Made by a program: the position numbers and the translations under genes. The notes under the pieces were generated by a model. The model worked only from the letters and a program-made list of their open reading frames with translations, did not search any database and was not told the origin of the DNA. From assembly GCF_001458775.1 (NCBI RefSeq), contig NZ_CZPZ01000001.1, forward strand, positions 1 to 64,000: a stretch of DNA of 64,000 nt, in the 5' to 3' direction. Positions 1 to 64,000 of this stretch are shown here, piece by piece. The stretch comes from Candidatus Nitrospira nitrificans. GTDB lineage: Bacteria; Nitrospirota; Nitrospiria; Nitrospirales; Nitrospiraceae. Each line of letters begins with the position of its first letter. Position 1 is the stretch's first letter.

Positions 1-127
1 CGAATACATCGAGGGGTTCTACAATCGGCAGCGTCGGCACTCAACCCTCGGCTATCACTCCCCAGCTGAGTATGAAGCGCGGGCAGCAGTCGCGTAACCA
101 CGTGTCCATGAAATCGAGGGAAGATCA
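1..127 (+). mobile_element. Right end of an IS3-family insertion sequence (truncated by window edge)
   Basis: These 127 bases are identical to positions 44071-44197, the right end of the complete IS3-family element later in the window. Bases 1-97 encode the last residues of the OrfB transposase, ending in TAA at 95-97, and 102-127 is the right terminal inverted repeat. Identity stops exactly at 127, which fixes the element boundary. The left part of this copy lies outside the window. The two copies are in the same orientation. Confidence 0.95.
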
Positions 128-137
128 GAGCTATACT
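108..137 (+). promoter_or_regulatory. Possible hybrid promoter: -35 in the IS end, -10 outside
   Basis: A TATACT hexamer (132-137) ends 7 nt before the ATG of the MarR-type gene. Eighteen bases upstream is ATGAAA (108-113), a weak -35 match lying inside the IS terminal repeat. No Shine-Dalgarno sequence precedes the ATG, so the transcript would be leaderless. The -10 is convincing; the -35 is weak. Confidence 0.4.
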
Positions 138-144
138 TGTCCCT

Positions 145-525
145 ATGAATCCGTTTCAAGGCAACACAAGCAGCCTTTCCACACTAGAAACTCTTCTCCG
201 TCTTCAGGGCTTTTTCCATCACCGATTGCAACCTCTTGGCGTCTCACCTATCCAGGCCAGTATGGTGCTTTATCTTGACCGGCATCCTCAGTGCCAGGTG
301 ATGGAAATCTCTTCGGCGCTCTGCATTCCCAACCTCTCAACGGTCAAAACCGTTCAACTTCTTCAGAGAAATGGATGGATACGCAAACCACAGGTCAATG
401 CGAATAGGAAAATCGTCAAGCTACAGCTCACTGAAAAAGGCACAGCCCTCGCTCAGAGGATCAAAGAGAATATCGAAGTCACTGACAAACTCTTTGCACT
501 GGCCAACAGCCGCAAGGCTGCGTAA
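145..525 (+). CDS. MarR-type winged-helix transcriptional regulator
   Basis: A 126-residue protein with the layout of a small MarR-family repressor: an N-terminal helix, a helix-turn-helix around residues 48-75 (MEISSALCIPNLSTVKTVQLL), and a wing with the typical RKPQVNANRKIVKLQLTEKG pattern at about residues 80-100. MarR proteins bind palindromic operators as dimers and respond to small ligands. At 126 residues it is a little shorter than most (about 140-150), mainly in the dimerisation helices. It lies 17 bp downstream of an IS3-family end and may be expressed from a hybrid promoter there. The copper-type genes downstream are on the same strand but 320 bp away, so a regulatory link is only a guess. 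Confidence 0.75.
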   Translation: MNPFQGNTSSLSTLETLLRLQGFFHHRLQPLGVSPIQASMVLYLDRHPQCQVMEISSALCIPNLSTVKTVQLLQRNGWIRKPQVNANRKIVKLQLTEKGTALAQRIKENIEVTDKLFALANSRKAA

Positions 526-846
526 ACGTTTCTTTATCTGACCATCGGCAAAAACACAGACTCAGTTCGCACCATGGGCATCGAGACGCCAACCCTCGCA
601 TCGCTTCACGGTTCGAATTACTGAGGATCAGAGACAGGGACCCATCCGGCCGCACTTCAGACGGCCGGGCCATAACGCCTCTGTTATCCGGCCATGTGCA
701 ATAGCGCCTACATCAAAAATGATCACCCTTCTGATCCGCGATACCTCTCTCCAATCCAACTGTGCTCATCGTCATCTCGATATCGAAAAAAACCGATCAG
801 AAAACCTGCATTGACAGCACTCCAAACCAGGCGTAGCATCTCAAGA
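526..846. other. Intergenic region with hairpin and promoter
   Basis: No convincing gene. It holds a GC-rich hairpin (arms 646-652 and 662-668, 9-nt loop) without a T tract, and a promoter-like pair at 811-839 described separately. An ORF in the downstream gene's frame opens at 694 but shows no coding character before 847. Confidence 0.5.
811..839 (+). promoter_or_regulatory. Sigma-70-type promoter for a leaderless gene
   Basis: A perfect TTGACA (811-816), a 17-bp spacer and TAGCAT (834-839) end 7 nt before the ATG at 847. Transcription would start at or next to the ATG. No Shine-Dalgarno sequence is present. Confidence 0.6.
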
Positions 847-1179
847 ATGGCGCGGGTTTCTGTCTTTCTGGCAGCTCTGCTCGTCGTTCTCACCTTCAAC
901 GCCTATGCCTGTGTCCTGCCGTTACAGCAATCAACTGGGATGGACTGTTCCTCGGGGACGGAGGCGCCAGTACGCGGAACATGCGACGCGTTTCTCGACA
1001 TAGGCCCGCAATCACAGTTATCATCTCACACCGCCGCCTATACGTCCCATCTAGAATGCGCGTTGCCTGTTCATCTTCTTCCCGATACGTTTGTTCCGCT
1101 TGTTCGAATCACTAATCCACCACGTAGCGCCGATACACCTATCCATCCCTCGATCCACACAACAGTCTTAAGGATTTGA
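847..1179 (+). CDS. Small exported protein of unknown function, next to copper-storage gene
   Basis: The ORF opens at 694, but the ATG at 847 gives a 110-residue protein beginning directly with a signal peptide (MARVSVFLAALLVVLTFNAYA, cleavage near residue 21). This start also sits at the expected distance from a consensus promoter. The mature part holds four cysteines (CVLP, DCSS, TCDA, ECAL) and no domain I recognise. It lies 110 bp upstream of a Csp-type copper-binding protein on the same strand, so a periplasmic metal-related role is possible, but nothing in the sequence proves it. Residues before 847 look non-coding. Confidence 0.6.
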   Translation: MARVSVFLAALLVVLTFNAYACVLPLQQSTGMDCSSGTEAPVRGTCDAFLDIGPQSQLSSHTAAYTSHLECALPVHLLPDTFVPLVRITNPPRSADTPIHPSIHTTVLRI

Positions 1180-1289
1180 TACCTCCTTCCGTCTTGCATT
1201 CGGTTCTAGACTACCAGGCAAGTCTTTACAGTTTCTCTTCTCCAAATCCACGCGATCAACGTGGACCCTAGAGTATGAAAGGGGGACGC

Positions 1290-1832
1290 ATGTCAGATAT
1301 CAGCAGAAGAACATTTGTGACCACTGGTGCGTCGATACTGGCTACAGGTGTGTCGTTGGTGATGTCGCGAGAGGTGGATGCCGCCACACATGATGCGGGC
1401 CATGGTCCGATGCGAGAGCCTCAGGAGCCCCCCGACTCTTCGTTTCGCCACATGTCAGGCGAGGCGACCGTCATGGACGGACATGGCATGAGCGAGGAAA
1501 TGCGACGCTGTCTTCAGCTCTGTCAAGACTGCCATGCGACCTGCATCAAAATGATTGGTCATTGTTTAAAGTTGGGAAGTCGGCATGCGGCTGCTGACTA
1601 TATCCGGGTATTAATGGACTGTGCACAGCTCTGTGCGACGACCGCCGATTATATGGCTCGGGAATCTTTGCTCCACGACCGTATGTGCGGCCTCTGTTCG
1701 GAGATCTGTCGGCTCTGTGCGGAGAGCTGCGAACAGATAGGAGGAGATGATCAGATGGTACGGCAGTGCGCCGAGCTGTGCCGCCGCTGCGCCGGATCTT
1801 GTGAACATATGGCATCGAAAGGGGCAGCCTAG
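1290..1832 (+). CDS. Exported four-helix-bundle copper-storage protein (Csp/DUF326 family)
   Basis: The 180-residue protein starts with a twin-arginine-type signal (SRRTFVTTG, then a hydrophobic stretch ending near residue 32) and a His/Met-rich linker. About residues 70-180 are a Cys-dense helical region with repeated CxxC and CxxxC spacing (CLQLCQDCHATC, CGLCSEICRLCAESC, CAELCRRCAGSC); I count 16 cysteines there. Csp proteins line the core of a four-helix bundle with cysteines that store many Cu(I) ions, and Tat-exported Csp1 is the closest described type. The ATG at 1290 is preferred over 1275 because a GGGGG run precedes it at ribosome-binding distance and the Tat motif then follows directly. 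It probably sequesters copper in the periplasm. Confidence 0.88.
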   Translation: MSDISRRTFVTTGASILATGVSLVMSREVDAATHDAGHGPMREPQEPPDSSFRHMSGEATVMDGHGMSEEMRRCLQLCQDCHATCIKMIGHCLKLGSRHAAADYIRVLMDCAQLCATTADYMARESLLHDRMCGLCSEICRLCAESCEQIGGDDQMVRQCAELCRRCAGSCEHMASKGAA

Positions 1833-1872
1833 CACGTCGAATCACAGATGACTCGATACAGAATGTACACAC

Positions 1873-1896
1873 CCGGCCGCCACTCTTGGCGGCCGG
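1873..1896 (+). terminator. GC-rich hairpin after the copper-storage gene
   Basis: A perfect 10-bp stem (1873-1882 with 1887-1896) closes a CTCT loop 40 bp after the stop codon at 1832. No T tract follows, so it may act as a transcript-end stabiliser rather than a strict intrinsic terminator. Confidence 0.5.
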
Positions 1897-1969
1897 CCCA
1901 TTCAGAGTGGTTCAATTAGATCGTCCAGTCCGGACGTCACAGCACACCTCGTCAAAATCTGCTGTTTTC

Positions 1970-1998
1970 TTGTCATGCCGTACCCCCTCAGTTAGACT
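1970..1998 (+). promoter_or_regulatory. Sigma-70-type promoter before the Pro-rich protein gene
   Basis: TTGTCA (1970-1975), 17-bp spacer and TAGACT (1993-1998) precede the ATG at 2013 by 14 nt. The predicted leader is about 8 nt or less and has no Shine-Dalgarno sequence. Confidence 0.45.
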
Positions 1999-2012
1999 TT
2001 TTTCACACAACC

Positions 2013-3413
2013 ATGGCACGAGCACGCGCGACAGACCATCAGCGCCCTCGATCAAAAACCGCTCTGATCGAAGAGGCCACACTCGGAATCACCAAGCTTC
2101 AGGAGGTGTTGGCGGCGATCAATGACCTCGGTCAAGAAGGGTTTCCCTATCGGGATGCCGCGCAAAGCAAAGCCGAGTTGCAGTTTCGCGAGTGTCTGCG
2201 CCACGCGTTCGGTGAGCGATCTCAGGAGTTTCAAACCTACCGCAACTTCAAACTTCGTACAGCGGACAAGGCCGAGGTAGCCCAGAGCCTAGCTGCCATT
2301 AAAGGCCTCATACACACTCTGGAGGATCGAAAGTTGGAACTTCAAGGGCTCAAGCCACCACCAAAACCAGAATCACCACCCGAAGGAAGCCTCAGTAATA
2401 TAGCTCGCATGGCACTGGTCCCGTCTACACCTCCAGTCATCGTGACAGAACAGATACCCTCGCCGATGACCGGCGCTGTGACCGTGACAACCAATGTGGG
2501 AGCGTCAATGGCTCCACTGCCTCCCGCGGCTCACTCACAACCGCCCATGCCGGAATCTACGATTACTGCGCCTGCAACGACCCTGATTCCAACGCCGACA
2601 CTGACTCCGCCTCCTACGCCGTCGCTGACACCCATGCCTATAGCATCCGAGTTACCGCCTCAATCCATCGCCAGCCCCATCCCTTCCCCTCCTCCCGTAC
2701 CCGCAGCTCAACCCATGCCATCAGCGATTGATAGGCGGATAGAAGCCGCGCAAGCGCCTCCATCGCCGATGGCAGCTCCGCTCGTTTCCGCAATACCGAC
2801 GCAACCGCAGATCCCTCCCCCACCCTCTGCGTCGAATTACCCGTCGATGCCGCCAGAGATGTCTCCGAGTCTGGTCCAAGGTCCGCAAGATTTCCCAATA
2901 GGCAAACAGGCAATCGGCTTGAGTATCGCTCGCGTGATTGAGTCCACACTTGACCAAGACCCACTCAATCTCATCAGAAAAGTCTGCCTGCGCTTCCACT
3001 CCGTAGCCCGCCAGCTCCGACTTCGGAGGGACTATCGTCCGACCCTGGAGGTCGACGACGATTACGACCTCCAGGACCTCTTGTGCGCGTTGCTGAAGGT
3101 AGAGTTCGACGAAGTTGCAACTGATGAGTGGACGCCCCCCTATACAGGTGGCGCAGCCAGAACAACGCTTCTGGTGAATCGAGATCAAATTGCGATCGTG
3201 GCAAAGAAGACCGGACCAGGCGTAACCACGAAAGAACTCGCTGATCAGGTGGCGGCCGACTCCGCCTATTATCGAACGCAAGGGCGATGCACCACGATAT
3301 TTTGCTTTATGTACGATCCGGAAGGCCGCATCGGAAGCCCGAGGCGGCTGGAAACCACCCTAACAAGCGTCAGCGAGCACTGCCGGGTCGAAGTGCTCGT
3401 GGCGCCCAAGTGA
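2013..3413 (+). CDS. Pro-rich two-domain protein with DpnII/MboI-like nuclease fold lacking catalytic acids
   Basis: A 466-residue protein in three parts. Residues 10-115 form a charged helical domain (ITKLQEVLAAINDLGQEGFPYRDA onward). Residues 116-295 are a low-complexity Pro/Ala/Ser/Thr linker. Residues 300-466 resemble the DpnII/MboI-type PD-(D/E)xK domain found in many stand-alone proteins: RPTLEVDDDYDLQDLLCALL, DEWTPPYTGGAARTTLLV, AIVAKKTG and CFMYDPEGRI. In active relatives, from memory, the strand after the Gly-rich turn carries an Asp and the next strand an ExK; here these read RTTLLV and VAK, so both acids appear lost while the Lys remains. It is probably a binding rather than cutting module. 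The gene starts a three-gene run with a RAM-domain protein and a lipoprotein. Its role is unknown. Confidence 0.7.
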   Translation: MARARATDHQRPRSKTALIEEATLGITKLQEVLAAINDLGQEGFPYRDAAQSKAELQFRECLRHAFGERSQEFQTYRNFKLRTADKAEVAQSLAAIKGLIHTLEDRKLELQGLKPPPKPESPPEGSLSNIARMALVPSTPPVIVTEQIPSPMTGAVTVTTNVGASMAPLPPAAHSQPPMPESTITAPATTLIPTPTLTPPPTPSLTPMPIASELPPQSIASPIPSPPPVPAAQPMPSAIDRRIEAAQAPPSPMAAPLVSAIPTQPQIPPPPSASNYPSMPPEMSPSLVQGPQDFPIGKQAIGLSIARVIESTLDQDPLNLIRKVCLRFHSVARQLRLRRDYRPTLEVDDDYDLQDLLCALLKVEFDEVATDEWTPPYTGGAARTTLLVNRDQIAIVAKKTGPGVTTKELADQVAADSAYYRTQGRCTTIFCFMYDPEGRIGSPRRLETTLTSVSEHCRVEVLVAPK

Positions 3414-3579
3414 GGCCATGACAAAATCAAATTTGAAGAGGATCCCTTCTATCCCGTCGTCATCGAAAACCATGAAGGCCAAGCCCGGGTTGACAGGGCA
3501 CAGTGACTTTGCTATAACGCAGCCCACTTCCGGGGCAATTCCGTATACTATTCACGGCCCAGCTCCGGGAGATCAAGAG

Positions 3580-3834
3580 ATGTCTGACCGGGCGTACGTG
3601 CTCATCAATGTTCTCCCTGGGCAGACAGCTGCTGTCGTCAAGGCACTGGGTGACATTCAAGAAATAAAGACGATCGATCCCTGTTGGGGCAAGCCGGATA
3701 TTATCGCGATAGCTGACATAGCAGACCAAGATGCCTTGACCCAACTGGTCTTGAGTCGAATACATCGCATAGAAGGAGTGACGCAGACCGATACTCACCT
3801 CGTGTACCGACTGAAGGAGGCCAGAGCAAAATGA
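3580..3834 (+). CDS. Stand-alone Lrp/AsnC ligand-binding (RAM) domain protein
   Basis: The ORF opens at 3418, five bases after the previous stop, but the recognisable domain starts at 3580 (MSDRAYVLINVLPGQ), giving 84 residues, the usual size of a free RAM domain. The beta-alpha-beta-beta-alpha-beta pattern is clear: AYVLINVLPG, AAVVKALGDIQEIKTIDPCWG, DIIAIADIADQDALTQLVLSRIHRIEGV, THLVYRL. In Lrp/AsnC regulators this domain binds amino acids and drives oligomerisation; here the DNA-binding helix-turn-helix is absent. A GGGAGATC stretch upstream could serve as ribosome-binding site. Its stop overlaps the start of the lipoprotein gene (ATG at 3831), so the two are translationally coupled. The 54 upstream residues could form an extension. 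Confidence 0.75.
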   Translation: MSDRAYVLINVLPGQTAAVVKALGDIQEIKTIDPCWGKPDIIAIADIADQDALTQLVLSRIHRIEGVTQTDTHLVYRLKEARAK

Positions 3835-4316
3835 TTCGAAAGGACTGTCTCGCCATTGTCGCCCTTTCCGTTTTCGCGTTTGGATGTACCGGCGTGCAGT
3901 ACGCCATCCAGCCTGACGTCGTTGACGTCACATTGCCCGCATCGGCAGACCGGGTGAAAGCGGCTGTGACTAAAGTTTTGTCGGATGACAACTACAATGT
4001 GGACTGGAAGGATGGAGCGCAGCTTCAGACAGGCTACAGGGGCGAGCAGCCTAGTATCTGGGATTGGCTGGTGAGGGGACGGCTAGGTGTGGTCAGAAGC
4101 CGTGCCGAAGCCTCCGTGACATCGGAAACCGATCAGAGCTCTCGCCTCCGGTTGCAAGTCTCGTCAGAAGGCAAGCAAACGATGTTTCAAGAATGGGAGC
4201 CCACCGCGCCTCAAGTTCCTCAAAGCGCTGAAAACAAGCTTCGTTTGATCAAGAACGAATTGAAAATCGTGCAGACCACGTATACAACCGAAACCTTTTA
4301 CGGGTCGAAGCCTTAG
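3831..4316 (+). CDS. Putative lipoprotein of unknown function
   Basis: A 161-residue protein with a lipoprotein signal (hydrophobic residues 6-18, lipobox AFGC with Cys at 19). The mature part has an alpha/beta pattern beginning VDVTLPASADRVKAAVTKVLSDDNYNVDWK, a layout seen in small periplasmic lipoproteins such as the BamC-like or DUF-type families; I cannot name the family. The start codon overlaps the stop of the RAM-domain gene by 4 bp, placing it in one operon with the two upstream genes. Its 3' end overlaps by 4 bp the 3' end of the convergent response-regulator gene. Confidence 0.65.
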   Translation: MIRKDCLAIVALSVFAFGCTGVQYAIQPDVVDVTLPASADRVKAAVTKVLSDDNYNVDWKDGAQLQTGYRGEQPSIWDWLVRGRLGVVRSRAEASVTSETDQSSRLRLQVSSEGKQTMFQEWEPTAPQVPQSAENKLRLIKNELKIVQTTYTTETFYGSKP

Positions 4317-5728
4317 ACAGGCTCTTTTTCCGCCCCTTCAGTCTCTTCTCCGAGATCCAAGCCGAAACGCTCTGCCATACGGTAGAGCGTTCGTCTATCG
4401 ATGCCAAGGATTTTTGCAGCCTTCACCTTATTTCCCTTCGTTTCCTTGAGTACTCGAGTCAAATGGCGTTTTTCCACCTCCTCGAGGGTCAGATACACTT
4501 CATCGAGTTGATCGGCTTGCGACAGTCGTGCATCGACCTCAGCCGTAGCAGCCTGACGAATGACCTCAGGTAAATCCTCTGGTGTCAGGAGGGGCCCGTG
4601 GCTTAATGACACGGCACGTTCAATCGCATTTTCAAGTTCCCGAACGTTGCCAGGCCATCGATATTGGGTCAAAAGGGTCATGGTTTCAGGCAGGACACCC
4701 CGTACCGCGTGGTCGGTCCCTGCCGCGCACTTTTGCAAGAAGTGATGCACCAGCATGGGAATGTCTTCCCGCCGCTCGGCCAATGACGGCAATGTAATCG
4801 GAACGACTTTCAGCCGGTAGAAAAGGTCGTCTCGAAATTTTCCATCCTTCACCAACTGCTCAAGATCTCGATTCGTGGCAGCGATGATCCGAACATCGAC
4901 TTTGGTGGAAGTGGTGCTTCCGACCCGTCGGACCTCCTGATCCTGCATGACCCGCAACAACTTCACTTGCAATGCCTGTCCAAGCTCGCCGATCTCATCG
5001 AGAAACAACGTGCCGCCATTGGCCGATTCAAAGAGTCCGACCTTGGTCCCGACGGCCCCCGTGAAGGCCCCTTTTTCATAGCCGAACATTTCCGATTCCA
5101 GCAAGGTATCGGGCAACGCGCCGCAATTGACGGGGATGAACGGATTGCCCCGGCGGGGGCCATTCGCATGAATCGCACGCGCAATGAGCTCTTTGCCGGT
5201 TCCACTTTCCCCCTGGAGCAGGACCGTGCTTTTGCTTTCCGCCACGCGCGCGACTAACTTGTACACCTCCAACATCGCCGTGCTGCTTCCGACCAACGGA
5301 GACCAGTCGTCCTTACTCCTCAACTCTTCACGGAACCGCGCATTTTCTTGAAGCAATCGGCAGTGATCCAGGGCCCGCTTGACCACCAGCTTGATGTCCT
5401 CCTTCTTGAACGGCTTCGCCAGATAATCGTAGGCACCCTGCTTAATCGCTTCGATCGCGCCTTCCAGCGAGCCGAACGCGGTGAGCACCACCACGGCGGT
5501 ATTGGGACTCACTCGTTTGAACTCCCGCAAAACCGTCAGTCCATCCACCGCACCCATGCGGATGTCCGTCAGCACCAAATCAACCCGTCCCTGGCGTCCA
5601 CGCGCGATCACTTCTGCTCCGCCTGCAAACGCCTCGACGTGATACCCTTCTTTCCTGAGGGCCTCCGCCAACAGCTCACGTGCAACCACATCGTCGTCAG
5701 CCACCAGAATCGTTGCCGGCCGCATCAC
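4313..5728 (-). CDS. NtrC-family sigma-54-dependent response regulator
   Basis: A 471-residue protein with the full three-domain layout. A receiver domain at 1-120 has the acidic pocket DDD, phospho-acceptor D in VLTDIRMG (about residue 55) and Lys in [10 protein letters not shown]. An AAA+ domain at 145-380 has Walker A GESGTGKE, the sigma-54 contact loop GAFTGA, Walker [13 protein letters not shown], and an arginine-finger region. A Fis-type helix-turn-helix sits at about 420-460 ([22 protein letters not shown]). It activates RNA polymerase-sigma-54 promoters when phosphorylated. Its start overlaps the stop of the histidine kinase gene by 4 bp, so the kinase at 5725-6897 is its partner. All key residues are present. 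Confidence 0.95.
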
Positions 5729-6897
5729 ACCTCCTCGCTCGCATGAATGGGTTTGCTTTGCATCGCCGGCAACGTCATCGTCACGGTCGTGCCACGCTCG
5801 ATCTCACTCGTCAACACCAGGCTCCCGCCATGAGCCACCACTGATTCGTGGCTCAAGAATAGTCCCAATCCGGTCCCCTTGCCAACGGCCTTCGTCGTGA
5901 AAAACGGTTGAAAGGCCTTCTGGAGATCCTCCTCCGGCATCCCACATCCTGTGTCTTGCACCGCGATCGTAATCACCAACGGCGACATGCCGTCTGCGAC
6001 CAGCCGACCCCGTTCCAGTTCAGCGGGCGACGCCTCGCGACTTCCTGCCATGATGGTGACGTTGCCGTGTGAGGGAGTTGCGGCGAGTGCATTCGTCAAG
6101 ATATTCACCAATACTTGATGGATTTTCTCCTTATCCGCCCACACCTGCGGAAGATCCTTTGGAATGTCGACCGTCAGCGCGATTCCTTTCTCATGAAAAG
6201 CCGGTTCCATCAAGACCGCCGAGGGACCGACCACATCCTCCACCGGAAGCCATCGCGGCTCAGGCTGGCGCGGACGAGTCGAAGACAGTAAATCCTGAAT
6301 GATGCGAACGACTCGTGTGAGCTGATCATCGATGATGGCCACCCGTCTCCTCATCTCGGGCGTCGCACCGGGCTCCTCGGCCAACGCCTGCACGTGCCAC
6401 GCGATTGAATGAAGCGGCGTGCCCACCTCATGCGCCACGGATGCCACGAGCTGTCCCACCGCAGCCAACCGTTCCGATCGGTTCAGCTGATCTTTGGCCT
6501 GCACCAACTGTGTGTTGGCTTTGAGCAGATTCTCGGTTTCTCGGGCCAGTGCCGCCCGGGCCGCCTCCTCTCGCGCCTTCCGCTCTTCCCAGCTCACCCC
6601 AAGGTACGCCACCGACAGTAAAACACCGACGACGACGCTCCGATTGATGATCGCGGCTTGAAATCGGCCCGGCTTCGTCGGTTGGAGTAAACCTGAATAG
6701 GTCCCCATGACACAGGCCAGCACCGTCACCAACATAATGGTTCGATTCCGAAGAGTCGTCACCAACAAGATCGGCAACACATACCCATACGCGCCGACGA
6801 CGTTAGCCGGGGCAAACTCTTCAATGACCAAAATGATGAGAAAGCACGCCGCCGCGATGGCCAACACAAGGCGGTCACGATGCGTCATGGGGATCAT
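5725..6897 (-). CDS. Membrane sensor histidine kinase (NtrB/HydH-like)
   Basis: A 390-residue protein with about four hydrophobic segments in residues 8-100, a short coiled-coil linker (EERKAREEAARAALARE) and a cytoplasmic kinase core. The H-box is LVASVAHEVGTPLHSI (about 155), the N-box HQVLVNILTNAL (about 260), then the G1 box DTGCGMPEED and G2 box GKGTGLGLFLSHE. HEVGTP replaces the commoner HEIRNP. There is no periplasmic or PAS sensory domain, so the signal is likely sensed within or near the membrane. It is cotranscribed with the sigma-54 regulator downstream (4-bp overlap) and lies 70 bp after malQ on the same strand, which may be the head of the operon. Confidence 0.93.
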   Translation of the reverse strand: MIPMTHRDRLVLAIAAACFLIILVIEEFAPANVVGAYGYVLPILLVTTLRNRTIMLVTVLACVMGTYSGLLQPTKPGRFQAAIINRSVVVGVLLSVAYLGVSWEERKAREEAARAALARETENLLKANTQLVQAKDQLNRSERLAAVGQLVASVAHEVGTPLHSIAWHVQALAEEPGATPEMRRRVAIIDDQLTRVVRIIQDLLSSTRPRQPEPRWLPVEDVVGPSAVLMEPAFHEKGIALTVDIPKDLPQVWADKEKIHQVLVNILTNALAATPSHGNVTIMAGSREASPAELERGRLVADGMSPLVITIAVQDTGCGMPEEDLQKAFQPFFTTKAVGKGTGLGLFLSHESVVAHGGSLVLTSEIERGTTVTMTLPAMQSKPIHASEEV

Positions 6898-6967
6898 CGA
6901 TTGGCTCCGTCCGGCCGATGATCACAGCCTCTGAATCGAGAACGTAAGGATTCCTTCACGAAAGTAC

Positions 6968-9220
6968 TTACACAAGAGGGCGGGTCAAACGCAACAGAGC
7001 CGCGAGTCGTTCGAATCGGAAATCTTGGGCCAACTCCTCCACCGGCACGCTCAACTTCCGACACCAATTCGGGTGCTGGTCGACTGTCCCCGGTAGATTG
7101 GTCTGGACACGGGTGCCGATGACATCGTCAAGATTGGCCAAGACAATCCACGCAGGGGTGCGGGCCAGATACTGATGAATACTTTCCATCAGCTCAGTCG
7201 TCATGATCGGCACCTGGGCAGGATCTTCCGATACACCAGCCGGTAGGAGGCCTTGAGACTTCAAAGCCGTGAGAATCCCCGCCTTTTCTCGATGCCGCTC
7301 CGCCCACATCGCATGTCGAGCGTCCTCCGAAGGGAAGAGACCCAGTGCGGATCGCGTGTCGATATCCACGCCTTCCCAATACCCCACCAAGGTTGGAAGA
7401 TCGTGAGTGGTGGCGACGGCGAGCGCTTGAGCGGGATAATGGGCCGGGGGCTTCCACCCGCCCCAGGGCTCTCGCTCAAAATAGAACACTCGATACGACA
7501 ACACACCGGCTGGTCCAAGTCGGTCACGCACCCAATCGGGAACGGTGCCCAGATCTTCGCCGATCACCATGGCCTTGGCCCGCACGCTCTCCAACGCCAG
7601 AATCGCCAGCAGCTCATCGTCCCGGTAATGCACGTAGGTCCCCATCGCGGGCGGAAGACCGCGGGGAATCCAAAACAACCGAAAGAGCGCCATGACATGG
7701 TCGATCCGTATCGCCCCTCCATAGCGGAGATTATTGCGGAGTAATTGGATAAAGTACCGATAGCCGTTCGCGCGCAGACGCAAGGGATCGAGCGGAGAAA
7801 ATCCCCAATTCTGTCCCTCGGGGGCGAACGCATCGGGAGGCGCGCCGCAGTCGGCCTTGAACGCCAAGACCTCCTGATTCAGCCATCCATCGGCGCCATA
7901 GCGATCGCTTCCCAGCGCAAAATCATGGTACAAGCCGATCGGCATGCCGGCTTCGTGCGTTTTCCGCACCACCGCAAGCAGTTGTTCCGCAGCCAGCCAT
8001 TGCAGATACTGAAAGAACCGTACCCGCGACATCCGCCGACGCCGAAATTCCTCCACAGCCTCCGATCTCGGAGTGCGATAGGATTCCGGCCAGTCCTCCC
8101 AGATTGCTGCGGTCGAGCATGCAGACTGCCGTTCTTCCTCCAGGGCTTGAAACACTGCATAGTGCGCCAAAGATTCCCCTTCCCGCTCCGTGAAGTGCTG
8201 GAAGTGTCTCCCCCGGACGGTCATCGGCTTCAACTCCGGTTCGACGCCTTCGAAGTTGTCCCGCAGAAACACGTGATAGCACAGTTCGAGCACCTCGCGT
8301 TTCACCGACCTCACCGCGTTGTAATCCACGAGCTCGCATCGCCGAGCTGCTTCGATCCTCGAACGGACTGAGGGATCGGCAAGCCGGCGCTGCACCTCTG
8401 GACCCGTCCAGCACTCTGAAACCTGAGTCACGTCGATGTATAAGTCGTTTAAGAAAAGGCGACTCGTGGGTGAATAGGGACTCATATGATAGGGAATGGT
8501 ATTCTTGAGCGCGTGAAGCGGATTCAGTCCGACCACCGCAGCGCCCAGGCGCTTTCCGGCCCATTCAATGACGGCACCCAGATCTCGAAAATCACCGACC
8601 CCCCAATTGTGGTGACTCCGCAAGGAATAGAGCTGCAAAGCCACGCCCCACCACCGAATACCCTGTTGAAGTTCATCCGGAATGTAACAGCGCTCCGGCG
8701 CGACGATGAGGCGAAACGTGGCCTCCGTATTCGTGCCGCCTCCCTGCGCGTGGGCTGTGACGGTGTAGTAGCCAAGCGGCAGGTCTTGTGGAAATCCCAC
8801 CGCAGCTCGCACAAACCGGCGCCCCTGAATCGTCCGAGTTTCTTGGACTTTGAGAGCGGGCCCTTCGGCGCACCGATAGTGCGTGTCCCCGTTCTCCGCG
8901 TAGACTGACCAGTTGATGGACAGAAGGGAATCGTTCGAACTCTCGCATGGCACATACAGCGACCAGGCCCCTGCCTCTCGTCCCAACCGCAGCACATACA
9001 CAGGTTCGCAGCCCCTGAGCCACCACCGATTATCCCATGTCTCCAGCTCCGCAATAAGTTCCTCGCGATTCGCCACCCGGAGATTCATGGCAGCCAGAAT
9101 GGCCCGTCGCGTTTCATCCGTCGTCACATGGTGCGTTCCAGCGATGTCGTAGTAGTCGGCAGCAATCCCCGCGCGATCGGCCAACAGACGCAACAGATCA
9201 CTTTCAGATTGATCAAACAT
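6968..9220 (-). CDS. malQ: 4-alpha-glucanotransferase (amylomaltase), GH77
   Basis: A 750-residue enzyme that transfers alpha-1,4-glucan segments between maltodextrins, part of cytoplasmic glycogen and maltose metabolism. An extended N-terminal beta-rich region (about 1-170), as in MalQ of Escherichia coli, precedes the barrel: IRWWGVALQLYSLRSHHNWGVGDF, the nucleophile Asp in IRIDHVMALFRLFWIPRG, the acid/base Glu in MVIGEDLGTVPDWV, and the stabilising Asp in ATTHDLPTLVGYW. All three catalytic acids are present. The chosen ATG begins MFDQSESDLLRLLADRAG. A glycogen-store role is likely, but no glgA, glgB or glgP neighbour is in the window. Confidence 0.93.
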   Translation of the reverse strand: MFDQSESDLLRLLADRAGIAADYYDIAGTHHVTTDETRRAILAAMNLRVANREELIAELETWDNRWWLRGCEPVYVLRLGREAGAWSLYVPCESSNDSLLSINWSVYAENGDTHYRCAEGPALKVQETRTIQGRRFVRAAVGFPQDLPLGYYTVTAHAQGGGTNTEATFRLIVAPERCYIPDELQQGIRWWGVALQLYSLRSHHNWGVGDFRDLGAVIEWAGKRLGAAVVGLNPLHALKNTIPYHMSPYSPTSRLFLNDLYIDVTQVSECWTGPEVQRRLADPSVRSRIEAARRCELVDYNAVRSVKREVLELCYHVFLRDNFEGVEPELKPMTVRGRHFQHFTEREGESLAHYAVFQALEEERQSACSTAAIWEDWPESYRTPRSEAVEEFRRRRMSRVRFFQYLQWLAAEQLLAVVRKTHEAGMPIGLYHDFALGSDRYGADGWLNQEVLAFKADCGAPPDAFAPEGQNWGFSPLDPLRLRANGYRYFIQLLRNNLRYGGAIRIDHVMALFRLFWIPRGLPPAMGTYVHYRDDELLAILALESVRAKAMVIGEDLGTVPDWVRDRLGPAGVLSYRVFYFEREPWGGWKPPAHYPAQALAVATTHDLPTLVGYWEGVDIDTRSALGLFPSEDARHAMWAERHREKAGILTALKSQGLLPAGVSEDPAQVPIMTTELMESIHQYLARTPAWIVLANLDDVIGTRVQTNLPGTVDQHPNWCRKLSVPVEELAQDFRFERLAALLRLTRPLV

Positions 9221-9382
9221 CCGTGTGAGTCTGAGCGAAGGACGAGATCAAGTCAAGGCAATGCAGACTCTGCCCCTTTGCTTGAACCGGCTGGGAAGCA
9301 CCAAGATAGGTATCGTGAAACGGTCGAGACCGCGCGGACTGAGCGCCGGCAGGCCAACGTTGACTGACGCCTCAAACGGCTT

Positions 9383-10738
9383 CTACTTCAGCGCATGGAG
9401 ATTTCCGGTGGAGCGGGCGAGATTGACCCGAGCGGCGTTGAGTTGGAAGAGTGCGGTGACGAGGTTTTCTCTGGCACGGGCCACTGACGAGAGCCCATTG
9501 GTGAGTTCAAAGTGACTGGTGGAGCTCAGAACGGCGTACCGTTCTCGCGCAAGATCCAGCTCCTTGGTCGCCATCTGTAATCCAGCCTGCGCAATACCAA
9601 CCTGCTCTTTTGCCGCAACCAGTGACGCGAGAGCGTCATGGACTTCCATCTTGATGTGGTTGAGCACCGATCTCATGCGTAACGATTCTTGCTGCCACTG
9701 ACTTCGGGCTTGGGCGATGCGGCCCTCACGCTGGGCTCCGTCGAAGATCGGGATCTGGAGGATCAGTGCCATATTGTACGTATCGAGCGTATTGTTCCAT
9801 CGATTGCCGATGAGCCCATACTCTCCCTGAGCCACCAGCGACGGCAATCGCTCCCCAGTAAGGGAGGAATAGGTCAGCTCCGAAGCTTTCACACGGGTGT
9901 GCTGCGCCTGAACCTCCGGCCGTCGGCTCAACGCCTCTTCCACGGCCTCCTGCGGCGTCGGGATCTCCCACACATCTGTCGACCATTCATCGGTCAAAAC
10001 AAGAGGCGTCTCCGTCGGCAATGCCAAGAGATCGATGAGGCTCAATTTGGCATGTTCAAGGTCATACCCGGAAGACGACCCTTGTTGCCGCTCCACAGCG
10101 AGCTGCGCTTCCAGCCGCGCGATGTCCAACCCTGTGGCCAGCCCTCCTCGTTGCCGCTGCCTGACGGTTCCGAGCAATTCGGTCATCACCTGCTGATTCG
10201 CCTCGTGCATCTTGATCATCGCCGCAGCTTTCAACCCTTCCATATAGGCGAGCGCCACGCCGGCCATCGTGTCCGATTTCCTGGCTTCCGCTTCCTGCTC
10301 AGTTACCTGGAGCGATTCCCGCGAGGCCCGCCACCGTTGAATCAAGCTGAGGCTGAACAGATTCTGCGTGGCGCTGATCCTCGTATCGAAAATACTGAAG
10401 GGGTCGGTACGCACCGGCGAGAGGCCGATGGTCCCGAGAAATTGCGTCTGTCTGGTCTGTCGCACATTGGCGGATACGTTGGGCAGCATGGCTCCCAATT
10501 GTGTCCGCACCTGGCCCTTGGCTTCCTGAATTCGTTCTTTGTACAACAGGACGTCAGGATTGTTATCAACGGCTGCGGCCAATGCACCTTTCAAGGTGAG
10601 CCGAAGGGGCTGAGGGGCAAGGGGCCGAGACAAGCCGACGCTCGATCCCCCGGTTGGGGCATCGGCCCGTACCACGTCGGTAGCAAGCACTCCGACAACC
10701 AGCAGGCAGAATCCAAGCGGAGCCGATGAATTCACCAT
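9383..10738 (-). CDS. TolC-like outer-membrane channel protein of a type I secretion system
   Basis: A 451-residue outer-membrane efflux protein: signal peptide at 1-25 (FCLLVVGVLATDVVRA), then two OEP repeats rich in alternating amphipathic helix and coiled coil (ALAAAVDNNPDVLLYKERI, KAAAMIKMHEANQQVMTELL, LARERYAVLSSTSHFELTNGL). In the assembled trimer it forms a periplasmic tunnel and outer-membrane barrel through which the substrate leaves. It is the last gene of a three-gene operon: only 4 bp separate it from the HlyD-type adaptor gene, and the order is ABC exporter, adaptor, channel. Length is typical of the family. Confidence 0.93.
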   Translation of the reverse strand: MVNSSAPLGFCLLVVGVLATDVVRADAPTGGSSVGLSRPLAPQPLRLTLKGALAAAVDNNPDVLLYKERIQEAKGQVRTQLGAMLPNVSANVRQTRQTQFLGTIGLSPVRTDPFSIFDTRISATQNLFSLSLIQRWRASRESLQVTEQEAEARKSDTMAGVALAYMEGLKAAAMIKMHEANQQVMTELLGTVRQRQRGGLATGLDIARLEAQLAVERQQGSSSGYDLEHAKLSLIDLLALPTETPLVLTDEWSTDVWEIPTPQEAVEEALSRRPEVQAQHTRVKASELTYSSLTGERLPSLVAQGEYGLIGNRWNNTLDTYNMALILQIPIFDGAQREGRIAQARSQWQQESLRMRSVLNHIKMEVHDALASLVAAKEQVGIAQAGLQMATKELDLARERYAVLSSTSHFELTNGLSSVARARENLVTALFQLNAARVNLARSTGNLHALK

Positions 10739-10742
10739 CCGT

Positions 10743-12137
10743 TCACCGCTCCCTCAGGCTTTCCTTCATCGATTTGAGCAAGGGACTCAGCAAATACTCG
10801 ACGATGCGGCGCTGTCCGGTTTTGATCTCAACGGTCACGGCCATCCCAGGTGAAAGATTCACCTGTTTGCCTTCGACCTGCATCGTCGACCGATCCAGAC
10901 TGACTCTCGTTGGGTACACCAGACCGACTTTTTCGATGGAAACGGCATCATCGGAGACCGTCAGCACAGAGCCGGGGATCGTGCCATACAACGTGAACTG
11001 GAACGTTTCGACCTTAATCTCGGCCGGCTGCCCTTCCTTCACAAACCCCACGTCTTTATTTTCGACTTGCGCCTCGACCTCGACCGAATGGTCTTGCGGC
11101 ACGACCATGAGCAGCTGCTGGGCCGGAGTCACGACGCCACCGACGGTATGCACCGCTAACTGTTGCACCACGCCGTCGATCGGCGCGACAAGCCGCTGCA
11201 ACCCGGCTTTTTGTCCCGCCTTCGCCACCTCTTGCGCGAGCGAGATAGCCTTCGTTTCGAGAGCCGACAGTTCGGCCCGTTTGCTTTGCTGAAATTCCAA
11301 CAGCATGGCCTGGTACTGCTTCTCAGCCTCGGCGAAGGCTGCCTGATCCTGTCGGAGCTTCTTCTTTTGCCCGGCCAACTCCTGCGCCTTGTCGATTCGC
11401 TGCCCTTCGGCCTGGAGGAAGTCCATCTTCGTGACGGCTTCATGCTCCAGCAGCTTTTTATAGGCCTCGGCACGTTCCGTCTCCATCGGCACCGTGGCTT
11501 CCAAACGGAAAATATTTTCTTGCGTCTGCTCGACGGCAGCCTGCCGTTGAGCAACCAGATGTTGAGCCGCCGCCATCTTGGCCTGGTATTCGGCGAACTG
11601 GTCGCGCAGCAACTGTTGTTGCAACAAGACATAGGCTCTGTCCGCATCGGGAGGGGCCTCGAACGCGGACTGCCCCTTGATCAGGGCCCGCAATCTCGCC
11701 GCTTCCACTGTTGCCGCTCGATACTCATTGGATGCCCGGTCACGATCGGCGCGATTGAGGGTCGAATCGAGTTCGATCAGCACATCGCCCTGTTTCACGG
11801 CTTGTCCGTCCTGGATGTGAATTGAAGCAATGACCCCTGTTTCATAGGGCTGGACGATCTTCGAGTACCCGCTGGGGATGATCCTGCCCTGAGCCGTCGC
11901 CACGATATCGATCCGGCCGAACGTGGTCCACAGCGTTCCGGCGGTGAAGGCCGCCAAGATGGTCCAGAGGACAGCTCGGCCGATCGGCGAGGGCGGTGCC
12001 TGCTGAATTTCCAACACCGCCGGCAGAAACTCTGTGGCCCGCTCGCCGGGAGCAGACGTGCCGGCCGGCTGGCTTGATTCGGCTTGCCACGCCGCCTTCC
12101 ACACTGTCCAGTGCCGTGAGAACGCTCCGAAGGCCAT
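10743..12137 (-). CDS. HlyD-family type I secretion membrane-fusion protein
   Basis: A 464-residue adaptor with a cytoplasmic N-terminal stretch, one membrane segment (about 55-75), a lipoyl-like half (GVIASIHIQDGQAVKQGDVLIELD), a long coiled-coil hairpin (about 115-300) and the second half with the family motif region (GVVQQLAVHTVGGVVTPAQ; C-terminal GMAVTVEIKTGQRRIVEYLL). HlyD proteins bridge the inner-membrane ABC exporter and the TolC channel. The gene lies 9 bp after the exporter gene and 4 bp before the channel gene, so the three are cotranscribed. It has the RTX-toxin secretion type of C-terminus rather than that of a drug-efflux adaptor. Confidence 0.94.
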   Translation of the reverse strand: MAFGAFSRHWTVWKAAWQAESSQPAGTSAPGERATEFLPAVLEIQQAPPSPIGRAVLWTILAAFTAGTLWTTFGRIDIVATAQGRIIPSGYSKIVQPYETGVIASIHIQDGQAVKQGDVLIELDSTLNRADRDRASNEYRAATVEAARLRALIKGQSAFEAPPDADRAYVLLQQQLLRDQFAEYQAKMAAAQHLVAQRQAAVEQTQENIFRLEATVPMETERAEAYKKLLEHEAVTKMDFLQAEGQRIDKAQELAGQKKKLRQDQAAFAEAEKQYQAMLLEFQQSKRAELSALETKAISLAQEVAKAGQKAGLQRLVAPIDGVVQQLAVHTVGGVVTPAQQLLMVVPQDHSVEVEAQVENKDVGFVKEGQPAEIKVETFQFTLYGTIPGSVLTVSDDAVSIEKVGLVYPTRVSLDRSTMQVEGKQVNLSPGMAVTVEIKTGQRRIVEYLLSPLLKSMKESLRER

Positions 12138-12146
12138 CGTACCCTT

Positions 12147-14327
12147 CTACCCCATACAGACTTGATGCGCGTGTAAGCGCGCATAAAACCCACCGACATG
12201 GAGCAGCTCGTCATGCGACCCCTGCTCGACAATCTCCCCCTTTTCGACGACATAGATGCGATGGGCGAGCCGCACCATACTCAGTCGATGTGCAATGATG
12301 AAGACCGTGCGACCCTGGCTGATCCGCGCCATGTTCCGCTGGATCACCCCTTCGGATTCGTAGTCCAGCGCGCTGGTCGCCTCATCGAAGATCAGAATAC
12401 GAGGATCGGCGACCACGGCCCGCGCAATGGCGATGCGCTGACGCTGGCCTCCCGACAACGTACATCCGTGCTCTCCGATCACGGTGTCATATCCGTCCTC
12501 CAATTCCAGGATGAACTCGTGGGCACCGGCCGATTTCGCCGCTTGGATCACCTGGTCCATCCCCAATCCTGGATCCGTCAACGCAATATTGCTCCGTACT
12601 GAGCCGTTGAACAGGAAATTTTCCTGCAGCACGACCCCCACTTGCCTACGCAACCATGCAGGATCGACCTGAGCCAAATCCACGCCGTCTACCAACACAC
12701 GCCCCCGTTCCGGCACATAGAGGCGCTGCAGCAATTTGGCAATGGTGCTTTTCCCGGACCCTGACCGCCCGACAATGCCGATCACGTGTCCGGGCGCGAC
12801 GGCAAACGACACCTTGCGAAGAATCTCCGGGCCATCAGGCCGGTAGCGAAACGTGACTTCATCGAACCGAACGTGGCCCGTCACATGGGGAAGCGTCGTC
12901 CGGTTCGGGTTGTATGAAGGCTCAGGCTGCGTATTCAGCACATCACCCAACCGTTGCACGGAAATCCCGACTTGCTGAAACTCTTGCCAGAGATTGACCA
13001 ACCGCAAGAGCGGCCCCGTCACTTGCGCCGACAGCATATTGAAGGCGATCAACTGCCCGATACTGAGGTCGCCTTCAATCACACCGTAGGCGCCGACCCA
13101 CAAGATGGCGACAGTGGTCACCTTTTGGACACAGGCCGCCGATTGGCCGGCTATCATCATGAGGCTCGTGGCTCGAAAACTCGATCGGACATAGCCGGCC
13201 AGTTGTTCCTCCCACTTCCGCAAAAGCGGAGGTTCGACCGCCATGGCTTTCACAGTTTGGATTCCGCTGACCACTTCGACTAAGAACGCCTGATTCTCTG
13301 CGCCGCGATTGAACTTTTCATGCAGGCGCGCTCGGATCGCCGGAGTAATGGCGATCGACAGCACTGCATACACCGGAAGCGACGCCATGACCACGAGCGT
13401 GAGCGTGGAACTGTAGAACCACATCACGGCCAGGAAGACGAGCGTGAAGATCACGTCGAGCGCCACAGTGACCGCATGGCTGGTCAAGAATTGACGGATC
13501 TGCTCCAACTCACGCACACGGGCGACCGTGTCGCCGACTCGTCTCGCTTCAAAATAGGAAAGTGGAAGCGCCAGCACGTGTCGAAAGAGTTGCGCGCCCA
13601 GACTCACGTCGATCCGATTCGTCGTGTGAGCAAAAAGATAGGTGCGGAGCCCGCCCAACGTCGCTTCAAAGACCGCCAGCGTGATCATGCCGATGGCCAG
13701 TACATGGAGCGTGGTAAAGCCCTTATGGACAAGCACCTTATCGATGACGACTTGTGTAAAGAGCGGGGTCAACAGCGCGAAAAGTTGAAGGAAGAACGAC
13801 GCAACCAGCACTTCGCCGAAAAACGTGCGGTACTTGACGATCGCGGGAATGAACCACGTAAAATCGAACTTCAAATCTTGCAGACCGCCGTGAGCCCGCT
13901 TGGCCAAGAGCAGAAGTTCTCCCGTCCACATCGCTTCGAACTGCTCGCGGGAGAGAACAAGCGGGCGCGCTTCGATCGGATCCTGGACCAATACCGTTTC
14001 CGTTTCGACCTTCGCCAGCACGACATACCCGCCGTCCTTCCGCTTTACCATGGCAGGCAGTGGTGCCGTGGGCAGGCTGCGCCACTCGACCTTGCGCAAA
14101 CCAGCCTTCAACCCAAGGTGTTTGGCCGCGCGGAGCAAATCGATATCCGTCAGGACTTGCCCGGGCTGCGCAAACTGATGCCGCAACTGTGCGCCATCGG
14201 CCGGAAGATCATGGAAGCGAGCGAGAATGAGGAGGCAAATCAGGCCGCTGTCTGCCGGCGATCCATTGAAGAAAGCAGCGGAACTGTGATCCACTCGTTG
14301 CGGCCCGGAATTGTTCATGGGAGCCAC
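12147..14327 (-). CDS. Type I secretion ABC exporter with inactive C39-like domain (HlyB type)
   Basis: A 726-residue exporter. Residues 10-145 are a C39-peptidase-like domain, but where active peptidases have the catalytic Cys (DCG or ECG) this protein reads ADSGLICLLILARFH, so the Cys is Ser; the adjacent ICLL Cys is out of position. Such C39-like domains bind rather than cleave RTX substrates. About 160-440 hold six membrane segments. The ATPase has Walker A GRSGSGKST, the signature LSGGQRQRIAIARA, Walker B ILIFDEATSALD and the H-loop IIAHRLS. It energises export of an uncleaved protein with a C-terminal signal. It is first in the exporter-adaptor-channel operon. The substrate gene is not evident nearby. 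Confidence 0.93.
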   Translation of the reverse strand: MAPMNNSGPQRVDHSSAAFFNGSPADSGLICLLILARFHDLPADGAQLRHQFAQPGQVLTDIDLLRAAKHLGLKAGLRKVEWRSLPTAPLPAMVKRKDGGYVVLAKVETETVLVQDPIEARPLVLSREQFEAMWTGELLLLAKRAHGGLQDLKFDFTWFIPAIVKYRTFFGEVLVASFFLQLFALLTPLFTQVVIDKVLVHKGFTTLHVLAIGMITLAVFEATLGGLRTYLFAHTTNRIDVSLGAQLFRHVLALPLSYFEARRVGDTVARVRELEQIRQFLTSHAVTVALDVIFTLVFLAVMWFYSSTLTLVVMASLPVYAVLSIAITPAIRARLHEKFNRGAENQAFLVEVVSGIQTVKAMAVEPPLLRKWEEQLAGYVRSSFRATSLMMIAGQSAACVQKVTTVAILWVGAYGVIEGDLSIGQLIAFNMLSAQVTGPLLRLVNLWQEFQQVGISVQRLGDVLNTQPEPSYNPNRTTLPHVTGHVRFDEVTFRYRPDGPEILRKVSFAVAPGHVIGIVGRSGSGKSTIAKLLQRLYVPERGRVLVDGVDLAQVDPAWLRRQVGVVLQENFLFNGSVRSNIALTDPGLGMDQVIQAAKSAGAHEFILELEDGYDTVIGEHGCTLSGGQRQRIAIARAVVADPRILIFDEATSALDYESEGVIQRNMARISQGRTVFIIAHRLSMVRLAHRIYVVEKGEIVEQGSHDELLHVGGFYARLHAHQVCMG

Positions 14328-14582
14328 TCTTGTACCGCCTCTGCGAGATAAGTCGCTACGTCAAGGTCTACGCGCCGATTGTATCAACGGATCGGAACGG
14401 TTCTGACTTCTCTTAGAGGGGGGATCGTCCAACGGAAGTGGTGTGGTTGGAGCAAGCACGTCGAATACGTTAGTGGATCTCTGAGTTGAGTGAAGCTTAG
14501 CCTTTCACTCAACTGACTGAGCATGAGCTCACAAGTCCTCCAAAAAACGAAACCACCACCGAAGCCTGTGCAAAATCTCATA

Positions 14583-14611
14583 TTGACAGGATGTACGTGT
14601 TCCGCTATATA
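14583..14611 (+). promoter_or_regulatory. Near-consensus sigma-70 promoter with leaderless gene
   Basis: A perfect TTGACA (14583-14588), exact 17-bp spacer and TATATA (14606-14611) lie 8 nt before the ATG at 14620. The transcription start should fall on or within two bases of the ATG, and there is no Shine-Dalgarno sequence. It is the best promoter match noticed in the window. Confidence 0.75.
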
Positions 14612-14619
14612 CGGCGGCC

Positions 14620-14940
14620 ATGGCGACTACCACTCAATATTGGACAGACGAAAACGCCCTTCTCTACCAAGCCTATGGAACCACAGGCGATTGGACCTGG
14701 GATCTAGGGGACGGTACGTTCTTTTGGAGCTTTTGCGTGCGGCCCTTGCGACGACAAGCCGACGTCTTTGTCACAGTCGAACGGGTGACAGCGGTTGAAG
14801 ATATTCGGACGAATCCAAGCGCCGGCAGAGGCGGTCGTCAGGCCACTATTCTCACAGTGAGAGTGGATACGACTTCACGGGAGCTCCAAGGGAAATTCAC
14901 GGATCTGCGGTTTACTGCCATCAAAGTGAGCACTCCATGA
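14620..14940 (+). CDS. Orphan small protein, first of an overlapping pair
   Basis: A 106-residue acidic/neutral protein I do not recognise. It begins MATTTQYWTDENALLYQAYG, is rich in Trp and Thr in the first 50 residues (TTGDWTWDLGDGTFFWSF) and ends in a beta-strand pattern (QATILTVRVDTTSRELQGKFTDLRFTAIKV). No signal peptide or membrane segment is visible, so it is probably cytoplasmic. Its start is placed by a near-perfect promoter 8 nt upstream, which suggests strong leaderless expression. The stop overlaps the next start (ATG at 14937), indicating translational coupling of the pair. Confidence 0.65.
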   Translation: MATTTQYWTDENALLYQAYGTTGDWTWDLGDGTFFWSFCVRPLRRQADVFVTVERVTAVEDIRTNPSAGRGGRQATILTVRVDTTSRELQGKFTDLRFTAIKVSTP

Positions 14941-15200
14941 AGCTCTCCCTCGTCTTTAATTCCAAAGGGAATATCGTCGCTGCCGCACGGATTGACGTGA
15001 AAAGTAACGTTCCACTTCCCCGGCCGATTGCAACCAAAAAGCTGAAGGCACTCGAACTAGAGGTGCCTACCGAATACTGCCATTGCGATCTTGGAACTGT
15101 TTGCCAGAGTCTGCGTGTAGACGCCAAGCGCAAAATATTGGTCCCCCTTCGAGCAAAGAAGAGCCCGAAACCCACCGCCCGCCGTCCACGATCGTCATAA
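14937..15200 (+). CDS. Orphan small basic protein, second of an overlapping pair
   Basis: An 87-residue basic protein beginning MKLSLVFNSKGNIVAAARID and ending in a Lys/Arg/Pro-rich tail (KSPKPTARRPRSS). The middle holds two close cysteines (YCHCD) and a third (VCQS). No known family is recognised. It starts inside the stop codon of the previous gene (4-bp overlap), so the two are coupled and likely act together. The tail could bind nucleic acid, but that is a guess. Confidence 0.6.
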   Translation: MKLSLVFNSKGNIVAAARIDVKSNVPLPRPIATKKLKALELEVPTEYCHCDLGTVCQSLRVDAKRKILVPLRAKKSPKPTARRPRSS

Positions 15201-15460
15201 AAAGTCATACATCCACAGGCCATCACGCTACCGCCACCTCATGGCAAGGCATGAGCTCTTGCAGTCCTGCATCACCGCCGACATGCAATCCGCATCGGTA
15301 GCCACGCACCAGACTGAATAGCAGCACCTCACAGCTGCACGCCCTGCCTACCCCTCGTGACATTGAGGCCAGCTTATCTCAGAGGCGCTTCGTTTAAAAA
15401 TGGACAGGCGTCTTTGTATTGCCGGGCTTAGGATTTCCTTTGTAAATTACAGAACGCTTT

Positions 15461-16489
15461 TCATGACGCTGCCGGCTGGTCTGGGGCGGGTTTCGATCGG
15501 AAGTCTTGGATGATGTTCCACACTCGCAGGACATCGAGCGTCAGACTTGCGCCATACGTGGGACCGTAGTCTCGTTCCACGATGTTTCCCATACTATCGT
15601 TCCAGGTTTCGAACCGCACCGGACCGGCGGAAGCCGCTATGGACCATGCAAAGTGCTTCTGGCTCTCTCCCGCTGCATTGACGAAGATCCCAGTGTCCCA
15701 CATGAGCGCAAATTCGATTTCCCAGGTCGGGATCGTTTCACCCGTCTCGGTAGTCCGGTATTGGCCAATGGCAATCGACGGCTGTACCAGCCCCGCCATA
15801 TTTCTCACTGCATGGAGCGCAGACCCGTCGCTCTGATAACTGACCCTTCCCATAGCAGAGGCCCGGACGTTTATATCGCCCCACTTCTCCGAACGCCACA
15901 CCGACGGGGTGATCTGCAATCGTCGCACACCGGCTCGCAGAAATCCCTGTTGATAAATAGTCCCGACGGAAAATCCTCCCCCCGCAAAGAGCACCTTTCG
16001 GTCGAACATGGAAATCCATCGAGTCACCGACCCATCAATCATCGCGTCGGTCTCGATACGAGGATTCACACTTGGAACGTTCGGAAGCCCACGAAGTTGA
16101 TGGACCAATTTATTTTGAAGGTGCTGAGTGATTTCGTCCCCCGTGGGACTGATGCCGGCGGTAAGATTGGTGCTCCAGTTCTTCCAATCCCCACCCCAAT
16201 GCTGGGTCCAGCTCATCGTGATCAAGTTGAAGCCGAGTGTCGTCCCTACCGTGGAATCATACCTGTTCCCCAGCCCGTCAAAGGGAGTAAACCGATTGAG
16301 GGTTAGTCCCCCCGTAACGGTGGAATACTGGTCAGGGAATGACATACTCCCCCAGTGGACGGATGGCGCAGGAGTTTCACTCCAGGCCGGAGTGGAGCTG
16401 ACTCCGACGAGCAGCAGCACACCACCGATCAGCGTCGTGGTTCGGCGCCATGGCCATGGCGCTCTTCGCACAAACAATTCTCGCTTCAT
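15461..16489 (-). CDS. Exported beta-rich (probably outer-membrane) protein of unknown function
   Basis: The 342-residue protein starts at the ATG with complement at 16487-16489, preceded by AAAGGTGG; the ORF reaches 16597 but the extra residues are basic and Cys-rich with no signal character. A signal peptide (RRTTTLIGGVLLLVGVSSTPAWS, cleavage near 35) is followed by alternating Trp/Tyr-rich strands (TLGFNLITMSWTQHWGGDW, RRLQITPSVWRSEKWGDINV, WEIEFALMWDTGIFVNA), the look of an outer-membrane barrel. A faint resemblance to LpxR-type lipid A deacylases was considered but not supported by a motif. It is divergent from the pyruvate carboxylase genes. Confidence 0.6.
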   Translation of the reverse strand: MKRELFVRRAPWPWRRTTTLIGGVLLLVGVSSTPAWSETPAPSVHWGSMSFPDQYSTVTGGLTLNRFTPFDGLGNRYDSTVGTTLGFNLITMSWTQHWGGDWKNWSTNLTAGISPTGDEITQHLQNKLVHQLRGLPNVPSVNPRIETDAMIDGSVTRWISMFDRKVLFAGGGFSVGTIYQQGFLRAGVRRLQITPSVWRSEKWGDINVRASAMGRVSYQSDGSALHAVRNMAGLVQPSIAIGQYRTTETGETIPTWEIEFALMWDTGIFVNAAGESQKHFAWSIAASAGPVRFETWNDSMGNIVERDYGPTYGASLTLDVLRVWNIIQDFRSKPAPDQPAAS

Positions 16490-16773
16490 CGACAAGGACC
16501 ACCTTTCAAAGAAACATCCAGCCTGGCTACAGGCCCTCTGTGACGGAACACGTTCAGAATATTGGGATGCGCGAAACGGACGAATTCTACACGACACGGA
16601 CAGAGGTGGCGACTAAATTATCGACCGCCGGCAACGATCACCTCTCGCCAGGGCGACTCACTCCGACTGATCGTATGATCGCGTCTCTCGACAGGCCTCT
16701 CGATCCTATGCTAGCTTACGCGTTCGTTTTTCCGTGCTCATTCCTTTCCACGCGAGAGCTGACAGGCTCAGAC

Positions 16774-18192
16774 ATGTTCAAGAAAATCTTGATCGCCAAT
16801 CGCGGTGAAATTGCCATGCGGATCATCCGCGCCTGCCGCGAATTGAACATCGCCACCGCCGCCATCTATTCCGAAGCGGACTCGACCGGGATTTATGTCA
16901 AGAAGGCGGACGAATCCTACCTGGTCGGCCCAGGTCCGGTGAAGGGATTCCTGGATAGCAAGCAGATCGTCGACCTGGCCAAACGGATCGGCGCCGATGC
17001 CGTTCACCCTGGATACGGGTTTCTGTCTGAGAATGCGGAGTTCGCCGAACTCTGTCAGGCTTCCGGCATCACGTTCATCGGCCCGTCTACCCATGCCATT
17101 ACCCTGATGGGCAGCAAGGTCAAGGCGCGCGAGCTTGCCGAATCCGCCGGCGTATCGATCGTGCCCGGCACCGATGGGGCGATTGCCACCGTCAAAGAAG
17201 CCCTGGCCTTCGCAAAACAAGCGGGCTACCCGGTCATGATCAAAGCGAGCGCCGGCGGCGGCGGTCGCGGGCTTCGCGTGGTCCGATCCGACGATGAGCT
17301 GCGAGAGAATATGGTGGTCGCGGCTCGCGAGGCCCAGGCGTCTTTCGGCGACGGCAGCGTCTTCATCGAGAAATATATCGAGCGGCCGCATCATATTGAG
17401 TTTCAAATCCTGGGAGATCGGCACGGGAACATCATCCATCTTGGAGAACGAGACTGTTCGATCCAGCGACGACACCAGAAGCTGATCGAGATCGCCCCCT
17501 CGTTGATTCTGACCCAGGAACTTCGGGAAAAGATGGGCGACGCCGCCATCGCCATCGCGCGCGCGGTGAACTACGACAATGCGGGAACCGTGGAGTTTCT
17601 GCTCGATCAGCAGGGAAAATTCTACTTCATTGAAATGAATCCGCGCCTCCAAGTCGAGCACACGGTGACCGAGCAGATCACGGCCATCGATATCGTGCGG
17701 AATCAGATTAAAATCGCGGCGGGCCTGCCGCTCAGCATCCAGCAACAGGACGTCATTCTGCAAGGCCACGCCATCCAGTGCCGGATCAATGCGGAAGACC
17801 CAAAAAACAATTTCCTCCCCTGCACAGGCACGGTCACGGCGTATCTCTCTCCGGGTGGAATCGGCGTCCGCATCGACGGAGCCGTGTACAAGGATTACAC
17901 GATCCCACCCTATTATGACGCCCTGCTGGCCAAGTTGACGGTCCGGGGACGCACCTGGGAAGAAACCGTCAGCCGGATGCGCCGGTCCCTTGAAGAGTAC
18001 GTGCTCCGCGGGGTAAAAACCACGATCCCCTTCATGGAAGCGATCATGCACGAACCCGACTTTATCGCGGGACGTTTCGACACATCCTATCTGGACACCC
18101 ACCCTGAGTTGTACTCGTACCACGAGTTTGAGCAGCCGGAGGATCTGGTGCTGGCGCTGTCTGCGGCGATCGCCGCCTACGAGGGCCTCTGA
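16774..18192 (+). CDS. pycA: Pyruvate carboxylase subunit A (biotin carboxylase)
   Basis: A 472-residue biotin carboxylase. The frame is open from 16450, but the family N-terminus MFKKILIANRGEIAMRIIRA begins at 16774. It has the ATP-grasp core: glycine-rich loop KASAGGGGRGLRVV, EKYIERPHHIEFQILGD, the Cys-containing GERDCSIQRRHQKLIE, and EMNPRLQVEHTVTEQ with bicarbonate/biotin-site residues. It carboxylates biotin with ATP and bicarbonate. AccC of acetyl-CoA carboxylase is close in sequence, but the next gene encodes the carboxyltransferase-biotinyl subunit specific for pyruvate, so this is the two-subunit pyruvate carboxylase, producing oxaloacetate for biosynthesis and the TCA or reductive TCA cycle. 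Confidence 0.93.
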   Translation: MFKKILIANRGEIAMRIIRACRELNIATAAIYSEADSTGIYVKKADESYLVGPGPVKGFLDSKQIVDLAKRIGADAVHPGYGFLSENAEFAELCQASGITFIGPSTHAITLMGSKVKARELAESAGVSIVPGTDGAIATVKEALAFAKQAGYPVMIKASAGGGGRGLRVVRSDDELRENMVVAAREAQASFGDGSVFIEKYIERPHHIEFQILGDRHGNIIHLGERDCSIQRRHQKLIEIAPSLILTQELREKMGDAAIAIARAVNYDNAGTVEFLLDQQGKFYFIEMNPRLQVEHTVTEQITAIDIVRNQIKIAAGLPLSIQQQDVILQGHAIQCRINAEDPKNNFLPCTGTVTAYLSPGGIGVRIDGAVYKDYTIPPYYDALLAKLTVRGRTWEETVSRMRRSLEEYVLRGVKTTIPFMEAIMHEPDFIAGRFDTSYLDTHPELYSYHEFEQPEDLVLALSAAIAAYEGL

Positions 18193-18235
18193 TTCAAACA
18201 AACCCTCTGCTTCCCAAAGAGATACCTTAACCATC

Positions 18236-20191
18236 ATGGCGAAAAGACGACCACCGACTAAGAAACCTCAGAAAAAAACCAGAGCGGCCGCTCCGACGAT
18301 CAAGACCTCAAAAAGCGTCGCATCCCGCCCCAGCGAGCTCACGATCACGCCGGCCGCCGGCAAGCCGGTACTGATCACGGATGTCGCCCTGCGAGACGGC
18401 CATCAATCGTTGTTGGCGACGCGCATGCGCACGGAAGACATGCTGCCCATCGCGCAAAAGCTCGATGCGGTCGGCTATTGGTCGTTGGAAGTCTGGGGCG
18501 GCGCCACCTTCGACACCTGTTTGCGTTTCTTGAAAGAAGATCCCTGGGAACGGCTCCGGGCCTTGCGGGCCGCCATGCCCAACACCAAGCTCCAAATGCT
18601 GTTGCGCGGACAAAACCTCGTCGGCTATCGCCATTACGCCGACGACGTGGTGGAGCGGTTCATCGAACGTTCGGCCGTGAACGGCATTGATGTCTTCCGC
18701 ATCTTCGATGCCCTCAACGACGTGCGGAATCTCGATCGAGCCGTGAGCGAAGTGAAAGCCTGCGGCAAACATGCCGAAGCCACCATCTGTTACACCGTCA
18801 GCCCGGTCCATAGCATCGACCGGTTTGTGGATTTGGCCAAGAAGTTGGAAGATCTGGGGACGGATACGATTTGCATCAAGGACATGGCCGGACTCTTGGC
18901 CCCGCTCGACGCCTACCACCTGGTGCGTCGGTTGAAGACCGCCGTCAAGGTTCCACTGCATCTCCATTCGCATTACACCTCCGGCATGGCGTCCATGGCC
19001 TCGTTGATGGCGATCCTCGGAGGCCTCGACATGCTCGATACCTCCATCTCTCCGCTGGCGGGAGGAACCTCTCATCCGGCGACGGAAACGTTGGTCGCGT
19101 CGCTCCAGAATACCCCCTACGACACGGGGCTGGAACTCGCATCCTTCCAGCCGATCACCGAACACTTCCGAACGGTCCGCCGAAAATACCGCCAGTTCGA
19201 GAGCGACTTTACCGGCGTGGACGCGGAAATCCTCATGTCGCAGATCCCCGGCGGCATGCTGTCGAACTTGGCCGCCCAGTTGACGGAGCAAAATGCCCTG
19301 GACCGGATGAAAGAGGTTCTCGACGAAGTCCCGCGTGTGCGAAAGGAAATGGGCTATCCCCCGCTCGTCACCCCGACCAGCCAAATCGTCGGAACCCAGG
19401 CGACACTCAATGTGCTGACCGGTGATCGATATAAAGTCATCACCACCGAAACAAAAAACTATTTCTTGGGATTGTACGGCCGCGCTCCCGGACAGGTCGA
19501 TCTCGACGTGATGGCGCGCGCGACCGGCGATGAAACACCGATCAAGGCCAGACCGGCCGATCGGCTGGACCCGGAAATGGATGACGCGAAAAAAGAGCTT
19601 CCAGGCTCGGCTCAGACCGTCGAGGACCAACTGTCGTTCGTGCTGTTTCCCGCCATCGCGCGGGACTTTTTCGAAGCCCGCGAGAAAGGCGAGTTGATCC
19701 CTGAGCCGCTCGAATTGGGATCGACGAAAGGTCCTACCACCGCTCACGAATTGCACCTGGCTCCCGTGGAATTCAACGTGACGGTGCACGGCGAGACCTA
19801 TCATGTGAAGGTCTCGGGCTCCGGTCGCAAAATCGATGGACGGAAGCCCTACTACATCCGTGTCAACGATAAACTCGAAGAAGTGTCGCTTGAACCGATC
19901 CAAGAAGTGCTCGCCGGTGTCCCGGAGTCCCAGGAGACCGGAGCGGGAGGAAAACCCAAACGCCCCAGACCGGCGAAACCGGGTGATGTGGCTCCGCCCA
20001 TGCCTGGCCGGGTGGTGAAACTCCTGGTGGCGGTCGACGATCATGTCAAGGCCGGCGATCCGCTGTTGATCATCGAGGCGATGAAGATGGAAAGTCGAGT
20101 CCCGGCGCCGATCGATGGAAGAGTCGCCGCGATCCTGACCGCCGAGGGGGACAATGTGAAGACGGATGAAACTCTCATCCAACTGGAGTAA
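18236..20191 (+). CDS. pycB: Pyruvate carboxylase subunit B / oxaloacetate decarboxylase alpha-type (carboxyltransferase plus biotinyl domain)
   Basis: A 651-residue protein. After a Lys-rich leader, residues 40-330 are the HMGL-like carboxyltransferase barrel: LITDVALRDGHQSLLATRMR with metal-binding Asp, GYWSLEVWGGATFD, LLRGQNLVGYRHYADDVV, and metal His residues in LHLHSHYTSGMAS. Residues 340-480 form the PYC_OADA helical domain. The C-terminus is a biotinyl domain with the biotinylation motif EAMKMES. It transfers carboxyl from biotin to pyruvate. No membrane beta subunit of a sodium-pump decarboxylase follows, which favours carboxylation. The start at 18236 (MAKRRPPTKKPQ) is 43 bp after the pycA stop; upstream codons overlap pycA. 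Confidence 0.93.
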   Translation: MAKRRPPTKKPQKKTRAAAPTIKTSKSVASRPSELTITPAAGKPVLITDVALRDGHQSLLATRMRTEDMLPIAQKLDAVGYWSLEVWGGATFDTCLRFLKEDPWERLRALRAAMPNTKLQMLLRGQNLVGYRHYADDVVERFIERSAVNGIDVFRIFDALNDVRNLDRAVSEVKACGKHAEATICYTVSPVHSIDRFVDLAKKLEDLGTDTICIKDMAGLLAPLDAYHLVRRLKTAVKVPLHLHSHYTSGMASMASLMAILGGLDMLDTSISPLAGGTSHPATETLVASLQNTPYDTGLELASFQPITEHFRTVRRKYRQFESDFTGVDAEILMSQIPGGMLSNLAAQLTEQNALDRMKEVLDEVPRVRKEMGYPPLVTPTSQIVGTQATLNVLTGDRYKVITTETKNYFLGLYGRAPGQVDLDVMARATGDETPIKARPADRLDPEMDDAKKELPGSAQTVEDQLSFVLFPAIARDFFEAREKGELIPEPLELGSTKGPTTAHELHLAPVEFNVTVHGETYHVKVSGSGRKIDGRKPYYIRVNDKLEEVSLEPIQEVLAGVPESQETGAGGKPKRPRPAKPGDVAPPMPGRVVKLLVAVDDHVKAGDPLLIIEAMKMESRVPAPIDGRVAAILTAEGDNVKTDETLIQLE

Positions 20192-21176
20192 TCCCATCAC
20201 CGGCTCGATTCTCCGTTTCCCCGGACCTGGGCGGTTTGCACTGCTCGTCCTCTGCCTCGTATCGCATCTCATGACCTCCTGCACCACGCCTCCACCGATC
20301 CCGCCCTATTTTGAGCCGTTGGGAGGCACCCCGATCGAGCGCATCCCGATCAAAACCGTTCTCGTCCATGGTCAACGGATTGCCTACCTCGATGCCGGTA
20401 CCGGCCCGCCGGTCATCCTCATCCACGGCTTCGGCGGATCCATGTGGCAATGGGAGCATCAGCAACATGCCTTGTCTCAACATTTTCGCACCCTGACGCT
20501 CGATCTTCCCGGTTCCGGCTTATCCGATAAACCGGACATTGACTACCTGCCGGATCAGATGTTGGACTTCTGTATCGGGTTCATGGACGCGCTACAGATT
20601 CCTCGCGCGACACTGGTCGGCAATTCCATGGGCGCCGGGTTGGCCATCGGCATGACCTTGACCCACCCCGCTCGCGTCGACAAGCTCGTGCTCATCAGCG
20701 GACTCCCGTCTCAGGTCATGGCCAAACTCACGAGCCGGTCGTTCAGGCAAGCCCTGGAATCTCGAGCCCCGGTCTGGCTGATTTCGTTGGGCAACTGGCT
20801 GTTCGGCGGGCTGGTCACCGATTCCGTCCTGAAAGAAATCGTCCACGACCACCGCCTTCTCACGCCGGCCGTCATCGAGCGATCCAACCAAAACCGCCGA
20901 CGCCCCGGCATCATCAAACCCATTCTGGCCGCCAGGAACGCCCTCCCCTCCTGGGAAGCGGATTTCGCCTCACGCATCAGCAGCATCACGCACCCGACCA
21001 TGATCATTTGGGGCGAACACGACCGGGTGTTTCCCCTGGCTGTCGGTGAAGAACTGCACCACCGGCTTCGCGGATCCACCTTCGTCAGAGTTCCCAAGGC
21101 CGGTCATATGCCGCAATGGGAACGGCCTGACCTGGTCAACCGATCGATGATCGCGTATATTCAACCGTCACCCTGA
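20166..21176 (+). CDS. Lipoprotein alpha/beta hydrolase
   Basis: A 336-residue alpha/beta-fold hydrolase with a lipoprotein-type N-terminus (hydrophobic 24-38, Cys 40 in MTSC). The oxyanion region is VILIHGFGGSMWQWEHQ, the nucleophile Ser lies in LVGNSMGAGLAIG, the acid Asp in IIWGEHDRVFPL and the His in KAGHMPQWERPDLV, so the triad is complete. The gene overlaps the end of pycB by 26 bp and is followed by the thiol peroxidase gene 52 bp on, which suggests one transcript. The substrate cannot be predicted; the family includes esterases, C-C hydrolases and haloperoxidase-like enzymes. Membrane anchoring on the periplasmic side is inferred from the lipobox. Confidence 0.85.
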   Translation: MKLSSNWSNPITGSILRFPGPGRFALLVLCLVSHLMTSCTTPPPIPPYFEPLGGTPIERIPIKTVLVHGQRIAYLDAGTGPPVILIHGFGGSMWQWEHQQHALSQHFRTLTLDLPGSGLSDKPDIDYLPDQMLDFCIGFMDALQIPRATLVGNSMGAGLAIGMTLTHPARVDKLVLISGLPSQVMAKLTSRSFRQALESRAPVWLISLGNWLFGGLVTDSVLKEIVHDHRLLTPAVIERSNQNRRRPGIIKPILAARNALPSWEADFASRISSITHPTMIIWGEHDRVFPLAVGEELHHRLRGSTFVRVPKAGHMPQWERPDLVNRSMIAYIQPSP

Positions 21177-21228
21177 ACAGAGAGGTCGAGTGGGATCCCC
21201 ACTCTTTATCTTCAGAAAGGAGCCTACG

Positions 21229-21894
21229 ATGCGGACAAGATATGCTGGTTTCATCGGCGCCACGCTGTGCTTTTCGCTGGGCCTTGTCGGATGTCACACG
21301 ATGGGCGGATCAACCGGCGCCGGCTTTTCCTACAAGAATATGCCGGTGGCGGATGGAACTGCGGTTGCGGGCGAAGGCAACAAGGTCCTCTTCAAGGGCA
21401 ACCCGTTGGCGCTCGCCGGTAACGGAGTCAAAGTCGGTGACGCGCTCCGCGATGTGAACGTCGCGCAGAACGACTTGTCCCTCGTGAACATCGCGCAGAC
21501 GAAAGGCGCGGGAAAAGTCCGTATCATCAGCGTGGTCCCCTCGCTCGACACCCCGGTCTGCGAACAACAGACGCATCTTCTGAGCGAGCGCAACAAGGGC
21601 CTTGATAAGATGGTCGAATTGATTACCGTGAGCGTCGATACGCCCTTCGCCCAAAAACGGTTTGCGGCAGAAGCGAAAATCGCCAACGTCACCTTCCTCT
21701 CCGATTACCGGGGAGCCGAGTTCGGCAAGACGCATGGTCTCTTTTTAGAAGGGCCGCACATTTTGACGAGAGCGGTCCTGGTCGTCGATAAGACGAACAC
21801 CATTCGCTATCTTCAAATCACTCCGGAAATCACTCAACTTCCGGACATGGAAGAAGCCTTGCAATTTGCTCGTCGGCTGGTGACGGAGAGCTGA
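21229..21894 (+). CDS. tpx: Lipoprotein thiol peroxidase (Tpx), apparently one-Cys
   Basis: A 221-residue protein whose start at 21229 follows AGAAAGGAG at good spacing. Residues 1-22 are a lipoprotein signal (lipobox LVGC), and residues 48-221 are a Tpx peroxiredoxin: GNPLALAGNGVKVGDAL, the peroxidatic Cys in VPSLDTPVCEQQTHLL, and VSVDTPFAQKRFAAEAKI. In E. coli Tpx the last motif reads RFCGAE with the resolving Cys; here it is RFA, so no resolving Cys is visible. It would reduce peroxides outside the cytoplasm using an external thiol donor. The family is normally periplasmic or cytoplasmic and soluble, so lipid anchoring is uncommon. It lies between the hydrolase and sthA genes. Confidence 0.9.
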   Translation: MRTRYAGFIGATLCFSLGLVGCHTMGGSTGAGFSYKNMPVADGTAVAGEGNKVLFKGNPLALAGNGVKVGDALRDVNVAQNDLSLVNIAQTKGAGKVRIISVVPSLDTPVCEQQTHLLSERNKGLDKMVELITVSVDTPFAQKRFAAEAKIANVTFLSDYRGAEFGKTHGLFLEGPHILTRAVLVVDKTNTIRYLQITPEITQLPDMEEALQFARRLVTES

Positions 21895-21903
21895 GATGAA
21901 GAC

Positions 21904-22020
21904 AGGTTGAGGTTGAGCCGGGAACGATGAAGGTTGGAAAGGTTGAGGCGTGGAGCGGCGACCTCCAACCTTGCACCTCACACAACTACCCTTAATCCGT
22001 AACCTCAGCCTGAAACCTCC
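21904..22020. repeat. Intergenic inverted repeat between tpx and sthA
   Basis: AGGTTGAGGTTGAG and AAGGTTGGAAAGGTTGAGG on the left face ACCTCCAACCTTGCACCTC and AACCTCAGCCTGAAACC on the right, making an imperfect inverted repeat that fills the gap. It resembles in composition the CAAGTTTCAAG-type intergenic elements at 23475, 55524 and 59611. Confidence 0.55.
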
Positions 22021-22029
22021 ACCATACCA

Positions 22030-23433
22030 ATGGCTCATTACGATTTACTTGTCATCGGCACGGGACCCGCCGGCCAAAAGGCCGCCATTCAGGCGGCCAA
22101 GCTCAATCGGAAGGTCGGGATCATCGAGCGAAAGGCCGTTGTCGGTGGGGTCTGCATCAATACCGGCACCATTCCAAGCAAATCCCTCCGCGAAGCGGTG
22201 CTCTACCTCTCCGGGTTTCGACAGCGGAGCATCTACGGAGGTGCGTACCGTGTCAAGAAGAAGATCACGATCGAAGACTTGGCCTTCCGCGCGAATCATG
22301 TCATCAAGCGCGAGATCGAGATCGTGCGGAATCAGATGGCCCGCAATCAAGTCGACATGGTGTTTGGTTCCGCCAGTTTTCTCGATCCTCATCGTCTGCG
22401 CATTCAACGAGAGCATGGCGCGCTTGAGCTGACGGCGGACTATATTGTCATCGCCGTGGGGACGGAGCCGGCTCGGCCGTCCCACATTCCGTTCGACGAC
22501 CATGCGGTCATCGATACGGACGGCCTCCTGACCCTGAAACACATCCCCGACAGCATCGTCATTGTCGGAGGCGGAGTGATCGGAACGGAGTACGCCTCGA
22601 TGCTCGCTGCCTTGGGAATCCCCGTCACCCTTATCGACAAACGACCGCGGCTGTTGGAGTTCGTGGACGCTGAGATCATCGACACGCTCCAACAACGCAT
22701 GAAAGACCTCGGTGTGACGCTGTATCACGATGAAGAAGTCCTGGCGATCAAGCGAGAGCGGAACAACTCTATCCACGTATCCTTGCGGAACAACCGGCCG
22801 ATTCGGACGTCGACACTCATGTACGCGATCGGTCGCGTCGGGGCGACAGGGACGCTCAATTTGGAAGCCATCGGACTGCAACCGGATACCCGAGGACGGG
22901 TTACCGTGAACGCTCACTTCCAAACCTCGATTCCTCACATCTATGCCGCCGGCGATGTCATCGGGTTTCCGGCACTGGCCTCGACGTCGATGCAACAGGG
23001 CCGCCACGCGGCCTGCCATGCGTTCGGTCACCCGGATCGTACGGACACCTCGCTCCTCCCGTACGGCATCTACGCCATTCCTGAAATCTCCATGGTGGGA
23101 CGAAACGAGGACGAGCTGCAGCAGGCAAACATCCCCTTCGAAGTCGGCATCGCCCGTTACAGGGAGATTGCCCGCGGGCAGCTCATCGGCGACGAAACCG
23201 GCATGCTCAAGCTGCTGTTTCATCGGGATACCAAACATCTACTGGGCGTTCACGCCATCGGCGAGGGAGCGACCGAGCTGATCCACATCGGTCAGGCCGT
23301 CATGGCCTTTCACGGCAAGATCGATTATTTCATCGACACGGTCTTCAATTATCCGACCCTGGCCGAATGTTACAAAGTCGCAGCCCTGGACGGCATGAAT
23401 CGCATGTCAGGGCCGTGGGTTCCGTACATCTAA
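22030..23433 (+). CDS. sthA: Soluble pyridine nucleotide transhydrogenase
   Basis: A 467-residue flavoprotein of the pyridine nucleotide-disulfide oxidoreductase fold. FAD-binding GTGPAGQKAAIQAAKL is at residues 10-25. GGVCINTGTIPSKSLREAV replaces the redox-active CxxxxC of lipoamide dehydrogenases with a single Cys and the GTIPSK signature of SthA. The NAD(P) site is VGGGVIGTEYASMLAALG, the second FAD segment IYAAGDVIGFPALASTSMQQGR, and the C-terminal dimer domain is complete. It equilibrates NADPH + NAD+ with NADP+ + NADH in the cytoplasm. Its position near pyruvate carboxylase and thiol peroxidase fits a redox-balance role. Length is normal for the family. Confidence 0.93.
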   Translation: MAHYDLLVIGTGPAGQKAAIQAAKLNRKVGIIERKAVVGGVCINTGTIPSKSLREAVLYLSGFRQRSIYGGAYRVKKKITIEDLAFRANHVIKREIEIVRNQMARNQVDMVFGSASFLDPHRLRIQREHGALELTADYIVIAVGTEPARPSHIPFDDHAVIDTDGLLTLKHIPDSIVIVGGGVIGTEYASMLAALGIPVTLIDKRPRLLEFVDAEIIDTLQQRMKDLGVTLYHDEEVLAIKRERNNSIHVSLRNNRPIRTSTLMYAIGRVGATGTLNLEAIGLQPDTRGRVTVNAHFQTSIPHIYAAGDVIGFPALASTSMQQGRHAACHAFGHPDRTDTSLLPYGIYAIPEISMVGRNEDELQQANIPFEVGIARYREIARGQLIGDETGMLKLLFHRDTKHLLGVHAIGEGATELIHIGQAVMAFHGKIDYFIDTVFNYPTLAECYKVAALDGMNRMSGPWVPYI

Positions 23434-23474
23434 GGCTCGTGGGACGTCGTTCGTGAAGCGAATCTCGCTCATGA

Positions 23475-23544
23475 GTTCCAAGTTTCACGTTCCAAGTTTC
23501 AAGTTGTGCCAAAACCTCAAACCTGAAACATGAAACTTGAAACC
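23475..23544. repeat. Dispersed intergenic repeat (CAAGTTTCAAG type)
   Basis: A self-complementary A/C/T-rich element: CCAAGTTTCAAGTTGTG on the left pairs with GAAACATGAAACTTGAAACC on the right. Closely related elements are at 55524-55590 and 59611-59690. It ends 47 bp before tenA. Confidence 0.7.
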
Positions 23545-23591
23545 GTTGGCCGATATACTTCACGAGATACGCTTTTCCTTTAGGAGGACCT

Positions 23592-24260
23592 ATGTCATTT
23601 TCAAACCATCTGCGCAAGCTCGCCACATCCATCTGGGATGCCCAATTGAGCCATCCCTTCGTCGTCGCCCTCGGCAACGGCACGTTGCCTGAACAGAAAT
23701 TCACCTATTACATTCTGCAGGACGCCAGATTTCTCGGCGATCTGGCGCGTGTGTTTTTCGCCGCCGCGCTGAAGGCGCCTGATTCGGAATCGGCCTTGCG
23801 GTTCAACAAGCTGGCCGAAGAGACCATCGTCGTTGAACGGAGCCTGCACGAAAGCTACGGAAAGAAGTGGGCGCTGACGCCGAAGCAGATGACCTCCGTG
23901 CCGATGGCGCCGACGAACTATGCCTACACCAGACATATGCTGTCCGTCGCCGCCTCAGGCACCGCGGCGGAGATCACCGTCGTCGCGCTCCCCTGCGCCT
24001 GGGTCTATTGCGTCGTGGGGCAACACCTTTTGAAGAAAGGCGCGCCGCCCAAGAACCATCCCTACCGCGACTGGCTCATGTTGTACGCGTCGCCGGAGTT
24101 TGCCCAAGTCCAGCGGTGGATGCGCAAGAAAGTCGATCAGTGGGCCAAGACCGCCGGCAAGGAAGAACTGCGGCGCATGGAAGACTCCTTCATCATCAGT
24201 TCACGCTATGAGTGGATGTTCTGGGATATGGCCTGGAACGAAGAGCAGTGGCCGGTATAG
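23592..24260 (+). CDS. tenA: TenA-family thiaminase II / aminopyrimidine aminohydrolase
   Basis: A 222-residue all-helical TenA protein starting after TTTAGGAGG. It salvages degraded thiamine by hydrolysing aminopyrimidine products. Recognisable site residues are the substrate-contact Asp in YYILQDARFL, the nucleophile Cys in VVALPCAWVY, and the C-terminal Glu in SSRYEWMFWDMAW. Length is typical. No TPP riboswitch is visible upstream and no other thiamine gene is near. The last 210 bp of the gene are repeated at 25176-25385, directly before the SemiSWEET gene, with five base differences. This suggests tenA and SemiSWEET were adjacent before a cassette entered between them. Confidence 0.93.
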   Translation: MSFSNHLRKLATSIWDAQLSHPFVVALGNGTLPEQKFTYYILQDARFLGDLARVFFAAALKAPDSESALRFNKLAEETIVVERSLHESYGKKWALTPKQMTSVPMAPTNYAYTRHMLSVAASGTAAEITVVALPCAWVYCVVGQHLLKKGAPPKNHPYRDWLMLYASPEFAQVQRWMRKKVDQWAKTAGKEELRRMEDSFIISSRYEWMFWDMAWNEEQWPV

Positions 24261-24301
24261 TGGAATGCCGGGGGGAGGCCACAAGGAAGGAGGCGGAGCG
24301 C

Positions 24302-24330
24302 GTGACTGGAGCCCGCATGGGTGCTATAAA
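24302..24330 (+). promoter_or_regulatory. Promoter of the TA-like cassette (leaderless)
   Basis: GTGACT (24302-24307), 17-bp spacer and TATAAA (24325-24330) end 5 nt before the GTG start codon at 24336. No Shine-Dalgarno sequence is present, so a leaderless transcript is predicted. Confidence 0.5.
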
Positions 24331-24335
24331 AGAGC

Positions 24336-24650
24336 GTGGCTAGCTTCCGCTTTGAGGTTCAAACTCCGCTCGGCTTTACTGTTCGGACCACTGAAAAGTA
24401 TTGGGAACGCATTGTTACTGAGAAACATCGGAACATGCGAGGCCAGGAAGAGGAGGTCAAGAAAACACTGGGCGATCCTGACTTGGTCAAACAGAGCGTG
24501 GCCGACCCTAAGGTGATGCTCTTTTACCGACCATGCCAAGAAGGTTGGATAGTCGCGGTCGCCCGTCGTCTCAACGGAGAAGGGTTCTTGATTACCTGCT
24601 ATCTAACGGCTGCCATTAAGAAAGGGACGGAGATATGGAAACGAAAATAA
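24336..24650 (+). CDS. PBECR-like (EndoU/colicin/RelE-type) putative toxin
   Basis: A 104-residue protein from a GTG start. The pattern FEVQTPLGFTVRTTEKYWERIV, KHRNMRGQEEEVKKTLGDPDLVKQSVADPKVMLFYR, GWIVAVARRLNGEGFLITCYLTAAIKKG matches my memory of small phage-barnase-EndoU-colicin-RelE-like nuclease proteins, in which a His-containing helix, a 'loss-prone D/P pairs' segment and a T-containing last strand form the site. The identification is by pattern only. It overlaps the following DUF2283 gene by 16 bp, and such pairs commonly act as toxin and antitoxin. The cassette is bracketed by two copies of the tenA 3' end. Confidence 0.6.
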   Translation: MASFRFEVQTPLGFTVRTTEKYWERIVTEKHRNMRGQEEEVKKTLGDPDLVKQSVADPKVMLFYRPCQEGWIVAVARRLNGEGFLITCYLTAAIKKGTEIWKRK

Positions 24651-24859
24651 AGCTATTCTTCGACCCGGTTGGAAACACCTTGACAGTATGGTTCGGAGAC
24701 CCAGATCAGGAACATATCTGTGAAGAGACCGGCAATGATGTCATTTTGATGAAGAACCGGACTGGACAAGTCATTGGATTCGAAAAGCTGAACTTCGTTC
24801 CCGCTGGGACAGACATGCCTCTTGTCAGTTTTGAAACCATGGCGACACCGGCTCCCTAA
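24635..24859 (+). CDS. DUF2283 family protein, putative antitoxin
   Basis: A 74-residue protein with the DUF2283 layout: KIKLFFDPVGNTLTVWFG, EETGNDVILMKNRTGQVIGFEKLNF. This short beta-rich family frequently sits directly beside small toxin-like genes, and here the ATG lies inside the end of the putative nuclease gene (16-bp overlap), which implies translational coupling. An antitoxin role is inferred from context only. The C-terminal tail after residue 55 (AGTDMPLVSFETMATPAP) is longer than the family core. Confidence 0.7.
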   Translation: METKIKLFFDPVGNTLTVWFGDPDQEHICEETGNDVILMKNRTGQVIGFEKLNFVPAGTDMPLVSFETMATPAP

Positions 24860-24873
24860 ACAATCGAACGACG

Positions 24874-25134
24874 ATGAATCTTCTTGAATCTCGAAACAGT
24901 CTCCTCGGGATGGAGTTTGATCGACACCTCAGAGAGCATCCCGAATTCGTTGACAAGATACCGGAGAACGCTCAGGTTGTCCTACTACTCGAAGGAGATG
25001 AGGACTTCAATACGTGGAGCCTGCGCGTCGGCAAAGAACAAGCGACGCACGATCAACCTCTACCCTATGTGATGATCAAAAAGCTCGCTCTAGCCCACTC
25101 GCGCATTGAAGAACTGAGTCTCCTGGCTGGATAA
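24874..25134 (+). CDS. DUF5647-like small protein
   Basis: An 86-residue acidic protein: RNSLLGMEFDRHLREHPEFVDKIPENAQVVLLLEGDEDFNTWSL, ending PYVMIKKLALAHSRIEELSLLAG. This matches my recollection of the DUF5647 pattern (FDRYL..HPEF...IP..A.VVLL), a family of unknown function often found with small TA-type genes. It starts 14 bp after the DUF2283 stop, so the three genes form one cassette. It may be a second, independent member of the TA cargo. No catalytic motif is visible. Confidence 0.65.
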   Translation: MNLLESRNSLLGMEFDRHLREHPEFVDKIPENAQVVLLLEGDEDFNTWSLRVGKEQATHDQPLPYVMIKKLALAHSRIEELSLLAG

Positions 25135-25175
25135 CTCACTTGACAAGCCAATCACTGCCGAAGCAGCTCCCAGAC

Positions 25176-25385
25176 AATAACCATCCCGACCGCGACTGGC
25201 TCATGCTGTACGCGTCGCCGGAGTTTGCCCAAGTCCAGCGGTGGATGCGCAAGAAAGTCGATCAGTGGGCCAAGACCGCCGGCGAGGAAGAACTGCGGCG
25301 CATGGAAGACTCCTTCATCATCAGTTCACGCTATGAGTGGATGTTCTGGGATATGACCTGGAACGAAGAGCAGTGGCCGGTATAG
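25176..25385 (+). pseudogene. Duplicate of the tenA 3' end (TenA C-terminal fragment)
   Basis: This 210-bp block aligns without gaps to 24051-24260 with five substitutions. It encodes the last 69 residues of TenA including the Glu motif and stop codon. An ORF reading into it opens at 25140 but lacks the rest of the enzyme. The copy ends 3 bp before the SemiSWEET start, the spacing expected of the original tenA-SemiSWEET junction. Together with the tenA gene it brackets the toxin-like/DUF2283/DUF5647 cassette as a direct repeat. Confidence 0.93.
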
Positions 25386-25388
25386 GCA

Positions 25389-25643
25389 ATGGACGGAGCC
25401 ATCATCCTGGGGATAACGGCCGGAACCTTGACCACGGTTGCCTTTATTCCACAACTCGCGAAGGCCTTGAAATCCAAGTCAACCGGCGATCTATCCTGGG
25501 GGATGGTGCTGACGTTCACGATCGGCGTGCTGTTGTGGCTGATCTATGGAATCTGGATCGATTCGCTACCCGTAATTCTGGCCAATGCAGTAACCTTTTT
25601 TCTCCAGCTTGGCATCATCTCTGTCAAAATCAAATACGGGTAG
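25389..25643 (+). CDS. SemiSWEET-type sugar transporter (PQ-loop)
   Basis: An 84-residue protein with three membrane helices: residues 5-25 (IILGITAGTLTTVAFIPQLAKAL with the PQ motif), 38-57 (WGMVLTFTIGVLLWLIYGIW) and 62-80 (LPVILANAVTFFLQLGIISV). SemiSWEETs are half-size sugar facilitators that work as dimers; length and the PQ residues fit. It directly follows the duplicated tenA end with 3 bp between stop and ATG, so it was probably coupled to tenA. The transported sugar cannot be inferred. Confidence 0.88.
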   Translation: MDGAIILGITAGTLTTVAFIPQLAKALKSKSTGDLSWGMVLTFTIGVLLWLIYGIWIDSLPVILANAVTFFLQLGIISVKIKYG

Positions 25644-25781
25644 CGCGGCCGAGCTTCAAAGGCGGCCGATGGTCGTCCTGCCAGACAACGAGCGTTAGAG
25701 ATGTTACCAGACTGTCAGCATCTCGGAAGCCGTAAGGTCACTCACCAACTGTAATACAACAAGCCCTAATTATACGGAACA

Positions 25782-25850
25782 ATGCTCGCTACGCCTTCGC
25801 CAATGCCAACGCCATGGCGCCGATCGGCTGAGGCGCTCGCGCCGCCTGAC
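25782..25850 (-). repeat. Copy of the tex 3' end on the far side of vapBC
   Basis: Matches 26591-26668, the last codons and stop of tex plus following bases, with a 12-bp deletion and a few substitutions. On the minus strand it still reads [17 protein letters not shown] then TAG. It lies 18 bp beyond the vapC stop, so vapBC is bracketed by direct copies of the tex end, as the tenA cassette is by tenA ends. Confidence 0.85.
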
Positions 25851-25868
25851 TTGATGCCCATATCGATG

Positions 25869-26264
25869 TTACAACCGGCGAAAGGTGGCAAGCTTTGCAG
25901 TTCCCTGATCCAATGTAATCGTGGTCTCGCAGCCCGCCTTACGATTCTTGATGCCGATCAGGCAATCCGCAAAATCGGCCTGTGACGAGCGGTAGTCGGC
26001 GATCGCAGCCCACACCGACGGCTTGTCTTCGATGATGAACTGCTTGGTGGTGAGGAGTCGATCCAATACATCGATAAGAGCAGCTTTGGGAAATCCGTAA
26101 CTGTAGCTGAGCACCCAGACACACTCGCAGAGAACGATGTGATTGAGAAACAGGGATTCGTCCTGATCCTTTGCAGCCGCAAAGCACCGCTGCACCCGGC
26201 GAGTTTGCTCTGGGTCGTCCTGCGTGAGAAACCGTACGAGAACATTCGTATCAATCGCGATCAT
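25869..26264 (-). CDS. vapC: VapC-type PIN-domain toxin ribonuclease
   Basis: A 131-residue PIN-domain protein: the first acid in MIAIDTNVLVRFLTQDD (Asp 5), the middle Glu in VLCECVWVLSYSY, and the Asp pair region in SSQADFADCLIGIKNRKAGC followed by TLDQGTAKLATF. The catalytic acids for Mg-dependent RNA cleavage are present. Its ATG overlaps the stop of the AbrB-type antitoxin gene (4 bp), the typical vapBC arrangement. The pair lies between tex and a 69-bp copy of the tex 3' end. Confidence 0.93.
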   Translation of the reverse strand: MIAIDTNVLVRFLTQDDPEQTRRVQRCFAAAKDQDESLFLNHIVLCECVWVLSYSYGFPKAALIDVLDRLLTTKQFIIEDKPSVWAAIADYRSSQADFADCLIGIKNRKAGCETTITLDQGTAKLATFRRL

Positions 26265-26506
26265 CCGGCGTGTCTGGTCGCTCCTTTCAGAATCCCTCGC
26301 TGCATCTCTTCAAGCGAGAGCGCCTTTTTGCCCTTTTGGTGCAAGAGGCCCGCGAGATCCATTACGTCGATGGTGGCGGGGCGCAGGGTCACACGCCCAT
26401 CCGCCTCAATGACAAAATCGAGTTGGTCTCCGGCGTGAAGACCAAGATGGTCTCGGATCGGTTTGGGGATGGTCGTTTGGCCTTTGCTGGTCAGCGTGAC
26501 AATCAT
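26261..26506 (-). CDS. vapB: AbrB/SpoVT-type VapB antitoxin
   Basis: An 81-residue protein starting at MIVTLTSKGQTTIPKPIRDH (ATG complement at 26504-26506) after an AGGA ribosome-binding site; the longer frame to 26758 overlaps tex and is not coding. The N-terminal swapped-hairpin AbrB domain (residues 1-45) binds operator DNA, and the C-terminal tail (KGKKALSLEEMQRGILKGATRHAG) is the usual toxin-neutralising extension. It heads the vapBC operon, coupled to the toxin by 4-bp overlap, and should autoregulate the promoter 30-60 bp upstream. Confidence 0.93.
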   Translation of the reverse strand: MIVTLTSKGQTTIPKPIRDHLGLHAGDQLDFVIEADGRVTLRPATIDVMDLAGLLHQKGKKALSLEEMQRGILKGATRHAG

Positions 26507-26536
26507 AACAATTCCTTTCTTCTTCTGGTAGGTATT

Positions 26537-26565
26537 ACTGTAGCGTAAGGAATTGTTGTCGTCAA
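26537..26565 (-). promoter_or_regulatory. vapBC promoter
   Basis: On the minus strand TTGACG (26560-26565), 17-bp spacer and TACAGT (26537-26542) give a predicted start about 24 nt before the vapB ATG, leaving room for the visible AGGA ribosome-binding site. Confidence 0.6.
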
Positions 26566-26597
26566 CGCTCGCATTACAATGCGAAGAAAGATGCTGG

Positions 26598-29003
26598 CTA
26601 CGCCTTCTGCCTTGCCTTCGCCAATGCCAACGCCATCGCGCCGATCGGCTGAGGCGCTCGCGCCTGACTAGACACCGACGGCCCATGCCCACGCGAGTCG
26701 CGTGCGGTTTCACTTCGAGATTGTGTCGGCATAGATGAGCAGCTCGCGGCATCTTCAAGCCGCATCGTCAACGCAATCCGCTGACGCTTCAGATCAACGT
26801 CGATGACCTTCACCTTGACGATTTGCCCAGGCTTGACCACCTCGTGTGGATCTTTAATGAACTTATTGGCCAGCGCGGACACATGCACGAGCCCGTCCTG
26901 ATGCACGCCGACGTCGACGAACGCCCCGAACGCCGCCACATTCGTGACGACTCCTTCCAACACCATGCCGGCCTGCAAATCACTCAGCGATTCGACTCCC
27001 TCCCGAAAACTTGCCGTCTTGAATTCAGGACGAGGGTCTCGGCCTGGCTTTTCGAGTTCAGCAAAAATATCCCGCACCGTCGGCAACCCGAATTGTTCAT
27101 CGGTAAAATCAGCCGGCGCCAATCCCTTCAAGACCGCAGGCTGACGCATCACGTCGGTGATCCCGGTTCCGAGTCGTACCAGAATGCGTTCAACCACCGG
27201 ATAAGCCTCCGGGTGAACGGCGGACTGATCCAAGGGATTGTCGCCGTCGGGAATACGCAGGAAGCCTGCCGCCTGCTCGAAGGTTTTTTCACCGAGACGC
27301 GGAACCTTGCGGATCGCCGTCCGGTTTGAGAACGGTCCGTTCGCATTGCGATATTCCACGATATTCCTGGCCAATGTCTTGTTGAGGCCCGATACCCGTT
27401 CCAACAAGGGCACCGAAGCCGTGTTGACGTTCACGCCGACCGCGTTGACGCAATCTTCGACCGTGGCATCAAGCGACCGCGCCAAGGCCCGCTGATCGAC
27501 GTCATGCTGATATTGCCCCACTCCGATCGCCTTCGGCTCGATCTTCACCAGTTCGGCCAACGGATCCTGCACTCGCCTGGCGATGGACACCGCCCCGCGT
27601 AAACTGACATCCAACTCGGGAAACTCGGCCGCGGCAAAGGCCGACGCCGAATAGACCGACGCCCCTGCCTCGCTCACCACAAGTTTCGCCACATGCTGGT
27701 CAGGTCGTTGCGCGGCGACCGCCTTGATCGCCTCGCCGGCTAACTTATCCGTCTCCCGACTGGCCGTCCCATTCCCAATGGACAGCAATTCCACGCCATG
27801 TTGAACGATCAGACGAACGAGCGTCTGTAACGACCCCTGCCGATCATTACGAGGCTGATGCGGGTAGATCGTCTCCGTCGCCAATAATTTCCCCGTGGCA
27901 TCGACCACCGCCACTTTGCATCCGGTGCGAATGCCGGGATCCAGGCCGAGGATGACCTTGGGCCCGGCCGGCGACGCCAATAACAACTCATGCAAGTTCC
28001 TGGCAAAAATTTTGATCGCCTCGGCCTCGGCGGCTTCGCGCAACTGCACCAAGAGTTCGGTGCTGATCTGGAGATGCATCTTGACGCGCCACGTCCATTC
28101 GCACACGCCGGCCAGCCATTTGTCCGCGGGTCGCCCGCGATCTTCGATGCCCGCGTGAGCCGCGATCGTTGCCACGCAGGGATGGGGAACGACCTTGTCC
28201 AGAGCCTCCCCTAAACCCAATTCGAGTTTCAAGACTCCCAGCGTACGACCTCGGAATAACGCAAGGGCCCGATGCGAGGGAATGGTCTTGATCGACTCCG
28301 CATAGGCATAGTAGTCACGAAACTTCTCCTCTTCCGCCGTTTCATTGTCTTTGACCACCGTCGAAGTCAGGACACCTTGGTCCCACAACCGCGTCCGCAA
28401 CATAGCTAATAGGTCGGCCGTTTCGGCAAACCGCTCCATCAGAATGTCCCGTGCCCCTTCCAACGCAGCCTTGGCATCAGGCACATTGATCGCCTCCACT
28501 CCTTCGGCAGCCGGCACGGCGCGAATGTACTTGAGCGCTTCTTGTTCGGGATCCAGCTTCGGATCAGCCACGAGGCTATCGGCCAACGGTTCCAGCCCGG
28601 CTTCGCGGGCGATCTGCGCGCGCGTGCGGCGTTTCGGTTTGAACGGGAGGTACAGATCTTCGACGGCCTGCTTGGTGGCGGCGGCCTCGATGCTCGCCCG
28701 CAACGCATCCGTGAGCTTCCCCTGTTCTTCAATCGAAACTAATACGGCAGTGCGGCGCTCTTCCAATTCGCGCAGATAGAACAACCGTTCCTCCAGCGTG
28801 CGCAGGTGGGTGTCGTCCAGGTTGCCGGTCGCCTCTTTCCGATAACGCGCGATGAAGGGCACCGTCGCCCCGCCGTCGAGCAGCGCCACGGCAGCGGCAA
28901 CCTGGGCGGCTCCGACCTTGAGCTCCTTGGCGATGATCGGAATGATTTTCACCCGCGCCGCGTCTGCTGCGCTCTGAGTCGTTTCAGTCGTCATCGGTAT
29001 CAC
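26598..29003 (-). CDS. tex: Tex-family RNA-binding transcription accessory protein
   Basis: An 801-residue Tex protein, the usual size (about 770-800). N-terminal helical region ([45 protein letters not shown]), a YqgF/RNase H-like domain ([22 protein letters not shown]), a helix-hairpin-helix pair ([52 protein letters not shown]) and a C-terminal S1 domain ([31 protein letters not shown]). It binds nucleic acid and associates with transcription. The second ATG (MTTETTQ) is equally possible as start. The C-terminal codons, after the S1 domain, are those duplicated beyond vapBC at 25782-25850. Confidence 0.95.
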
Positions 29004-29149
29004 TGACCTATCTTTCCGAACGCGTCAGCGGTCCGCGCTCTCTAAGACTTGGATAAAGGACGGTCACGTTACGAACAGGTTTGTTCGAGTCTAAGAGGAC
29101 ATCGCAGGATAATTCGCGCACACGGTAGCAGGCTGTCGAAAACTATTTT

Positions 29150-29266
29150 GATATTCAAAAAGACCTTGTTCTTAGCCACCCACCCCGGCGCACCCGCTTC
29201 GCCCGCTCAGCCCGCATCGACGAGTCTGCGAGGCGGGAACGACGCTGGAGGACATTTTCAACATCC
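29150..29266. repeat. MITE-like dispersed repeat, copy 1
   Basis: Left end GATATTCAAAAAGACC and right end GGACATTTTCAACATCC are imperfect inverted repeats, the boundary pattern shared with copies at 38393, 53011, about 54953 and 56009. The inner part shares GACGAGTCTGCGAGGCG with copy 4 (near 55040). It lies between tex and the NlpC/P60 gene. Confidence 0.7.
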
Positions 29267-29268
29267 GT

Positions 29269-29979
29269 TTAATGAGCGAGGGTTCCAAACGCAGCAAACA
29301 GTCGGCCCGCAAGGTAGTAGGTCCCAGGGGCGTCCCCCGCGTGCCTGCGTCGGAGGAAATCGTTCAGGACTCGCCCATCCGAAGCTTTGTGTGTGTCCGG
29401 ATGCTTCAGGTTCATGCGATACCGTTCAATCCCCGCTGAAACCGAACTGACGAACACCACGGTCCCATCGAGGTCCACCTTTTCGACGACACCGACATGC
29501 GTGAGCGGGTCGTTCGGCAATCCATCTCGGTTGAAATCCCACGTGTTGTGGAAAAAGACCAGATCTCCGGGATGGACAGTGGGGCCATAGTGAATCCGCC
29601 CATGTTCTACGACATGGGTAAAGATGCGCCCGACACCGTTGCCGCCGTCGAGCTCGCCCAGCCCACCATACAAGTCCACACGCTGCGAGGCGTAGACACC
29701 CCGAACGAAGCCGGAACAATCTGGAGTAAAGTTCCGTCCGCCCACCTGAATACGGGACTGCCCGACAAATCTCACCGCTGTCCTCGCCAGCGCCGCCTGC
29801 CGTGGAATACCCTTCTCCATGGCACAGCAGTGGGTTCCACGCGCGCCCATCAGAGGAATCACGCTCCTCTCATCCTGTAGCGAGTGACGCCCCGTCGCGG
29901 CACATCCACCGAACGTGCCTGCGACCAGCAAGGCCACGAGACCAACCCCGACATGCTGTCTGTACTCTGCTCCCCTCAT
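29269..29979 (-). CDS. NlpC/P60-family lipoprotein (putative peptidoglycan hydrolase)
   Basis: A 236-residue protein with a lipoprotein signal (hydrophobic 10-22, lipobox FGGC, Cys 26). The NlpC/P60-like domain covers about 60-190: the nucleophile Cys in NFTPDCSGFVRGVYA, VHPGDLVFFHNTWDFNRDG, and the His in LTHVGVVEKV. Proteins of this fold cleave peptidoglycan peptides at the cell envelope. The insertion NRDGLPNDP in the loop before the His looks like a calcium-binding-type turn and is not standard. Its promoter ends 8 nt before the ATG, so translation is probably leaderless. Confidence 0.85.
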   Translation of the reverse strand: MRGAEYRQHVGVGLVALLVAGTFGGCAATGRHSLQDERSVIPLMGARGTHCCAMEKGIPRQAALARTAVRFVGQSRIQVGGRNFTPDCSGFVRGVYASQRVDLYGGLGELDGGNGVGRIFTHVVEHGRIHYGPTVHPGDLVFFHNTWDFNRDGLPNDPLTHVGVVEKVDLDGTVVFVSSVSAGIERYRMNLKHPDTHKASDGRVLNDFLRRRHAGDAPGTYYLAGRLFAAFGTLAH

Positions 29980-29987
29980 GATGCTTC

Positions 29988-30015
29988 AGTATACAGACCA
30001 GCCGCTGTAAGACAA
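29988..30015 (-). promoter_or_regulatory. Promoter of the NlpC/P60 gene (leaderless)
   Basis: On the minus strand TTGTCT (30010-30015), 16-bp spacer and TATACT (29988-29993) end 8 nt before the ATG at 29979. It lies just beyond the 3' end of fumC. Confidence 0.5.
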
Positions 30016-30033
30016 TACCTGCGCGCGGTTCGG

Positions 30034-31470
30034 TTATCCTCCCGCGCTCCCTACCGGTCCGCCCGGTTCGGTCATACGCCAGGGATCAAGGAGTTGGGCG
30101 AGACGTTTATCCGGTAATACCTTTTGGTCTTTCGCCACCTGCCTGACCGTCTTGCCGGACTTATAGGCGTCCTTCGCCAGTTTGGCCGCGGCTTCGTAGC
30201 CGATCTCCGGCGCCAAGGCCGTACACATCGCCAAGCTTTCCTCGATAAGGCTCTTGCACCGCTCTTCGTTCGCCTTGATCCCTTCAATACACTTGGCCGA
30301 GAAGTTATCGGAGGCTGTAGCCAACAGCTCGATGGACTGAAGAAGATTATAGGCCATCACCGGCATCATGACGATCAGCTCGAAATTCGCCGCCTGCCCG
30401 CCGACAGTCACCGTCACATCGTTCCCGATCACTTGCGCGCAGACCATGGTGACGGACTCGGCAATCACCGGATTGACCTTCCCCGGCATGATCGAAGACC
30501 CGGGCTGCGTCTCGGGCAGATTGATTTCACCGAGCCCGCACCGCGGCCCGGAGCCGAGCCAGCGAATATCATTGGCGATCTTCATGAGACTCACGGCCAG
30601 GGTGCGCAGGCACCCGCTCGCCTCAACCAGGGAGTCCTGTGCCGACTGAGCCTCGAAATGATTCTTGGCTTCTTTAAACGAGCAGCCGGTTTCTTTGGAA
30701 ATGACGGCCATGACTTTTTTTGAAAATTGCGGATGACAGTTCAACCCCGTGCCGACCGCGGTCCCACCCAATGCGACTTCGCTCAAGGCCGCCTGGGCTT
30801 GTGTGACCCGCTGAATACCGAGCTCTATCTGCCTGGCATAGCCGCCGAATTCCTGCCCGAGGCGGACCGGCGTGGCGTCTTGAAGGTGTGTGCGCCCGAT
30901 TTTTACAATCTGATCGAACTCCTTCGCCTTGCGCTTCAACGCCTTATTCAATCGAGTCAGCGCCGGCAGCAACTGCTGCTGCATCATTTCCGACGCGGCG
31001 ATGTGAATGGCCGTGGGAATCACGTCGTTGCTCGATTGGCCGAGATTCACATGGTCGTTGGGATGCACGAGCTTGCTGCCGCGCGCCCCGCCGAGCAGCT
31101 CCGTCGCGCGGTTCGAGATCACCTCGTTCGTGTTCATATTGGTGGACGTGCCGGACCCCGTCTGAAAAATATCCACCGGAAATTCCGCATCCAGTTTGCC
31201 GTCGACCACTTCGGTCGCCGCCAGTTTGATCGCCTCGGCCGGTTGTTTGTCCAACAAGCCAAGGGAGTGATTCACCGTCGCGGCGGCCCGCTTGATCATC
31301 CCCATGGCCCGAATCACTCCCCGTGGCATGCGCAGCGAACTGATCGGGAAATTCTCGATCGCGCGCGCGGTCTGCACTCCGTAGTACGCCTCAACGGGGA
31401 CAGCCAGCTCCCCCATGGTATCCTGCTCAATCCGAGTCGATGCCGACGGCTTGTTCTGATCCTGTTTCAT
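30034..31470 (-). CDS. fumC: Class II fumarate hydratase
   Basis: A 478-residue fumarase of the aspartase/fumarase superfamily. The conserved regions are present: GSGTSTNMNTNEVISNRA, HPNDHVNLGQSSNDVIPTA, KIGRTHLQDATPVRLGQE with the catalytic His-Thr, and the signature GSSIMPGKVNPV with the catalytic Ser loop. It interconverts fumarate and malate in the oxidative or reductive TCA cycle, oxygen-stable and iron-free. It works with the malic enzyme, citrate synthase and pyruvate carboxylase encoded elsewhere in the window. A short C-terminal Gly/Pro tail (TEPGGPVGSAGG) is added to the family core. Confidence 0.95.
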   Translation of the reverse strand: MKQDQNKPSASTRIEQDTMGELAVPVEAYYGVQTARAIENFPISSLRMPRGVIRAMGMIKRAAATVNHSLGLLDKQPAEAIKLAATEVVDGKLDAEFPVDIFQTGSGTSTNMNTNEVISNRATELLGGARGSKLVHPNDHVNLGQSSNDVIPTAIHIAASEMMQQQLLPALTRLNKALKRKAKEFDQIVKIGRTHLQDATPVRLGQEFGGYARQIELGIQRVTQAQAALSEVALGGTAVGTGLNCHPQFSKKVMAVISKETGCSFKEAKNHFEAQSAQDSLVEASGCLRTLAVSLMKIANDIRWLGSGPRCGLGEINLPETQPGSSIMPGKVNPVIAESVTMVCAQVIGNDVTVTVGGQAANFELIVMMPVMAYNLLQSIELLATASDNFSAKCIEGIKANEERCKSLIEESLAMCTALAPEIGYEAAAKLAKDAYKSGKTVRQVAKDQKVLPDKRLAQLLDPWRMTEPGGPVGSAGG

Positions 31471-31515
31471 GCACAGTGCTCCATGTGTAAGAGGTTCCGA
31501 CTGCTTGCGGGCGTC

Positions 31516-31545
31516 ATGATAAACTCAGCCCCCTCACTTTCACAA
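31516..31545 (-). promoter_or_regulatory. fumC promoter
   Basis: On the minus strand TTGTGA (31540-31545), 18-bp spacer and TATCAT (31516-31521), about 45 nt upstream of the fumC ATG. Confidence 0.5.
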
Positions 31546-31717
31546 GAGCAGAACACGATGACTTCTCGTCAATTAGCTAAGGGTCCTCTATCACTGATAC
31601 ACAGAGTCCCGGTTGCAGTAAGGTCCGCGCCGGCGACGGTATCGGCATGTCCTGAAAATACCTCCGACGGAGGGCTCTGGGAATTGGTGAGGCAGGAAGT
31701 TGCCTATCGACAAATGC

Positions 31718-31747
31718 AAAAGCCCGCCTGTGGAAGGCGGGCTTTTA
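31718..31747 (-). terminator. Intrinsic terminator between the small membrane gene and fumC
   Basis: A perfect 9-bp stem (31721-31729 with 31735-31743), 5-nt loop, flanked by A-rich and T-rich runs, so it can work in both directions. It lies about 85 bp after the stop of the minus-strand gene at 31830-32093. Confidence 0.8.
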
Positions 31748-31829
31748 TGAAAACCGGTGAATCCAACGATCCGTTCCAACCGCTCATCCTAGGCAAAAAG
31801 CCCGCGCGTAAGAAACCCCTCTCAGATCA

Positions 31830-32093
31830 TCAGGTGCGAGTGACGTCCCCTTTGACTCCTTTAGACACATTCGTCTCTGGTTGAAATACGTATGCCGGTT
31901 CGCGTTTAGCGATCGTGAACAGCTGCAAGATATCCATCCCTATCCCTGTTAAGACGAGACACCATCCACCGACAATCATCCACCAGGCCGACGAAAATAC
32001 ATCCGAGGGTTGATCGAAGTCGAACACGGCCACGACTCCCCCGAGCGCCAGTATCAGTCCCACTGTCATCAGCGAATAGCTGAGAGTCTTCAT
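31830..32093 (-). CDS. Small two-helix membrane protein of unknown function
   Basis: The ORF extends to 32201, but GAGGAGGCAAAG directly before the ATG at 32093 marks the start of an 87-residue protein (MKTLSYSLMTVGLILALGGV). Two membrane segments are visible, residues 6-24 and about 38-58 (AWWMIVGGWCLVLTGIGMDIL), with a Gln/Lys/Thr-rich C-terminal tail. No family is recognised. A strong terminator follows. Its role is unknown. Confidence 0.7.
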   Translation of the reverse strand: MKTLSYSLMTVGLILALGGVVAVFDFDQPSDVFSSAWWMIVGGWCLVLTGIGMDILQLFTIAKREPAYVFQPETNVSKGVKGDVTRT

Positions 32094-32461
32094 CTTTGCC
32101 TCCTCAAACAGGTTGGATGTTTGAACAGGTTCGACAGTCACGCGGAGGACCGGCCCCCCCTTTCTGTTCGTCCGCGACGGGTATCCGCACCTCCTCTGCA
32201 TACAGTCGTAATCTACGCCGACGAAAGTTATGACGATCCTGTGGAGACTCTACTCGCATTCCTCAAAGACGCAATCCGGCAAGATGTCTCTACCTTGTAG
32301 ATCCGATTGGATCTTCATGGTCGACGTGCTGAATGACCCGGTGGGCTATCGGGGGAAGAGTGTGTCGGGTGGTGTTCGGCTGAAAGACGCGTCCCATTCG
32401 AATCGGTCGCGCAAAAACCCGGCAAGAGTGGAGCACCGATTTTCGCTACGGATGTCGGTGA

Positions 32462-33334
32462 TCATCGGAGACTCCTCAACCGCTCTTCCAGGCGTGCAGC
32501 GATTCCAAATGCCCTGTCCAAATCGAACTCCCGAAAATCTTCAGACCGCAAAACGGGGCGCAGTTGCGGCTCAAGCTGCTGCCGTAGATCGGCCATGCGG
32601 CTTGCTGAAACATCGATCGGATCGTTACCGGGAATTTGCATCTTGTCACGCACCAGCGCTACCAATTCGCCGTCATCGGGTTTCAAGTCCAGGTTCCGGA
32701 CGGCACAATCCAAGTCAAAGAAGTCCCGTAAAGCAGATTCTCGCCGTGACAAGGCGGCTTGAAACTTTTCGGCAAGAGCCTCGGTTCTGGAAATGCAGCG
32801 CACTTTGATGACAGGAACGAGTCGTTCGCGAGACACAGGGTCAAGCAGAACCGTCTTGGCCGCTGCATCGACAGGCGGCAGCCTTAGCGGCTCACGAAGG
32901 CCCACTTCGATCTTAATCGTCTCTTCTCGTCCCCCAAGAGAGGAGGCATACCCGACAACAGCATTGTATTGCATCGAGTTATTGAAACCCGTCAGTGGCT
33001 CGACCACACGCACAAAGGGAAATTGCTCCGGAAGCGCGCCGATGATGTCTTTTAGACTCTTGGCATGCGCGCTCCTCTTTGAGCGAGACGCGTCCACGGG
33101 CATGGGAATCACAAAGTCCAAATCTTCGCTCATGCGGTAGAAATCGGCATACACCTTTGCCAAACAGGTGCCGCCCTTGAATACCAGCTCATCATGCGCC
33201 GCAGTCAAAACTTCCAGCAACAACGTGCAGACATAATCCTTTTCGATCAGCCGCTCAGGAAAACCGGAGCTCTGGCTCGTGAAACTCAACGCTTCACGAA
33301 AGAATTCAATCTGAGTGAAGAGATCCCGCATCAC
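32462..33334 (-). CDS. abiEii: AbiEii-family nucleotidyltransferase toxin
   Basis: A 290-residue protein of the AbiEii/type IV toxin nucleotidyltransferase family. The motifs are present: the active-site segment FKGGTCLAKVYADFYRMSEDLDFVIP with the Gly-Gly-Thr and Asp-x-Asp, KIEVGLREPLRLP with an acidic residue, and the C-terminal KFQAALSRRESALRDFFDLD corresponding to the conserved Lys...Arg-Asp-x-x-Asp. AbiEii toxins transfer nucleotides to cellular targets and block growth during phage infection. The gene follows abiEi by 3 bp, the normal operon order, and is downstream of a well-formed operator. Confidence 0.92.
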   Translation of the reverse strand: MMRDLFTQIEFFREALSFTSQSSGFPERLIEKDYVCTLLLEVLTAAHDELVFKGGTCLAKVYADFYRMSEDLDFVIPMPVDASRSKRSAHAKSLKDIIGALPEQFPFVRVVEPLTGFNNSMQYNAVVGYASSLGGREETIKIEVGLREPLRLPPVDAAAKTVLLDPVSRERLVPVIKVRCISRTEALAEKFQAALSRRESALRDFFDLDCAVRNLDLKPDDGELVALVRDKMQIPGNDPIDVSASRMADLRQQLEPQLRPVLRSEDFREFDLDRAFGIAARLEERLRSLR

Positions 33335-33337
33335 ACA

Positions 33338-34138
33338 TCACATCCGCTCGTTCATCACCACACCCCAGCGTTGATTCACTGGGCCTCGTTTTGGCTTCCT
33401 GGGATTCAACGGGATAGGTCCGCTCGTTCGCCTGATCTCCCGTTCCAGCTTGCGCAATAGCTTTTCCTCGACGCCTTCCCCTTCCAGCAGGGCACCAATT
33501 CTGCGGATCGTACCCTTGTCTCCATAGCGCAGGGTGCTGGCCACCAACTCCCCCGCAGTGATCCGCCGCGTCTTCAACTCCCGACGAATCCACTCATACC
33601 CGCGCGGGATGCCGTTGAAACGCGACCAGTCATATACGACATCCACTAAGGACCGTACGCGCGATGAGTAGATGGCTTCCTCTCCATCCGTTGAAGCAAC
33701 GATTTCCGTGTCACCTAGTCGCCTATCAGTTACCTTGATGAGCGTGAGCTCGACCGCACCGATTTTCCGCTCTCCGGAAATCCGATTATTGTACGCATAC
33801 ACACGAATCGGGACTTGTTCGTCAAAGCCGTACAGATTGAAGGCATTAGGACCGCAGATTTGGTACCGTCCTCCTGCATCCTTCATCAAGGCGTTCAACG
33901 CCTCTGCCTCGCGGGGAGTCCAAGCCATGCCCAATGGCAGACGCGGTGGAATGACGTACAGCCCAGGACGGATTCTGGCGATCAGCTTGGCTCGCGCCAT
34001 ACGGCTGAATAATTCGCGCTCCTGTTTGGCGCTGAGACGCAGTGGTCCACGAAGATCACCAATCCTCAAGGTGCGGGTCTTCCGCATATGCGCAAAGGCG
34101 AGCAGTTGGGATTCGAGCTGTCCAAGCTTGCGTTTCAT
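33338..34138 (-). CDS. abiEi: AbiEi-family antitoxin and transcriptional repressor
   Basis: The frame extends to 34213, but upstream codons lie in the inverted-repeat operator; MKRKLGQLESQLLAFAHMRK at 34138 gives a 266-residue protein. An N-terminal winged helix (residues 5-65, RKTRTLRIGDLRGPLRLSAKQERELFSRMARAKLIARIRPGLYVIP) matches the AbiEi DNA-binding domain; the middle region (RYQICGPNAFNLYGFDEQVPIRVYAYN onward) matches the AbiEi C-terminal antitoxin domain. AbiEi both neutralises AbiEii and represses its own operon by binding inverted repeats. Exactly such a repeat, 16 bp per arm, lies 4 bp upstream. Confidence 0.9.
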   Translation of the reverse strand: MKRKLGQLESQLLAFAHMRKTRTLRIGDLRGPLRLSAKQERELFSRMARAKLIARIRPGLYVIPPRLPLGMAWTPREAEALNALMKDAGGRYQICGPNAFNLYGFDEQVPIRVYAYNNRISGERKIGAVELTLIKVTDRRLGDTEIVASTDGEEAIYSSRVRSLVDVVYDWSRFNGIPRGYEWIRRELKTRRITAGELVASTLRYGDKGTIRRIGALLEGEGVEEKLLRKLEREIRRTSGPIPLNPRKPKRGPVNQRWGVVMNERM

Positions 34139-34141
34139 GAC

Positions 34142-34196
34142 CGTGTTGTATTTTATGCAGATTGCTTGATGGGCAATTTTCATAAAATACAACACG
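34142..34196. promoter_or_regulatory. Perfect inverted repeat, probable AbiEi operator
   Basis: CGTGTTGTATTTTATG (34142-34157) and its exact reverse complement (34181-34196) are separated by 23 bp. The repeat covers the expected promoter of abiEi; on the minus strand TAAAAT (34150-34155) ends 11 nt before the ATG. In studied AbiE systems, AbiEi represses from paired inverted repeats here. Confidence 0.85.
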
Positions 34197-34431
34197 AACC
34201 TCTTAAACTGCAATATCCGCTCAAGAAGCTCGAAACCTTCCCCTCCTCGAGGAACATCTCGGAAACAAAGCCGGCTTCGACCTCAGAGGTTATTGCAAGC
34301 TCTACGCGGCTAAGAAAGACATCAGAATCGTCTACCGTATTATCGAGCAAGACGTGATTGTAGAAAATTGTGGCGATCTGCAAACGCGAAGAACTACGGT
34401 ATATTGCACTGCGCAGAAGCGGATTCGATGA
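34197..34431 (+). pseudogene. Decayed RelE/ParE-like toxin gene
   Basis: In the plus-strand frames the region reads PLKLQYPLKKLETFP, then after a frame change LLEEHLGNKAGFDLRGYCKLYAAKKDIRIVYRI, then IEQDVIVE, then after another shift IVAICKREE, and ends VYCTAQKRIR with TGA at 34429-34431. The order (GFDLRGYCKLYAAKKDIRIVYRI, VIVEIVAI) is the RelE/ParE interferase core with two or more frameshifts and no start codon. It directly follows the abiE operator and is divergent from it. No antitoxin partner is visible. Confidence 0.75.
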
Positions 34432-34507
34432 ATGAGCCTATCAGCTCTTGGTGATGAGGTTCAGCCGGATATTGTCTTGAGTGGGAGGGGAAAAGAACTC
34501 GGGAAAA

Positions 34508-34700
34508 CCTATGCCCTTCTCGAAGCGGGAACCATATGGCTCTCGCCTCGATTCTCGCCTAAAGGCCAAAAAGAATCGTATGGCTAGGTTCCTTCGACAG
34601 CTCGGTCCTTGTTGTTGCGGGGCACTTGAACCTCGATCGTGCCGGTGCAGCCCGGATACGGTGTCTTTAGTAGCGGCGCAAGGCGGAGAAGGTGACGGCT
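34508..34700 (-). pseudogene. Remnant of the 3' end of an SBBP/PKD-type surface protein gene
   Basis: On the minus strand CTGTIEVQVPRNNKD followed by RAVEGT and PYDSFWP corresponds to CSGSVKVAVPHNKKD, PAVEGSQ and YNSFGP, the C-terminus of the protein at 38566-41982. The downstream palindrome AGCGGGAACCATATGGCTCTCGC also matches the terminator palindrome after that gene. A stop codon and frameshifts make this a decayed fragment of a paralogue. Confidence 0.8.
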
Positions 34701-34728
34701 GATGGTCGAGGAAGTTGTGAGTGTTGAG

Positions 34729-34885
34729 TTAAGATTCTTCAAGACAAAGCCCCAGCACTTCTTTCAGATTCTTCCGCAATTCGTCCAAGCTTTTCCACTG
34801 CTATGTGCCCTGGATTCCCAGGCACAAAGCCCACATACAAGTTTGTTTCGGGATCCCATTCTAAGTACGCGGTAAATGTCTTCAT
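34729..34885 (-). pseudogene. Decayed HicB-type antitoxin gene
   Basis: On the minus strand from the ATG at 34885 the sequence reads MKTFTAYLEWDPETNLYVGF and VPGNPG, then after a frameshift AHSSGKA and after another LDELRKNLKEVLGLCLEES, ending TAA at 34729-34731. This is the HicB pattern (Y..EWDPETKLYVG.VP...GAH..G.TLDEL..NLKEVL.LCLEE). The length of 157 bp is not a multiple of three. No hicA is visible. Confidence 0.85.
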
Positions 34886-35084
34886 CCGCCAGCACCTCCC
34901 TCACAGCACTCATGCCCTTTACTGACCCGGCTACGATACCGGATCGCACCGCAATAGCGGAGAGGAGATGTTTGGACTTACTATGCGGATCTAGCAAAAC
35001 GTTCAGAGGCTTATGCGGACTGCCCACATCATACGATTGTGCTTTCCCTCACAGGTTAGCCTTCCACCCCAGCTGTTACGGCTT

Positions 35085-35990
35085 TTATTTTCTCTGTGTA
35101 TTACCCTCAAGTTCCAAGAGACGGCGCTGGAGCGTGCGCACTTTCTCCTTTAATGTTTCCAACTCCGTCTCTTTTCCACTACCAGGCGCTTGGACGGAAT
35201 TCTCCGTACCTGGTGCCACATGTGTATTGTGAGAGGCGGCGGCATCGCGTGTCGAATGGATGGACTGATTATGCCGTGGGATAACAGGAGCCTGGTCGAG
35301 TTGAGGTTGGGGCTGTGTCGATGATGGTGCCAACCAGGCAGGGATAGCCTCGTACTCAATGACGAGTGAGGCGATAGGAGGCGTCTTGGTGACGTCCGGC
35401 TGCGTGTTCCTGCTTGATCGCCTCGCAGATTCCGGAACGAAACCGAGCTGACGTGTGTTCAATCCTGTGGGATTAGGGTCAATTCGTGCTGACATACCAG
35501 CCGGACTAGCACGGTCTCGCTGTGCGCGGTAGTGGGTGAACGTGAGGTGCAACAAACGTCCCTGTATGTAGAGTATTCCGCCCGTTGTTTCACTTCCCAT
35601 ATCCGTATCGCGACTGACCCGGAATCCGACCACCTGACTTCTGACGGCCTGAGAGAGGGCAGTACTAATTAATGGGGTGAGGAACTCGGTATCGTCATCG
35701 GAAAAGACAGGACTTTCATAGTTTTGCCCTCTCTCCGTAGCTTTGACGTGCACCCCTCGAAAAACAGAAGCCAGAAAAGCAGGACTCATCGCCAGCGGAT
35801 GGGCGGTCCCGAACCACCCATCCTCAGCTTTCTGAAGAAATACGGCACCGCGTGGGTTATCCACCAGCATTTCGTCCACGACTTTCGTGTTGGTGAGCCC
35901 ACATGCATTGGCAAGCAAACAGATTGCAAACGATAAGACCGGGACAGGAAACAAAAAACGCATTCCAAAACTCGAAAATAGAGCAAGCAT
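35085..35990 (-). CDS. Putative lipoprotein with C-terminal coiled coil
   Basis: A 301-residue protein with a lipoprotein signal (MRFLFPVPVLSFAICLLANAC; the alternative ATG at 35963 starts exactly here and may be the real start). The mature part first shows an alpha/beta domain (VVDEMLVDNPRGAVFLQKAEDGWFG; VHVKATERGQNYESPVF), then a Pro/Gln/Ser-rich low-complexity stretch (about 205-265), and ends in a short coiled coil (ELETLKEKVRTLQRRLLELEGN). No family is recognised. It stands alone with no close operon partner. Confidence 0.65.
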   Translation of the reverse strand: MLALFSSFGMRFLFPVPVLSFAICLLANACGLTNTKVVDEMLVDNPRGAVFLQKAEDGWFGTAHPLAMSPAFLASVFRGVHVKATERGQNYESPVFSDDDTEFLTPLISTALSQAVRSQVVGFRVSRDTDMGSETTGGILYIQGRLLHLTFTHYRAQRDRASPAGMSARIDPNPTGLNTRQLGFVPESARRSSRNTQPDVTKTPPIASLVIEYEAIPAWLAPSSTQPQPQLDQAPVIPRHNQSIHSTRDAAASHNTHVAPGTENSVQAPGSGKETELETLKEKVRTLQRRLLELEGNTQRK

Positions 35991-36192
35991 GGTTAGAAGG
36001 TGTATCGCATCGTCTTTTCTGCCATGCGGCCCATGAACTGACGGGGCGGAAATGTCAGCCTAATCTCCCGTGGTAAAGAGCTGCAACTACGCATGTGACT
36101 ACATAACATCAGCGAAGCTCCGCTGTTCTAGAATCGCACAAAGGATCGCATCCTCTGCGGGCTCGGCATATCCAGGCCGTCGCTCAATATGG

Positions 36193-37395
36193 CTAAAAGC
36201 CGGCATTCATAAACAATCGCCCCTGTAACGAATCCGGTTCGAATTGTCCGGTGTTGAACGAATTCGTCACGCGCCACTCTCCTTGAGCGTAGACGCTGGT
36301 GGTGATGTGATACCGAATCATCGCGGTCGTGCGTGAGCCGGACTGGGCTCCCTGTTGCATCAGATGATCCCATCGGGCACCGAACGACCACGTTTTATTT
36401 GGAATATACAGGCCTTCCACAAGAACATTCTGAAAATCGCGGCGATCGAGCGAGGCTGACCTGAAATACCCAGCCGTGACGATCAGCGGTCCGAACTTGC
36501 CTTCCCCGGCAATGCCCCACTTATTGAGGGCCTTCCTCCCGTCCGGGATCACAACCGAGGGATTGTTGACGACATCCCGCTTATAGATGGCCCCGATTTG
36601 GTAGTTATCAAACAGCGTGAGCGCATAAGTCGCATAGACCCCCGGATTCTCAAGCCGGTTCACCTCCGTCAATTGTTGTGGTTGAAATACGCCCACCATA
36701 TAGCGATGGGTGAGCGTGTCTCCTACCAGTTGTCCGTTGAGCTCCACCGCCGTGTTGTAGAATTCTATGGCTTCATCGGCCACCGCGACCCCAGGCGGCG
36801 TGACGGTCTGCGCACGTGCCCCGAGGAGACCGAGTGCGCTTTGGGCAAAGTATCGTTGCCGCATGACCCGTTGCGAATGAGACAGAAACGGAAGTGCAAT
36901 ATCAAACTGGCCAAATCTAAGGTTGAGCAATCCATGCCCGGTCGCTCCAATCAGATCGTTTACTTGTCCATAGGCCTGATTAATCGCGACTGTCCTATTC
37001 GCATACCCAATATCGATATAGGGAGAAAATATGCCGGTCTTGCCCAGGGGGGCACCGGCCATGAGTTCAATCGTGGCCACTCCTAGCTTCGACGTCGGCT
37101 TGCTATTACCCGCGTTGTTGTATTCGGCCTCCACGATAATTCGCGTCGACACAGGCACATGTTTCATATCTTGGATGTCGGACCACTCCTTGTCCTCTGG
37201 AAACCGGAATCCGTTCATGCGAAAGCTTTGCCCCGTTTGATTCAGCTTCGGGAGTGCTTGGTGACAGGTTGAACAGGACTTCTCCGTCTGCCGGCTAAAC
37301 GCGGGAATAGATTTCGCCTCCTGTGGCGCCATGATTGTCAGCAATCCCGACGCCGCGATGCTCAGCATGAACGCAAACAACGCTCGCATCCGCAT
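36193..37395 (-). CDS. Outer-membrane beta-barrel protein with N-terminal c-type haem motif
   Basis: About 400 residues. The start at 37395 is preferred over 37416 because AAGGGA lies six bases upstream. Signal peptide at 1-30 (LFAFMLSIAASGLLTIMAPQEAKS) is followed by one haem-binding CSTCH in SRQTEKSCSTCHQALPKLN. Then come alternating strands rich in Tyr, Asn and Gly, ending with the barrel-type C-terminus QGRLFMNAGF. The one-haem plus barrel layout suggests an outer-membrane protein with an attached haem, possibly a porin-cytochrome in extracellular electron transfer or a redox sensor. It is 34 bp after the cytochrome gene and cotranscribed with it. Confidence 0.75.
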   Translation of the reverse strand: MRMRALFAFMLSIAASGLLTIMAPQEAKSIPAFSRQTEKSCSTCHQALPKLNQTGQSFRMNGFRFPEDKEWSDIQDMKHVPVSTRIIVEAEYNNAGNSKPTSKLGVATIELMAGAPLGKTGIFSPYIDIGYANRTVAINQAYGQVNDLIGATGHGLLNLRFGQFDIALPFLSHSQRVMRQRYFAQSALGLLGARAQTVTPPGVAVADEAIEFYNTAVELNGQLVGDTLTHRYMVGVFQPQQLTEVNRLENPGVYATYALTLFDNYQIGAIYKRDVVNNPSVVIPDGRKALNKWGIAGEGKFGPLIVTAGYFRSASLDRRDFQNVLVEGLYIPNKTWSFGARWDHLMQQGAQSGSRTTAMIRYHITTSVYAQGEWRVTNSFNTGQFEPDSLQGRLFMNAGF

Positions 37396-37428
37396 TCCGC
37401 TTCCCTTCCATGTCATGATCCTGCGAGG

Positions 37429-37848
37429 TTACTGTGTGAACTTTCTGATGTGGTGGACGAGCGCCCACATCTGTTCCTCGGAGAGCTTTTTCTTGTAGGC
37501 ACCCATCTCCGTCGCCTCAGGGTCGCTTCCATTCGCGATGATCCAAAACAGTTGCCCATCCGGGATTTTCTCCATCACGCTTCTGTCCGTATAATTTCTC
37601 GGTTTGACGTCTAATCCTTTCGTGGCGGATCCTTTCCCATCACCCTTCTCACCGTGACATTTGCTGCACTTGGTTTCATAAATACTCGGAGCTTCCTTCA
37701 CCACCTCGGAAGTCGGTGGTATCGGGTTCGAGGACTTAAGAACTTCCTCCGGAGCAATCGGGGTCTTAAAATCTCCCGCAATGACTGCTGCTGGCCACGC
37801 CAGGAACGCTGCGCTCAACGCGACAAGACTAAAGTGTGTCATCTTCAT
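37429..37848 (-). CDS. Exported monohaem cytochrome c
   Basis: A 139-residue protein with start at 37848 after AAGGAGG; the ORF to 38022 is extension. The signal peptide ends near AVIAG. The haem site is CSKCH in ETKCSKCHGEKGDGKGSATKG, and the likely axial Met is in DPEATEMGAYKKKLSEEQMW, with the C-terminal helix VHHIRKF. This is a class I cytochrome c for periplasmic electron transfer. It is followed immediately by the haem-tagged barrel protein gene, so the two likely form an electron-transfer unit. Confidence 0.88.
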   Translation of the reverse strand: MKMTHFSLVALSAAFLAWPAAVIAGDFKTPIAPEEVLKSSNPIPPTSEVVKEAPSIYETKCSKCHGEKGDGKGSATKGLDVKPRNYTDRSVMEKIPDGQLFWIIANGSDPEATEMGAYKKKLSEEQMWALVHHIRKFTQ

Positions 37849-38392
37849 GTTGTCCTCCTTTTCCACATGCCTGCATATCGCCCGGCGAGCAGCGTCAGAG
37901 TGGAGCTGCCGCCGGTGATGGCCGGGGTTAAGGTGATTTGGTCGTTCGTCGAGTCCGCGGTGTCCGGTTGAAAGACTGCGGTGATGACAGAATATCCCGA
38001 TGAAACCTGAACGAAGGAACATCGGACAATCGTGAAGTCTGAGGTCATGGTCACATGTTCGAATTCAGCGTTGCACATTTCAGCCACCGTAGTGATCGCC
38101 GCTTGGAGAGAGCCCTGACGCTCATTACGCGGTATCGATCTGGGACTGCTGTTATCCCTAGCAAATCCTGTGCTCTCGTCGTAGTCCGCCAATGGGCGCA
38201 AGTATTGTGGGAAATATCGTCGTTTCACGCGAATTCGTGTGAAGCACGCCCTGGCTGTCTTCGACCCCTCGATCGAATAGGCCGAATCCAAACAGATTCA
38301 TTGAATCCAGTCCGATTCATGCGACAGATCCTACCTTCATCTCCTAATCAGGCTGCTATCGAGGTTTGAGACGAGGCTGAACAGCTATGCAA
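37849..38392. other. Intergenic region upstream of the cytochrome gene
   Basis: About 540 bp with no convincing gene. A minus-strand frame 37845-38291 reads VTMTSDFTIVRCSFVQVSSGYSVITAVFQP and so on, which might be a decayed exported protein, but it lacks a start and ribosome-binding site, so it is not called. The promoter of the cytochrome operon must lie here. Confidence 0.5.
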
Positions 38393-38509
38393 GATGCGCA
38401 ATAAGGCCATCCAGCAAGGCTGCAACAAGCGAAGAAGCGAATCGTACTCCGCGCCATAGGTGAGCCTCTGAGCGGTGACAGAACGCCGCTGGAGGACTTT
38501 TTCCACATC
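38393..38509. repeat. MITE-like dispersed repeat, copy 2 (best-preserved)
   Basis: Left end GATGCGCAATAAGGCCATCC and right end CTGGAGGACTTTTTCCACATC form imperfect inverted ends; the middle carries CAGCAAGGCTGCAACAAGCG, AAGAAGCGAATCGTACTCCG and GAGCCTCTGAGCGGTGACAG. I recall this layout from Nitrospira genomes. Confidence 0.75.
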
Positions 38510-38529
38510 TTTCTATGCCCCTTCTCAAA

Positions 38530-38553
38530 GCGGGAGCCATATATGGCTCCCGC
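38530..38553 (-). terminator. Perfect 24-bp palindrome after the SBBP/PKD gene
   Basis: The 12-bp arms GCGGGAGCCATA and TATGGCTCCCGC meet with no extra loop 12 bp after the stop codon of the minus-strand gene, followed on that strand by TTT. It is a probable intrinsic terminator; a decayed copy follows the gene remnant near 34520. Confidence 0.75.
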
Positions 38554-38565
38554 CTCGATGCTCTC

Positions 38566-41500
38566 CTATGGGCCAAACGAGTTGTAGAGCTGCGAGCCTT
38601 CGACCGCCGGATCTTTCTTATTGTGTGGAACCGCCACCTTCACGCTGCCGCTGCAATGGGCGCCGTCGCTATTCGTCGCCGTGAAATGCACCACATAGAC
38701 CCGGCCATTCCCGGACCCGGATCGTTCCGCGCGCAGCAGGATGTCATTCCCCGATACGGCCGCATCCGGAGTCGTGTCTCCATCGCCGAGACCATTGATC
38801 GGCTCATCCTGCGTCACGTTCGGATAGGTGATCGTGAGCGTCTGGTTTTGTGGATCTGTCAGCCCCATGATGCTCACCTGAGCCATGGCGTGATTCGGCG
38901 GCCAGAGAAGACTCGGGCTCGCCTGGGCCAGGCTACAGACCGGTGGGTCGTTCACGTTCACCACCGCAATTCGCACGGTATCGGCGGAGCTGCTGACGTG
39001 CCCATCGTGGACCACCAGTTGGAAGGTTAGGAACGCTCCACCGGCGGCTACACTCGGCGCAGTAAAGGTCGGATTGACCGTGTTCGCGCCGGTAAGGGCC
39101 ACGGACGGCCCGCCGGTCTGGGTCCAGCTATAGTTCAGGCTGTCCGAGTCTGGATCGTGACTGCCGCTGCCGTCGAGCGTCACCAGCGTTTGCTCGTTCT
39201 TCGTTTGATCCGGACCGGCGTGGGCCAGCGGCGGCTGATTGACATTGCTGATAAATATCGAGACGTAATCCGCATGGTTCAATCCATGGGCATCGGTGAC
39301 GATAAGCTCAAAATCAACTTGTCCTCCTCCGGCTCCCACGGACGGAGCCATAAAGCTCGGCGTCGCCGTCAGGGGATTGGTCAGGGTGATCGGCTGGCCG
39401 AACACTTGGAACCACGTATAGGTCAGCGGTTCGAAGTCGGGATCGAAACTGGCTGTGCCGTCGAGCGTGACCGGACTGCCTTCTTGCACGGTCTGATCCG
39501 GGCCGGCTTGTGCCATCGGCGGCTGATTGACATTGGTCACGCGGACGTTCACGGAATCGAGATCACTGCAGTTCGTCGTACTGGTCCCTTCGCACACATG
39601 CAGTTCGAAGGTCAGCATGTCCCCGGCCGGCGGCACATGGGGAGCCGTGAATGTCGGATGCGCCGATCCGGAATCGACCAGAGAAACCGGGGGGCCGGCG
39701 ATTTGTGTCCACGTGTAAGTGGGATCGGCGGCCGTGCTGCCGATGCCGTCCAATGTGACCAGCGCCCCTTCCGACGCCGTTTGATCAGAACCGGCATTCG
39801 CAATGGGCTTCCCGGATAACTTGGTGACAAACGCATCACCAGATCCCGCATGCGCCCCTTGGCTCGCGGACAATACAGGAAAGTTCAGGGAACCTGTCTG
39901 TCCCGTGACGTAGGCTGCCCCGGCGCCGTCCACCGCAATGCCATATCCAAGATCGGCACCGCTCCCACCCAGATAGGTGCTGTAGATCCGAGCCCCAGCG
40001 GTATCGAGTTTAGTGACAAAGGCATCGAGCACTCCTCCATATACGCTCTGGCTCGCGGACAGAACGGGAAAATTCGTGGAGTTCGTCCGTCCCGTCACGT
40101 AGGCTGCCCCGGCGCCATCCACCGCGATGCCACGTGCCTCATCGTTATTGCTGCCACCCAGATAGGTGCTGTAAACCCGAGCGCCCACAGCATTAAACTT
40201 GGTGATAAAGGCATCAAGATCTCCACCGAGCACCCCTTGGCTCGCGGACAGCACGGGAAAGTTTGGGGACTCTGTTCGCCCCGTGACATAGGCCGCCCCG
40301 GCACCATCCACCGCGATACCATGTCCCTCATCAGTATGGATGCCACCCAGGTAGGTGCTGTAGGCCCGAACCCCTGTGGCATCCAGCTTGGTGACAAAGG
40401 CATCGATAGATCCTGCCAGCGCCCCTTGACTCGCGGACAGTACGGGAAAGTCCGTGGAGATTGTGTACCCGGTCACATACGAGGCCCCGGTGCCATCCAC
40501 CGCGATACCCAATCCAAAATCAACACTGCTGCCACCCAGATAGGTGCTGTAAACCCGAGCCCCCACCGCATTAAACTTCGTGATAAAAACGTCAGCCCCT
40601 CCTGCGAACACTCCTTGGCTCGCGGCCAGCATAGGAAAATTCGCGGACTGTGTCTCCCCCGTGACATAGGCCGCCCCCGCGCCATCCACCGCGATGCCAC
40701 GTCCCTCGTCAGTGTTACTGCCACCCAGATAAGTGCTGTAGACCCGAGACCCTGTGGCATCGAGCTTCGTGACAAAGGCATCAAAACTACCTCCTCCGAA
40801 CGCCCCTTGGCTCGCGGTCAACACGGGAAAGTTCAGAGAGCCTGTTTGCCCCGTGACGTAGGCTGCCCCGGCGCCATCCACCGCAATGCCATATCCAAGA
40901 TCGGAACCGCTGCCGCCCAGGTAGGTGCTGTAGACCCGAGCCCCCGTGGCATCGAGCTTGGTGACAAAGGCGTCAGTGACTCCGGCAAGCCCCCCTTGGC
41001 TCGCGGACAGCACAGGAAAATTCGCAGAGATGGTGTCCCCCGTGATGTAGGCTGACCCGGCGCTATCCACCGCAATGCCACGTCCACTCTCAGCCGAGCT
41101 GCCCCCCAGGTACGTACTGTAGGCGATGACCGGATCGATCACCACCGGTTTGCTGTGATCGTAGGCTGCGAGTTGAATGCCGACAGTCCGTGCCGGCAAA
41201 AAACGGGACGTCATCAGTGAGTGATCCGGTGGCGCGGCCACGACATAGGTCCCCGCCACCAGGGTTTTGTGCCCATCCTGTCCGAGCTGATAGACGATCG
41301 GCTTCTGAAGGCGCACATCGCCCAGCGCCGTGGTCAGGAGCAGATCGCCGCGCTCAGCGACCGTGATGTCGGACGCTCCTTCGAAGACCAGCTTGATTTG
41401 ATTCGGATCGGCACCCGGCGCCACAATGAAGTCGTATTCCAGTTTGCCTTGATTGCCGTAATACGCCAGGTCGATGCCCGGATAAGCCTCTTGGTAGTGC

Positions 41501-41982
41501 ACTTTGGCATAGGTGGGGATCTTGGTGCGCCACTTCGCCGGGTCGTTGCCGATGAAATAGTTCACGACACCCGGCAATTGCTCCATACCGCTGACAGTTG
41601 GTGAAGGATTCGCCCCTTTAAGCTGCATCCGCACCACGCTGTGCTTGTACTCCTGCGACTCATGGCCAATGACATCTGGCGGGTCAGACTCCGCTTCACG
41701 CTTCACATTTGACGCTTCACGCCCGGTGAGCACCAGGACCGATTCCGTCGGCGTCAGGAACAGGGTGTAGCCGCTGCCGCGCGCCAGGAACTTGACCTGG
41801 GCATCGACCTGGCCCTGATTGACTTCAAACTGAAGCGGCATCCCCAGCATCGTGGTCGTGACTGCCTGTCTCGTGGGCGTTGGAGCTGTCGGAGTAGCAA
41901 CGGAGGCCGCCGCGATTCCCTCCCAGGCGATCACCAATGCGGCACACGTAAGCGCGCGACCGATCATTTTGAGCAGCGTCAT
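38566..41982 (-). CDS. Large exported SBBP-repeat / PKD-type surface protein
   Basis: An 1138-residue protein starting after AGGAGGGA. Signal peptide at 1-25 (MIGRALTCAALVIAWEGIAAA). Residues 40-285 are the SBBP-associated N-terminal domain (QFEVNQGQVDAQVKFLARGSGYTLFL; PGIDLAYYGNQGKLEYDF). Residues 288-722 are seven SBBP repeats of about 62 residues beginning YSTYLGG and ending DAFVTKLDATG. Then come three PKD/REJ-like Ig repeats (IANAGSDQT, MAQAGPDQTVQEGS, LAHAGPDQTKNEQT), and a C-terminal domain with LWPPNHAMAQV (HYR-like). SBBP proteins are predicted surface beta-propellers; function is unknown. The repeat DNA also has about 180-bp tandem periodicity (39819-41121). Segment GREASNVKREAESDPP matches an intergenic repeat at the DNA level. 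Confidence 0.85.
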   Translation of the reverse strand: MTLLKMIGRALTCAALVIAWEGIAAASVATPTAPTPTRQAVTTTMLGMPLQFEVNQGQVDAQVKFLARGSGYTLFLTPTESVLVLTGREASNVKREAESDPPDVIGHESQEYKHSVVRMQLKGANPSPTVSGMEQLPGVVNYFIGNDPAKWRTKIPTYAKVHYQEAYPGIDLAYYGNQGKLEYDFIVAPGADPNQIKLVFEGASDITVAERGDLLLTTALGDVRLQKPIVYQLGQDGHKTLVAGTYVVAAPPDHSLMTSRFLPARTVGIQLAAYDHSKPVVIDPVIAYSTYLGGSSAESGRGIAVDSAGSAYITGDTISANFPVLSASQGGLAGVTDAFVTKLDATGARVYSTYLGGSGSDLGYGIAVDGAGAAYVTGQTGSLNFPVLTASQGAFGGGSFDAFVTKLDATGSRVYSTYLGGSNTDEGRGIAVDGAGAAYVTGETQSANFPMLAASQGVFAGGADVFITKFNAVGARVYSTYLGGSSVDFGLGIAVDGTGASYVTGYTISTDFPVLSASQGALAGSIDAFVTKLDATGVRAYSTYLGGIHTDEGHGIAVDGAGAAYVTGRTESPNFPVLSASQGVLGGDLDAFITKFNAVGARVYSTYLGGSNNDEARGIAVDGAGAAYVTGRTNSTNFPVLSASQSVYGGVLDAFVTKLDTAGARIYSTYLGGSGADLGYGIAVDGAGAAYVTGQTGSLNFPVLSASQGAHAGSGDAFVTKLSGKPIANAGSDQTASEGALVTLDGIGSTAADPTYTWTQIAGPPVSLVDSGSAHPTFTAPHVPPAGDMLTFELHVCEGTSTTNCSDLDSVNVRVTNVNQPPMAQAGPDQTVQEGSPVTLDGTASFDPDFEPLTYTWFQVFGQPITLTNPLTATPSFMAPSVGAGGGQVDFELIVTDAHGLNHADYVSIFISNVNQPPLAHAGPDQTKNEQTLVTLDGSGSHDPDSDSLNYSWTQTGGPSVALTGANTVNPTFTAPSVAAGGAFLTFQLVVHDGHVSSSADTVRIAVVNVNDPPVCSLAQASPSLLWPPNHAMAQVSIMGLTDPQNQTLTITYPNVTQDEPINGLGDGDTTPDAAVSGNDILLRAERSGSGNGRVYVVHFTATNSDGAHCSGSVKVAVPHNKKDPAVEGSQLYNSFGP
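39819..41121 (-). repeat. Seven tandem SBBP-encoding repeats
   Basis: Seven near-identical units of about 185 bp encode YSTYLGG...GIAVDGAGAAYVTG...NFPVLSASQG...DAFVTKLDATGARV. The copies differ by scattered substitutions and are in frame without spacers, so this is a coding tandem repeat prone to expansion or contraction, not a CRISPR array. Confidence 0.9.
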
Positions 41983-42002
41983 GGCTTTCCCTCCTATTCA
42001 TA

Positions 42003-42947
42003 ATTCGGAACACAGGGTCTGACTCTTATCTGACTTGCCTTCCCTTCGGGTGAACGGATAAGGATGGATTTATGGTCCTCTCCCACAATGTCCCTTCTGC
42101 ATCCTGTTGCAGCCATACGCAGAGGCAGCGGGGGATACTGGGACTCTGAACCAAGTAGTTCGACTGAAAGGAAAGGCCGCCTTTAACAGCATGCTGAAGA
42201 ACAAAGCATCGCGCATCAGCATCCTCCTGGAATCAGTCAGCCACACGCATCGACGATGCGGCCGCCCCCGCGCCAAGAGCACCCGCAACTTGCTAAAGAA
42301 GAGGGTGTCACGCGTAGAAACCTCCGTGTTCATATGTGAGTGGATAGCTGCTGTATGGCCGGCACCTATAGCGCAACGCTAGGACAATCAGGGGGACAAA
42401 TTCATTCGATCGGCGCTCATGCTCGACACATCGAACAATTACGGCACCCTCAATTGTGAGGGTTCGCAAGACACGCTCGCCTCCTCTTGAATGATGATCA
42501 GCAAGTCTGCGAGCTCTTGAGCTAGATGCGATCCGGCGTCGGGCGCAACAGACTCTTCGACCGGATTCGCCGCGGCCAGCAGTAGCCACAGCAAAGCCGC
42601 CACTGTCGAAACTGCATTCGCGATCGCGATGGGACGTCTTGTGCGCCAGGTCCGCACCGCACACCTCTTTATTCGGTTGTATAGGGCGCACAGTGAACCA
42701 TGGTGCGCGGGACAAATGGAGGGACAAATTCGAAAACGGTCGGGGGAAAGACTGGTAGAGGGGAAAGGGACTAGGGTGAGGGATCTAGCTTGGTTGCAAT
42801 AGCTTCAGCAGCCGTTGGGTTTCAGGTGAAGGTTGGTGGTCTGCCCGACGGGTTAATGCGGACTTGCAGCGATAGAACAAGGATACGGCTTCGGACTCTT
42901 TGCAGCTGACGAGCAGTCTCATTAGTCTGAGCTGGCGACCAAATCAG
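42003..42947. other. Accessory intergenic region before the IS3 element
   Basis: About 945 bp with one weak gene candidate (42439-42657, minus). Two copies of a GGGACAAATTC motif (near 42392 and 42715, with a third at 46690) are seen; such motifs often flank decayed Y1-transposase (REP-associated) elements. No complete transposase is present. Confidence 0.5.
42439..42657 (-). CDS. Possible small membrane protein
   Basis: A 72-residue GTG-start ORF with AGAGGTG upstream. It has one hydrophobic segment (AIANAVSTVAALLWLLLAAA, residues 11-30) after a basic head (RTWRTRRP), and an acidic helical tail (LAQELADLLIIIQEE). It looks like an inner-membrane protein by the positive-inside rule. The family is not recognised, and the region is otherwise decayed, so the call is weak. 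Confidence 0.35.
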   Translation of the reverse strand: MRTWRTRRPIAIANAVSTVAALLWLLLAAANPVEESVAPDAGSHLAQELADLLIIIQEEASVSCEPSQLRVP

Positions 42948-43010
42948 TGCCCTTCCCCCGATTTCACAGACACCTCCCTAAGTGGGAGAATGAGGAAATC
43001 GGAGGACAGT

Positions 43011-43307
43011 ATGAGCTCGAAGACACGACGGTCGTATACGGAGGCGTTCAAAGAAGAAGCGGTGCGCTTAGTCCGGGAGTCAGGACATCCCGTTGCACAG
43101 GTGGCGCGGGATCTGGGGATTGCGGACCATCTCCTCTACCGGTGGCGCGCGGAGCAACAGCAGGCTGAGGGGTGTGGACAGACCCGGCACTCTCTCCGGG
43201 CCGAACAGGCGGAACTGATCCAGCTCCGGCGGGAAAATGCTATTTTGAAGCAGGAGCGGGATTTTTTAAAACGTGCGGCGGCGTTCTTCGCGAAGGAGTC
43301 GCGATGA
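43011..43307 (+). CDS. IS3-family transposase OrfA
   Basis: A 98-residue DNA-binding protein after GGAGGACAG: MSSKTRRSYTEAFKEEAVRL, helix-turn-helix HPVAQVARDLGIADHLLYRWRAEQ, and a C-terminal leucine-zipper-like helix (LRAEQAELIQLRRENAILKQERDFLKRAAAFF). It recognises the IS ends. Residues 84-86 (DFL) are encoded by the slippery heptamer, so a share of ribosomes would switch to orfB. Its TGA stop overlaps the orfB ATG by 2 bases. Confidence 0.95.
   Translation: MSSKTRRSYTEAFKEEAVRLVRESGHPVAQVARDLGIADHLLYRWRAEQQQAEGCGQTRHSLRAEQAELIQLRRENAILKQERDFLKRAAAFFAKESR
43262..43268 (+). promoter_or_regulatory. Programmed -1 frameshift site in IS3 orfA
   Basis: T TTT TTA in the orfA reading frame (GAT TTT TTA AAA) is a canonical X-XXY-YYZ slippery heptamer. 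After a -1 slip the frame continues K T C G G V L R E G V A M R into orfB, giving the OrfAB transposase fusion. A stem-loop after it was not verified. Confidence 0.85.
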
Positions 43308-44167
43308 GATACCGCGTGATCCACGAACACGACCGTCGCTATCCGATCCGCTTAATGTGCCGTGTCCTCGCCGTCTCGGCAGCGGGCTATTACGCGTGGC
43401 GATCACGGCCTGAAAGTGCCCGGTCCATCCAGACGCGTATACTGCGCTCAGCCATTCGGGTGATCCACCAGGAGTCGCGGGAAACGTACGGCAGTCCCCG
43501 GATCTGGGACGCCTTAGTCAAACAGGGGCACCGCGTTGGCGAGCATCGCGTCGCTCGGCTCATGCGCCAAGACGGTATTCGGGCGAAGACCGTGACGAAG
43601 TGGCGCGCCACCACCCAGTCCCAGCATCAGTTCCCGGTGGCCGCAAATACTCTGGATCGGGCCTTCACGGTTGAAGCTCCTAATCGAGTGTGGGCCGGAG
43701 ACCTGACCTACGTCTGGACACGGGAGGGCTGGCTCTATCTGGCGGTTCTACTCGATCTGTATTCACGCCGGGTGGTCGGCTGGGCGATGGGCCAGCGATT
43801 AACGGGTGAGTTGGCGGAGCAGGCCCTCCTGATGGCCGTGATGAACCGAATTCCCAGGGTAGGGCTCCTGCACCATTCGGACCGCGGCAGTCAGTATGCC
43901 GCGACGAGCTACCAGCACCGACTCGCTGAGTATGGCCTTATTCCCAGTATGAGCCGCAAAGGCAACTGCTGGGACAACGCGTGCGTCGAAAGTTTCTTTG
44001 GAACGCTCAAGCGGGAGCTCGTGTACCATCGGCACTATGCCACCCGAGACGAAGCCAAGAAGGAGATCTTCGAATACATCGAGGGGTTCTACAATCGGCA
44101 GCGTCGGCACTCAACCCTCGGCTATCACTCCCCAGCTGAGTATGAAGCGCGGGCAGCAGTCGCGTAA
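43304..44167 (+). CDS. IS3-family transposase OrfB (DDE integrase domain)
   Basis: A 287-residue transposase. Motifs: HTH_21 region KQGHRVGEHRVARLMRQDGI, first catalytic Asp in NRVWAGDLTYVWTREGW, second Asp in LLHHSDRGSQYAATSYQ, and Glu in GNCWDNACVESFFGTLKREL, with the C-terminal rve_3 region REVIEG-type YIEGFYNRQRRHSTLGYHSPAEYE. All three DDE residues are intact. The ATG at 43304 is inside the orfA stop; the frame is open upstream to 43172, so an OrfAB fusion by -1 frameshift is the active enzyme. The C-terminal end is identical to window positions 1-97. Confidence 0.96.
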   Translation: MRYRVIHEHDRRYPIRLMCRVLAVSAAGYYAWRSRPESARSIQTRILRSAIRVIHQESRETYGSPRIWDALVKQGHRVGEHRVARLMRQDGIRAKTVTKWRATTQSQHQFPVAANTLDRAFTVEAPNRVWAGDLTYVWTREGWLYLAVLLDLYSRRVVGWAMGQRLTGELAEQALLMAVMNRIPRVGLLHHSDRGSQYAATSYQHRLAEYGLIPSMSRKGNCWDNACVESFFGTLKRELVYHRHYATRDEAKKEIFEYIEGFYNRQRRHSTLGYHSPAEYEARAAVA

Positions 44168-44271
44168 CCACGTGTCCATGAAATCGAGGGAAGATCACAG
44201 TCACCTCGCCGTGTCCTCGATCAAAATCGTCTCGACCTAATTCTTAGGTTGCGCGATGAGCGTAAGCCGCT

Positions 44272-44625
44272 TCAAAATGCGCGATCAATGCGGTCTTCTT
44301 GGATCGACTCCACGAGACCTGTAGCGATCAATCGATCCAACTGATCTGCGCTTAATTCCATCACTATCAAAGGCTGTCCTTCCAGAGGTTCAACGACCGG
44401 CGCCCCCTCCTGTCGCATAACCTTCGCGATATTTGCCTTCGCAGATTCAATCTCTCGCTGAGCTGATGATGGTCGGACTTTGACGATGACTCGGACCATT
44501 CCCGAGCCAGCTTTCTTTTTAAGAATTGAAACCGACTTCGTTAATTCTTGAGCAGACATCGCGTGACTGGAACGCTCCGGCATTGAGGCGAAAACAATCA
44601 AAATCGTCAGCAGCACCCACATCAA
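44272..44625 (-). CDS. Stand-alone inhibitor-I9-like propeptide protein (paralogue of adjacent subtilase propeptide)
   Basis: A 117-residue exported protein: signal peptide MMWVLLTILIVFASMPERSSHA, then a propeptide-like domain SGMVRVIVKVRPSSAQREIESAK, GAPVVEPLEGQPLIVMELSADQLDRLIATGLVESIQEDRIDRAF, TGA. It aligns with residues 45-145 of the subtilase at 44935-46479 (SAGMVRVIARLSKP; GAVNSEPIEGLPYVVLEVDRRQLDSLL; GMIEAIQEDRIDHTF) but ends where the protease domain would begin. It is either a free protease inhibitor like fungal IA-1/I9 proteins, or a truncated subtilase gene. It lies 75 bp from the IS3 element. No protease remnant is visible after the stop. Confidence 0.65.
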   Translation of the reverse strand: MMWVLLTILIVFASMPERSSHAMSAQELTKSVSILKKKAGSGMVRVIVKVRPSSAQREIESAKANIAKVMRQEGAPVVEPLEGQPLIVMELSADQLDRLIATGLVESIQEDRIDRAF

Positions 44626-44934
44626 TTTCCTCTGGTCACAAATGGTTGAACCTATCTTTCAAGCGTTACACTGACACAAAACAAGGTACTTCGTAGGGAT
44701 GTTTGGCTAGAAAATCGATTAGGCTTTGGCGATCCCACAAACCAGTACATCTCAAGAACATTATTATGAGCCAAAAAAGTATTTGACCACTACGTCATTG
44801 TTCACTTGATTGTATTTACCCTTGAGAAGGCATCTCTTTACAAGAACCATTCTTATACCAATCTGAAGCCATTAAACGTCTCTGAGTTAGCCGATCGCAT
44901 CAACTACGGTACTCGGACGGACGGTTACGCTTCA

Positions 44935-46479
44935 CTAGCGCCCAGGAAACCACACCACCAAGTCTGCCTTGCCGCCTCCATTCACGTCCGCCACAAACGG
45001 CCGCCAATACTCCCCGGTCGCCCAGCCTTTGATCCATTCACCGGCATGCGTAAACTTAGTTCCATCGCTCGAGGCCACTTGCCAATTGCTTGGCGGAGCA
45101 AGAGCCTCTAGTGCGTTTCCAACATTGATACGTGGCCGTGAGAGGTTATTTCTCGTATCAGTCACATCTACACCGGTGCTTATCAGCGCATTTTGAATCT
45201 GATCGATTGTCGCCCCCGGAGCACGTGACGCCAGTACGGCGAAAGCGCCAGCCACGTGAGGAGCAGCCATAGATGTACCACTGAAGATTGCAAAGTTATT
45301 TCCGGGAACGGATGAGTTAATCGACGAACCAGGCGCTAATAAGTCCACCGTTGGCGCGCTATTAGAGAAATCCGATACGATGTCCCTTTTCGTCGTAGAG
45401 CCGACCGTTACAGCCGTGGAGATACATCCTGGAGCACCAACTGCGTTTGTGAACCCATCGTTTCCGGATGAGATTACTGTAACAATGCCGTGGTCACGCA
45501 ATCGATCAATGACCGCTTTACGAGAGTCGGTATCGCAAGCACTCTCAAACCGGTCCCCGCCAATGCTCATATTGGCAGCGATGATTCCGAACTGGTTTGA
45601 TAGGTTCAGAACCTCCTGTAGCCCTCGGATCTGATCAGATATGAACGACCCAACACACGGTGAGGCTCTGCCCATTCTGCGACAATTCTGGGCGCCACCA
45701 GGTGTATCAACAAGTCTAGAGAACACTTGAATCGCGATTATATTGGCATCGGGCGCGACACCGGAGAAATTATTCCCACGCCCCGCCGCAATCCCGGCTA
45801 TATGAGTTCCATGATCGCATCCTGCAATACCGACACATGCTGCCCCCGCTCTCGCACCAGTTTGGTTGGTCTGCCCGTTTGGGCAGACCGTAGAAGCACC
45901 CTGCGTTGCTGAATTGGACGAAAAACAAGCCTCGCTCACAACCCGTCCGGCCAAGAACGTATGATTGGAATCAACTCCTGTATCGAGAATTGCAACGGTT
46001 TGCCCAGCACCTCTAGCTCCAACATTCCAGGCATTCGGCACATTTATTAATGGAACGCTCTGAGCAAGAAATGTATGGTCAATGCGATCTTCTTGTATGG
46101 CTTCGATCATCCCGCTTCTTAGTAACGAATCTAGCTGTCTTCTGTCCACTTCGAGAACTACATACGGCAACCCTTCTATTGGCTCGCTGTTGACCGCACC
46201 AACAGACTCCATAGCCTGTTCTAGATTGCGGCGCGCTGATGCTAATCCCTCTCTCTCGAGAGGCTGTCCCTCTGGCGCCGCCGGCTTTGATAGACGAGCA
46301 ATGACCCGAACCATTCCTGCTGAAGTTGCTTTGCGAACTACTGCATCTGCACCCTGCACTAAACCATGAGATTGTGAAAACGCTGGTACAGTCAAGCGAG
46401 GACTGAAGTCATTTACAAACAGCGTCGTTAGTAAAACAGCCATACTTTTCCAATATGAGCCGGAAATTGTTTTACCCAT
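44935..46479 (-). CDS. Exported subtilisin-family (S8) serine protease
   Basis: A 514-residue secreted protease. Signal peptide at about 1-38, I9-like propeptide at 45-145, catalytic domain at 150-455 with the triad Asp in GQTVAILDTGVDSNHTF, His in GIAGCDHGTHIAGIAAG and Ser in FSGTSMAAPHVAGAF; the oxyanion Asn is in ISSGNDGFTNAVG. It has many cysteines for disulfides (EACFSS, TVCPN, AACVGIAGC). The C-terminus (WIKGWATGEYWRPFVADVNGGGKADLVVWFPGR) is one FG-GAP/VCBS-like unit, suggesting a shortened or truncated adhesion tail. Local base composition is lower in GC than neighbours, which hints at transfer. It lies just upstream of its propeptide paralogue on the same strand. Confidence 0.9.
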   Translation of the reverse strand: MGKTISGSYWKSMAVLLTTLFVNDFSPRLTVPAFSQSHGLVQGADAVVRKATSAGMVRVIARLSKPAAPEGQPLEREGLASARRNLEQAMESVGAVNSEPIEGLPYVVLEVDRRQLDSLLRSGMIEAIQEDRIDHTFLAQSVPLINVPNAWNVGARGAGQTVAILDTGVDSNHTFLAGRVVSEACFSSNSATQGASTVCPNGQTNQTGARAGAACVGIAGCDHGTHIAGIAAGRGNNFSGVAPDANIIAIQVFSRLVDTPGGAQNCRRMGRASPCVGSFISDQIRGLQEVLNLSNQFGIIAANMSIGGDRFESACDTDSRKAVIDRLRDHGIVTVISSGNDGFTNAVGAPGCISTAVTVGSTTKRDIVSDFSNSAPTVDLLAPGSSINSSVPGNNFAIFSGTSMAAPHVAGAFAVLASRAPGATIDQIQNALISTGVDVTDTRNNLSRPRINVGNALEALAPPSNWQVASSDGTKFTHAGEWIKGWATGEYWRPFVADVNGGGKADLVVWFPGR

Positions 46480-46842
46480 AAGACTTCTCCAATTGTTGAT
46501 TGTTGATCAAGTGTTTTCCTCGGTCTTCAGCCACCGACCTCGAAGGTATACAACAAATTGAATCAGTAACTTTCGGACCCCATATGGATAACTTTCATAA
46601 GATTGAGCATGCCTCAGAAAGTGGGACTGTTATCGTCAATGACTGAGTGACGACATCTCATAGGCGACAATCTATACGCTTGATCGAGGGACCGATTGGG
46701 GGACAAATTCATTTGTTACGCGTTCTTCATTTTCTGGATATAAAACTATTTGTGAATGCCGGGGAATATTGTCCAGAAGTTGGACGGGTCTACAGAACTC
46801 GTCTATTGAAGAAGCCTTCGCTTGCTAAGGGAGGCCTTACCG
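46480..46842. other. AT-rich intergenic region
   Basis: No gene is seen in 363 bp. It contains GGGGGACAAATTCATT near 46690, a motif also present near 42392, as a possible remnant of Y1-transposase mobile sequences. The region separates the subtilase from the STAND regulator. Confidence 0.5.
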
Positions 46843-49800
46843 TCACTGAGTGAGCGTCTGACCAAGGCGGAGGGTTTCAGAGGAGAGGTCTCCGTTTCCC
46901 CATCGTTGATAGGCCTTCACGCAAGCCTGATAGTACCGTCGCGCATCAGCTTGGTGGCCTTGCGCCATGAGTAACGGAATCAACCGTTGATAGAGAGGTT
47001 CGACCAGTGGATCGATTTCGATCGCATGCTCAAGCGAGTGAATCGCCTCTTCTACTTTTTCGGCATTTTTGCTCTGATCACAGTGGCGGTTCACTAGACG
47101 GACGAATGTGGTTCGTAGCTGATCTCTCTCTGACTCAGCCCAAGCTGGGATCTCGTCATATCCCAAAAATGGCCCCTTATAGAGTGCAATTGGCCACTGG
47201 TCTTGTTGCTTGGCGAAGCTGTCGAACGCCAACGCATCCACCCAGCAAAGATTCTTATTGAGCGAGACCTTCCCCTCCTGCCAAAGGATGGAGTCGGCCA
47301 CCGAGAGTAGTTTTCGCAAGCGCGCGATTGATTTCTTCAGATTTTCCTGCGCCTGATCGCCATCCGCATCCGGCCACAGCACATCCATCAATCGCGACAC
47401 CGGCACGTCTTGTCCACCGCACACGATAAGCGCGAGGAGCAGATCCAGTAAACGATGCGGGGCCTTGCGATTTTTGCCGAGCGGCTGCCCATCGACCAGC
47501 ACCTGAAACTTACCCAACGTATAGATTTTAACCCGCCAGGGCCAGGCTGCCGGCCGCAATTCCGGTGTGAGTGGGAGCCAGCGCTTGCGGATTAAGTCCT
47601 GCACATAAGGCACTTCGATTCCTTCATCGAGGGCGGTGGCACAGAGCCGCGCAATAGCCTGAGCTTGCCAGCCTGGATACTCTGTCATTTCTTGTTTCCT
47701 ACCGAGGGCGAATGCGTCTCGCAACGATTCTAGACCTTTCACCCGGTCACCGGAGTCAAAGGCAAACTGAGATGCCAAAAGCCATGCCCCATACCGCAAG
47801 AGGTCACTACCCATTGCTTCGCCGATGGTCTCAGCACGAGTCCTGTGTGCCTTCGCCTTTTGATGATTGCCACAATTGTGATTTGTCGAAGCCGCCAGCA
47901 GGCAGCAGAGGGCTTCTGGAAACGGTCCACCATCCTGAACCGCTGTTTCTAACGCTTGTTCGGACATACTCAATGCGCTCTGCAAATCGCCTATCAGAAG
48001 GCTATACCAGGCAACCTGATAATAGTATTGGCTGAGATACAGCCCTTCTAAGGATCCCCGTTGAACGTTCTCGAGCTGCTGCCATACAGTCTCGAGATCA
48101 CCGTTCAACAAATTGTTCTGAATGCCCTGAAAAATTAGCCAGCCGTCCCAGAGATGTATACCTTCGCGCTCGGCTAATGACAGCCCTTTCCGAACGGCTG
48201 TTCGACAGTCTTCAGCTCGACCATCAATCCAACTCAACATGGCTTCCCCCATGTAGTAAACCATTTTCATTGAAGGAAGAGCGCCGAGCTTCGATGCCCG
48301 CTCCAAGAGTCGATCGTTACCTTTCCGAGCGCCTGCGAGATCGCCCAACCATGTCAGGTACGATTCGGTCGAAAAGATCGCATGTCCTGCGCCCAATCCA
48401 GTCAATCGATCGTTGAGGACGATAGCGCGTTCCAACCAATATCGGGTCTGAGGATTCTGCGGCCGCCTCCAGACCAGAGCCCCCGCCATCGCTTCAGCCA
48501 CGTGGGCTTCGATCTCGTCGCTCGGATAGGGCGCTCCGTCAGGCTGCAGAGCAGCGAATCGATCGATCCATTGATCCAGACAGGGAAGACACTTCCATTG
48601 AAGAAGGATGCACCGCACGAGGTTTGTCCAGGCAAGCAAAATGCCTGCTTGATCACCATCCGCCACGAATCGCTCAAACACTTCTTCGAAGATATGTTGC
48701 GCTTCGCTCGGGTTCAGAAATACACGACAACAGCCCTGCCAGAAACGCAGCCACGTAAACTCGCGAGCTGCCGTCGGAGGAATCGAAGAGATCCACCCTT
48801 CTACGGTCGCCACTCGTCCCTGCCCGAGCATCGTTGGCGCAATCGCAATGATCTGCCGGCTCATCGTGGGCCAATCTTCCGCATCCCGCAACAGGGTGAT
48901 CGCATCTTCTTGACGCCCAGCCTCGGCCAGCAATCCGGCTGAGATCTGTCGCAGGCGCTGGACGTCTTTTGGCTCATACTTGCTCAGAAGTTGTGTCAGC
49001 AGGAAATCCCGGAACAAGGGGTGGAAACGGTACCAGACCGTCTGCCTATCTACCCGTTCAGTGAAGTATCGAATCCGGTAGAGTCGTGTCAGTAAGTCCC
49101 CCGCCCCAGGCAAGCCCGTCAATGTCACCGCCATCTCGGCCGTCGTTTCGGGCAACAGTCCGATCTTAAGCAGGCTCTCCTGAGCGCCCGGTTCCAACCG
49201 CGCCATCACTTCTCGGGCAAGATACTGAAAGATCGTGCGTGATGGCGCGGTCTCTGACGAGACCATTGCCGCTGTTTCTGCTCTCGCATGCTCCAAGAAC
49301 AGCACGACTCCTGCCATTCAACCTTGGGTGATGGCGTGGATCTGCGTCACCCACCGAGAATTCCTGCTCGGGCCGTTCTTAAGTCGTTGGAGCTTTGCCA
49401 ATTGCTGCGTTTCACGGGGCGTCAATCGTAACGCATCGGCCTTCACCCAACTCAGTGTTCGCGCCACCTCCAGGGACACCATCTGGTCCGGTGGCTCCTC
49501 GCGACTCAGGACAATCGTCCACACTTTTTCAGGCAACTCGCTTAGTCCGACTTGGAGGAGTCCATGCAATGGCGAGGTGGTTGGTACATCATGGTAGTTA
49601 TCCAGGACCAGCACGCGAGGCAGGGAGATATAATCCCAGAGTTGCGCGAAAAATCGCCGGGCATAGGTAGGGAGACCGAGGAAGTATTCGGGCGTCAATG
49701 CGGCCAACAGCATGCGCCGACGTGGCGAGAGCGCTTTGGCTGCTGTCGCTAGATAGTGAAAAAATGAGGAGGGGTCCGCGTCGCTCTCATCCAGCCGATA

Positions 49801-50043
49801 CCACAACACCGGCAGACGCCGTGCCTTCAGGTAACTCGCCACCAACGTGGTCTTTCCCGATCCGGCCGGTGCTGTAAGCCAAGTGATCGGACGCCGCCGC
49901 GCCTTGTCGAGGAGCCGAAAGAGCCGGGGTCGCTTGAGGATCATTGGCAACGTCGACGGAGTCAGTTTGGCCAGGCCAAGAGACTTACGGTTTTGCCTTC
50001 GTTGCCCCACGATACGCTCCCATTGACCGAGGAGGGGAACCAT
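46843..50043 (-). pseudogene. MalT/LuxR-type STAND ATPase with BTAD domain, split by an in-frame TGA
   Basis: Two frames (50043-49318 and 49317-46843) are in the same phase and separated by a single TGA at 49318-49320 in GGT TGA ATG GCA, where relatives read TQGWMAG; Trp TGG to TGA is the simplest explanation. The joined product of about 1065 residues has an N-terminal P-loop (LTAPAGSGKTTLVASYLK), Walker B-like LPRVLVLDNYHDV, long TPR-like alpha-solenoid (about 500-800), and a C-terminal SARP-like BTAD-containing DNA-binding region (WRVKIYTLGKFQVLVDGQ; LDLLLALIVCGGQDVPVSRLMDVLWPD) followed by a bacterial transcriptional-activation domain. It would be an ATP- and ligand-dependent activator. 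Only 74 bp separate it from the divergent FadL-type gene, a candidate target. The 3' part could be restarted at ATG 49317. Confidence 0.85.
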
Positions 50044-50117
50044 TACACGGGTCTTTCGAAAAAACAAGTCCGTTGTGATTGAATTACTGAAGATGTGGCT
50101 GATAGAGTCCCGCCCTT

Positions 50118-51491
50118 ATGAATCGGCTGCTCTTCTTTCCAATCATTGTCAGTGCATGTATTTCTTTCCTCTTCGGCCTCCCTCCTTCCGCTTGTGCCGA
50201 CGGCTTTCGCAATCCGTTTCACGACGCCTCCGCGATCGCACAAGGCAACGCCTTTGCGGCACAGGCGGACAACGCCTCGGCGGTGTTTTACAATCCCGCC
50301 GCGATGACACAACTACACGGCCTGCACACGGCCGGCGGCATGCAATTCGTCAGTATCAATACGACATTCACCAGTCCGATAGGAACTACGACCAACAACA
50401 GTAGCCCGGCCGTGGGGTTGCCACCACCTGGACAGTTCTTCGTCACGGCAAACTTGAAAGACTTGAGGATTTCCGCCTTGGGCAACCTGAGTGTCGGGCT
50501 GGGCATACTCAATCTATACGGCTTCGCGGCCAAGTTTCCGACTAACGGTCCCTTTGCCACGGCGGTGACCTTTGCTCAACTGCCCTTGATCGCGATCAAG
50601 CCGACGGTGGCGTACAAAGTGACGGAGTCTCTGTCGGTCGGGTTGGGGGCCGATATTTATACCTTTACGGGTTTGCTGGGAGAAGGCCATGCGGAACGAC
50701 GGTTTCAGGCGGCGCCTGGATCAAGCTTCACCCCGGGCACTGAACTGGAGCTGAACGGAAAGGGGACAACGGCGGGGTTGAATGTGAGTGTGCTGTATAC
50801 ACTCTGGCGAACCGACGAAGGCAAGCCGCGCCTGTCCATCGCCGGAATCTGGCGGAGTCAAGCCGTGCTGCCCTTGAACGGCGATTTGCTCGCCAATGGC
50901 GTCCGCGTTGCGGGCGCGTCCACCTCGATACGGCTTCCGGAAGTCTGGACCGGCGGCATCGCCTATTGGCCGGTGCGCAATCGCTCAGGGGAATGGAAGG
51001 TTGAGGTGGATGTGGATTATGTGCGGTGGCAAGCCATTCGCGACGCTTCGGCGCATCTGTCCGACGGCAGCGTCTTGCCGAGCCCGCAGCAATGGCGGAA
51101 TACCTTCACGGTCAATGTGGGAACGGAGTACAAGTTGCTCGGGATCACATCCACGCAGGGATGGGATGTGGCCTTCCGCACCGGCTACATTCGCTCCCAC
51201 AGCCCCGTGACCGATCGCAGCTTCGATCCCGCATTCGCGGACAATGATGCGCATGTGGCGACCGTCGGCATGGGGGTCTTGTGCCATGGCGGCGGAAAGC
51301 TCTTGGGAGTGATTGCGTGCGCGGATACGGAGAAGAGCCTCTTCGCCACATCCGCCATCGGTCTGGATCTGTTCTATGAAGCCTTGGTCTTCGATACCCG
51401 CACGGTCTCCGATAGCCCCAACCCCACCGTCAACGGCACCTACCGCACCACGAACCATGCCGGAGGGGCGACCTTTCGGATCAATTTCTAG
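50118..51491 (+). CDS. FadL/OmpP1/TodX-type outer-membrane transport protein
   Basis: A 457-residue protein with signal peptide (MNRLLFFPIIVSACISFLFG, cleavage near ACA|DG). The FadL pattern begins DGFRNPFHDASAIAQGNAFAAQADNASAVFYNPAAMTQL, where the N-terminal hatch (NPA motif) is intact, and beta strands run to the C-terminal GGATFRINF barrel end. FadL proteins let hydrophobic compounds such as long-chain fatty acids or aromatic hydrocarbons across the outer membrane. It is divergent from the broken STAND regulator. The substrate cannot be told from sequence alone. Confidence 0.9.
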   Translation: MNRLLFFPIIVSACISFLFGLPPSACADGFRNPFHDASAIAQGNAFAAQADNASAVFYNPAAMTQLHGLHTAGGMQFVSINTTFTSPIGTTTNNSSPAVGLPPPGQFFVTANLKDLRISALGNLSVGLGILNLYGFAAKFPTNGPFATAVTFAQLPLIAIKPTVAYKVTESLSVGLGADIYTFTGLLGEGHAERRFQAAPGSSFTPGTELELNGKGTTAGLNVSVLYTLWRTDEGKPRLSIAGIWRSQAVLPLNGDLLANGVRVAGASTSIRLPEVWTGGIAYWPVRNRSGEWKVEVDVDYVRWQAIRDASAHLSDGSVLPSPQQWRNTFTVNVGTEYKLLGITSTQGWDVAFRTGYIRSHSPVTDRSFDPAFADNDAHVATVGMGVLCHGGGKLLGVIACADTEKSLFATSAIGLDLFYEALVFDTRTVSDSPNPTVNGTYRTTNHAGGATFRINF

Positions 51492-51701
51492 ATAAGGTGC
51501 CTTAGGGTTGAACCTACTTTGCCGTCTCAGTGGTGTCCGTAAAAATTCGGGCCTGTTCATACCGATCGCTTTTCCCCCACTCTTACTCTGTCGTTTCTGA
51601 CTTCGGTGGAGCCTTGGAACCACCGTCTTCCTATTCATTTACAAAAAGAGCCGCAGTGTTGTATGGTCCCATATAACTATATGGCATTGTGAAGTACCTA
51701 A
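51492..51701. other. Intergenic region after the FadL-type gene
   Basis: Nothing convincing is seen before the decayed brnT gene. No terminator with a T tract was found after 51491. Confidence 0.4.
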
Positions 51702-51978
51702 ACCAAGTTTGAATGGGATGAGGAGAAAGACATCCTCAACCAAAAGAAGCATGGTGTTTCCTTTGAAGAAGCTCAACAGGCCTTTGACGACCTCAAGCGT
51801 ATTATTCGAGATCTTGATCATGAACAAGGCGAGAAGCGGTTCTTCTGCCTCGGATTGGTCGAGAGGAATGTTCTAACGGTACGATTTTCATAGAAAGAAG
51901 CGCGTACGAATTTACGGAGCAGGTTACTGGCGGCAAGGGAGGAAACGCTATGCGCAAGAAAATCAGATACACCAATGA
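51702..51978 (+). pseudogene. Frameshifted BrnT-type ribonuclease toxin gene
   Basis: Frame one reads TKFEWDEEKDILNQKKHGVSFEEA, LDHEQGEKRFFCLGLVERNVLTVRFS, then TAG at 51891-51893. Removing one T from the TTTT run just before gives RFHRKKRVRIYGAGYWRQGRKRYAQ and a TGA at 51976-51978. This is the BrnT pattern (FEWDE.KN..N..KHGV.FEEA, then V.Y..R...RIISAR). A TAA lies immediately upstream at 51699 and the codon at the expected start is ACC, so the start codon is also lost. Toxin activity is therefore unlikely. Confidence 0.85.
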
Positions 51979-52189
51979 GCGCTTGACCATGGGGGACCGT
52001 GTCGCAGATTTTCTGCCGCCACCTTCGGCCTTGGTCAAGCGTGAGCCAACCACCAAGGTCACGCTTGAACTGACGCAGAGCAGCCTTGCGTTCTTCAAGA
52101 AGCAGGCCAAGCGAGCACATGTACCCTATCAACGGATGTTACGTGGTCTTATCGATGCCTACGCAAAACAATACGACGTGGCGGTGTAA
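51950..52189 (+). CDS. brnA: BrnA/CopG-type antitoxin
   Basis: A 79-residue protein: MRKKIRYTNERLTMGDRVADFLPPPSALVKREPTTKVTLELTQSSLAFFKKQAKRAHVPYQRMLRGLIDAYAKQ. A C-terminal ribbon-helix-helix (KVTLELTQSSLAFFKKQAK) binds DNA and the N-terminal part neutralises the toxin. It overlaps the end of the brnT remnant by 29 bp, as in intact brnTA operons. It is preceded by GGAGGAAACGCT. With its toxin dead, the antitoxin could survive as a regulator or an anti-addiction gene. Confidence 0.9.
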   Translation: MRKKIRYTNERLTMGDRVADFLPPPSALVKREPTTKVTLELTQSSLAFFKKQAKRAHVPYQRMLRGLIDAYAKQYDVAV

Positions 52190-52392
52190 AAAACCTGCGC
52201 CGCCGTATATTTCCCGCAAACTTCCGCTTGCGCGCAATAGTCATCACGAAACCAAACAGACCTTGATCGGAGCGAAGCGGCAAGCTCTAGCGGATGGGGC
52301 CTCAAGCCGAGAAACTTTATGGGGAAAAGTGTTATGAGGAAGCAGACGTGGCTTGGGACATTGGTGATCCAGGAACAAAGTGCGGGAAACAT

Positions 52393-52419
52393 AAAGGCCC
52401 GCCTATGAGGCGGGCCTTT
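52393..52419 (-). terminator. Intrinsic terminator after hsp20
   Basis: A perfect 12-bp stem (52393-52404 with 52408-52419) with ATG loop, flanked by A and T tracts on both sides. On the minus strand it lies 27 bp after the hsp20 stop, and it could also stop plus-strand transcription from brnA. Confidence 0.85.
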
Positions 52420-52445
52420 GTTCTCGGAGACTCTATCGGAACAGC

Positions 52446-52895
52446 TTAGGCCACCTTGACTTCGATGGCCTTCGGCTTTGCCTTCTCCGACTTCGGCAGA
52501 TGGAGGTTCAGCACTCCATCCTTGAACTCGGCCTTCACCTTCTCCTCTTCGATCACGTCAGGCAAGGAAAAGGTTCGTACGAAGCTGCCATAGGATCGCT
52601 CGATCCGATGAAACTTTTTCCCCTTCTCTTCCTTCTCATGCTTACGCTCACCTTGAATGGTCAGCACACCATCCTCGAGCGTGACCTTCACATCCTCCTT
52701 CTTTACATCCGGAATCTCGGCCTTGATCTGATACTCCCCTTCGGTCTCACTGATATCGACCGAGGGCGTCCAGTCCGCTACGATCATGGTTTCCTTGCCG
52801 TTCGTACGAGCGGCAGCGGGACGCGCGAACATGCGATTCAACCGATCTGAGACTTCTTCCAATTCCCGAAACGGATCCCATCGCACGAGTGCCAT
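52446..52895 (-). CDS. Small heat-shock protein, Hsp20 / alpha-crystallin family
   Basis: A 149-residue chaperone starting MALVRWDPFRELEEVSDRLNRMFARP at 52895 after GGAGGTTACT. The alpha-crystallin domain covers about 42-140: WTPSVDISETEGEYQIKAEIPDVKKEDVKVTLEDGVLTIQGERK, GSFVRTFSLPDVIEEEKVKAEFKDGVLNLHLPK. The A-x-x-x-n-G-v-L motif (EFKDGVLNLHLP) is present. It binds unfolding proteins in the cytoplasm as an oligomer without ATP. It has its own strong terminator. Confidence 0.95.
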   Translation of the reverse strand: MALVRWDPFRELEEVSDRLNRMFARPAAARTNGKETMIVADWTPSVDISETEGEYQIKAEIPDVKKEDVKVTLEDGVLTIQGERKHEKEEKGKKFHRIERSYGSFVRTFSLPDVIEEEKVKAEFKDGVLNLHLPKSEKAKPKAIEVKVA

Positions 52896-53010
52896 AGTAA
52901 CCTCCTTCACAGCTGATATTTGAGTATTAGGTTAGCTCGACTGGCGCCACGTCGATTCAAACCGCCTGAGTGTTAGATAAATCGACCGATGGGTAAGTCA
53001 AGGGCAAGCA

Positions 53011-53200
53011 GAATGTTGAAAAAGTCCCCCGGCTTTGTTCTCGCATCGCTTGGAAGTGTGTGAAGCGTATCTCGTGAAGCGTGAAGCGGACAGACGGGAA
53101 AGCGAAAAGGTTGTGGGTCAGCTGCGGCCATCATCGCGGAACGGCGCGTCTTGGCGCGCCGGGGTCGAGCGAGTGAGATCAACGGCTTTTTTGAACATCC
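53011..53200. repeat. MITE-like dispersed repeat, copy 3
   Basis: Left end GAATGTTGAAAAAGTCCCCC and right end GGCTTTTTTGAACATCC are inverted; the inner part has GTGAAGCGTGAAGCGGACAG, ACGGGAAAGC and GCGCGCCGGG, shared with copies near 55060 and 56050. It lies between hsp20 and the citrate synthase gene. Confidence 0.75.
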
Positions 53201-53265
53201 TGCATCAATGCTTAGTATTAAATTAAGTCTACAACAGCACGATCGGCGAGTTTGTCAATATTGAA

Positions 53266-54399
53266 TTACCGCTGATCGATCGGCACGTAGGGTCGATTGT
53301 GTTCTCCGGAGTAGATCTGGTCCGGCCGGAACAGTTTGTTTTCGCGCAACTGCTCCAACCAATGGGCCAACCAGCCGGACACCCGCGACATGGCAAAGAG
53401 CGGCGTAAAGAGATCCATCTCGATACCCATTTTGTCGTAAATGACACCGGAGTAGAAATCGACGTTGGGATAGATACCTTTACCTTTCAATAATTCCCCG
53501 GCTGCCGCTTCCACTTCCAATGCGACTTCATACAGCGGCGAGCTTCCACATTCCTTGAACAAGCGCCGGCAGAGTTCCTGAAGGACCGTGGCGCGAGGGT
53601 CTTTGACTTTGTAGACACGGTGGCCGAATCCCATCAATTTTTTCTTGTTCCGCAACGCCTGCTCGACATAGGCTTTCGCCTTCACCGCGGTACCGATCTC
53701 TCTGAGCATGACCACCACTTCTTCGTTCGCGCCCCCGTGCAGAGGGCCTTTCAGGGCGCCGATCGACGAGGCGACCACCGTATAGGGATCGGCCAGAGTC
53801 GACGCCGTGACCAGTCCCGTAAAAGTGGAGGCGTTCATGGTGTGTTCGGCATGAAGAATCAGGCAATCATCGAAGATGTCGGCCCACACCGGCGGAGACG
53901 CGGATTCCGTCAGCATGTGCAAAAAGTTCTCGCTGAACCCGAGATCATCACGTGGGGGTATCGGATCATCGCCGTGGCGAAGCCTTGCCCAGGCCGCCAC
54001 GATCGTCGGCAACTTGGCGACGAGTCGCACCGCGCTCCAATAGTTATTCTCGACGTCCTTGACGTTGCGGCCCGGATAAAACATGCCGAGCGCCGCCACT
54101 GCCGCCTGGAGCGCATCCATCGGATGCCCCGACTCCGGGAGACACTTCAGCAAATCGATGATGCGGAACTTGACGCGCCGATGATGGGTGACGTCCAAGG
54201 TCCATTGTTGAAATTCACTCGTCGAGGGAAGATGCCCAAAGAGCAGAAGATAGGCCGTTTCCAGGTACGATGAACTCGAACAGAGCGTTTCGACTCGAAT
54301 CCCGCGGTACTCGAGAACGCCGCGTTGACCGTCGACATCGCTGATCGACGAGGTAGCGGCCGGGACACCGGCCAAGCCCGGCATGAAATCATGGGGCAT
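53266..54399 (-). CDS. gltA: Citrate synthase
   Basis: A 377-residue citrate synthase, close to the smaller (about 375-residue) type. Recognised segments: PGLAGVPAATSSISDVDGQRGVLEYRG, HAEHTMNASTFTGLVTAS with the oxaloacetate-binding His, KGPLHGGANEEVVVMLREIG with the second His, MGFGHRVYKVKDPRATVLQE and the Asp in IYPNVDFYSGVIYDKMGI. All three catalytic residues (His, His, Asp) are present. It condenses acetyl-CoA and oxaloacetate. In organisms with a reductive TCA cycle this enzyme family can also serve a reverse or anabolic role; direction cannot be judged here. Confidence 0.95.
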   Translation of the reverse strand: MPHDFMPGLAGVPAATSSISDVDGQRGVLEYRGIRVETLCSSSSYLETAYLLLFGHLPSTSEFQQWTLDVTHHRRVKFRIIDLLKCLPESGHPMDALQAAVAALGMFYPGRNVKDVENNYWSAVRLVAKLPTIVAAWARLRHGDDPIPPRDDLGFSENFLHMLTESASPPVWADIFDDCLILHAEHTMNASTFTGLVTASTLADPYTVVASSIGALKGPLHGGANEEVVVMLREIGTAVKAKAYVEQALRNKKKLMGFGHRVYKVKDPRATVLQELCRRLFKECGSSPLYEVALEVEAAAGELLKGKGIYPNVDFYSGVIYDKMGIEMDLFTPLFAMSRVSGWLAHWLEQLRENKLFRPDQIYSGEHNRPYVPIDQR

Positions 54400-54487
54400 G
54401 ATTCACCCTCGGATGAAAGGAAATCTTCCAGCGCTTGTCCTTACCCTACCATGGCTGCGCGGCATTCTTGCAATGAAAAACCGTGCT

Positions 54488-54503
54488 TGGCATACTGAAT
54501 GCC
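54488..54503 (+). promoter_or_regulatory. Candidate sigma-54 promoter
   Basis: TGGCATACTGAATGCC carries GG and GC dinucleotides with the required 10-bp spacing and matches TGGCA-N6-TGC. It lies about 40 bp before the ATG at 54544. One pattern match alone, but the window encodes an NtrC-type activator. Confidence 0.4.
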
Positions 54504-54543
54504 GCAGCGAGGTCAGACTCGGACGTCGGCGCATCGACCAGAG

Positions 54544-54942
54544 ATGGGCATGATACGAACAGCCGTCCTCATCGGCAGCTTTTTCATGGCGATGGCGGGA
54601 GTCGGAGGGATTTCATTCGCCATGGCGGAGGAGGATGTTATCGCGTTCGCCGTCGTCACCGAGCTTCCCAAGGACAAGACTCGGATTCCCGCGAAGGTCG
54701 CCATCGATGGATCGGTCACCGACATGAAGTTGCTGGCCTCCGATCACATCCTCTCGAATCTGGTCTGGAAAAAATTGGAAATCTGTCATGCCCTCAAGCT
54801 CGAGGGGCGAAAGTCTTCAGAGGGATTCCACATACACTCCGTGCGGGCCATCGATGCAGCCATGTTGCCGATGGTGTTACAGGGGGTCGCGGGGGATTGT
54901 TTACTGAAAAAGGCGTTGGAAGTCGCTCCCATGGTCGACTAA
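54544..54942 (+). CDS. Small exported protein of unknown function
   Basis: A 132-residue protein with a signal peptide (MGMIRTAVLIGSFFMAMAGVGGISFAMA; second Met two codons on is also possible). The mature part begins EEDVIAFAVVTELPKDKTRIPAKVAIDG and has two cysteines (EICHALK, GDCLLKKAL). It has no recognised family. A sigma-54-like promoter lies 40 bp upstream. It is divergent from the citrate synthase gene. Confidence 0.6.
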   Translation: MGMIRTAVLIGSFFMAMAGVGGISFAMAEEDVIAFAVVTELPKDKTRIPAKVAIDGSVTDMKLLASDHILSNLVWKKLEICHALKLEGRKSSEGFHIHSVRAIDAAMLPMVLQGVAGDCLLKKALEVAPMVD

Positions 54943-54952
54943 CAATTCCTCC

Positions 54953-55120
54953 AGCAACGTTCCCCGCCTTGCCGAAGCGGCTTCGCGAGGCAGGTCGCCT
55001 CACTTGGAAATGTGTGAAGCCCGCTTCGCCCACTTCGACGAGTCTGCGAGGCGCGCGAACGTATCTCGTGAAGCGTGAAGCGGACAGACGGGAAAGCAAA
55101 AAGGTTGTTTTGAACATCCT
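54953..55120. repeat. MITE-like dispersed repeat, copy 4
   Basis: The right end ends TTTTGAACATCC and the interior shares GTGAAGCGTGAAGCGGACAG, ACGGGAAAGCAAAAAGGTTG and TCGACGAGTCTGCGAGGCG with copies 1 and 3. The left end is not clear. Confidence 0.65.
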
Positions 55121-55142
55121 TGTAGGCTGAAGGCCAAGCTGA

Positions 55143-55511
55143 TCATGACATACAGTCCGGACATTGCTCGGGCTCATGGTCAGACTCGCGTTCCTCCATG
55201 GTCAGAGGAAAGAGCATCTCACAGGACCGGCAGGGCCGGATCTCAAAATACGGAACGCCGTGCTCATCGATTTCGGTGGGAAGAAGGAGCTCTCGGGGGT
55301 CATAGCCCATGAGTACCTCATCACTGAACTTCACAACGGCCAGCCGGTCGTTGAAGGCTTCGAACGTCGCTTCCTGCCCTTTGCGAGCGAGCACATGCCC
55401 AAGGACAAGGACCGGCTGGCCCTTGCGCTTGATACGAAGTTCTTTCAACGTTCGCTGGGAGGCAGTGGCGCAGGCGAACTGACCGGCGGAGCTGGTTCCG
55501 ACCCACGGCAT
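55143..55511 (-). CDS. Small protein with C-terminal zinc-ribbon cysteines
   Basis: About 122 residues from MPWVGTSSAGQFACAT (start at 55511); the frame opens at 55529. The N-terminal part is beta-rich (LRIKRKGQPVLVLGHVLARKGQEATFEAFNDRLAVVKF). The C-terminal part has CRSCEMLFPLTMEERESDHEPEQCPDC, a CxxC-x20-CxxC pair that looks like a zinc ribbon. No named family is recognised. It is convergent with the exported gene at 54544. Confidence 0.6.
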   Translation of the reverse strand: MPWVGTSSAGQFACATASQRTLKELRIKRKGQPVLVLGHVLARKGQEATFEAFNDRLAVVKFSDEVLMGYDPRELLLPTEIDEHGVPYFEIRPCRSCEMLFPLTMEERESDHEPEQCPDCMS

Positions 55512-55523
55512 AGCATAACCCTG

Positions 55524-55590
55524 TTTCAACCTTCACGTTCAAAGTTTCAAGTTGTGCACGAACCGAAACCGAAACCTCAAACTTGAAACC
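55524..55590. repeat. Dispersed intergenic repeat (CAAGTTTCAAG type)
   Basis: TTCAAAGTTTCAAGTTGTG on the left and ACCTCAAACTTGAAACC on the right are self-complementary, as in the element at 23475-23544. It precedes the ArsC/Spx-like gene. Confidence 0.7.
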
Positions 55591-55658
55591 TGACCGGCTG
55601 CGATCTAACATAGACCGAAAAAAATCGTCAAGACGCGTCTTCTCACCAAGGAGTGACT

Positions 55659-56009
55659 ATGGCAGATATCACGATTTATCACAAACCGACCTGCACGACG
55701 TGCCGACAAGCCGTCCAGCTGCTCAAGGACAGCGGCAAACCCTTCAGGGCCATCAATTACTATGAGCAATCATTTACCAAAGCGCAGTTAAGAGCCCTTT
55801 TGAAGAAAGCCGGCCTGTCTCCCAAAGACGTGCTCAGAACCAAGGAAGATCTGTACCGCGAGCTTGGCCTGGCGAAGACACAGCTCTCCGACGATGAGCT
55901 TCTCGACCTGATGGTGAAACACCCGGATCTGATTCAACGGCCGATCGTCGAGAAAGGCGACCAGGCAGTGCTGGCGAGACCGGCGGACTCGATCAAGAAG
56001 CTCTTGTAG
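55659..56009 (+). CDS. ArsC/Spx-family thioredoxin-fold protein (YffB/arsenate-reductase-like)
   Basis: A 116-residue protein starting at 55659 seven bases after AAGGAG. The N-terminal motif MADITIYHKPTCTTCRQAV has the CxxC of ArsC/Spx/YffB-type proteins, then ETYEQSF-like YYEQSFTKAQLRALLKKAG and the conserved Arg-Pro segment LIQRPIVEKGDQAVLARP. The RP motif and the N-terminal Cys pair are typical of the family. Members are glutathione- or mycothiol-dependent arsenate reductases, Spx regulators, or proteins of unknown role; CxxC rather than a lone Cys fits the ArsC-like or YffB-like branch. No ars operon is nearby. Confidence 0.85.
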   Translation: MADITIYHKPTCTTCRQAVQLLKDSGKPFRAINYYEQSFTKAQLRALLKKAGLSPKDVLRTKEDLYRELGLAKTQLSDDELLDLMVKHPDLIQRPIVEKGDQAVLARPADSIKKLL

Positions 56010-56099
56010 GATGTTGAAAAATTCATGCGGCGTCGTTCTCGCCTGGAAGTGTTGGCGCGCCGGGAGCGGGCGGGTGAGATCAACGGCCTTTTTGAACCT
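56009..56099. repeat. MITE-like dispersed repeat, copy 5
   Basis: GGATGTTGAAAAATTCATG on the left and GGCCTTTTTGAACC on the right, with CGCGCCGGGAGCGG and GTGAGATCAACGGC shared with copy 3. A shorter, about 90-bp copy at the very end of the ArsC-like gene. Confidence 0.7.
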
Positions 56100-56124
56100 A
56101 CTGCCACTCCGAGTACGTCCCAGA

Positions 56125-57330
56125 TCAGCGGTCGGAGGACGGTTCGGAGCGCGCCCACCGAATCGTCCTTGTGCGTTGATCGACGCTGAAGGCGACCTTC
56201 CCGTCCAGCGTGTCAAGCAATAGCTCACCCACCAAGATTCGTCTCCATCCCCGCAAGAGCGGGAGATCCAGCGCCGATCGATTCGTTTTGGCCTCGACCA
56301 ATTCCTGCAGGTCGGCCGTGGTGGCCAACAAAGTCGGCGCAATCTCTTTTTCCAGCGCGCGCGCCTTGACGATCGCCTGCAGCAACTCGACAAATCCGTT
56401 CGATTCCGGTTCCGGCTTCCGTTCCTTGGCGGGCACCGGCCACGCCGAGGATGGAAGCGCAAGCGCCGCGTGAATCGCGGCGAGTATCGACTCTCCATTG
56501 CGATCGATTTCCGACGCATGGAGACCTCTGACTTTGCGCAACTCATCCGGATGTCGTGGAGGCTGTCGCGCCAGCTGAAGCAGCACTTCATCCCGGACGA
56601 CCCGACTTCGTGGCACATTTCTCCGTTTCGCTTCGCCCTCGCGCCAGGCGGCAAGCTCCCGAAGCACGACGGCGGATTTCGGCTTGAGTTGATCCCATCC
56701 TCGTATGCGTTGGTAGCGCTCTTGTGGCTCTCGACGAGTCTCGCCGACGGCTCCTTCAAGGCGAGAGAACTCTTCATGCGCCCACTGGAGCCTTCCAAGT
56801 TTGGACAGCCGGCCGTGCAGATGGTCATGGATGGCCAACAAAAACGTCACATCCTCCAGCGCATAGGCCAGTTGATCATGGGACAACGGGCGAGCACTCC
56901 AATTCGTAAAGGTATGGGCTTTGTCCAGCCTCTTTCCATGCACCCGTTGGACCAGGTTGGCATAGGCAACCTGCGGGCCGAAGCCGACCATCGCCGCGGC
57001 AATCTGCGTATCGAAGAACGGCTTTGGGATTTGTCCGGCATGGACGGCAAAGAGATCCAGGTCTTGCCGCCCGGCATGCACGACCTTCTGAACCCGCCCA
57101 TCGCAGACAATCTCCCAGAACCGATCGAGCGCGCCTCCGGATAGAACGGCTGGAAAGTCGATGATGGCGGCCGTGTGTTCAGTGGCGACCTGAATCAGTT
57201 CGAGCTTCGGCACAAACGTCTCTTCGCCCACGAATTCCGTATCGAGCGCCAGACGAGGGCTGTCGCGCAGTTGCTCGCACAATTCGATGAGCGCGGTCGC
57301 GCTCGTGATGTACCGTTGTGGGGTGGTCAT
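56125..57330 (-). CDS. rnd: Ribonuclease D (DEDDy 3'-5' exonuclease with HRDC domain)
   Basis: A 401-residue enzyme starting MTTPQRYITSATALIELCEQL at 57330; the frame further upstream overlaps the J-protein gene and is not coding. The exonuclease motifs are LALDTEFVGEETF (Exo I: D, E), VVHAGRQDLDLF (Exo II: D) and DQLAYALEDVTFLLAI (Exo III: Y, D). The HRDC domain (PKSAVVLRELAAWREGEAKRRNVPRSRVVRDEVLLQLARQPP) follows. It trims tRNA and other stable RNA 3' ends. It lies 13 bp after the J-domain protein gene on the same strand. Confidence 0.95.
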   Translation of the reverse strand: MTTPQRYITSATALIELCEQLRDSPRLALDTEFVGEETFVPKLELIQVATEHTAAIIDFPAVLSGGALDRFWEIVCDGRVQKVVHAGRQDLDLFAVHAGQIPKPFFDTQIAAAMVGFGPQVAYANLVQRVHGKRLDKAHTFTNWSARPLSHDQLAYALEDVTFLLAIHDHLHGRLSKLGRLQWAHEEFSRLEGAVGETRREPQERYQRIRGWDQLKPKSAVVLRELAAWREGEAKRRNVPRSRVVRDEVLLQLARQPPRHPDELRKVRGLHASEIDRNGESILAAIHAALALPSSAWPVPAKERKPEPESNGFVELLQAIVKARALEKEIAPTLLATTADLQELVEAKTNRSALDLPLLRGWRRILVGELLLDTLDGKVAFSVDQRTRTIRWARSEPSSDR

Positions 57331-57343
57331 CGTCACAGGTGCG

Positions 57344-57973
57344 TCACTCAGACGGGCTGTAGGAACGATCCGGGGGCGACATCGGTTCCGTATTGCTGAG
57401 ACTGAGGTATTCTTTGAGAAACTGATAGGCTTCCAACATGCGGCGGAGTTCCGGTTCTGAACTGCGATCGCCGTTGTTCGCATCCGGGTGCAACTGTTTC
57501 GCCTTGAGTCGAAAGGCGGCCGTGACGTCGGCGAGTGAACTGCCGAACTCCACCCCCATGATCGCATAGGCATCCACGGCGTTCGTCACGGCATGTGGAC
57601 TCTCCGACAACTGTCCGGATCCGCTCGCGGCCTTGAGCATATCGGCGAGACTGACCCGCTTGCGACGCCGTCGAGGGCGCTCACGAATTTCGCTGTCGAA
57701 TTCATCCCACCGGTCTTCGACGAACTCCAGTCTGGACTCGAGACGCATGGCTCCCGTCAGATCTCGGATCGCCTCCAATTCTTCTTCGATCTCGACGAGG
57801 GATTTGATGACTTCCTCAAGCCCCTGTTCAACCTGAAAGAACCCATCCACTCGTTCTTCCATCATCGTATCAACGGCGATTTCCAGGCTGTCTTCCGTCT
57901 TTGAACGGAGCGAACCGATGCGTTTTTGCATGCCGCTTCGGAATTTCAGAAATTTCGCGGTCGAGAACGGCAT
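57344..57973 (-). CDS. J-domain protein with N-terminal coiled coil
   Basis: A 209-residue protein. Residues 20-100 form an acidic, helical/coiled-coil region (TEDSLEIAVDTMMEERVDGFFQVEQGLEEVIKSLVEIEEELEA). Residues 133-195 are a J-domain: VDAYAIMGVEFGSSLADVTAAFRLKAKQLHPDANNGD with the HPD tripeptide needed for DnaK stimulation, EPELRRMLEAYQFLKEYLSL. The J-domain sits at the C-terminus, unlike DnaJ. It probably recruits DnaK to a client bound through the coiled coil. It precedes rnd by 13 bp, so the two may be cotranscribed. Confidence 0.88.
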   Translation of the reverse strand: MPFSTAKFLKFRSGMQKRIGSLRSKTEDSLEIAVDTMMEERVDGFFQVEQGLEEVIKSLVEIEEELEAIRDLTGAMRLESRLEFVEDRWDEFDSEIRERPRRRRKRVSLADMLKAASGSGQLSESPHAVTNAVDAYAIMGVEFGSSLADVTAAFRLKAKQLHPDANNGDRSSEPELRRMLEAYQFLKEYLSLSNTEPMSPPDRSYSPSE

Positions 57974-58098
57974 GGCCCCTCAATCTTCAAAGAAGGCACA
58001 TTGTACCACAGCCTGATCCCCGGCCTGAAGGCTGTCGTCGAAGATCGGCTGCTCTCAGCTAGAATGGGATGCGATGGGTCTTGGCGATGAGAGGAGGG

Positions 58099-59541
58099 TT
58101 ACTCAAAGATGGGGGAATCGTCCGCTTTGGCCCGCCGTCTGGCGACCCCGCTGGCTCGCGCGGCGGCGGCGACGGCCCGCGCGACACAAGGAACGACTTC
58201 CTTATCGAACACGCTGGGAATAATGTAGTCTTCGCTCAACGTGCCCTCCGGAATCACATGGGCAATGGCTTGCGCGGCGGCCAACTTCATGGCTTCATTG
58301 ATCTCGCCGGCCTGAACATCGAGCGCGCCCCGGAAAATCCCGGGAAATGCCAGCGCATTGTTGATCTGGTTCGGATAATCCGATCGTCCGGTCGCGAAAA
58401 TCGTGGAGTGCGCGGTGCCGAGCTCCGGCGGAACCTCCGGATCCGGATTCGCCAGTGCAAAAACAATTCGCTCCGGCGCCATCAGCTCGAGATCGTCGGC
58501 TGTGACCACATTGCCGACAGACAGGCCGATAAAGACATCGGCGCCTTTCAACGCATCACGGAACGTGCCTTTCGGATGATCTCGCGTGAAACAGGCGCGA
58601 AGATCGGACCGGCAAGCCCGTAGTTGCTCGGCCTCCCCATACAGGATGATGCCCTCCTTGTCGCATCCCAGCACATGCGCCGCGCCAGCGGCCAACAACA
58701 TGCGGCAGCATGCCGTTCCCGCGGCGCCAAGGCCATTGACGACAATCCGAACCTGGTCCAGCGGTTTCCCCGTGACCCGAAGCGCATTCGTCAACGCGGC
58801 CAGAAGCACTACGGCCGTGCCATGCTGATCATCATGCATCACGGGAATGTCGAGCGACTGTTTCAGTTTCCGCTCTATCTCGAAACAACGAGGCGCGCTG
58901 ATGTCTTCCAAATTGATCCCGCCGAATCCCGGCGCGATCCCTTGGACAATCCGCACGATTTCGTCCGGCTCTTGTGTATTCACGCAGATGGGCCAGGCAT
59001 CGATATTCGCCAGCTCCTTGAAGAGCATCACCTTCCCTTCCATGACCGGAAGCGCCGCCTCGGGGCCGAGATTGCCCAACCCCAACACCGCGGACCCATC
59101 CGAGACGACCGCGACGCTATTGCTCTTGCTCGTAAAGGTGTAGACTTTCGACCTGTCTTTCGCGATCGCCTGAGCGACGCGACCGACGCCGGGGGTATAG
59201 ACCATTGAAAGGACATTTCTGGTGCTGATCGGGAACTTGCTCCCCACCCGGATTTTGCCTCCCAGATGAAGGAGAAAAATACGATCGGAGGCCGACAGCA
59301 CGGTCACATCCGGCAACTCACCCAATCGAGCGAGAACTTTTTCGCCGTGCTCCTCGTTCTGCACGTCGAACGTGATGTCCCGGACCATGCGCGTCTTGGT
59401 CGCCGATACAAGATCGACGGCGCCGAGATTGGCCTGTTCTTCCGCCAACAGCGCCGCCACTCCGGCGAAAATGCCTGGTTTGTTCGCCAGTTCGAGGCGA
59501 ACCGTCAACCGGTAATTGGAATATGGCCCGACGTCTCTCAT
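58099..59541 (-). CDS. Malic enzyme with N-terminal ACT domain
   Basis: A 480-residue enzyme. Residues 8-80 are an ACT domain (YRLTVRLELANKPGIFAGVAALLAEEQANLGAVDLV), a likely amino-acid or ligand sensor. The malic enzyme core follows: VYTPGVGRVAQAIAKD with the catalytic Tyr, GSKFPISTRNVL, SVAVVSDGSAVLGLGNLGPEAALPVMEGK, the Asp-Asp region MHDDQHGTAVV, NAD(P)-fold NGLGAAGTACCRMLLAAG and FALANPDPEVPPE. It decarboxylates malate to pyruvate, or reverses. NAD or NADP preference is not clear. It connects pyruvate with the TCA intermediates alongside fumarase and pyruvate carboxylase. Confidence 0.94.
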   Translation of the reverse strand: MRDVGPYSNYRLTVRLELANKPGIFAGVAALLAEEQANLGAVDLVSATKTRMVRDITFDVQNEEHGEKVLARLGELPDVTVLSASDRIFLLHLGGKIRVGSKFPISTRNVLSMVYTPGVGRVAQAIAKDRSKVYTFTSKSNSVAVVSDGSAVLGLGNLGPEAALPVMEGKVMLFKELANIDAWPICVNTQEPDEIVRIVQGIAPGFGGINLEDISAPRCFEIERKLKQSLDIPVMHDDQHGTAVVLLAALTNALRVTGKPLDQVRIVVNGLGAAGTACCRMLLAAGAAHVLGCDKEGIILYGEAEQLRACRSDLRACFTRDHPKGTFRDALKGADVFIGLSVGNVVTADDLELMAPERIVFALANPDPEVPPELGTAHSTIFATGRSDYPNQINNALAFPGIFRGALDVQAGEINEAMKLAAAQAIAHVIPEGTLSEDYIIPSVFDKEVVPCVARAVAAAARASGVARRRAKADDSPIFE

Positions 59542-59610
59542 GGGTGCGGTGGTGCCTCCATCGTCAAGCCTATCACAGACTCGTATTTCATGAAGAGTAT
59601 TCCGCCGATT

Positions 59611-59690
59611 CGTTTCAGGTTTCTCGTTTCATGTTGTCCGGAAACAGTCTTCGAAAAACTTGAACCTTGAAACTCGCAACGTGAAACTCC
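59611..59690. repeat. Dispersed intergenic repeat (CAAGTTTCAAG type)
   Basis: CGTTTCAGGTTTCTCGTTTC on the left and AACTTGAACCTTGAAACTCG with GTGAAACTCC on the right are self-complementary in the same way as the elements at 23475 and 55524. It is followed by CTTCACGAGATACGCTCACG, a piece shared with copies 3 and 4 of the MITE-like repeat. Confidence 0.7.
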
Positions 59691-59791
59691 TACACGAAGC
59701 CCGCTTCACGAGATACGCTCACGAAATACGGGCGACCGCCCGCGTTTCACCTCCGTTGACGCTGTTCTCACCACGATGCTAGGTTGCTCCC

Positions 59792-62700
59792 ATGTCTTCC
59801 AATTCCGAGAAACGAACTCCCAATCGACTCATTCACGAAACCAGTCCTTATCTACTCCAACATGCCTATAACCCCGTGGATTGGTACCCGTGGGGGCCGG
59901 AAGCCCTCCGGCATGCCGCGGAAAAGAATCGTCCTATTTTGCTCTCGATCGGCTATTCCGCCTGCCACTGGTGCCATGTCATGGAACGGGAATCGTTCGA
60001 GAACGAGGCGATCGCGGAACTCATGAATCGATGGTTTGTCTGCGTCAAGGTCGACCGGGAAGAACGGCCCGATCTCGATGAGATCTATATGGCCGCCACG
60101 GTCGCGATGAATCATGGTCAAGGCGGATGGCCGATGACGGTGTTCCTGACGCCCGCGCAAGAGCCATTTTTCGCGGGCACGTATTTTCCTCCTGAAGACC
60201 GGTGGGGGCGCCCCGGCTTCGGCTCCGTCTTGCAGAAGATTGCCGACTATTGGGACACGCGTCCATCGGAAGTCCGGGAGCAGGCCAAGGAACTGACGGC
60301 CCAGTTGCAAGGCGTCAAACAGCCTCCCTCCCCCATTTCCATCAGCGAATCGGTGCTTGAAGAAGCGGTCGCCCAATTCACGGAGGACTTCGACGAAACC
60401 CACGGGGGGTTCGGCACGGCGCCTAAGTTTCCTCCGGCGATGGGATTGTCCTTCTTACTCCGAAGTCACCGACGCTCTGGACATCCCCACACGCTCACGA
60501 TGGTGACCAAGACCCTCGACATGATGGCTGCCGGTGGAATCTACGACCACATCGGAGGCGGGTTTTCCCGCTATTCAACCGACGCGCGGTGGCTGGTGCC
60601 GCATTTTGAAAAAATGCTCTATGACAACGCGCTCCTGGCCCGCGTGTATGTCGAGGCCTATCAGGTCACCAAGAAGCCGCTCTATCGACAGGTGGCCACC
60701 GAGGTCCTCGACTATGTGCGCCGAGAAATGACCGGACCGGAAGGCGGCTTCTATTCGTCGACGGACGCCGACTCCGAAGGTGTCGAAGGAAAATTCTTTG
60801 TTTGGACCCCTGCAGAAATACAAAACGTCCTCAAGAACGACGAGGACGCACGGCGGTTTTGCGCGCTCTACGACATCACGGAGTCAGGCAATTGGGAACA
60901 GACGAACATCCCCAATCGACTGCGGCCTCTCGACGACGTGGCCACACAACTGAATCTGACGATGGAGGAGTTGATGGAGCTCGCGTCCCGCGCGAAGCCC
61001 CTGTTGTACGAAGCGCGCCGACATCGCGTCGCCCCCGGACTGGATGACAAGGTGATCACCTCGTGGAACGGCATGATGCTGTCGGCCATGGCCGAGGCGG
61101 CCCGAGTCTTCGGACAAGCAGCCTATCTCGAGAGCGCACAACGAACGGCCGACTTTCTGCTCCGCCGTCATACCAAATCGGACGGCCGTCTCCTGCGCAC
61201 CTCGCGGGGCGATCGCGCCCATCTCGACGCCTACTTAGAAGACTACGCGTATCTCACAGAGGGATTGCTGGACCTCTATGAAGCCGGCGCCGCCGAATCC
61301 TACCTCCACGCGGCCGCGCGACTGGCGGAGTCTCTGGTGAGTGACTTTATGGACCACGAGCTGGGTGGATTTTTCACAACGGCGGCGCACCATGAATCCC
61401 TGATTCTCCGGCACCGGGAAGGCACGGATGGAGCCACGCCCAGCGCCAATGCCGTCGCCGCGTCCGCGCTCGCCCGACTGTCATTTCACTTTGATCGTGA
61501 CGACTGGCGCCGCGCCGCAATCGCAGCCATACGCGCTTACGGCCGGCAAATGATCCGTTACCCGCGCGCCTTCGCCAAAAGTCTGGCCTTGGTGGATTTT
61601 CTGATCGAAGGACCAGTGGAACTGGCCCTCGTGGGTCATGGGTCGCGCGATGACCTTCGCGCCATCCGTGAGGCGGTCGCGCACTGCTACCTTCCCAACC
61701 GTATCGTCGCAATAGGCTCTCCGGAACACCCCTCTTCGCTTCCGCTCTTGAAAGACCGTCCGGCTGTTTCCGGCAAACCGACACTGTACATCTGTCGGAA
61801 TTATACCTGCCGCCAACCGATCACCGACCCTCGTGCGGTAAGAGAAGCGTTGCAAGCTGATCAGACGGCGCCGAGGGAGCGCGGAGCTGAGCCAAAGCTG
61901 TTGCAAGGAGCTAGCCTTTCAGGACATGCCACAGTCCAGGGTACAGCGGCCTATGCATCTCGAGCGATGGCACGGAACGGCGAGACAGGCCTGGCACAGG
62001 GTTTTACGGTGCTCGGCGCGACAGGCTTGACCACGACACGGATCGGGTTCGGAACATACCGCGTCGATATGCAGAATGCCGACCACCGCAACGCGCTGAA
62101 AAAGGCGTTGCGAGAGTCTTGCAATCTCGTCGACACCTCGACGAATTACACAGACGGCGACAGCGAACGGTTGGTCGGCTCCGTACTGGCCGAGCTGGCA
62201 GCCTCGGGTGAGGTTCGTCGCGAAGAAATCATCGTGGTCTCCAAAATCGGATATCTCCAGGGGCAGAATCTCAAACTTGCCGAAGCCAAGGAGGGATCCG
62301 GCCGCCCCTACCCCGAACTGGTGAAGTACGGAGAGGGTATTTGGCATTGCATTCATCCTGAGTTTTTGGCGGACCAGCTGACGCTGTCCCTCGATCGTCT
62401 GGGACTGACGACACTCGATTGCTGCCTGCTGCATAATCCTGAATATTTTTTGTCGGAATCGAAGCATCGTGGCACGGCTGATCTCACCGCATCGCGCGAG
62501 GAATTCTATGCGCGCGTGGAACGGGCCTTTCTCTATTTTGAAACGCAGGTTGCAGCCGGACGACTCCGGTTCTACGGCGTGTCGTCCAACACCGTCACCG
62601 CTGCGGCCGGCGATCCGGACGCGACGTCGCTCTCGCGTCTGGTGCAAGCAGCTGAAGCCGCGGCCCGATCCGCTGGTGCGTCCGTCCATCATTTTCGAGT

Positions 62701-63472
62701 GCTTCAATGTCCGATGAATCTCATCGAGGCCGGAGCCGCCGGAACCGCCAATACCGGCCGGCCTCAGCTCCAGACCGTGCTCGACTATGCGCGCCAAAAC
62801 AATATCGCGGTGCTCGTGAATCGGCCTTTGAATGCCATGGTGACTCCAAACAGGATGTTGCGGCTGGCGGATCTCCCTCTCGAGGATCCGCCCATCGATA
62901 TCGATCACCAGCTGAGCGCCGTGGGCGCGCTCGAACAGGAATACCGGGATTCCATCGCGCCGAATATCCCACCATCCGGAACCGGGACGGCGCCGGCCGA
63001 ATACTTCATGTGGTCCGCCGAGCTGCGCCGCATTCATCCGCAGATTCAGGGTCTTGAACATTGGGAACAGATTGAGCACCATATGATCGCTCCACAGATC
63101 AACCAAGTCTTGCAGCTGCTCTCGCGCCGGCTTTCCGGAGAGGGAGCCGAGCAATGGGAACGCTGGCGTCAGCGCTATATTCCAGAGCTCCTGACGTTGT
63201 TGCGCGCATTCCGGCGCGAAGCCACCCTGCGGAGCCACGCGCAGACAGGACGAATCGTGCGAACGATCGACCCTCTGTTGCCGGCTTCGCACCGCGCCGC
63301 ATCACTCTCTCAAAAAATATTGTGGCTCCTCACGAGCACGCCTGGAGTCACCTGCGTGTTGAACGGCATGCGGACGCCGAAGTATGTTGCGGATTCGTTG
63401 GCGGTCTTGAGATGGGAACCGATCAGCGATACCCAGCCGATCTATGGAGCGGCACTGACGCTTCCTTGGTAA
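59792..63472 (+). CDS. Fusion of DUF255 thioredoxin/six-hairpin (YyaL-like) protein and aldo/keto reductase
   Basis: A 1226-residue protein. Residues 1-165 are the DUF255 thioredoxin-like domain with [15 protein letters not shown] and [24 protein letters not shown]; 170-610 form the alpha/alpha six-hairpin region of the YyaL/spermatogenesis-associated-20 family ([22 protein letters not shown]). From about residue 737 an aldo/keto reductase follows: [20 protein letters not shown], catalytic tetrad Asp and Tyr in [18 protein letters not shown], Lys in [12 protein letters not shown] and His in CLLHNPEYF. Both halves are complete in their key residues and joined in one frame without an internal stop. 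YyaL-type proteins average about 700 residues, so the reductase is an extra half. Function of the fusion is unknown; redox-linked sugar or aldehyde processing is possible. Confidence 0.9.
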
Positions 63473-63505
63473 GGATCGGCTCATCCTTCCTGGGGAGGAG
63501 GATCT

Positions 63506-64000
63506 ATGACACAGGTTCGCGGCATCCTTGCGTCAAGCACGTTCGTCCTGGCCATACTCCTTTTCCAGGGTTGCGCGGCAAAATGGTGGTGGGGATCGGA
63601 ATCGGGGCAAGAGGGGCCGGCGCAAGTGGAGCTGATCAAAGAACCCGTGATCAAAGAGATTCCTCCCGACGACAGACAACTGACCGACTCGCGAACAAAC
63701 CCGGCCATGCAGTCAGAGCTCTTCTCTCGAAACGCGACCGGCCAGGCCCGTGAGACGTTCGGTGACATCCTCTTCGATTTCGATCAAGACATCCTCCGGA
63801 TAGAGGCCATGCGCGCCGTTGAGTTCAATGCGAAGGAGCTCCGGCATGAACGAGTGACGCATCTCGTGCTGGAAGGGCGCGGCGATGAATTCGGCACATC
63901 GGCGTACAATCTCGTGATCGGCGAACGCCGAGCGCGGAACGTACAATCCTACCTGCGTGAATTGGGGCTCTCCGTCGATGTCCGGACCATCAGTTATGGG
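63506..64000 (+). CDS. OmpA/Pal-type lipoprotein (partial, runs off the window)
   Basis: The reading frame is open from the ATG at 63506 (after GGGGAGGAG) to the window end, 165 codons. A lipoprotein signal ends at LLFQGC (Cys near 21), a Pro/Gln/Thr-rich linker follows, then from about residue 85 an OmpA-type domain: FGDILFDFDQDILRIEAMRAVEFNAKELRHERVTHLVLEGRGDEFGTSAYNLVIGERRARNVQSYL. These match the peptidoglycan-binding pattern (FDFD..., E GH-like D, G T, YN...GERRA). It anchors the outer membrane to peptidoglycan, like Pal of the Tol system. Its stop lies outside the window. Confidence 0.88.
   Translation, partial: MTQVRGILASSTFVLAILLFQGCAAKWWWGSESGQEGPAQVELIKEPVIKEIPPDDRQLTDSRTNPAMQSELFSRNATGQARETFGDILFDFDQDILRIEAMRAVEFNAKELRHERVTHLVLEGRGDEFGTSAYNLVIGERRARNVQSYLRELGLSVDVRTISYG

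Follow-up and report, generated by a model that had tools for sequence, protein, structure and literature searches.

The window, by which we mean the whole stretch of 64,000 nucleotides of Candidatus Nitrospira nitrificans DNA that was analyzed, carries on its forward strand (2013 to 3413) a coding sequence for a protein of 466 amino acids, in which a helical N-terminal domain is joined by a Pro-rich stalk to a PF18742 nuclease domain that appears to be dead. The gene, referred to here as the pseudo-nuclease gene, is present in a single copy in the genome (4.12 Mb, 99.8% complete). According to median omega values (Nei-Gojobori, 282 genus pairs), the four-helix N-terminal domain (residues 1 to 112; 2013 to 2348) is the most constrained part of the protein (0.09), the low-complexity stalk (residues 113 to 315; 2349 to 2957) evolves fast (0.47), and the C-terminal PD-(D/E)XK fold domain (residues 316 to 466; 2958 to 3410) is again slow (0.12). 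Pfam recognizes a single domain, PF18742 (DpnII-MboI), at residues 320 to 466 (165.9 bits with a cutoff of 27; E = 6e-49), and the match covers profile positions 2 to 150 of 150.

The protein was modeled with AlphaFold2 from a 30-row alignment, and the helical N-terminal domain and the low-complexity linker of about 180 residues that the original prediction had described were both seen in the model. Helices were placed at residues 15 to 39, 47 to 66, 71 to 76, and 86 to 110 of the N-terminal domain (residues 15 to 110); the Pro-rich stretch of ~180 to 200 residues was of low confidence and looked disordered; and the C-terminal domain was alpha/beta (pLDDT, ~88), with the motif positions on strands 383 to 388 and 393 to 399. 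In the PD-(D/E)XK fold, the motif positions likewise lie on neighboring strands of an alpha-beta core. In VIA-align searches the C-terminal domain was best matched by BstYI (Z, 7.7; 129 residues; 4.5 Å), and the other matches, EcoT38I, BglII, OkrAI, McrC, Can2, and Card1, were mostly PD-(D/E)XK proteins as well. These Z values are middling, yet they agree with the profile match to EcbAgaN described below. VIA-align returned generic helical bundles only (an allergen, a histidine-kinase sensor, and HPt) for the N-terminal domain, and Foldseek gave no match below an E value of 0.001 for either model.

Upstream of the gene, the promoter scan matched a single weak box, no better than chance. Synteny, present downstream of the gene, is lacking here. 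Window positions 1275 to 1832 encode a Cys-rich protein in which a twin-arginine-like signal and several repeats of a Cys motif are seen; it scores under the Pfam cutoff for DUF326, and we take it to be possibly a copper-storage-type four-helix protein. At the very start of the window (1 to 100), the translated sequence (FYNRQRRHSTLGYHSPAEYE) resembles the C terminus of an IS3-type transposase.

The RAM and lipoprotein genes downstream

Downstream on the same strand lie a stand-alone RAM (Lrp/AsnC ligand-binding) gene (3580 to 3834) and a small lipoprotein gene (3831 to 4316) that overlaps the RAM stop codon. A near-consensus sigma-70-like promoter, TTGACA-N17-TATAAC, is found on the forward strand at 3490 to 3518. 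Much of the genus shares it: over ~40 Nitrospira loci, its hexamers are almost invariant and its spacer is variable. The promoter scan, which demands T as the last −10 position, had missed it. Since this conserved box sits within the listed 5' extension of the RAM open reading frame, the RAM protein is probably 84 amino acids long and starts at 3580. The promoter probably drives the RAM and lipoprotein genes and not the pseudo-nuclease gene, so that what had been described as a three-gene run probably consists of two transcription units.

The order of pseudo-nuclease, RAM, and lipoprotein genes, followed by convergent ntrC, hisK, and malQ, is conserved through most of the Nitrospiraceae, which indicates that the pseudo-nuclease gene has mostly been inherited vertically. 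Conserved adjacency could also mean that the protein is one arm of a functional operon with RAM and the lipoprotein in envelope signal sensing. We regard this as very unlikely: the whole downstream block is syntenic, so the adjacency is not specific; in the genus of the window, a conserved promoter of its own precedes the RAM gene; and the RAM and lipoprotein genes stay paired, adjoining ntrC, where the pseudo-nuclease gene is absent (genus g3 and reduced g4 genomes). The functional link to these two genes that had been proposed thus loses its footing, and they are probably neighbors, not obligate partners.

Catalytic residues of the PF18742 domain

The solved DNase EcbAgaN, the DNase effector of a long-B prokaryotic Argonaute system (PDB 23wq; PMC10620215), was reached from the family by profile only (E = 2.9e-6), and a PDB sequence search with the window domain alone gave no match. 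When this profile alignment was read together with the family alignment, EcbAgaN residues D298, E309, and K311 shared columns with T385 (codon, 3165 to 3167), V396 (3198 to 3200), and K398 (3204 to 3206) of the window protein, respectively. The metal-binding Asp is thus replaced by Thr and the Glu of ExK by Val, as had been predicted, and the Lys of ExK is retained; the 13 intact relatives, which come from plasmids, viral contigs, and a single Nitrospiraceae genome, all have D, E, and K. Lacking D...ExK, the protein is by its motif a homologue of the fold family and not an active enzyme. In EcbAgaN, D298A alone abolishes cleavage, and E309A-K311A is also dead (PMC10620215). The original prediction of a DpnII/MboI-type fold without its catalytic acids is borne out by the profile match, the alignment, the structure model, and the mutated solved relative, which agree. 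Catalytic death, as judged from these relatives, is therefore the expected and well-supported reading, and site-specific DNA cleavage by the window protein is predicted to be absent, given the missing acids.

Cleavage might instead be retained through displaced acidic residues, for which D349, D352, D355, and D391 are candidates because they persist. No acid was gained in compensation, since in the family alignment acids are equally present at these positions in intact relatives. The same applies to the strongly conserved acids D349, D352, D355, D416, and D435 of the orthologues, none of which looks like a replacement acid. As the Asp position moreover varies freely in orthologues (T, S, A, M, R, G, or V) and its mutation suffices to inactivate EcbAgaN, we consider residual cleavage highly improbable, although the helix acids D349, D352, and D355 may still permit some metal binding.

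EcbAgaN resembles the window protein in having a C-terminal PD-(D/E)XK domain, two domains, and an unstructured link, and it forms a dimer of such chains (PMC10620215); unlike the window protein, it retains D298, E309, and K311, is able to cut DNA, and acts together with an Argonaute. An Argonaute-associated nuclease (bAgaN/Aga_Helical-REase) would have an Argonaute gene alongside; there was none among the identified neighbors of the pseudo-nuclease gene, and the PADLOC model Aga_Helical-REase matches the nuclease domain only. The locus also lacks the adjacent methyltransferase of a type II restriction-modification system, none being found among the open reading frames identified in window positions 1 to 9220 (MarR-like, Cys-rich, RAM, lipoprotein, NtrC, histidine kinase, and MalQ-like).

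Conservation of the gene and loss of the acids in the Nitrospiraceae

Orthologues with open frames were found in 70/79 genomes of the genus and in 47/49 of the good ones. Across the Nitrospiraceae, PF18742 is present in 101/114 good genomes and 18/22 genera, mostly at one syntenic locus; elsewhere in the phylum it occurs in few genomes, and the named relatives retrieved were nearly all Nitrospira. Several of the good genomes without the gene are small (1.7 to 2.6 Mb; G029, G146, G223, G227, G363, and G383), and genus g3 (3.2 to 3.4 Mb) lacks it likewise. One member of the genus (L031, genome G021; 61% identical overall) has its stalk region interrupted by three in-frame TGA codons and is a broken or mis-assembled copy.

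Loss of catalysis and absence from several of the smallest Nitrospiraceae genomes are what a decaying relic of a selfish or defense gene would display. The gene is, on the other hand, near-universal at one locus, with frames open almost everywhere and an omega of ~0.1 in both domains, and such strong selection on a dead domain (~0.12) argues that it is not a relic, a reading that we find scarcely conceivable. With its catalytic residues gone and its domain still under purifying selection, the protein qualifies as a pseudoenzyme. Of the 93 domains that have lost both acids, 91 still have K398, and R338, R342, and T400 are invariant; the column once occupied by the Asp is the 126th most conserved of 160, and V, I, L, or A stands in that of the Glu. 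Constraint acts on the fold and on part of the former surface but not on the metal site; the retained Lys and Arg may be structural.

Of the 105 distinct orthologous domains compared, 93 lack both acids, 10 have the Asp only (genera g6, g12, g136, g138, g141, g142 [second copy], and g143), 2 have the Glu only (genera g10 and g140), and none has both; the Lys of ExK is retained in 97. Genus g142 (L174 to L177) carries two dead copies of PF18742: that at the syntenic locus has neither acid, and the other, located elsewhere, is Asp-only. The pair reflects either an early duplication or a transfer between members of the Nitrospiraceae. In a tree built without the three catalytic-site columns, the orthologues formed a single clade (support, 100/98), which backs the earlier claim of derivation from a nuclease. 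Eleven of the 12 one-acid sequences fell into one group (94/84), with the twelfth, L100, branching first; double losers made up a 40-row group (90/93), and the deep forks were without firm support. Parsimony requires at least 3 changes at each acid site. At the Glu site, the residue may have been lost several times independently, or lost once and regained twice; independent losses are favored, short of proof, because the only members of the one-acid group to have lost the Asp are the two that keep the Glu. Different substitutions inactivated the basal genera, suggesting that a single capture was followed by repeated inactivation.

A stalk of 50 to 310 residues is found across the orthologues and is absent in intact relatives. 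It measured 50 to 121 residues in the first three one-acid orthologues (L103, L100, and L104) and 113 to 310 residues in double losers; other one-acid orthologues (L173 and L178) are also long-stalked, and stalk length therefore does not strictly track acid loss.

Origin and proposed role

Intact relatives are two-domain proteins of ~245 to 300 amino acids on plasmids and in viral contigs, where ten loci were found in a second, alignment-based scan after a first scan had found none; no intact relative was found in phage GenBank records. The plasmid and viral proteins (L136 to L140 and L142 to L150) share with the window protein a helical N-terminal domain followed by PF18742 and are about half identical to it in the nuclease domain; unlike it, they have no stalk, keep an intact D..ExK, and are mobile and patchy. 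Two Nitrospiraceae genomes carry intact copies at other loci (L066 and L180), that of L066 near a phage integrase. The N-terminal domains of the intact relatives match the PADLOC defense candidate PDC-S35; PDC-S35/Hypoth_Ymh proteins (Pfam PF09509) have the same type of helical N-terminal domain as the window protein but end in a Ymh domain and have no nuclease-fold domain. When the N-terminal domains of the orthologues were compared directly by profile with those of the intact relatives, the result was suggestive only (E = 0.0012; probability, 19%), and the order of the four helices was the same in the models of the window protein and of an intact relative. In one genome of genus g3 (G129), which has no PF18742 gene, the same N-terminal domain is fused to Hypoth_Ymh with an RNPRAH motif (L215, 3077 to 3895, reverse strand); the domain thus appears portable between effector types. 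Together, the mobile intact relatives, the integrase neighbor, and the links of the N-terminal domain to Hypoth_Ymh and PDC-S35 point to a captured defense effector as the ancestor. That a mobile DNase of phage or plasmid defense was domesticated once in the Nitrospiraceae ancestor, lost cleavage several times independently, and is now a near-universal core gene is a scenario to which we give about even odds.

We propose, with a probability of roughly 55%, that the window protein is a domesticated defense protein acting as a non-cutting, probably nucleic-acid-binding, tethered module; that it has some non-cutting cellular job is very probable. The direct basis consists of the fold family, the missing acids, the family-wide conservation, the intermediates, and the purifying selection. 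An intact two-domain nuclease, with a helical sensor-type N-terminal domain and a PF18742 PD-(D/E)XK DNase domain, would have entered the Nitrospiraceae ancestor and become fixed at one chromosomal site. A Pro-rich stalk would have been acquired between the two domains, and cleavage would have been lost, apparently more than once and via different substitutions, the noncatalytic protein being maintained since. The C-terminal domain would still fold and, probably dimeric, could hold on to nucleic acid, its ancestral ligand, without cleaving it; recognition of a partner or signal would fall to the N-terminal domain, and the long flexible stalk might bridge the two.

Of the two roles that the original prediction had offered, that of a nucleic-acid-binding sensor is possible, judging from the retained basic positions and former active-site Lys. 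The near-neutral charge of the C-terminal domain (pI 6.2; net, −1) is atypical for a strong DNA binder and speaks against strong unspecific DNA binding. It would also suit the main rival explanation, which we consider unlikely, namely, that the dead domain has lost nucleic-acid binding too and is purely a protein-protein scaffold or dimerization module. C325, L337, R439, G441, E447, and the C-terminal APK are more fixed in orthologues than in intact relatives, as would fit a new interface, but the active-site Lys and the conserved Arg and Thr positions are still fixed after acid loss, which speaks against a pure scaffold.

The other role, that of an inhibitor, proved the weaker half of the prediction, as the ~100 genomes normally have no intact copy to inhibit. 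A dead subunit might poison dimers of, or compete with, plasmid- or phage-borne intact PF18742 nucleases; these are mobile and do enter the Nitrospiraceae, and EcbAgaN, the tested relative, is a dimer. Such a decoy is nonetheless decidedly unlikely, given that intact copies were seen in just two Nitrospiraceae genomes, that patchy and not near-universal retention would be expected, and that the window domain and the intact Nitrospiraceae copy L066 share only ~44% identity.

Dead PD-(D/E)XK domains are already known. The nuclease-like domain of RecC likewise has the PD-(D/E)XK fold, has lost catalysis, and serves another role, but as part of a RecBCD subunit with a DNA-hoop role (PMC1185551); we draw this parallel with no claim of sequence relation. 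In the literature searched, which covered a minority of the subscription journals, the PF18742/DpnII-MboI family was unnamed, Nitrospira was not combined with an inactive restriction-like fold, nothing relevant appeared on pseudonucleases in defense, and we found no precedent for a family-wide core, defense-derived, dead PD-(D/E)XK protein with half-dead intermediates. If our reading is true, the Nitrospiraceae hold a natural intermediate series (Asp-only, Glu-only, and neither) from an effector to a non-cutting cellular protein, and a core pseudo-nuclease with half-dead intermediates at one syntenic locus would offer a rare view of an immune effector becoming a housekeeping protein. The analysis also flags a strongly conserved, uncharacterized gene in environmentally important, nitrite-oxidizing nitrifiers. 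Labeling PF18742 matches as restriction enzymes is misleading across the whole Nitrospiraceae. On enterobacterial plasmids, intact PF18742 nucleases (H3 to H15, e.g., L138 and L140) bear the annotation "malate dehydrogenase," an error that has been propagated.
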